IMG/VR virus record: IMGVR_UViG_3300008110_006129
Span: 1 to 20,178 of that record
Reading direction: 5' to 3' (one strand)
Source of the DNA: a virus
DNA length: 20,178 nt
In this document: one piece after another, positions 1 to 20,178 of the stretch
How positions within the stretch are numbered: position 1 is the first letter of the stretch
How the letters are laid out: every line of letters begins with the position of its first letter
Notes under the pieces: generated by a model
What the model saw: only the letters and a program-made list of their open reading frames with translations
What the model was told of the DNA's origin: nothing
Database searches by the model: none
Position numbers and translations under genes: made by a program

Positions 1-1
1 G

Positions 2-205
2 TCTTTAGCAGAGAGTCGAGATCTTCCATACGTATGGAAGAACGTCGAAAATCTTGAAGTCGTTGACGAAATGCAAAGTAAAGTACCAGAAGGAACTACT
101 AAGATTCCACAGATTTTCTGGCACGATCGCCATGTTGGCGGCTATGATGCGTTTATGAGCGAAATTGAAAACACCGCTGGAGGTTTTGGTGATGGAAAAA
201 TCTGA
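2..205 (+). CDS. Glutaredoxin, C-terminal part (cut by the window edge)
   Basis: Only the last 67 residues are inside the window; the frame is open from base 2. The segment TTKIPQIFWHDRHVGGYDAF matches the second half of a glutaredoxin: the cis-proline loop (T-K-I-P) before a strand, then the glutathione-site motif H-V-G-G-Y-D. The redox-active CxxC (or CxxS) motif would lie upstream of base 1 and cannot be checked. Phage glutaredoxins usually supply electrons to phage ribonucleotide reductase. The tail ENTAGGFGDGKI is glycine-rich and extends slightly past the normal fold. The 3' end contains the ribosome binding site of the next gene and overlaps it by 14 bases. The family is fairly certain; the exact partner is not visible. 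Confidence 0.8.
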   Translation, partial: SLAESRDLPYVWKNVENLEVVDEMQSKVPEGTTKIPQIFWHDRHVGGYDAFMSEIENTAGGFGDGKI

Positions 206-449
206 CGTTCTCATCCTATTACGGAATGAAGTTGTCGATATCGAGTTTGTAAAGAAGGATGGTACTACTCGTGTTATGACTTGTACTCTTAAGGAGGATT
301 CTCTTCCTAAGCAAGTCGACCTTGAAGAAGTAGTTCAAAAGAAGACTCCGAATCCGGATGTAGTTGCAGTCTTTGATGTAATTAATCAAGGATGGCGTTC
401 TTTCCGTTGGGATAGTCTTAAGCGAGTGAATGGAGCAGTCTTTGTCTAA
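192..449 (+). CDS. SH3 beta-barrel-like small phage protein (DUF2693-like)
   Basis: This 85-residue protein resembles the short phage proteins annotated as SH3 beta-barrel fold (DUF2693-like): a strand-rich region with FVKKDGTTRVMTCTL, then PNPDVVAVFDV, then the signature WRSFRWDSLK near the C-terminus. I chose ATG 192 over an in-frame ATG at 165 because GGAGG at 179-183 is placed correctly for 192, and 165 would sit deep in the glutaredoxin gene. Function is unknown in the family; such proteins are often encoded among T4-like nucleotide-metabolism genes. It overlaps both neighbours (14 bases upstream, 20 bases downstream), so it is probably translationally coupled. Confidence 0.75.
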   Translation: MEKSDVLILLRNEVVDIEFVKKDGTTRVMTCTLKEDSLPKQVDLEEVVQKKTPNPDVVAVFDVINQGWRSFRWDSLKRVNGAVFV

Positions 450-1338
450 CACCGCTCGAGGCGGAACTGAGCTTATGGCGGATCGGATTAATTCCCTTCC
501 GCCTGAGTTACTTTCGCCGTTTCAAATTATTCACTCTCGAGTACGTGAACTCGATCATTCGAAGCGTAAGATATTAGTATTGCATGATCTACCAGGTGAT
601 CCTGAAGTTCAGCACCTAAAGAACGACGGGTGGAAACGATTTGATAAGCTTGTATTTGTAAGCCATTGGCAGCAACAGATGTACAACGCTTATCTAGGCG
701 TCCCATTTGAAGCTGGTATCGTTCTACAGAATGCTATCAACCCTATTGAGAAGCATAAGAAGCCTCAAGATAAGGTAAGGCTAATGTACTTCTCGACTCC
801 TCATCGAGGTCTCGAGCTGCTGTATCCAACGTACGGTAATTTATACAAAGAGTTTGGTGATAAGATCGAACTCAATGTGTATTCATCATTTGATCTTTAC
901 GGATGGCATGTTCGAGATAAGCCGTATGAACTGCTGTTCGAAAAGTTAAGAGCACATCCTGGCATTAACTACTCGAAATCTGTATCAAATGACGTAATTC
1001 GAGAAGAGTTGAAGCGCTCTCACATCCTAGCATACCCGTCGATCTGGCAAGAGACATCGTGTTTAGTTATGATTGAAGCATTATGTGCAGGCTTGGTATG
1101 TGTGCACTCGTCACTGGCTGCCCTGCCAGAGACAGCCATGGGCTCTACCTATATGTATGGCTATACTGAAAACGTAGAGCATCACATGACTCGCTTCGAA
1201 GCAAACTTGCGAGATGCCATTACAGATGTATTAAATGGCGATGAGATGTCGGAAGATCGAGTCGACTTCCTTAATGATACATATTCATGGGAAAATAGGC
1301 AATGGCAGTGGAAAGAACTGTTGACATCACTCCTGTGA
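430..1338 (+). CDS. GT4-type glycosyltransferase
   Basis: The 302-residue protein looks like a GT-B fold glycosyltransferase of the GT4 group. The N-terminal domain has a glycine-rich start (ARGGTE, residues 9-14). The C-terminal nucleotide-sugar domain has the E-x7-E motif: E208 and E216, in YPSIWQETSCLVMIEALCAG. The segment LMYFSTPHRGLELL (about 118-131) fits the inter-domain strand that opens the second Rossmann half. It would transfer a sugar from a nucleotide-sugar donor; the acceptor (phage DNA, a virion protein or host envelope) is not visible. It starts inside the preceding gene (20-base overlap) with only a weak AAGCGAG binding site, which suggests coupling. It ends just before a promoter. 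Confidence 0.8.
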   Translation: MEQSLSNTARGGTELMADRINSLPPELLSPFQIIHSRVRELDHSKRKILVLHDLPGDPEVQHLKNDGWKRFDKLVFVSHWQQQMYNAYLGVPFEAGIVLQNAINPIEKHKKPQDKVRLMYFSTPHRGLELLYPTYGNLYKEFGDKIELNVYSSFDLYGWHVRDKPYELLFEKLRAHPGINYSKSVSNDVIREELKRSHILAYPSIWQETSCLVMIEALCAGLVCVHSSLAALPETAMGSTYMYGYTENVEHHMTRFEANLRDAITDVLNGDEMSEDRVDFLNDTYSWENRQWQWKELLTSLL

Positions 1339-1349
1339 TAGTATATACT
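1321..1349 (+). promoter_or_regulatory. Sigma70-type promoter before the 400-aa unknown gene
   Basis: TTGACA at 1321-1326 and TATACT at 1344-1349 are separated by 17 bases. The box lies inside the last codons of the glycosyltransferase gene, and the strong ribosome site AAAGGAG follows at about 1356-1362. Confidence 0.75.
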
Positions 1350-1369
1350 GTTCTCAAAGGAGACCTCTC

Positions 1370-2572
1370 ATGGTAAAAACTGCTGCGCTGAAGAAGCTTA
1401 CTACCAAAAAGAAAAAGCCTGAATTGAAGCCAGTTCCGCAACGTAAGTCAAGTGCCTCAAAGCTTCTTGAAGAGAAGCACATTGGTGCCGAGATTACGAA
1501 CTTCACAAATATTCCAGATGCTGAAGTTGTACTGTACCAGAACCTTAAGCACTACAACTATTTCTATGATTACAAAGACGCCTACAAATGGGCAGAGTCT
1601 TGGATCAAGAAGAACCGCACACAAGATCTAGTCGACTTTAAAGCAGCTGAAGAGTGGCGCATTAACACCGCGATTGGCGGGTTGTGCAAGATGCTTTCAG
1701 CAGGTGCTCACTTCAGTGAAAAGCGAATGGCTTGGTTGAACGGTAAGTTGCAAGAAGCTATCGACGCTGGCCGTAAGAATCGTCTTGTAAGTGATTCGGC
1801 AAAACCAGCCACAGTAAGGACAGCTGCAGATATCTTGTCTGAAAAGACGAGTGACTTTATCGCTGAAGTCGAACACGTGCTTGATCTTTATGATGATCCA
1901 AAGATCTGGCTTGACGGTGAGAACTATTCGGTCTACAACGAACTGAAGAAGATCAACGCGCCTAAGCCTCTTGCTCAAAAGGTGTACGACTACTATAAGC
2001 CTCTGCACGACGAGATTGAAGAGCTTGTAACGCAAAAGACTCCGGATCTTGTTGAAGGTTACAAGCATCTTAAGACTGCGAAAGACAAGAAAGACTATTT
2101 GGCTTTCATCAAGAACATCATCGATGACTGCCAGAAGTTTATCAACGCAGCAACTGCATCGAAAGTTCAAGCTGTTCGTAAGCCCCGTGCAAAGAAGAAA
2201 GTGCCAGTTGAAAAACTGATTGCAAAGGTTAAGTATCAGAAAGAGAGTGCTGAGTATAAGCTTACTTCAGTCGACCCTTCAGCCCTTGTAGGGGCGTCTG
2301 AGGTGTATCTCTTTAATACCAAGTATCGCCAATTGGTGCAGCTTATCGCAGCATCAGTGGATGGCTTCTCGGTGAAAGGTACAACCATTACAAATATGAG
2401 AGAAGAGTCCTGTTTGAAAAAGACTTTGCGAAAGCCCGAAGACGTATTGAAAGATATCGGTGCCACAACAAAATCTCGTGCGGCGAAGATCTTCCTTGAT
2501 CTGAAGACAAAGCCAGCACAAGCAAATGGTCGACTCAACGAAGAAACTATCATTTTGAAAGTTTACCGTTGA
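1370..2572 (+). CDS. Lysine-rich 400-aa protein of unknown function
   Basis: I do not recognise this protein. It starts at ATG 1370, 7 bases after AAAGGAG, directly behind its own promoter. The first about 30 residues are a basic tail (TTKKKKPELKPVPQRKSS). Residues 60-265 are charged, helix-rich and full of Tyr and Trp (HYNYFYDYKDAYKWAESW). A second basic linker (RKPRAKKKVPVEK, about 268-280) leads to a C-terminal domain that looks strand-rich and has KTLRKPEDVLKDIGATTKS. The two lysine-rich stretches suggest nucleic-acid binding, as in a DNA-binding or head-associated protein, but that is inference only. Its TGA stop lies inside the next promoter's TTGACA box. Confidence 0.85.
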   Translation: MVKTAALKKLTTKKKKPELKPVPQRKSSASKLLEEKHIGAEITNFTNIPDAEVVLYQNLKHYNYFYDYKDAYKWAESWIKKNRTQDLVDFKAAEEWRINTAIGGLCKMLSAGAHFSEKRMAWLNGKLQEAIDAGRKNRLVSDSAKPATVRTAADILSEKTSDFIAEVEHVLDLYDDPKIWLDGENYSVYNELKKINAPKPLAQKVYDYYKPLHDEIEELVTQKTPDLVEGYKHLKTAKDKKDYLAFIKNIIDDCQKFINAATASKVQAVRKPRAKKKVPVEKLIAKVKYQKESAEYKLTSVDPSALVGASEVYLFNTKYRQLVQLIAASVDGFSVKGTTITNMREESCLKKTLRKPEDVLKDIGATTKSRAAKIFLDLKTKPAQANGRLNEETIILKVYR

Positions 2573-2596
2573 CATTCTCCGAAGTTGATATATAAT
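2569..2596 (+). promoter_or_regulatory. Sigma70-type promoter before the RNase H gene
   Basis: TTGACA at 2569-2574 and a consensus TATAAT at 2591-2596, with a 16-base spacer. The stop codon of the upstream gene (2570-2572) is embedded in the -35 box. CAGGAG follows as the ribosome site for the gene at 2625. Confidence 0.8.
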
Positions 2597-2624
2597 TTTA
2601 TAGTATGAAACAGGAGTAAACACA

Positions 2625-3479
2625 ATGGCCATCTTGGTCGACCTCAATCAAGTTATGATTGCCAATCTTATGATGCAGATTGGCAATCACCACAACGCAG
2701 AAGTAGATGAGAACATGATTCGTCATATGGTTCTCAACTCTATCCGCTTCAACCGTATGAAGTTCAAAGAAGAATTCGGAGAACTCATCATCTGTGCCGA
2801 CGACAAAAACTACTGGCGCCGGACGCAGTTTCCCTACTACAAAGCATCTCGTCGTAAGAATCGTGAAGAGTCTGAACTCGACTGGACTGCTATCTTCAAC
2901 GCATTGAACAAGATCCGTGAAGAGCTGAAAACGATCTTTCCGTATAAAGTAATTCAAATCGATGCTTGTGAGGCTGACGACATCATTGGTACTATCATCC
3001 ACCAAGAAGGTCGTGAGTTGAATACTGGCGAGAAGTTTCTTATCCTATCTGGTGATAAGGACTACATTCAGCTGCACAAGTATGCAAATGTAAAGCAGTA
3101 CAACCCTGTAATGAAGAAGTGGGTTTCTCATTCGAATCCAGAACAGTATTTGTATGAGCATATTGTAAAAGGTGATGCTGGAGACGGTATTCCAAACATC
3201 CTCTCAGTCGACAATTCTTTCGTCATGAACATCCGTCAGAAGCCAGTTACTAAGAAACGGTTGGAAGAATGGATTGATATAAATAAAATGAGTTCAGAAG
3301 TTAAGCGAAACTATGCTCGAAATCAATCACTTATTGATCTTTCTCAAGTTCCTGCTCATCTTAAAGAGCGTATTCTTGAAGAATATAACAAAGAAAATAC
3401 GAAAGATCGTTCGCAACTTCTTAACTACTTTATCAAAAATCGTCTTAAACTGCTCACCGAGTCTCTAAACGAGTTCTGA
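2625..3479 (+). CDS. rnh: T4-type RNase H / 5'-3' flap exonuclease
   Basis: A 284-residue member of the FEN/T4 RNase H family (T4 protein: 305 aa). It removes RNA primers and flaps from the lagging strand during phage replication. Acidic metal-binding positions are in the expected order: D6 (AILVDLN), D59-D60 (ICADD), E116-D118-D119 (DACEADDIIG), D144-D146 (LSGDKDY), and D184/D187 (GDAGDGIPNI), which belong to the helix-hairpin-helix-type end of the catalytic domain. FPYYKASR (69-76) matches the family's arch region. ATG 2625 is preceded by CAGGAG and the gene has its own promoter. The C-terminus has lysine-rich helices that could contact the single-stranded DNA-binding protein, as in T4 (family knowledge). 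High confidence. Confidence 0.92.
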   Translation: MAILVDLNQVMIANLMMQIGNHHNAEVDENMIRHMVLNSIRFNRMKFKEEFGELIICADDKNYWRRTQFPYYKASRRKNREESELDWTAIFNALNKIREELKTIFPYKVIQIDACEADDIIGTIIHQEGRELNTGEKFLILSGDKDYIQLHKYANVKQYNPVMKKWVSHSNPEQYLYEHIVKGDAGDGIPNILSVDNSFVMNIRQKPVTKKRLEEWIDINKMSSEVKRNYARNQSLIDLSQVPAHLKERILEEYNKENTKDRSQLLNYFIKNRLKLLTESLNEF

Positions 3480-3502
3480 GGGAGCTCGAACGGAGAACCA
3501 TA

Positions 3503-3970
3503 TTGGCAACACTTTCATTATCTGAGATTGTGAACAAAACATCAACATTACCGACACGTGAAGAAAAAGTCGACTTTCTAAAAAGAAACAATAGTCAGTC
3601 TCTTCGTACTATCATGACGGTAATGTTTGACAAAGAAAACTTCAAATGGAATATTCCATCTGATAGCGTTCCACCATACAAGCCTTCGCCTCACGTTGAG
3701 TCACAAGGTATGTTATATCGTCAAACCCGTAAGCTTCGGTATTTTATCAAAGGTTACGATGGTGACAAGCTCGGGCAGTACCGAAGAGAGTTTTTATTCA
3801 TCGAGTTGCTTGAAAGCATTGACAAAGAAGATGCTAAGCTCATGGAGCTTGTTCTTCTACAAACACCGCCAAAAGGTCTAACAGCTGATGTAATCAACGA
3901 AGGCCTAGGTCTAAATCTACCAGTTATCGCAGAACAACCTAAAAGAGGACGTAAGCCAAAAAATGGCTAA
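3503..3970 (+). CDS. DUF6433-like T4-like phage protein, TTG start
   Basis: A 155-residue protein resembling the DUF6433-type proteins of T4-like cyanophages. Shared-looking features are the N-terminal leucine-rich helix (LSLSEIVNKTSTLPTREEK), the segment SLRTIMTVMFDKENFKWNIP, the proline-rich VPPYKPS, and the LRYFIKGYDGDKLGQYRRE / LFIELLESIDKEDAKLM helices. The function is unknown. The start is TTG at 3503, chosen because CGGAG at 3491-3495 is 7 bases upstream; no ATG fits. The C-terminus ends in a basic KRGRKPKNG tail, which suggests nucleic-acid contact. Its last codons overlap the next small gene by 8 bases. Confidence 0.75.
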   Translation: MATLSLSEIVNKTSTLPTREEKVDFLKRNNSQSLRTIMTVMFDKENFKWNIPSDSVPPYKPSPHVESQGMLYRQTRKLRYFIKGYDGDKLGQYRREFLFIELLESIDKEDAKLMELVLLQTPPKGLTADVINEGLGLNLPVIAEQPKRGRKPKNG

Positions 3971-4136
3971 AAAGCAGAAGAAGTTTAAAGATTGGCATGA
4001 CGACGAATGGGAATCGTCTGATGACATTAAAAAAGATGGTAAGCGCTATAATCCAAAGAAAGAGTTTGTGAAACAGCAGCGCGAACAGAAGTCACTACGA
4101 AAAAATAGTTTCTTCGAAAGTGATATTAGCCATTGA
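3963..4136 (+). CDS. Small basic protein, 57 aa, unknown
   Basis: A 57-residue, highly charged protein beginning MAKKQKKFKDWHDDEWES and ending KNSFFESDISH. It starts at ATG 3963 inside the preceding gene, with AGAGGA about 12 bases upstream, and its TGA stop is embedded in the TTGACA box of the next promoter, an arrangement repeated elsewhere in this window. I see no known domain. Length, composition and tight packing fit the small early proteins common in T4-like phages. It is real by context rather than by homology. Confidence 0.65.
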   Translation: MAKKQKKFKDWHDDEWESSDDIKKDGKRYNPKKEFVKQQREQKSLRKNSFFESDISH

Positions 4137-4160
4137 CATTTTTCTGCTAGTGATTATATT
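4133..4160 (+). promoter_or_regulatory. Sigma70-type promoter before the HAD phosphatase gene
   Basis: TTGACA at 4133-4138 and TATATT at 4155-4160, with a 16-base spacer. The upstream stop codon (4134-4136) lies in the -35 box. The ribosome site GTAAGGAAAGG follows. Confidence 0.75.
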
Positions 4161-4184
4161 GATCATGTAAGGAAAGGTTTTAAT

Positions 4185-4766
4185 ATGAAACTGCGTGACA
4201 AACTAATCCTCGTCGACGCTGACGGGGTACTACTCGATTGGTTCTACTCTTTTACTGAATGGATGAAGTTTCACGGATATCCAATCGCGAAGAACGATGA
4301 ATACCAAATCGAAAAATCGTTCGACATTACGAAAGAGAAAGCAAAAGCTCTCGCTCGGCACTTTAACGAGAGTGCTCGAATCGAACACCTTCCTCCTTTC
4401 AGAGATGCGATTAAGTACGTTCGAAAGTTACATGAAGAACATGGATATGTGTTTCATTGTATTACGTCTTTGAGTAAAGATCCTTACGCTGGTGAACTAC
4501 GTAAACGTAACATTCATCGCTTGTTCGGTGAAACCGCTTTTGAAAAAATCTTGTGTCTCGACACCGGTGCTGACAAAGACGAAGCTCTTGCTGAGTACAA
4601 AGACAGCGGCTGTATCTGGGTTGAAGATAAGTTCGAGAACGCAATTACAGGACTGAATACTGGTCTAAATTCTTTGCTTCTTGACCACGGCCATAATAGA
4701 CACCAGCATCATGCCGATGTTACTCGTGTGCAAAATTGGCGTCACATTTATGAACTGATCACTTAA
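4185..4766 (+). CDS. HAD-superfamily phosphatase, nucleotidase-like
   Basis: A 193-residue HAD-fold hydrolase. Motif I is ILVDADGVLLDW with the nucleophile D11 and the acid/base D13. Motif II is the Thr/Ser of HCITS (T94/S95). Motif III Lys is probably K131 in LDTGADKDEALAEY. Motif IV is WVEDK (E147, D148). Size and layout resemble phage and bacterial 5'(3')-deoxyribonucleotidase-like enzymes and T4-like cyanophage HAD proteins, so nucleotide dephosphorylation is the best guess; the substrate cannot be read from sequence. ATG 4185 follows AAGGAAAGG. The gene has its own promoter and is followed by a strong terminator, so it probably ends a transcription unit. Confidence 0.8.
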   Translation: MKLRDKLILVDADGVLLDWFYSFTEWMKFHGYPIAKNDEYQIEKSFDITKEKAKALARHFNESARIEHLPPFRDAIKYVRKLHEEHGYVFHCITSLSKDPYAGELRKRNIHRLFGETAFEKILCLDTGADKDEALAEYKDSGCIWVEDKFENAITGLNTGLNSLLLDHGHNRHQHHADVTRVQNWRHIYELIT

Positions 4767-4772
4767 GTATTG

Positions 4773-4780
4773 AATAAATA
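4773..4780 (+). promoter_or_regulatory. Candidate late promoter motif (AATAAATA)
   Basis: AATAAATACTATT starting at 4773 is very close to the T4 late promoter consensus (TATAAATACTATT). It lies just downstream of the HAD gene, before a short block that leads to the PhoH and tail genes. However, the terminator at 4798 lies only about 15 bases downstream, so RNA started here would meet it at once unless termination is suppressed. Confidence 0.4.
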
Positions 4781-4797
4781 CTATTGTGGTAGTGAAC

Positions 4798-4826
4798 GGG
4801 TCCCTATCATGGGACCCTTTTCTTTT
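4798..4826 (+). terminator. Rho-independent terminator after the HAD gene
   Basis: GGGTCCC (4798-4804) pairs perfectly with GGGACCC (4811-4817) around a 6-base loop and is followed by TTTTCTTTT. It ends the unit started at the 4133 promoter. Confidence 0.85.
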
Positions 4827-4838
4827 ATCGGAGTTATT

Positions 4839-5072
4839 ATGCCAACCTACACCTTTACCAACACTGAAACTGAAGAAGTTTTCACCGAGATCATGTCTTT
4901 CGCTGAGAGAGATGAATTTCTTACAAACAACCCTCATATCAAGCAGAATCTAGCAACACCGGGCTTTGCTGATCCGGTGCGCATGGGTGTGCGCAAAATC
5001 GACAAGAGCTTCAACGACGTCCTTATAAAAGCTAAGTCAGCGCACAAGTATTCTACGATTGATACTCTTTAA
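4839..5072 (+). CDS. Short conserved phage protein with FmdB-like N-terminus, no zinc cysteines
   Basis: A 77-residue protein starting MPTYTFTNTETEEVFTEIMS, which resembles the opening strands of FmdB-type zinc ribbons (MPTYEF...). It lacks any cysteine, so it cannot bind zinc the usual way. The C-terminal part SFNDVLIKAKSAHKYSTID is like the lysine/histidine-rich end of short T4-like cyanophage proteins whose function is unknown. I chose ATG 4839 because CGGAG at 4829-4833 is well placed; an upstream ATG at 4770 would run through the terminator hairpin. It is the first gene after that terminator and is followed closely by PhoH. Confidence 0.7.
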   Translation: MPTYTFTNTETEEVFTEIMSFAERDEFLTNNPHIKQNLATPGFADPVRMGVRKIDKSFNDVLIKAKSAHKYSTIDTL

Positions 5073-5086
5073 TACAAGGACCAATA

Positions 5087-5833
5087 ATGCCCCTACAACA
5101 ACAAAGACTAACAAAGCGGCAAAAAAGAATCTTAAAGCAAGACGGCACACAAGACTCAATTGAAGCAAAAATGTTTACTATGAAGTCTGATATATCACCA
5201 ATGACAGAGAATCAAAGACTTGCATTTGATCGTTGGGATGATGGATACAACATGATGCTTCACGGTATCGCTGGTACAGGTAAAACATTTCTGGGTCTAC
5301 ATTTTGCTCTCAAAGAAGTACTCAAGACAAATTCGCCGTATAAGAAAGTCTATATTGTTCGGTCGACTGTATCAACACGTGATCAGGGATTCTTACCGGG
5401 ATCACCGAAAGATAAAGCAAAAGTATTTGAAGCACCATACGTTCCTATTGCTACTAAACTTTTTGGTAGAGGCGATGCATACGAGGTACTCAAGGGCAAA
5501 GGTTACGTAGATTTTATTACTACATCATATCTTCGTGGTGAGACGTTCGATGATTGTATTCTTCTTGTTGACGAAGTTCAGAACATGGGAGACGGTGAAC
5601 TTCATACAGTTATGACTCGTGTTGGTGAGAATTGCAGAATCATCTTTTGTGGCGATGTAAAGCAATACGATCTTACCTCAGAGCGTAAGAAAGAACTATC
5701 AGGTCTCCGTGACTTTATGAGAATTATTGAACGAATGAAAGAGTTTGAATTCGTCGACTTCCAAGTAGAAGACATCGTAAGATCAAAGTTAGTCAAGTCT
5801 TATATCATCGAACGTGACAGATTAGGACTATAA
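5087..5833 (+). CDS. phoH: PhoH-like P-loop ATPase
   Basis: A 248-residue PhoH-family ATPase. Walker A is GIAGTGKT (60-67, K66). Walker B is ILLVDEVQN (D162, E163). The segments VYIVRSTVSTRDQGFLPGS (88-106) and CGDVKQYDL (about 193-201, sensor-like) are typical of the family. The basic N-terminus (LTKRQKRILKQ) may contact nucleic acid. PhoH is very common in marine T4-like phages; it is predicted to be an RNA/DNA helicase-like ATPase, and its link to phosphate stress is uncertain. ATG 5087 follows AAGGA. The downstream gene begins 2 bases after its stop, and the TATAAATA motif overlaps the last codons. Confidence 0.9.
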   Translation: MPLQQQRLTKRQKRILKQDGTQDSIEAKMFTMKSDISPMTENQRLAFDRWDDGYNMMLHGIAGTGKTFLGLHFALKEVLKTNSPYKKVYIVRSTVSTRDQGFLPGSPKDKAKVFEAPYVPIATKLFGRGDAYEVLKGKGYVDFITTSYLRGETFDDCILLVDEVQNMGDGELHTVMTRVGENCRIIFCGDVKQYDLTSERKKELSGLRDFMRIIERMKEFEFVDFQVEDIVRSKLVKSYIIERDRLGL

Positions 5834-5836
5834 ATA
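5829..5836 (+). promoter_or_regulatory. Candidate late promoter motif (TATAAATA)
   Basis: TATAAATA at 5829-5836 spans the PhoH stop and the start codon of the next gene. It is the core of T4-type late promoters and precedes the PAAR/tail-fibre block. Transcription from here would give an RNA lacking the leader of the 5836 gene, so it would mainly serve the PAAR gene onward. Confidence 0.4.
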
Positions 5837-6015
5837 TGGCAGACATCATTGGTGTATCAACAGTAAAAGAAGATGAACACGGCGAGCCTTACATTGAATT
5901 TAACGCAGCGCTTATGAAACAAATGGGTTGGGATGATCAAACTCTTCTTGAATGGGAAATCATGGGTAACATGGCAGTCATAAGGAAGAAAGACGATGCC
6001 GGCAGTAGTTCGTAA
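5836..6015 (+). CDS. Small AbrB/SpoVT-like protein, 59 aa
   Basis: A 59-residue protein: MADIIGVSTV, then EPYIEFNAALMKQMGWDDQT, then LLEWEIMGNMAVIRKK. This strand-helix-strand-strand order with IEF..ALMKQMGW..QTLLEWEI resembles the swapped-hairpin AbrB/SpoVT fold (antitoxin-like or DNA-binding), which is also seen in short T4-like cyanophage proteins. Start ATG 5836 is 2 bases after the PhoH stop; there is no good ribosome site, so coupling to PhoH is likely. It overlaps the PAAR gene by 20 bases. No toxin gene accompanies it, so a toxin-antitoxin role is unsupported. Confidence 0.65.
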   Translation: MADIIGVSTVKEDEHGEPYIEFNAALMKQMGWDDQTLLEWEIMGNMAVIRKKDDAGSSS

Positions 6016-6304
6016 CGGTGATAAACATATCGGTCACGCCTCGCCTTGTGATCCGTTTCATCAAACTGCGTATGTGTCAGGACTAAACACAAGTGTGTAT
6101 ATTAATGGCGAACTCGCTATTGTTGTGGGAGACACGACCGCATGCGGTGATCCTGCTGTTGCAGGATCCGGAACAGTTTTCTTTAATGGTATAGCTGTTC
6201 ATAGACTTGGAGATGCTACTGGCGGCCACGGTACTGATAGTTGCGGTGAAGACTGGTTTCCAAATGCTGCAGGAGAAGCTTCAACGAGCGTGTTTGTTGG
6301 ATGA
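5996..6304 (+). CDS. PAAR-domain tail spike tip protein (T4 gp5.4-like)
   Basis: A 102-residue PAAR protein. It shows the glycine-rich, short-strand pattern of the family: RNGDKHIGHASPCDPF, VSGLNTSVYINGELAIVVGD, AGSGTVFFNGIAVHRLGD, and the His/Cys metal-site residues near the tip (H16, C18, H22-type positions and HGTDSCG). PAAR proteins form the sharpened cone on the gp5 spike that punctures the host outer membrane (family knowledge). The start is ATG 5996, after AAGGAAG, inside the end of the preceding gene. The stop overlaps the next start as ATGA. It belongs with the tail genes that follow. Confidence 0.85.
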   Translation: MPAVVRNGDKHIGHASPCDPFHQTAYVSGLNTSVYINGELAIVVGDTTACGDPAVAGSGTVFFNGIAVHRLGDATGGHGTDSCGEDWFPNAAGEASTSVFVG

Positions 6305-6654
6305 ATATACCGAATTACACATACGAAACAGCAGTACAAATGCTTGTAGATGAGTATAACACTACTAATCTGCCTGAAAATAAACTTGCGCTTATCAACG
6401 ATTTAGACGTATTGAGAGAAGGAAATCCTGATTACGAAACTCTTTTACAATTACAAACAAGAGAATCTAATACATCTATAAGGACTGCGTTATCGGCTCA
6501 AATTTATTTGTTTGTAGAATTATTAAGTGATGCCGAAAAAACTATTTTTGATTATGTCAAATCAGGATATATAGAGAATAACCCGGGTTATTCTGGTAAT
6601 ACCTACGTTTCATATGTAGGGAAATATTACGGCCCAAATGGAGATATTACCTAA
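6301..6654 (+). CDS. Unknown 117-aa protein between PAAR and tail fibre
   Basis: I do not recognise this protein. It is acidic and apparently helical for residues 1-95 (ETAVQMLVDEYNTTNLPENK, LSAQIYLFVELLSDAEKTIFDYV), with a Gly/Tyr/Asn-rich end (GYSGNTYVSYVGKYYGPNG). It starts as ATGA with the PAAR stop and its TAA overlaps the tail-fibre ATG, so all three are translated as one unit. Position suggests a baseplate, fibre-attachment or fibre-assembly role, but nothing in the sequence proves it. Codons are more A/T-rich than in the genes further right. Confidence 0.75.
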   Translation: MNIPNYTYETAVQMLVDEYNTTNLPENKLALINDLDVLREGNPDYETLLQLQTRESNTSIRTALSAQIYLFVELLSDAEKTIFDYVKSGYIENNPGYSGNTYVSYVGKYYGPNGDIT

Positions 6655-8351
6655 TGGCAACTGTTGACGATATTCTTTACAGAAATGAAAAAGGTTCTGC
6701 TTTAACATTTGCAGAACTAGATGACAATTTTTATAAACTTGCATATGCAATTGATAATATTCAAGTTGCAAATAATAGTACAGTTGTTGTTCGTGATTCG
6801 TCTGGTAATTTTACTGCAAATACGATTACTGCAAATGTAGTAGGAAATTCTACAACTACATCTCAATTTTTAAATGCCCGCACGATCAATGGTGTTTCAT
6901 TTAACGGTTCGGCCAACATTACTCTTACTGCGAATACTACACAAACACTTACTCGCGGAAGTTACTTAACTGGTTCAAATTTTAATGGTGGTACGGCTAC
7001 TACATGGGCGGTTGATGCTACAGATGCATCGACTGCTAGTAAGGTCGTAGTAAGAGATGCATCTCGTAACTTTGCAGCAAACACGATTACTGCAAATCTT
7101 ATTGGCAACGCATCGACAGCCACAAATGCTTCAAGCGCAGATACAGCAGTAACACTGACAAACTTAACAGCAACAATTACAGAATTAAATTATTCTGACG
7201 GTGTAACATCAAGTATTCAGACACAATTAAGCTCGAAAGCTCCAGCAACAGATACCTTCACAAAGGGCGCCGATATCGGTGGATCAGTCGACTTAAACAC
7301 ATATACTACTGTAGGATTTTATCACCAAAACACAAATGCGAATGCTAGCAGTGGCACAAATTATCCTGCCGCTGCAGCAGGTATGTTAGAAGTTCTAGCT
7401 GACGGGGTCATGGTATATCAAAGATATACAATATACAATAGTGGCCAAATATACTCTCGAGCCTATTATAATGGTACTTGGTATGCTTGGAGATTGAATC
7501 TAGATAGCTTAAATTATAACTCATATGCGCCAACACTCACTGGGACAGGAGCCTCTGGCACTTGGGCAATTTCTATTAGTGGCAATGCTGCAACAGCGAC
7601 AAGCGCTACAACTGCATCGACTGTCAGTACTTTATCTGGACTTACTGCAACTGTAACTGAATTAAATTATTCTGACGGTGTAACATCAAGTATTCAGACG
7701 CAGTTAGATTCAAAATCCCCTCTTGCGTCCCCTATATTTACCGGTATACCCGCTGCTCCAACAGCAGCGGTTGGAACGAGTACTACTCAAATAGCTACAA
7801 CGGCATTTGTAAATGCAGAAATTGCTAATGACGCTCCTTCTAAAACTGGTACTGGAGCTTCAGGTACTTGGAATATTTCTATTAGTGGCAATGCGAACAC
7901 TGCGACTACCGCTACAACTGCGACTACAGCCAACGCTCTAAACACAGCAAACGATTATCAAGTAGATAGTCTAGGTGTAGGCACTGCAGCATCAGGTGTT
8001 TCTGGAGAAATTCGAGCAACAAACAATATTACTGCCTATTACTCAGATGATAGGTTGAAAAATAAGCTTGGATATATTGAGAACGCGCTTGATAAGGTTA
8101 TGACGCTGTCTGGGTTTTATTATGAAGCAAATGAAACAGCACAAGCTTTAGGATACGAAGTCAAACGTGAGGTTGGTGTCTCTGCTCAAGAGGTTCAGCG
8201 TATTATGCCCGAGATTGTTGCTCCTGCTCCAATCGACGAGAAATATTTAACAGTTAGATATGAAAGATTAGTTCCGTTGTTGATAGAAGCAATCATAGAG
8301 CTAAAGAAAGAACTCGATGAAGTGAAATCAGGAAAAACTTATTATGATTAA
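6654..8351 (+). CDS. Tail fibre with C-terminal S74 intramolecular chaperone
   Basis: A 565-residue receptor-binding fibre. The N-terminus (DDILYRNEKGSALTFAELDDNFYKL) is the attachment motif usual in T4-like marine fibres. The shaft contains internal repeats: VVVRDxSxNFxANTITAN twice, GTGASGTWxISISGNA twice, and LTATxTELNYSDGVTSSIQ twice. The segment PAAPTAAVGTSTTQIATTAF is the common fibre linker. From residue 464 the S74 domain begins: SDDRLKN, with S464 the likely catalytic serine for self-cleavage, and a long C-terminal helix (VPLLIEAIIELKKELDEV). Cleavage would release about 102 residues after trimer folding. It starts as TAATG with the preceding gene and overlaps the next gene by 8 bases. 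Confidence 0.9.
   Translation: MATVDDILYRNEKGSALTFAELDDNFYKLAYAIDNIQVANNSTVVVRDSSGNFTANTITANVVGNSTTTSQFLNARTINGVSFNGSANITLTANTTQTLTRGSYLTGSNFNGGTATTWAVDATDASTASKVVVRDASRNFAANTITANLIGNASTATNASSADTAVTLTNLTATITELNYSDGVTSSIQTQLSSKAPATDTFTKGADIGGSVDLNTYTTVGFYHQNTNANASSGTNYPAAAAGMLEVLADGVMVYQRYTIYNSGQIYSRAYYNGTWYAWRLNLDSLNYNSYAPTLTGTGASGTWAISISGNAATATSATTASTVSTLSGLTATVTELNYSDGVTSSIQTQLDSKSPLASPIFTGIPAAPTAAVGTSTTQIATTAFVNAEIANDAPSKTGTGASGTWNISISGNANTATTATTATTANALNTANDYQVDSLGVGTAASGVSGEIRATNNITAYYSDDRLKNKLGYIENALDKVMTLSGFYYEANETAQALGYEVKREVGVSAQEVQRIMPEIVAPAPIDEKYLTVRYERLVPLLIEAIIELKKELDEVKSGKTYYD
7182..7222. repeat. Direct repeat copy 1 in the tail-fibre gene
   Basis: A 41-base stretch that encodes ELNYSDGVTSSIQT is perfectly repeated at 7659-7699. 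Both copies are in frame. The repeat could allow recombination that shortens or lengthens the fibre shaft. Confidence 0.85.
7659..7699. repeat. Direct repeat copy 2 in the tail-fibre gene
   Basis: This is the second identical 41-base copy, 477 bases downstream of copy 1. The distance is a multiple of three, so loss of the region between the copies would keep the frame. Confidence 0.85.
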
Positions 8352-8835
8352 ATTTAAGGATTTTATGGAAAAGGCTCCAGTAGAAAAATACGTTGCTGTA
8401 CAATACGACGAAGCAACTCAACGTAAGCTTCGAAAGTGGGCAAAAGAAAACGGCTTTGATCTGACAACAAAGTACGATGGCACAAAGCAGGACGAAGAAG
8501 ACTTCGACTTTCATACAACAATCTTCTTTACTACTTCAAAGCATGATATACCGAATCGTAAACACACAATTGCGCCTCCGAACAGCGCAAAAGTAGTTGA
8601 CATTATGATGCTTGGAGCTAATAATGACATACCGGTATTGAAGGTAGAGTCACTAGCGATATCGAGACTCAGAAAATACTATGAAGATACCTATGACATG
8701 AAAGATGCATGGCCAGAATACGAACCACACGTATCTATTTCGTATTCGAAAGATTTGCCTGATATGAAAAAAGTGAAACTCCCAACGTTTGAATTAACGT
8801 TTAATGAAATTAAAGTGGATGATGCATCAACCTAA
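8344..8835 (+). CDS. 2H phosphoesterase, possibly an Acb1-type anti-CBASS enzyme
   Basis: A 163-residue 2H phosphoesterase (LigT-like fold). The two catalytic motifs are H57-T-T59 (DFHTTIFF) and H129-V-S131 (EPHVSISYS), about 72 residues apart, the layout expected for this fold. T4 Acb1 (gene 57B, about 152 aa) has the same H-x-T pair and length and cleaves cyclic oligonucleotide signals of the CBASS defence. That makes Acb1 a serious candidate, but 2'-5' RNA ligase-like or ADP-ribose 1''-phosphate phosphodiesterases share these motifs. The second motif has Ser rather than Thr. The start ATG 8344 overlaps the tail-fibre stop; the gene overlaps its successor by 17 bases. Confidence 0.7.
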   Translation: MIKFKDFMEKAPVEKYVAVQYDEATQRKLRKWAKENGFDLTTKYDGTKQDEEDFDFHTTIFFTTSKHDIPNRKHTIAPPNSAKVVDIMMLGANNDIPVLKVESLAISRLRKYYEDTYDMKDAWPEYEPHVSISYSKDLPDMKKVKLPTFELTFNEIKVDDAST

Positions 8836-9514
8836 GTACAAACTCAATCGTGATATCGACATTCGAGTTGGCCAAAAGAAACTATACGCAGTTCAAGCAC
8901 TTCGAGACTTTGCAGATGTAAGTGATGGTGATATTGGCGGCTTCGTTGAAAGTGAAGCCAACCTTTCGCACGAAGGTGATTGCTGGATATATGATAGCGC
9001 ACTTGTATACGATAAAGCACGAGTCGACCGAAACGCAAGAGTAAAAGATCAAGCGAACGTATACGACAGCGCAAAGATATCAGATGATGCGCTCGTCACA
9101 GGCCAATCAAGTGTCTTTCAAAATGCCATGGTATATGATGAAGCCATCGTCGATGGGATTACAGCAGTGTATGGCAATGCTCAGGTGTTCGGTAAAATTG
9201 AAATCTTAGGACACTCAAAGGTGCATGATGACGCCTGGGTGTATGGTGATTTTGTAATTGATGGATATGCCAACATCACTCGTAAGACTACACAGAAGCC
9301 CATCGTGCTCACTGGCTTTACGTATGATGTAACCATCATGGACGAACATATAAGTATTGATTGTCAGACCAAGACGTTTGATGAGTGGCGGCATGTCACT
9401 CGTGAAGAAGCATTTGCAATGAATGGTAAAGAAGGACTTCGATTCTTCAAGCATATTCCAGATACGCTTGAGTTCCTTGTTTCCAAATATCGAAAGAACC
9501 AATCTAATGTTTAA
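8819..9514 (+). CDS. Left-handed beta-helix (hexapeptide-like repeat) protein
   Basis: A protein of about 231 residues. The opening KYKLNRDIDIRVGQKKLYAVQALRDF leads to DGDIGGFVESEANLSHEGDCWIYDSA, then many short repeats such as ALVYDKARVDRNARVKDQANVYDSAKI, each with a small residue and Val/Ile at fixed spacing. This is a left-handed beta-helix as in bactofilin- and acyltransferase-like repeat proteins; no catalytic histidine stands out. Similar proteins are known in phages and bacteria with unknown roles. The C-terminal 70 residues are not repetitive. ATG 8819 and 8822 are both possible (ATGATG); ATG 8804 would lengthen the overlap and has no ribosome site. Confidence 0.7.
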   Translation: MMHQPKYKLNRDIDIRVGQKKLYAVQALRDFADVSDGDIGGFVESEANLSHEGDCWIYDSALVYDKARVDRNARVKDQANVYDSAKISDDALVTGQSSVFQNAMVYDEAIVDGITAVYGNAQVFGKIEILGHSKVHDDAWVYGDFVIDGYANITRKTTQKPIVLTGFTYDVTIMDEHISIDCQTKTFDEWRHVTREEAFAMNGKEGLRFFKHIPDTLEFLVSKYRKNQSNV

Positions 9515-10175
9515 CCATGTAAACCATGGAATCGTACTCGATCAGCTCGGTTGTGATACTACTCCAACTGGGCGTTTCTACTTTCCACCTACAGGTGAGA
9601 AGTTTCCCTCAGTCACAACAGTGCTAGGAGTCCAAGATAAGTCCGGCCTCGAAGCATGGAAGGCGCGCGTAGGTGAAGAAGAGGCGAAGCGCATCAGTAC
9701 ACAAGCAGCGAATCGTGGATCTGATGTACACCTTATCGCTGAGAACTATCTCAACAACGAAGTCGACTATGGCAAAGGACGTATGCCGATTAATATCATG
9801 ACATTCAACACTCTGAAGCCAGTGCTCGATGCTCGAGTCGACAATATCTACTTTCAAGAAGCACCTTTGTACTCAAGAAAGATTAAGACTGCTGGTCGAG
9901 TCGACTTGATTGCAGAGTTTGATGGTCAACTATCCATTATTGACTTCAAGACTTCTCGAAAGCCGAAGAAGGCGGAATGGATCCATGGATACTTTATGCA
10001 AGAAGCATTCTATGCTGCAGCCTTCTATGAGCTGACTGGTATACCCATCAAACAGATTGTTACTCTCGTCATGGTTGACGATGAACAACCACAGATCTTT
10101 GTGGAACAGCCACTGAACTGGCTACCAGGCTTCCTACAGCTAAGAGCCAAATACAAAGAGATACACAGTATCTAA
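9507..10175 (+). CDS. PD-(D/E)XK exonuclease, RecB/MGME1-like
   Basis: A 222-residue nuclease of the RecB/Cas4/MGME1-like group. In order: R70-G-x3-H75 (NRGSDVH), the core D133 (GRVDLI), then D146-F-K148 (IIDFKTS), and the Q165-x3-Y169 motif (QEAFYAA) that marks RecB-type nucleases. Such enzymes trim single-stranded DNA ends and are found in T4-like cyanophages as a predicted exonuclease. ATG 9507 is chosen because it places the family-like start (GIVLDQLG..TGRFYFPPTGEKFPSVTTVL) near the N-terminus; an upstream in-frame ATG at 9423 lies inside the beta-helix gene. It overlaps that gene by 8 bases. It is followed by a 146-base gap. Confidence 0.85.
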   Translation: MFNHVNHGIVLDQLGCDTTPTGRFYFPPTGEKFPSVTTVLGVQDKSGLEAWKARVGEEEAKRISTQAANRGSDVHLIAENYLNNEVDYGKGRMPINIMTFNTLKPVLDARVDNIYFQEAPLYSRKIKTAGRVDLIAEFDGQLSIIDFKTSRKPKKAEWIHGYFMQEAFYAAAFYELTGIPIKQIVTLVMVDDEQPQIFVEQPLNWLPGFLQLRAKYKEIHSI

Positions 10176-10267
10176 TATCAGAGTATTCTGAAGACCTTAT
10201 AGGTATTATACACAACCTGCCAAAGTTGTCAACAAGAAAATAATTTGCAAAAAGTGCATTTTACTGG

Positions 10268-10296
10268 TTGACATTTCCGTCGCTAAGTACTATATC
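10268..10296 (+). promoter_or_regulatory. Sigma70-type promoter, shared promoter/leader module 1
   Basis: TTGACA at 10268-10273 and TATATC at 10291-10296 with a 17-base spacer. The region just downstream (TAGTAAGCAA) is nearly the same as in the modules at 11560 and 12180. In the rest of the gap (10176-10267) I see only weak 4-5 bp inverted repeats and no gene. Confidence 0.75.
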
Positions 10297-10321
10297 TAAC
10301 TAGTAAGCAACGGAGTAGAAC

Positions 10322-10477
10322 ATGTCTGACATCGTCACGATCCTCACCGACCTTCTCATCAAAGCCAAAGAAGACCTGATGAAAGCCTCGACTATCGTCG
10401 AGAAAGATGTTGCAACTATGAAGATGAAGAACCTCGAACTTCGCCTCGACCGTCTCATGACCATGGCTGACCTTTAA
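10322..10477 (+). CDS. Small helical protein, 51 aa, unknown
   Basis: A 51-residue protein beginning MSDIVTILTDLLIKAKEDLM and ending LRLDRLMTMADL. It is a likely pair of amphipathic helices with a leucine-rich pattern, possibly a coiled coil. It starts at ATG 10322 with CGGAG 7-11 bases upstream, right behind a strong promoter. Codons are of the GC-ending, highly expressed type (ctc, atc, gtc, gcc). AAGGAG follows the stop and serves the next gene. No family is recognised; position and codon use suggest an early, abundant protein. Confidence 0.7.
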   Translation: MSDIVTILTDLLIKAKEDLMKASTIVEKDVATMKMKNLELRLDRLMTMADL

Positions 10478-10487
10478 GGAGAATAGC

Positions 10488-10682
10488 ATGAATTTCGAAC
10501 GTACTCTTTTCGAACTTTCGCACGGTATGTCGGCAATGGCCGCTACTCACAAGAACGACACGATCAGCAACGCTCTTGCTTCGTTGTCGGATCGTCTGAC
10601 TCGCTTGAAAGACAAGAGCGAGCTTTCGAAATTGACGGCAGCAGACAAACAACTGATCGCGTACTACCATGCGACTAAGTGA
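10488..10682 (+). CDS. Small helical protein, 64 aa, unknown
   Basis: A 64-residue protein, MNFERTLFELSHGMSAMAAT through SDRLTRLKDKSELSKL to KQLIAYYHATK. It is predicted to be mostly helical, with no membrane segment or cysteine. It begins at ATG 10488, behind AAGGAG, 10 bases after the previous stop, and is probably on the same transcript. Its final codons overlap the start of a tiny membrane protein gene. No family is recognised. Confidence 0.7.
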   Translation: MNFERTLFELSHGMSAMAATHKNDTISNALASLSDRLTRLKDKSELSKLTAADKQLIAYYHATK

Positions 10683-10785
10683 TGATGACCTGCTCAACGC
10701 AATTATCTGGGGACTTATCGCCAGCATCTTTTTAGGCGCTGGTTTAGGTGTGCTAGTCTTTATCATGGTCTATACTTTATCATGA
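10669..10785 (+). CDS. Tiny single-span membrane protein, 38 aa
   Basis: A 38-residue reading frame: MRLSDDDLLN followed by one hydrophobic helix (AIIWGLIASIFLGAGLGVLV, about residues 11-30) and FIMVYTLS. The helix contains small-residue spacing (GAGLG) that would allow helix packing. ATG 10669 lies within the preceding gene (14-base overlap) and lacks a clear ribosome site; its stop overlaps the next start as ATGA, as is common here. Phages often encode such inner-membrane peptides. It is supported by composition and packing only. Confidence 0.55.
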   Translation: MRLSDDDLLNAIIWGLIASIFLGAGLGVLVFIMVYTLS

Positions 10786-10982
10786 CATACTTTCAACATA
10801 GTAAGATCACGACTCGAGGCTCTTATCTTGTCGGCACTGCTTGGCCATTTCGTGGTTGCGAAGTTGTTATGCACGATGATGGCTTTGTCTGTAACTGCAA
10901 AAAGCGGTTGACATGTGTCTGTTATCATATTAAATCTGTACAGCTAGGCCTTCTCGGCGTAAATCAGGTATACCACAAATGA
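10782..10982 (+). CDS. Small SWIM-like zinc-binding protein, 66 aa
   Basis: A 66-residue protein with the cluster CNCKKRLTCVCYHIKS: C37-x-C39 and C47-x-H49 fit the SWIM pattern (CxC...CxH), with C45 as an extra cysteine. The N-terminal half is strand-rich (YFQHSKITTRGSYLVGTAWPF), also as in SWIM domains, which bind DNA or proteins. No other domain is present, so this would be a stand-alone SWIM protein. It starts as ATGA with the membrane peptide stop and overlaps the next reading frame by 4 bases. Confidence 0.65.
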   Translation: MTYFQHSKITTRGSYLVGTAWPFRGCEVVMHDDGFVCNCKKRLTCVCYHIKSVQLGLLGVNQVYHK

Positions 10983-11354
10983 ATCTCTTCATCCTGGATA
11001 AAGATCCAGTTCTTGCAGCACAACTTCAATGCGACAAGCACGTCGTTAAGATGATTGTCGAGTCTGCTCAAATGCTCTCAACTGCTCATCGTATGCTCGA
11101 CGGTGTTCTTAAGCGTGCTCCTTCAAAGTCCGGTAAGACTATGTCGAAGCACTGGACACTTCCAGATGATCGCGAAGATGTGCTGTACAAAGCGGTACAT
11201 GTCGGCCATCCGTGTACCGTCTGGACGATGCGAGTGTATGCACCAGAATGATCCTGTTCGTTCGTATCGTGAGTTCTACCAGACCAAACAGGCTCGATTC
11301 AAGATGGCTTGGTCAAAGCGCTCAATTCCAGAATGGTTTAAGGTGGCAGCATGA
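10979..11354 (+). pseudogene. Broken T4-like phage gene: internal deletion with frame change
   Basis: The first frame (10979-11251) reads NLFILDKDPVLAAQLQCDKH.VKMIVESAQMLSTAHRMLDG ... HVGHPCTVW, which is the N-terminal half of a conserved phage protein also seen in T4-like cyanophages. The last part of that family, DPVRSYREFYQTKQARF ... RSIPEWF, is present in another frame and ends at 11354. The middle, usually tens of residues with NYxWL-type motifs, is missing, so the switch is not a simple one-base slip. I read it as an internal deletion around 11225-11240 that changed the frame. An ATG at 11238 could still start a 38-residue tail. Function of the intact family is unknown. Confidence 0.7.
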
Positions 11355-11563
11355 ACTACAGCGCTGAGAAGAACGAATGGGGATTTAGTGCTGCCGATGT
11401 GTTTCGTTATCGAGATGAAACTGGGTGTAGCATGATGGAAGCGAAGAAGCACTTCATGAACATCTACCACGATAAGAAAAAGGCTGAAATGGTAACGCTC
11501 ATCGAGTCTGGCACTCTTGAAGATATTCAAAAAATTGTGCGTATTTTGATCGAAAGGTATTGA
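11351..11563 (+). CDS. Small UBA-like helical protein, 70 aa
   Basis: A 70-residue helical protein. The segment FSAADVFRYRDETGCSMMEAKKHFMN resembles the UBA-like three-helix motif of elongation factor Ts (TGxxxMxxKxA), which binds other proteins. The second half is a charged helix pair (DKKKAEMVTLIESGTLEDIQ). ATG 11351 overlaps the stop of the broken gene as ATGA; the TGA stop (11561-11563) is embedded in the TTGACA of the next promoter. Whether it works in translation is unknown. Confidence 0.65.
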   Translation: MNYSAEKNEWGFSAADVFRYRDETGCSMMEAKKHFMNIYHDKKKAEMVTLIESGTLEDIQKIVRILIERY

Positions 11564-11588
11564 CATTTGCAGGATGAATGCTTATATC
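11560..11588 (+). promoter_or_regulatory. Sigma70-type promoter, shared promoter/leader module 2
   Basis: TTGACA at 11560-11565 and TATATC at 11583-11588, 17-base spacer. The following bases TATATAGTAAGCAA are identical to module 3 at 12180, and then AAAGGAG gives the ribosome site for the gene at 11614. Confidence 0.8.
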
Positions 11589-11613
11589 TATATAGTAAGC
11601 AAAGGAGCTTCTC

Positions 11614-11958
11614 ATGATCGCTATCTACCAGATTGCCCTCTCTGACAACGACGTCATCAGTGCAAATGCCCGTGGCTTTGACGCCGTTCCCAACGTCTTC
11701 GCAAAGACCTCGCTCATGCTTGGGTTTAAAAAGTGGAAAGCTGAATACGCTAAACTTTTTACGAAGGCGTACGAAGTCGACACTGACGATCTTGAACAAG
11801 CCTTCGAGTCGACTAACCTCTGGAATGATAATCTCGTGACTCGCGTTCGCCGTGGCTCGAGTACTTCTGTTGGTGATATCGCAGTGAAGGATGGCGTCTG
11901 CTACTTCTGCGACAACTTTGGTTGGGTCGCTATGGGTAAATACGAAGGGCTGAACTAA
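11614..11958 (+). CDS. 114-aa protein with SMSVGD-like motif (YodL-like pattern)
   Basis: A 114-residue protein, strong ribosome site AAAGGAG, start ATG 11614. The C-terminal half reads LWNDNLVTRVRRGSSTSVGDIAVKDGVCYFCDNFGWVAMG. The pattern STSVGDI...DG..Y.C..FG is like the SMSVGD motif of plasmid and phage proteins related to YodL. The first half is amphipathic and helical (FKKWKAEYAKLFTKAYEVD). Such proteins are of unknown function. It lies directly behind a strong promoter and uses GC-ending codons, so it is likely abundant early in infection. Its stop shares one base with the next start. Confidence 0.7.
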   Translation: MIAIYQIALSDNDVISANARGFDAVPNVFAKTSLMLGFKKWKAEYAKLFTKAYEVDTDDLEQAFESTNLWNDNLVTRVRRGSSTSVGDIAVKDGVCYFCDNFGWVAMGKYEGLN

Positions 11959-12173
11959 TGATGGACTCTGCAGGAGTATTTGTACTCTTTCTCACTATCT
12001 TCAGTGGAGCCGCACAAGTAGAGATGACCACTCAAGAGTTCGAGACTCATACGATGTGTAAGTACGCTGCGAAAGAACTCGAAAATCTTTACTCGATCGA
12101 CTACACTATTGCCAACAGAGGATACGCTCGAGTCTACGCAGTTTGTTTGCCGAAAGAAGAAAATAACGGCTAA
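11958..12173 (+). CDS. Small exported or membrane-anchored protein, 71 aa
   Basis: A 71-residue protein with a hydrophobic N-terminus (GVFVLFLTIFSGAAQVEMT) that looks like a signal peptide or anchor; a possible cleavage is near residue 18-20 (GAA-QV). The mature part has two cysteines (C34, C63) that could form a disulfide in the periplasm. It begins by TAATG overlap with the preceding gene and is followed by a promoter. I recognise no family; a periplasmic role during infection is inference. Confidence 0.65.
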   Translation: MMDSAGVFVLFLTIFSGAAQVEMTTQEFETHTMCKYAAKELENLYSIDYTIANRGYARVYAVCLPKEENNG

Positions 12174-12179
12174 AGCCTA

Positions 12180-12208
12180 TTGACATTTAGCGAGTGAGTG
12201 CTTATATC
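12180..12208 (+). promoter_or_regulatory. Sigma70-type promoter, shared promoter/leader module 3
   Basis: TTGACA at 12180-12185 and TATATC at 12203-12208, 17-base spacer, followed by the same TATATAGTAAGCAA leader as module 2 and by GAAAGG before ATG 12238. Confidence 0.8.
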
Positions 12209-12237
12209 TATATAGTAAGCAACAGAAAGGTGCCATC

Positions 12238-12485
12238 ATGGCGTCAACATTCTGAAAGGTCCGATCGACTTTTCTGAGATCACGACTAACGGCCACTTTC
12301 AGGTGAACCACTATCACCTCTACTTGTCTGGCAAATTTGAGTCGATGTTCTCGAAGATGTTCGACATCATCAAGAGTCAAGATTGGTTCGATCACTCAGA
12401 CTCGATGGTCGACTACTTTCATACCGCCTACTACTTCTCGCTGTCGGTTGGTGACTGGAACAAAGCTTACGTGCAGGTGAAATAA
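12238..12485 (+). pseudogene. Small gene with a frameshifted start (or a GTG start at 12303)
   Basis: The well-placed ATG at 12238 (GAAAGG 8 bases upstream, behind promoter module 3) reads only M-A-S-T-F before a stop. One frame over, an open coding-like frame starts at 12240: GVNILKGPIDFSEITTNGHF, continuing into the 60-residue frame that ends at 12485 (FESMFSKMFDIIKSQDWFD). One missing G just after the ATG would explain both. Alternatively translation starts at GTG 12303, but that has no ribosome site and would leave the coding-like stretch unused. The C-terminal codons and stop lie inside a terminator hairpin. Family not recognised. A sequencing error must also be considered. Confidence 0.6.
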
Positions 12486-12498
12486 CCTGCACTTTTTT
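12471..12498 (+). terminator. Rho-independent terminator overlapping a stop codon
   Basis: GTGCAGGT (12471-12478) pairs perfectly with ACCTGCAC (12485-12492) around a 6-base loop, followed by six T. The next promoter's TTGACA begins 2 bases later, so units are insulated. Confidence 0.9.
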
Positions 12499-12499
12499 G

Positions 12500-12528
12500 T
12501 TGACATCTCTGGATAAACAGTATAGACT
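12500..12528 (+). promoter_or_regulatory. Sigma70-type promoter before the CobT-like gene
   Basis: TTGACA at 12500-12505; a -10-like TAGACT at 12523-12528 with a 17-base spacer (TATAGA at 12521 is a weaker-spaced alternative). AGAAAGGAA follows as ribosome site for ATG 12550. Confidence 0.65.
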
Positions 12529-12549
12529 GGTTTCAGAAAGGAACCTGAC

Positions 12550-14616
12550 ATGACAAACATTGCCAAAAAGTCTATCCTCGCTCGTCTTCTTGCACGTGAA
12601 AATATCACGGTCGAACAGACTAACCATCACACCGCATTCTTTGACGTAGAGCGTCGTATCCTTGGTCTTCCTTATTGGAAGGACGTTGGGAACGACCTCT
12701 ACGATTTGCTCGTTGGTCACGAGATTGGTCACGCTCTGCATACTCCTGCCGCTGGTTGGCACGAGTCGACTAGCGAAATTCCTGGATGCCCTCGCTCGTA
12801 TATTAACATCGTCGAAGATATCCGCATCGAAAAGCTAGTGCTTCGTGAGTTCCCTGGTCTTTATGGGTCCTTCATGCGCGGTTACCAAGATCTTCTTGAT
12901 CGTGACTTCTTTGGCATCAAAAACGAAAACGTTAACAAACTCTCGTTTATGAACCGGCTCAACATCTTCTCGAAAAGCCGTGGGTTGGTGAAAGTCAAGT
13001 TCTCCAAGAAAGAACAACCATACGTTGATCGCGCTATGGCCGTTGAGACTTGGGATGATGTTATTGCTTCTTGCCGTGAACTCTATGCTTTCATGAAAGA
13101 TGAACTCGACGCTGCTATCAAAGCTCAACAAGAGCTGGAAGAAGCTATGAAGAAGGCTGGTATTAAGCCTCCCATGGGTATTCCTTCGAAGATCATCGTT
13201 AGCAGAGGTAATGGAAATTCTGGCGAAAAGTCTGAGCCAATGTCGGAAGAGCTGAAGGAAGCTATCCTTAACGGCGATGTTGAGATCGAAGTTGACACCG
13301 AAAGCTTCAAAGAAGAACAAGAAGAAAAGAATGAAGAAGACATTGATATTCCCGTCACCGTTGATGCCAATGCTGGAGGATCGACTCTCTACGCCAAAGG
13401 CCCGAGCAAAGCTTTGGCCAATGCGATCACTTCTCAGTACGAAGCTGTGAAGAAGGGCCGCTATAAGAAAGTCGACTCGGTTGACTTTCCTACCAAGCAG
13501 TACATTCGCTTTATTTCTGACATCAAAGACTCTGTCGCTGTGATGGTGAAAGAGTTCGAGATGCGCAAGACTGCTCGTCGCTTCGCTCGGGCTCGGACCT
13601 CGACGAAAGGTTCGCTTGACGTCAACGTTCTTCACAAGTACAAGTACGAGGACAACCTCTTCAAGCAGGTGACTCACCTTGACGACGACCAGTCGCATGG
13701 CATGGTGATGTTGATTGACTATTCTGGTTCGATGTCGTCTATCCTGCCAAAGGTGATCAAACAAGTTCTCATTCTTTCTGCCTTCTGCAAGCGGGTTAAT
13801 ATCCCCTTCGAAGTCTATGGCTTCACGAACCCCTACGGCGTAGGATCTGACTATCAGCGTAGAGTTCTTGCAGCTAAAGCCGACTTGACTGCAGTTAGCA
13901 TGAGCAACACACATGTGTTCAAGCTTATCGACTCGTCGATGGCAAAGAAAGTTTACGAAGAAGCTTTCAAGTCTCTCTTTGCTCAGACCTGCTCCAACCG
14001 TCGTCAATGGATGGGCGCTCTTGAAACAATGGGTGGCACTCCCCTCGACACTGCCATCCTTGCTATGTATCACCACATTGCTGACTTCAGGGTCAAGCAC
14101 AATGTCCAAAAGATGAACTTCATCACGCTGACGGATGGCCAAGGTGATGGTATCGGCATCGAGAATGGTATCGACCTTGGCAGCAAGAACACTCGTAGCG
14201 GGTTCAAGAATAGAGTGATCGATATCATGGGTCAGAAGATCACCGTCGACTATGGCTATGGCGCTGCTACTCCTAGTATTCTGAATGGTCTTCGTAACAT
14301 GGGTGTGCGCACTATGAACTACCATTTGGTTTCCACTAGTGATATCAAATATCAGCTTGGTGCGCGTGATCCTCAAAAATTGGCTGACGCTCTTGCTCAA
14401 GTCAACAAAGATGGATGTCTAGTTCTTGATCGTAGCAACGGTTACGACCGTCAGATCTTCACTGTTCTTGGTGGCACTTCTCTCTCAAAGGATGAAGACA
14501 GTGAAGATGATCTGAGCGAAGACACTCGCGAGATTGCTTCGGCCTTTACTAACAAGGCTTTCAAGCGCAAGCAGGGTCGACTGATCGCTGCAAAATTTGC
14601 AGAAATTGTGAGTTAA
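12550..14616 (+). CDS. CobT-like protein: zinc metalloprotease motif plus VWA domain
   Basis: A 688-residue protein with two clear parts. Near the N-terminus is the zinc protease motif H57-E58-I-G-H61 (LVGHEIGHALHTP), followed by NIVEDIRIEK (E89-D90), a likely third ligand. The middle (about 190-275) is charged and glutamate-rich (KEEQEEKNEEDID), with a lysine-rich segment after it. The C-terminal VWA domain has the MIDAS residues D390-Y-S392-G-S394 (LIDYSGSMSS), T497 (GGTPLDT) and D529 (LTDGQGD). Related CobT-like proteins work with CobS-like AAA+ ATPases, whose gene follows directly. The cobalt-chelatase role is unlikely in a phage; metal-dependent processing or remodelling is more plausible. 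Codons are GC-ending, unlike the tail genes. Confidence 0.85.
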   Translation: MTNIAKKSILARLLARENITVEQTNHHTAFFDVERRILGLPYWKDVGNDLYDLLVGHEIGHALHTPAAGWHESTSEIPGCPRSYINIVEDIRIEKLVLREFPGLYGSFMRGYQDLLDRDFFGIKNENVNKLSFMNRLNIFSKSRGLVKVKFSKKEQPYVDRAMAVETWDDVIASCRELYAFMKDELDAAIKAQQELEEAMKKAGIKPPMGIPSKIIVSRGNGNSGEKSEPMSEELKEAILNGDVEIEVDTESFKEEQEEKNEEDIDIPVTVDANAGGSTLYAKGPSKALANAITSQYEAVKKGRYKKVDSVDFPTKQYIRFISDIKDSVAVMVKEFEMRKTARRFARARTSTKGSLDVNVLHKYKYEDNLFKQVTHLDDDQSHGMVMLIDYSGSMSSILPKVIKQVLILSAFCKRVNIPFEVYGFTNPYGVGSDYQRRVLAAKADLTAVSMSNTHVFKLIDSSMAKKVYEEAFKSLFAQTCSNRRQWMGALETMGGTPLDTAILAMYHHIADFRVKHNVQKMNFITLTDGQGDGIGIENGIDLGSKNTRSGFKNRVIDIMGQKITVDYGYGAATPSILNGLRNMGVRTMNYHLVSTSDIKYQLGARDPQKLADALAQVNKDGCLVLDRSNGYDRQIFTVLGGTSLSKDEDSEDDLSEDTREIASAFTNKAFKRKQGRLIAAKFAEIVS

Positions 14617-14620
14617 GGGG

Positions 14621-14649
14621 TTGACATTTCCTCTTAACTGACTTATATA
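14621..14649 (+). promoter_or_regulatory. Sigma70-type promoter before the CobS-like gene
   Basis: TTGACA at 14621-14626 and TATATA at 14644-14649, 17-base spacer, in the 66-base gap between the CobT-like and CobS-like genes. It can supply extra ATPase independent of the upstream gene. Confidence 0.8.
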
Positions 14650-14682
14650 GAATAAGTGAATGGCTAAATTATGGAGACTCTC

Positions 14683-15810
14683 ATGTCTGACGCTCAAAAC
14701 TTCATCAATACTGTTCGTGCTGCTAATGGTGGTAAAGACACCTACACTCGTAAAGAACTTCTCGAGTTCGGCAAAGAAAACGGCTTCCGCCCAAAAACGG
14801 TCTGGGAAGCTATCAAGTCCGTTCCGGCCAAACGTGGCGTTGTCGACTTCTCGGCAAAAATTATTCCGTTGAACACCGCTGCCACGGTCCAGCCGACGAT
14901 CGTCCTCTCCGAAGAAGGCACCTACATTCCGAAGCGTGTCAAAACCTACGTGAAGTGGGGCCACTTCAAAGACATCTCGACCATCATCGATTCGAAGATG
15001 TTCTATCCTGTCTATCTCACTGGCCTGTCGGGTAACGGTAAGACCATGATGGTTGAACAGGCTTGTGCCGAAGCTAACCGGGAATACATCCGTGTCCAGA
15101 TCACCCCTGAGACTGACGAAGACGACCTGATTGGTGGCTTCCGTCTGGTGAATGGCGAGACTGTCTTCTCGAAGGGTCCGGTCATCAAAGCGATGGAAGC
15201 CGGCGCTATCCTGCTGGTCGACGAGATCGACCGTGGTTCGAACAAGCTGATGGCTCTTCAAGGTGTTCTCGAAGGTAAGCCGGTCTTGATCAAGAAGACC
15301 GGCGAGCTTGTGACTCCTGCTGCTGGCTTCAACATCATCGCGACTTCGAACACGAAGGGTAAAGGTTCCGAGGATGGCCGCTTCATTGCTGCCACTATCA
15401 TCGACGAAGCTTTCCTTGAGCGCTTCACTATCACGATGGAACAACCCTACCCTACTGCTCCTGTTGAGAAGAAGATCGTCGTCAAGCACATGGAACTCTT
15501 TGGCCAAGTCGACGATGACTTCGCTGAGAACCTGACGAAGTGGTCGTCTGCTATTCGCAAGACCTTTGATGATGGTGGTATTGACGAGATCATCTCGACT
15601 CGTCGACTGTGCCATATTGCTCAGACCTTCGCGATCTTCAAAGATCGTAAGAAGTCGATCGACCTCTGTGTCTCTCGCTTCGATGAAGATACTCGAGCTG
15701 CCTTCGTCGATCTCTACACGAAGATCGATGCAGCTGCTACGGCTCCGAGCGGTAAGACTCATATCACTACTAATCCTGACGACGACTACCGCAACGAATC
15801 ACCCTTCTGA
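14683..15810 (+). CDS. cobS: CobS/MoxR-like AAA+ ATPase
   Basis: A 375-residue AAA+ ATPase. Walker A is GLSGNGKT (114-121, K120), Walker B is ILLVDEID (D180, E181), sensor 1 is the N223 of IIATSN, and an arginine finger is at R247 (EAFLERF). Residues 150-152 (LIGG) fit the helix-2 insert of the MoxR/CobS clade, whose members remodel partners carrying VWA domains. The CobT-like VWA protein is encoded just upstream, so the two probably form one machine. cobS homologues are common in marine T4-like phages; their job is unresolved. I chose ATG 14683 because GGAG at 14673-14676 fits it; ATG 14671 contains that site. The N-terminal 90 residues may bind the partner. Confidence 0.9.
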   Translation: MSDAQNFINTVRAANGGKDTYTRKELLEFGKENGFRPKTVWEAIKSVPAKRGVVDFSAKIIPLNTAATVQPTIVLSEEGTYIPKRVKTYVKWGHFKDISTIIDSKMFYPVYLTGLSGNGKTMMVEQACAEANREYIRVQITPETDEDDLIGGFRLVNGETVFSKGPVIKAMEAGAILLVDEIDRGSNKLMALQGVLEGKPVLIKKTGELVTPAAGFNIIATSNTKGKGSEDGRFIAATIIDEAFLERFTITMEQPYPTAPVEKKIVVKHMELFGQVDDDFAENLTKWSSAIRKTFDDGGIDEIISTRRLCHIAQTFAIFKDRKKSIDLCVSRFDEDTRAAFVDLYTKIDAAATAPSGKTHITTNPDDDYRNESPF

Positions 15811-15820
15811 GGTAAATAAC

Positions 15821-15976
15821 ATGGGTAAACACATTAAGACTCAGCTAGACTACGACATGATTGAAAAGTTTGCACGTGAGTTACACAAGCTACAACCAGA
15901 CAATCCTGTATTGCAACACTACCTCGAAATGGATAACTTCGAAGGTGGTGAATTGAGAAAGGCTGTAAAGAAGTGA
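15821..15976 (+). CDS. Small protein, 51 aa, unknown
   Basis: A 51-residue protein, MGKHIKTQLDYDMIEKFARE ... QHYLEMDNFEGGELRKAVKK, probably helical and charged. GAGG at 15809-15812 lies 8 bases before ATG 15821 and overlaps the CobS-like stop, so the gene is probably read from the same transcript. The stop overlaps the next GTG start (GTGA). No family is recognised. Confidence 0.65.
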   Translation: MGKHIKTQLDYDMIEKFARELHKLQPDNPVLQHYLEMDNFEGGELRKAVKK

Positions 15977-16317
15977 TTAAGTATCTTGGAGTGGCAGCTG
16001 CTTTGGCTGCCACTTATGGAGTAGAATGGGCGATTGAATTTACCGCCATTCTACTTGCTATTCTCGCTTCAATGTTCTATTTCATAGCCGGTCGACTGTT
16101 CACCGGGTTATCTCAAGCTGCGCTTTCGATTGACTTCGATGTCTTGCATCTCTTGATGGTTTACATGATCTACGTGACTATGACAGTACTTGTATTCATG
16201 AGTCCGTATTCCTATGTTGCCTTTGTAGCTCTGCCATGGCTTATCATCCAAGGTTATGCAAACGTTCTTTCTCTTCTTGTTAAGTTCGACATCATCGGGA
16301 TTGAAGATAAGGAATGA
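15973..16317 (+). CDS. Three-helix membrane protein (holin candidate)
   Basis: A 114-residue membrane protein with about three hydrophobic helices: residues 4-16 with 21-40 (YLGVAAALAATYG, FTAILLAILASMFYFIAGR), then 60-77 (LLMVYMIYVTMTVLVFMS) and 83-101 (FVALPWLIIQGYANVLSLL). It begins at GTG 15973, overlapping the previous stop as GTGA. A secreted wall hydrolase gene follows after its own promoter. Small size and several helices next to a lysin fit a holin, but a signal-bearing lysin does not need one, so holin is a candidate only. Confidence 0.65.
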   Translation: MIKYLGVAAALAATYGVEWAIEFTAILLAILASMFYFIAGRLFTGLSQAALSIDFDVLHLLMVYMIYVTMTVLVFMSPYSYVAFVALPWLIIQGYANVLSLLVKFDIIGIEDKE

Positions 16318-16331
16318 GCAGAATTCTGCTC
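16316..16331. repeat. 16-base perfect palindrome before the lysin promoter
   Basis: GAGCAGAATTCTGCTC is a perfect palindrome with no spacer. It starts inside the stop codon of the membrane protein gene and lies 16 bases upstream of the TTGACA at 16348. No T-run follows, so it is not a terminator; a dimeric repressor site is possible. Confidence 0.6.
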
Positions 16332-16347
16332 GTTGCAGAATTAAATG

Positions 16348-16376
16348 TTGACACAATGACTTCGGTGGAATAAATA
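16348..16376 (+). promoter_or_regulatory. Promoter before the wall hydrolase, with a late-type AATAAATA
   Basis: TTGACA at 16348-16353; the -10 position at a 17-base spacer is TAAATA (16371-16376), a poor sigma70 match. The same bases form AATAAATA at 16369-16376, a late-promoter core, which would suit a lysis gene. Either or both may be used. Confidence 0.5.
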
Positions 16377-16414
16377 TTCTTACCAAAGTAAGAAACAACA
16401 GAGGTAATTTCCCC

Positions 16415-16942
16415 TTGAAATTTTTAGTAAACGTAAGCTCAGCCTTAGTGGCTGCAGCCATAATCTCCTTTTTGCCACATGCCGTAGCATCATCATATAA
16501 CCCAGACTTTGATGTTCCAGCCATCGAAAATTATAATGAGCAGCGTGAATGCTTAGCTCTTAACATTTATCACGAAGCAAAGGGTGAATCTGAACTTGGT
16601 CAAAGAGCTGTTGCATATGTAACTCTTAACCGAGCAAACGATGATCGCTATCCAGAAGACATTTGCGATGTAGTCAAGCAAGCCCGGCTTGGAAAAGATG
16701 GGCAGCCTCGTCGTAACCAATGCCAGTTCTCTTGGTATTGTGATGGCAAATCAGATGAAATTGAAAATAAAGAATCGTACCAACAAGCATTACTAGTCGC
16801 GACTGTTGTTATAAATACGTATGGTTCTTCATTTGACCCGACGATGGGTGCAACTATGTATCACGCTGACTCAGTTAAACCGAAGTGGCGTAAATCGTTT
16901 GAAGAGACTACTCAGATCGAAAATCACATCTTTTATCGCTAA
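16415..16942 (+). CDS. Secreted SleB-type cell wall hydrolase (endolysin candidate)
   Basis: A 175-residue protein with a signal peptide (MKFLVNVSSALVAAAIISFL, cut probably after AVA at about residue 25) followed by a SleB/Hydrolase_2 domain. The signature is CLALNIYHEAKGESELGQRA with E54 (or E58) as the likely catalytic glutamate, then VTLNRA and CQFSWYCDGKSD. These domains cut peptidoglycan. A secreted lysin would act from the periplasm, as signal-arrest or Sec-exported endolysins do. The start is TTG 16415, with GAGG at 16401-16404 about 10 bases upstream; no ATG fits. AAGGAG after the stop serves the next gene. Confidence 0.85.
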   Translation: MKFLVNVSSALVAAAIISFLPHAVASSYNPDFDVPAIENYNEQRECLALNIYHEAKGESELGQRAVAYVTLNRANDDRYPEDICDVVKQARLGKDGQPRRNQCQFSWYCDGKSDEIENKESYQQALLVATVVINTYGSSFDPTMGATMYHADSVKPKWRKSFEETTQIENHIFYR

Positions 16943-16952
16943 GGAGTAACGC

Positions 16953-17219
16953 ATGACTCGAGTTGTACAAAGGGTACAGATTACTGGTGATAGTGCAACT
17001 ATCCGAACATCTGTAGGTGCATTCAAAGTTCTTACAGCACATGAACGAGAAGGCATTCCCACCGTTTGGTACGAAACACTCGAGAAGCCTGTAGTGCCAG
17101 TTGACGTGACGTTCACTGTAGTCCCAACAGGAGGTGTTGTTCCAGAACACTCGATCTATGTTGGAACCGCATTTAATGAAGGTAGAGCTTCTCATATTTA
17201 TCAGCACCCAGACGTCTGA
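16953..17219 (+). CDS. DUF7352-like small phage protein
   Basis: An 88-residue, strand-rich protein. The order GAFKVLTAHEREGIPTVWYETLEKP, then VTFTVVPTGGVVP, then IYVGTAFNEGRASHIYQH matches the pattern of short phage proteins annotated DUF7352 (ILSVQ..NG.P.LWA, TGHPI, YIGTF, WHVFE). Function is unknown. Start ATG 16953 follows AAGGAG and the wall-hydrolase stop directly. Confidence 0.65.
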   Translation: MTRVVQRVQITGDSATIRTSVGAFKVLTAHEREGIPTVWYETLEKPVVPVDVTFTVVPTGGVVPEHSIYVGTAFNEGRASHIYQHPDV

Positions 17220-17227
17220 GGCAGCCG

Positions 17228-17317
17228 ATGGAGAAACAAGAAGAACAAAAAGAAGCTCCATCTACGCCTAGACACGAAGAATACCTCGAGAAACAACGCC
17301 GATATGATAAGGGATAG
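17228..17317 (+). CDS. Tiny charged protein, 29 aa, unknown
   Basis: A 29-residue reading frame rich in Glu, Gln and Lys (MEKQEEQKEAPSTPRHEEYL). GAGG at 17218-17221 is 6 bases upstream of ATG 17228, and it fills the gap between two genes without overlap. Composition is biased and no family is recognised, so it is accepted only on spacing and ribosome site. Confidence 0.45.
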   Translation: MEKQEEQKEAPSTPRHEEYLEKQRRYDKG

Positions 17318-17319
17318 CT

Positions 17320-17418
17320 ATGAAGTATTTAATGATGATTTTCGCATACAGCACGTACAGCGGCGACAGAAGTACACATCGCATGTACCATACAAAGTAT
17401 GAAGACCTATGCCAGTAA
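17320..17418 (+). CDS. Tiny protein, 32 aa, before the alternative oxidase
   Basis: A 32-residue reading frame, MKYLMMIFAYSTYSGDRST and on to YEDLCQ. It starts at ATG 17320 after AAGGGAT, 2 bases after the previous stop, and overlaps the oxidase start by 10 bases, as other real genes here do. It might only couple translation of the oxidase. No family is recognised. Confidence 0.45.
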   Translation: MKYLMMIFAYSTYSGDRSTHRMYHTKYEDLCQ

Positions 17419-18011
17419 AACCAAGTAATATTTCAGATCAGGTAGCTTATGGCTTAACTGCATCATTTCGTTGGTTTGCAGATACGTTTTTTGCAAAGCG
17501 TTACGGTCACAGAGCAGTAGTACTTGAGACTGTCGCAGGCGTGCCTGGAATGGTTGCCGGCATGTGGCAGCATCTTCGTAGTCTGCGGAAGATGGAACCG
17601 GATAAGCGGGGCTGGATTAAAACTCTGTTAGAAGAAGCAGAGAACGAACGAATGCATCTCATGATCTTTATTGAGATTGCTAAACCTAGCTTATTTGAAA
17701 GAACGCTTGTTGCCTTCGCACAGTTTGTCTTTTGGCATTTCTACTTTGTTCTCTACGTGTTCTTTCCAAAGACTGCTCATCGCATGATCGGGTATTTTGA
17801 AGATCAAGCCGTCGTGAGTTATACACAGTATCTTGAAGAGATTGATTCTGGCAGAATTGCAAACATCCCAGCACCAAAAATCGCAATTGACTATTATGAT
17901 TTGCCTGAAGAGTCGACTCTTCGTGATGTAGTCATTCGTGTAAGAGAAGATGAACAGGGTCATGCTAATGTAAACCATGGCATGGCAAACGTTTTAGAAA
18001 AGCATAACTAA
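17409..18011 (+). CDS. Alternative oxidase (diiron ubiquinol oxidase)
   Basis: A 200-residue alternative oxidase, which passes electrons from ubiquinol straight to oxygen without pumping protons. The motifs are in order: L39-E40-T (RYGHRAVVLETVAGVPGMVA), N79-E80-R-M-H83 (EAENERMHL), the third motif YFEDQAVVSYTQYLEEID where the usual LEEEA is FEDQA (E131 kept), and R179-E-D-E182-x2-H185 (usual RADEAHHRDVNH; here REDEQGHANVNH). APKIAIDYYDLPEESTLRDVV is close to the matching part of plant and bacterial AOX, so this is AOX rather than the cyanophage plastoquinol oxidase. The hydrophobic LVAFAQFVFWHFYFVLYVFF is the interfacial membrane helix. It lacks the plant N-terminal regulatory cysteine region. 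It is followed by the tmRNA promoter. Confidence 0.9.
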   Translation: MPVKPSNISDQVAYGLTASFRWFADTFFAKRYGHRAVVLETVAGVPGMVAGMWQHLRSLRKMEPDKRGWIKTLLEEAENERMHLMIFIEIAKPSLFERTLVAFAQFVFWHFYFVLYVFFPKTAHRMIGYFEDQAVVSYTQYLEEIDSGRIANIPAPKIAIDYYDLPEESTLRDVVIRVREDEQGHANVNHGMANVLEKHN

Positions 18012-18019
18012 CTTTTTTG

Positions 18020-18048
18020 TTGACATTAACGAGTAAATAGTATATAAA
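18020..18048 (+). promoter_or_regulatory. Promoter of the tmRNA
   Basis: TTGACA at 18020-18025 and TATAAA at 18043-18048, 17-base spacer. TATAAATA (18043-18050) is also a late-promoter core, so the RNA could be made both early and late. The 16 bases ACTTTTTTGTTGACAT here also occur at the 12500 promoter. Confidence 0.8.
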
Positions 18049-18059
18049 TAGACTTGTAG

Positions 18060-18395
18060 TGATGATATTCACTGAACACGTTCTGGACCTGGGGGCGGTA
18101 CCCAGCGGGTCCACCATAGATACACTCGGTTAGGTTCCAAGTTTCACTTGGCTATACCAATAGAGGGTGCTGGCTATCCTGTAAAATCCTGCCAGCACAT
18201 TAGGATTATCCGAGTGTATCTTTGATGGGCTCGAAATAGGATCGACAGGCGGACTAGGCAGGATGGAGCTACTCGGCGCAAGCTCGGTTAACGCAAGAAA
18301 ATTACAACTGCAAACGAAAACTTTGCTCCTAAGGCTTACGCGCTAGCCGCATAATCCTGTGGGTATGGGCACCACCTAGAAACAGAACGGGCTCG
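18060..18395 (+). ncRNA. ssrA: Circularly permuted two-piece tmRNA
   Basis: The acceptor piece comes first: TTCTGGAC, a T-stem CTGGG/CCCAG (18089-18093/18101-18105) with 7-base loop GGCGGTA, the acceptor strand CGGGTCC (18106-18112), A, and an encoded CCA (18114-18116). After a 110-base spacer the coding piece begins GGGCTCG (18227-18233), which pairs at all 7 positions with CGGGTCC (two G-U pairs). GGATCGACAGG follows, the conserved tmRNA start element. The tag frame begins at GCA 18310 and ends at TAA 18354, encoding ANENFAPKAYALAA, with an LAA-type degron. CAGAACG (18383-18389) pairs with CGTTCTG (18079-18085), and CTAGG (18254) with CCTAG (18375), tying the pieces together. Mature ends are estimates. 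tmRNA with SmpB rescues stalled ribosomes and tags proteins for ClpXP. Confidence 0.93.
18117..18226 (+). other. Structured spacer between the two tmRNA pieces
   Basis: The spacer is closed by an 11-base perfect inverted repeat, GATACACTCGG (18119-18129) and CCGAGTGTATC (18210-18220). Inside are a CCAAGT/ACTTGG hairpin (18137-18151) and an 8-bp stem GTGCTGGC/GCCAGCAC (18167-18174/18191-18198). Its loop holds AATCCT (18185-18190), complementary to AGGATT (18202-18207), so a pseudoknot is possible. It should be cut out to leave the CCA end and the GGGCTCG start. Confidence 0.8.
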
Positions 18396-18432
18396 CTTAC
18401 ACACAACACACATTTACACACGAGGCATTTAC

Positions 18433-19287
18433 ATGGCAAATTCGCGTCGCATTACTGCGCAAGCATCCGTTATCCCAACATACATCGGTGGATACGTTCA
18501 ACCTACTTCTGTACTTCCTGGAACTGTTACGATGGGATTGACTCAGCCAATCGCTCAACCAGCAAATCTCGGCCAAGCTTTCAAACCGAAACGTGCCGGC
18601 AAGAATCCGAATCTCTCGCACATCATCTTCGTCCTTGACGAATCCTCTTCGATGTCGTCCTGCTGGGAACAAACCATCTCTGGCTACAACGAATATCTGA
18701 AGGCTCAGAAAGAAGACGCTGAAAAGACCGGCATCAAGACTCTGGTCTCTCTCTACAAGTTCAACGGCCACGACGTTCGGGCGATCTTTGATCGTCAAGA
18801 CGTAGGTGAGGTTCAACCCCTCGACAAATCCAGCTATCGCCCAAGCGGTGGCACCAACCTTCTTGACGCTATGGGTGGCGTCATGATGAAGATCACCACT
18901 CTTCTCGCTGAAAAGAAGAAAGCAGATCGTGAATCGGTGATCATTACGATTCTGACTGACGGCGAAGAGAATCAGTCTCGCACTTTCCGTAACGAAGACA
19001 TCAAAGTGATGGTCGAAAAGGCAGAAGGTAAGAACTGGGGCTTCATGTTCCTTGGTGCAAACATCGATGCATTCCATGCCGGTGCAGCTATGGGTTTCAA
19101 CAATAACAATACAATGCAGTTTTCGACTGCTAATGCTGCTGAGACTTTCCGTTCAGCCTCTGCAATGACTTCTCGTATGAAGGGTGACTATGCTTCTGGT
19201 ATGGCCACTATGGATTCTTACACTGTATCGGCATTCAACGACGCTGAGCGTAAAGCCGCTGTAGGTGACAAAGATGCAGGGAAATAA
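18433..19287 (+). CDS. VWA-domain protein downstream of the tmRNA
   Basis: A 284-residue protein whose N-terminal 60 residues are a low-complexity Thr/Pro/Gln-rich tail (VQPTSVLPGTVTMGLTQPI), followed by a VWA domain: D69-E-S71-S-S73 (FVLDESSSMSS), T141 (SGGTNLL) and D176 (LTDGEEN) complete the MIDAS site. FMFLGANIDAFHAGAAMG is like the last core strand of phage VWA proteins. GAGG lies about 10 bases before ATG 18433. No promoter or terminator separates it from the tmRNA, so it may share that transcript. The partner could be the CobS-like ATPase encoded 2.6 kb upstream; this is inference. Codons are GC-ending. Confidence 0.85.
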   Translation: MANSRRITAQASVIPTYIGGYVQPTSVLPGTVTMGLTQPIAQPANLGQAFKPKRAGKNPNLSHIIFVLDESSSMSSCWEQTISGYNEYLKAQKEDAEKTGIKTLVSLYKFNGHDVRAIFDRQDVGEVQPLDKSSYRPSGGTNLLDAMGGVMMKITTLLAEKKKADRESVIITILTDGEENQSRTFRNEDIKVMVEKAEGKNWGFMFLGANIDAFHAGAAMGFNNNNTMQFSTANAAETFRSASAMTSRMKGDYASGMATMDSYTVSAFNDAERKAAVGDKDAGK

Positions 19288-19534
19288 GAACCCGTACGAA
19301 GTTCGTCTTGATATCATGAAGATGGCACAAGAAATGCTTGACCGCGAGACACAAATGAAACAGGAAGCATTTTTTGCGAAGCTTGATACACTTAGAACCT
19401 CGAATAGCAACGTCGATGTAATAAATAAATTCATCGACGAAAACCAACCGAAGATGTACAACGAGAGCGAACTGGTGAACCGCTCTACTGCATTGTACGC
19501 CTTTGTTAATAACTCCACCACAAACAAATCCTAA
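19274..19534 (+). CDS. Conserved small phage protein, 86 aa
   Basis: An 86-residue helical protein. The beginning NKNPYEVRLDIMKMAQEMLDRE resembles a short conserved protein of T4-like cyanophages (NPYEIRLE..KMAKEM). The middle is a charged helix (TQMKQEAFFAKLDTLR), the end is polar. I prefer ATG 19274, behind AGGTG, over GTG 19265. It overlaps the VWA gene by 14 bases. Function is unknown. Confidence 0.7.
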   Translation: MQGNKNPYEVRLDIMKMAQEMLDRETQMKQEAFFAKLDTLRTSNSNVDVINKFIDENQPKMYNESELVNRSTALYAFVNNSTTNKS

Positions 19535-19545
19535 GGAGAATATAA

Positions 19546-19935
19546 ATGATGAAATTTCTGATGGCTACTGCCGCTCTTGTCGCTATGACTTCCACCGCTT
19601 CTGCCCTTGACTTTGGCAACGGTCTTGCTCTTGACGTCGAGCTTGTCACTGAGTATAATACTGATACCACAACCGCTACCTCTGTATTGACCCCAACTCT
19701 TGGATACGCTCCAATTGAAGGACTTTCTGTCTGGGCTGAAACCGATCTTGCTATCTATGATGGTTCAGATTTTATTAGCTTTGATAGTAGCGCTTTTGAA
19801 GGTGCAGTTCTTGGTGCAGCATACGTACCAAGCTTTGGCCTTGGTAAGGTAGGCGTAGAAGCATATCTCGAGAACAACTTCGACGGTAGCTTCGAGTATA
19901 TCGACAGCATCGTTGGTGTATCGCTTAGCTTCTAA
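19546..19935 (+). CDS. Secreted beta-barrel-like outer membrane protein
   Basis: A 129-residue protein with a signal peptide (MMKFLMATAALVAMTSTASA, cut probably after ASA at residue 20). The rest is made of short amphipathic strands alternating polar and hydrophobic residues (LALDVELVTEYNTDT, LSVWAETDLAIYD, LGAAYVPSFGLGKVGVEAYL), and it ends in SLSF; a terminal Phe is the usual outer-membrane barrel signal. At about 109 mature residues it would make an 8-strand barrel at most. It starts at ATG 19546, 7 bases after AAGGAG, and is followed by a terminator. It may change the host surface or act as an exclusion factor; this is inference. Confidence 0.75.
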   Translation: MMKFLMATAALVAMTSTASALDFGNGLALDVELVTEYNTDTTTATSVLTPTLGYAPIEGLSVWAETDLAIYDGSDFISFDSSAFEGAVLGAAYVPSFGLGKVGVEAYLENNFDGSFEYIDSIVGVSLSF

Positions 19936-19972
19936 TTTACATTAATATCGGGTGGTTACGTAATAAACCCGT

Positions 19973-19999
19973 GTGGAGCCATGGTTAGCTCCACTTTTT
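19973..19999 (+). terminator. Rho-independent terminator after the barrel gene
   Basis: GTGGAGC (19973-19979) pairs with GCTCCAC (19988-19994) around an 8-base loop, followed by TTTTT. A small CGGGT/ACCCG hairpin (19949-19971) lies just upstream. Confidence 0.9.
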
Positions 20000-20027
20000 A
20001 CAAAACAATAATACAGATTTAATCCAA

Positions 20028-20056
20028 TTGTTACATTCATGGTATAAATTTATCAT
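20028..20056 (+). promoter_or_regulatory. Promoter of the last, partial gene
   Basis: TTGTTA at 20028-20033 and TATCAT at 20051-20056, 17-base spacer. It is weaker than the TTGACA promoters. I compared the region with a Pho box (two CTGTCAT-like repeats) and found no convincing match. Confidence 0.5.
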
Positions 20057-20098
20057 GTGAGGAAGCAAACCGCAAGCCTCTCGTTGTGGAGAAATTGA

Positions 20099-20178
20099 AT
20101 GAAAGTACTTTTACTTAGCACTACATTAGCTTTGGCCGTAGCATCGACTGCATTTGCAAGAGATAACGTCCAAGTAAC
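20099..20178 (+). CDS. Probable PstS-like phosphate-binding protein, N-terminus only
   Basis: Only 26 codons are in the window. MKVLLLSTTLALAVASTAFA is a clear signal peptide, cut before RDNVQV. The mature start R-D-N-V-Q-V is like the beginning of alphaproteobacterial PstS proteins (RDxIQIxGSSTV), which bind phosphate in the periplasm for the PstSCAB transporter. pstS is a known host-derived gene in marine T4-like phages. GGAG at 20088-20091 precedes ATG 20099. The call depends on a few residues after the signal peptide. Confidence 0.5.
   Translation, partial: MKVLLLSTTLALAVASTAFARDNVQV

Follow-up and report, generated by a model that had tools for sequence, protein, structure and literature searches.

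Does this locus encode a working tmRNA of the alphaproteobacterial two-piece type for a phage, and what is the segment that separates the two pieces of its gene? The DNA analyzed, referred to here as the window, is an entire IMG/VR virus record of 20,178 bases. An earlier note, made from the letters alone, had placed a phage-encoded, permuted tmRNA at this site, starting at 18060, and had named a covariance-model search as the check. When the window was searched with the Rfam covariance models, RF01849 (alpha_tmRNA) matched 18016-18397 on the + strand with 105.4 bits (E 3e-28), well above its cut-off of 50, and RF04321 (tmRNA_permuted) matched 18055-18354 on the + strand with 101.3 bits (E 4.4e-19, cut-off 47). 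Both matches covered the full model at about twice the gathering threshold, and they bear out the proposed phage permuted tmRNA. The start at 18060 lay in the right gene, some 5 nt past the beginning of the acceptor piece, as the RF04321 match begins at 18055. The gene order is permuted, with the acceptor piece followed by a 110-nt intervening segment (IVS) and then the coding piece; the RF04321 model and the term IVS originate in PMC11915505. The features of the locus are as follows.

17409-18011, + strand: alternative oxidase gene (AOX, PF01786), upstream neighbor, E 5.5e-79
18020-18025, + strand: -35-like hexamer TTGACA, from the sequence
18043-18050, + strand: -10-like box TATAAATA, 17 nt past TTGACA and containing TATAAAT, from the sequence and motif counts
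18055-18397, + strand: tmRNA gene, alphaproteobacterial-type permuted (two-piece), RF01849 and RF04321
18055-18116, + strand: acceptor piece, first in gene order; the mature 5' end is approximate, set at the start of the RF04321 match
18089-18105, + strand: T-arm, from the sequence
18106-18112, + strand: acceptor 3' strand CGGGTCC, from the sequence
18113, + strand: discriminator A73, from the sequence
18114-18116, + strand: encoded CCA, from the sequence
18117-18226, + strand: IVS, 110 nt, non-coding (without ATG), removal expected; from the ORF scan, fold, and Rfam scan
18118-18129, + strand: 5' strand of the predicted clamp helix, AGATACACTCGG, forming 12 bp with 18210-18221; register shared across viral IVSs
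18167-18198, + strand: predicted 8-bp hairpin within the IVS, GTGCTGGC/GCCAGCAC, from the fold
18210-18221, + strand: 3' strand of the predicted clamp helix, CCGAGTGTATCT, followed by UUGAU before G1
18227-18397, + strand: coding piece; the 3' end is approximate, taken as the end of the RF01849 match
18227-18233, + strand: acceptor 5' strand GGGCTCG, with G1 at 18227, from the sequence
Within 18227-18397, + strand: D-arm GAAATAGGATCGAC, from the Rfam match
18310-18354, + strand: tag reading frame ANENFAPKAYALAA followed by TAA, from the sequence
18433-19287, + strand: VWA-domain protein gene, PHROG 7371, downstream neighbor, from profile matches

The layout agrees with the earlier description of an acceptor half with encoded CCA (18114-18116) ahead of the coding half (from 18227), and the proposed acceptor stem of GGGCTCG with CGGGTCC forms all 7 of its pairs, two of them, G3-U70 and U5-G68, being wobbles. 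G3-U70 is the alanine identity pair. The locus combines a full-model score, the permuted order with CCA, an acceptor stem and T-arm, G3-U70, and a tag with a hydrophobic end in AA. ARAGORN called no tmRNA in the window; it called tmRNAs in 11 of 23 related loci and missed 12. Those calls carry an asterisk, which we take to denote the permuted form, and they include locus L138, whose tag peptide is identical to that of the window, so we regard the miss in the window as a limit of sensitivity. IVS length was considered as the cause and rejected, since L138 (IVS of 105 nt) and the phage Melnitz (142 nt) were both found. At the level of the sequence, the promoter-like site, permuted order, alanine-type acceptor stem, intact tag frame, and conservation upstream of the same gene are evident, and we assign a probability of about 85% to the reading that the phage tmRNA encoded here is functional and belongs to the alphaproteobacterial two-piece type.

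To place the locus among its relatives, viral permuted-tmRNA genes were collected by pattern scans, giving sets of at least 111, 186, 188, and 193 genes among the matches listed. These viral sequences are mutually related, and counts drawn from them are non-independent. Of 136 pattern places, 94 had no downstream tmRNA D-arm (probably tRNAs and similar) and were excluded. The gene filter itself required 6 of 7 acceptor and 4 of 5 T-stem pairs. A candidate with a false acceptor (L007) was removed by the score filter, whereas a doubtful one (L068) was kept in the sets of 188 and 193; both were excluded by hand from the set used for IVS ORFs.

Among the matches listed, acceptor pairs 4-7 held in 193, 193, 190, and 193 of the 193 viral genes, with up to 6 pair types, and the T-stem was paired at each position in 193/193. 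The inner acceptor pairs formed in 962/965 cases in register versus 546/965 when slid by one base, again among the viral genes listed. Because pairing was itself a filter, it is the variety of pair types, not the percentage, that counts as evidence for the stems. G3-U70 occurred in 193/193 viral genes among the matches listed, a count for which the search patterns and score filter are partly responsible.

The IVS was the feature of this gene that the earlier note overlooked. With one identical search pattern, the median IVS length was 80 nt in 111 viral genes among the matches listed versus 29.5 nt in 108 bacterial genes (Mann-Whitney p 4e-13), and only 2 of the 108 bacterial IVSs reached 90 nt. 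A closing helix of at least 8 bp near the junction was present in 78/111 viral genes among the matches listed but in only 15/108 bacterial genes. For viral IVSs of at least 60 nt, such a helix was found in 128/137 among the matches listed, whereas 50 rounds of shuffling gave 2.46 on average and never more than 7. The position of this clamp is nearly constant: 134 of 141 viral clamps of at least 8 bp, among the matches listed, begin 0 or 1 nt past CCA and stop 4 or 5 nt before G1 (offsets 0/4 or 1/5). Pairing in register was 1319/1507 versus 467-919 in slid registers for the viral clamps among the matches listed. In register, 9 of 11 positions showed 4-6 standard pair types; the slid registers likewise showed 5-6 at inner positions, and so the rate of pairing, not pair variety, distinguishes the clamp register. 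Thirteen of the 15 bacterial clamps of at least 8 bp lie in the two viral registers, which leads us to read the clamp as a putative old alphaproteobacterial feature that was made longer in phages. In the literature searched, including parts of PMC9004378, PMC11915505, PMC4131195, and PMC3978253, we met no description of a conserved clamp or of protein-coding genes within the IVSs of phage tmRNAs. The phage two-piece tmRNA is a known kind, and the enlarged, clamped IVS is a variant for which we found no description.

The interior of the window's own IVS differs from that of many relatives in that it contains no ATG ORF and does not belong to the class with nested protein genes described below. 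The whole segment folds at -40.4 kcal/mol (z -4.84). Once the clamp was removed, the interior, which is identical in sequence to L044, gave a z of -1.55, which is not significant; mean interior z values were -0.36 for 98 non-coding and -0.99 for 30 coding-like viral interiors. Significant interior structure in the window was accordingly rejected, the z of the whole IVS being mostly due to the clamp. The interior is non-coding and most likely serves as a tolerated, possibly functional spacer.

That the window's IVS is instead a specific functional RNA, a regulator or ligand-binding element, is a possibility that we consider doubtful. It draws support from the close relative L134, which differs from the window at 8 of the 462 bases spanning the tmRNA and part of the VWA gene, with only 1 of the 8 in the 110-nt IVS. 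In 22 of 101 non-coding interiors, homologues included, a hairpin loop was also complementary over 6 nt to another stretch, versus a shuffled mean of 7.4 (SD 2.6, maximum 17), and kissing-type loops were noted by eye in seven relatives (L022, L070, L180, L205, L232, L027, and L260). By eye, the loop of the window's hairpin at 18167-18198 could pair with AGGAT(T) at 18203-18208; the automatic loop match for the window interior, however, was a different one, and the interior z reaches only -1.55. Moreover, an Rfam scan of 18100-18240 at E up to 10 gave no match besides the two tmRNA models. No glutamine riboswitch (glnA-type aptamer) was matched, with E up to 10 in 18100-18240 and up to 1 over the entire window. 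Among the interiors compared, the window's resembled only that of L134 at E up to 0.01, and those of the more distant relatives L136, L138, and L139 showed no similarity at that threshold. An 18-mer of the interior matched 8 viral stretches, 4 of which are copies of this gene. The other four (L569, L570, L571, and L573) have no complete tmRNA around the match and differ at 375-393 of 530 bases; these matches were taken as chance.

Several IVSs at other loci deserve mention in their own right. Sinorhizobium phage Phosso (L003, 3515-3924) has a 410-nt IVS that yielded neither a convincing ORF nor a separate Rfam match, and its tmRNA is absent from the record's listed features at that place. L138, L512, and L194 share a similar non-coding IVS (mean column identity of 89%) despite different acceptor stems, which may be a structured RNA. 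T-arm-like stretches were seen by eye in the IVSs of L477, L245, L199, and L442, and tRNA remnants were considered as an origin of interiors; no tRNA was found inside the IVS at the gathering threshold in the ten loci scanned.

In many relatives the IVS carries a protein gene. Among the matches listed, an ATG ORF occupied 70% or more of the segment in 35 of 73 viral IVSs of at least 95 nt, compared with a shuffled mean of 7.1 (maximum 15) and 9 on the antisense strand. A ribosome-binding site accompanied such an ORF in 23 of the 73 IVSs among the matches listed (shuffled mean 0.48, maximum 3; antisense 1). With a stricter spacing rule, the site was present in 18 of 31 clamped coding IVSs, and in 9 of these 18 at least 3 nt of it lay inside the clamp. 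The ends of the 35 ORFs among the matches listed favored two places: 12 stop directly before G1, and 11 stop at the D-arm TAG, ending 13 nt into the coding piece. Five ORF families with 2 or 3 members each were compared for selection, at the following loci.

Loci of IVS ORFs in the selection test: L239, L224, L178, L211, L229, L241, L083, L189, L159, L089, L257, L171, L251, L259

Over the whole frame, dN/dS was 0.08-0.34 in 12 of 13 pairs; dS was saturated in the thirteenth pair and in three interior comparisons. Judged by these ratios, the five families show purifying selection. The figures cover the families of L239 to L259, and the Melnitz ORF (L487) lies outside them. The IVS protein of L239 has 67% identity to the product of an annotated Melnitz gene that stands on its own directly upstream of the Melnitz tmRNA, and therefore one gene can sit beside or within the tmRNA gene. 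The 142-nt Melnitz IVS holds a different ORF, which has no annotation in its record. A search of PHROGs with ten IVS proteins at E up to 1 gave no convincing family (best 0.032), and no phage isolates with the 44-aa IVS protein were found.

A further explanation for the clamp is that it is an inverted repeat at the DNA level, such as the ends of an inserted element, and not an RNA helix. An insertion with inverted ends would also give complementary ends and unrelated interiors. The register, however, is fixed relative to CCA and G1 in the viral clamps counted above among the matches listed, pairing persists through base changes, and the bacterial clamps lie in the same two registers, so that we regard the inverted-repeat explanation as very improbable and favor the RNA helix.

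The tag frame was compared across the same genes. A first finder, which favored frames ending in AA, recovered tags in 162/188 viral genes among the matches listed, of which 160 end in AA and 138 in LAA, and in 106/108 bacterial genes, every one ending in AA. When the analysis was repeated with the first GCNAAYGA frame and without that preference, a frame was found in 128/188 viral genes among the matches listed (126 ending in AA) and in 105/108 bacterial genes (105 ending in AA). The tag sequence varies between relatives while the AA-ended frame is kept. None of 20 phage records, of which 5 are titled complete genomes and 15 are fragments, gave a match to SmpB (PF01668), whereas 10 of 14 control genomes did; the SmpB used is therefore presumably that of the host.

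These data bear on whether the RNA is a decoy that binds SmpB or AlaRS and blocks host trans-translation, as proposed for the RNA of mycobacteriophage DS6A, which has only a tRNA-like domain (TLD). TLD-only RNA of this sort inhibits tmRNA, according to PMC4131195 and PMC11915505, and the lack of SmpB in the 20 phage records, 15 of them fragments, is compatible with such a role. A decoy would need no tag frame, however, and the intact frame and LAA end in the window, together with the AA-ended frames kept in relatives of differing tag sequence, count against it. The window, in which the tag-coding part is present, is not of the TLD-only type, and we consider a decoy role quite unlikely, in contrast to a tagging tmRNA.

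The place of the gene next to the VWA gene is conserved in the relatives searched. The downstream VWA-domain protein matched 28 IMG/VR loci, and RF04321 was above the cut-off in all 15 of the VWA-bearing IMG/VR records searched (15 of the 28 loci). By the match coordinates, the VWA gene follows the tmRNA in all 15, and the gap between the tmRNA end and the VWA match is at most 0.2 kb in 14 records and roughly 1 kb in L139. Four of five named phages likewise had RF04321 above the cut-off, the sole exception being Phage C48C1, which gave no such match. As a separate observation, relatives of the upstream AOX were found in 116 IMG/VR stretches, and a permuted tmRNA also occurs in 11 of the best 80 of these 116; among phage isolate records, Phage C48C1 was the only one with an AOX relative. 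Positions 12550-15810 of the window hold a CobT-like/CobS-like pair (phrog_459 'peptidase'; AAA_5 + CbbQ_C ATPase), and the CobT-like protein matched 463 isolate records, nearly all cyanophages, with those listed at about 29-35% identity. The CobT-like and CobS-like proteins together with PhoH in the window suggest that the source is a T4-like marine phage.

The earlier note had also credited the gene with a strong promoter of its own, and the sequence supports a promoter here. A near-consensus site is visible by eye, and its motifs are enriched at viral tmRNA genes; a generic promoter scanner applied to 17000-19400, whose rule for the -10 box requires T as the sixth base, listed none. The hexamer TTGACA was present in 11 of 14 upstream regions compared, the window's own included (as L044). 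The -10-like box TATAAATA has 4 copies in the window versus 0.59 expected, and none of 100 shuffles reached 4. TATAAAT, which PMC9004378 names as a T4-like late promoter, was found in 104/186 viral tmRNA genes among the matches listed at a distance of 125-40 nt ahead of the CCA end (shuffled mean 9.2, maximum 18, 200 rounds). A TTGAC[AT] box with a -10 partner was found in 100/186 viral tmRNA genes among the matches listed (shuffled mean 2.5, maximum 7, 200 rounds). In L134 the sequence further upstream diverges and the spacer is 1 nt shorter, yet TTGACATT and TATAAATAGACTTG are kept; because of the shorter spacer, an ungapped comparison of the window with L134 overstates the difference upstream of the promoter.

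Chance capture of a host ssrA that now drifts without function in the phage is hardly credible: phages do acquire ssrA pieces at integration sites (PMC9004378), but the tmRNA sits upstream of the same gene in 15/15 related records searched, its stems are varied yet paired, L134 retains the promoter hexamers despite divergence further upstream, and the best 25 cores are all viral, the window's included, with 11 at 211-455 bits versus 110.7 bits for the top of the 108 bacterial ones.

Two-piece tmRNA is reportedly encoded in alphaproteobacterial chromosomes, as described for Caulobacter by Keiler in 2000. The chromosomal form (RF01849) and the window are alike in gene order, in model match, and in an AND/ANE...AA-type tag; the commonest tag length is 12 aa in bacterial two-piece tmRNA versus 14 and 13 aa in phages. 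The novelty that the earlier note implied for a phage permuted form is not borne out, as PMC9004378 already presents the two-piece tmRNA of OM43 phage Melnitz and counts 53 two-piece structures that ARAGORN suggested among the phage genomes of January 2021, with marine or aquatic phages accounting for 50, and the record of phage DSS3_MAL1 has an annotated ssrA. Melnitz (MZ577097) and the roseophages DSS3_MAL1, DSS3P8, and RpAliso resemble the window in having RF04321 above the cut-off, with tags that end in LAA, IAA, or VAA. The IVS and clamp measure 142 nt and 9 bp in Melnitz, 98 nt and 8 bp in DSS3_MAL1, and 106 nt and 11 bp in DSS3P8, compared with 110 nt and 12 bp in the window; the RpAliso match is only 222 nt, and its IVS must therefore be short. 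Melnitz differs from the window in its unannotated IVS ORF, the window's IVS being non-coding, and in the glutamine riboswitch reported with its tmRNA (PMC9004378), for which the window has no match. In DSS3_MAL1 (L002, 3401-3864) and DSS3P8 (L007, 2211-2644), we observed a GOLLD RNA (RF02032) directly upstream of the permuted tmRNA. The tmRNAs of mycobacteriophages and Bacillus phage G are, like that of the window, phage-encoded ssrA, whereas the DS6A TLD-only RNA lacks the coding part and the window is permuted with a full tag frame (PMC4131195). PMC11915505 lists 79 unique phage tmRNA sequences and describes a tRNA-Ala gene and a repetitive element as IVS contents. The permuted tmRNA with the tRNA-Ala gene, from one nominally archaeal genome and called unique there, likewise has extra cargo inside its IVS; unlike that case, the phage inserts are protein-coding or non-coding and recurrent.

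Taken as a functional phage tmRNA, the gene would be expressed as a precursor transcribed from the site at 18020-18050. In this precursor, the two acceptor strands would pair, stacked on the 12-bp clamp helix, which would close the IVS and tether the halves to each other. RNase P would cut before G1 (18227), host nucleases would trim to CCA (18116), and the IVS would be released. The two base-paired pieces would then be charged with alanine, bound by host SmpB, and used in infection to free stalled ribosomes, adding ANENFAPKAYALAA as an LAA-ended tag for host proteases. We infer processing, charging, and tagging from the known pathway. In phages, the clamp would shield the tmRNA from changes in the IVS interior, which could then lengthen and take up other RNA or small genes of the kind found in many relatives.

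A more speculative extension, which we put forward tentatively and regard as unlikely, is that the phage IVS is a cargo slot, with the clamp insulating the tmRNA, and that its contents, whether a nested protein gene or, in the window's case, non-coding RNA, give the transcript a second product. If the nested ORF stops at the D-arm TAG, the RNase P cut would remove the stop codon, and the nested message would therefore become a non-stop mRNA, a substrate of that same tmRNA. Cargo translation and tmRNA maturation would in this way regulate each other, much like ArfA, whose mRNA lacks a stop codon and is repressed by trans-translation (PMC10107115).

Phage ribosome-rescue RNAs are known yet unexplained, and the organization of clamp and cargo offers a handle on them. 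The clamp model predicts the cut sites of the precursor and accounts for the tolerance of inserts. Small phage genes inside an RNA gene can escape annotation, as exemplified by the Melnitz ORF. If cargo translation is indeed coupled to tmRNA maturation, these loci would represent a new kind of self-regulated gene pair.
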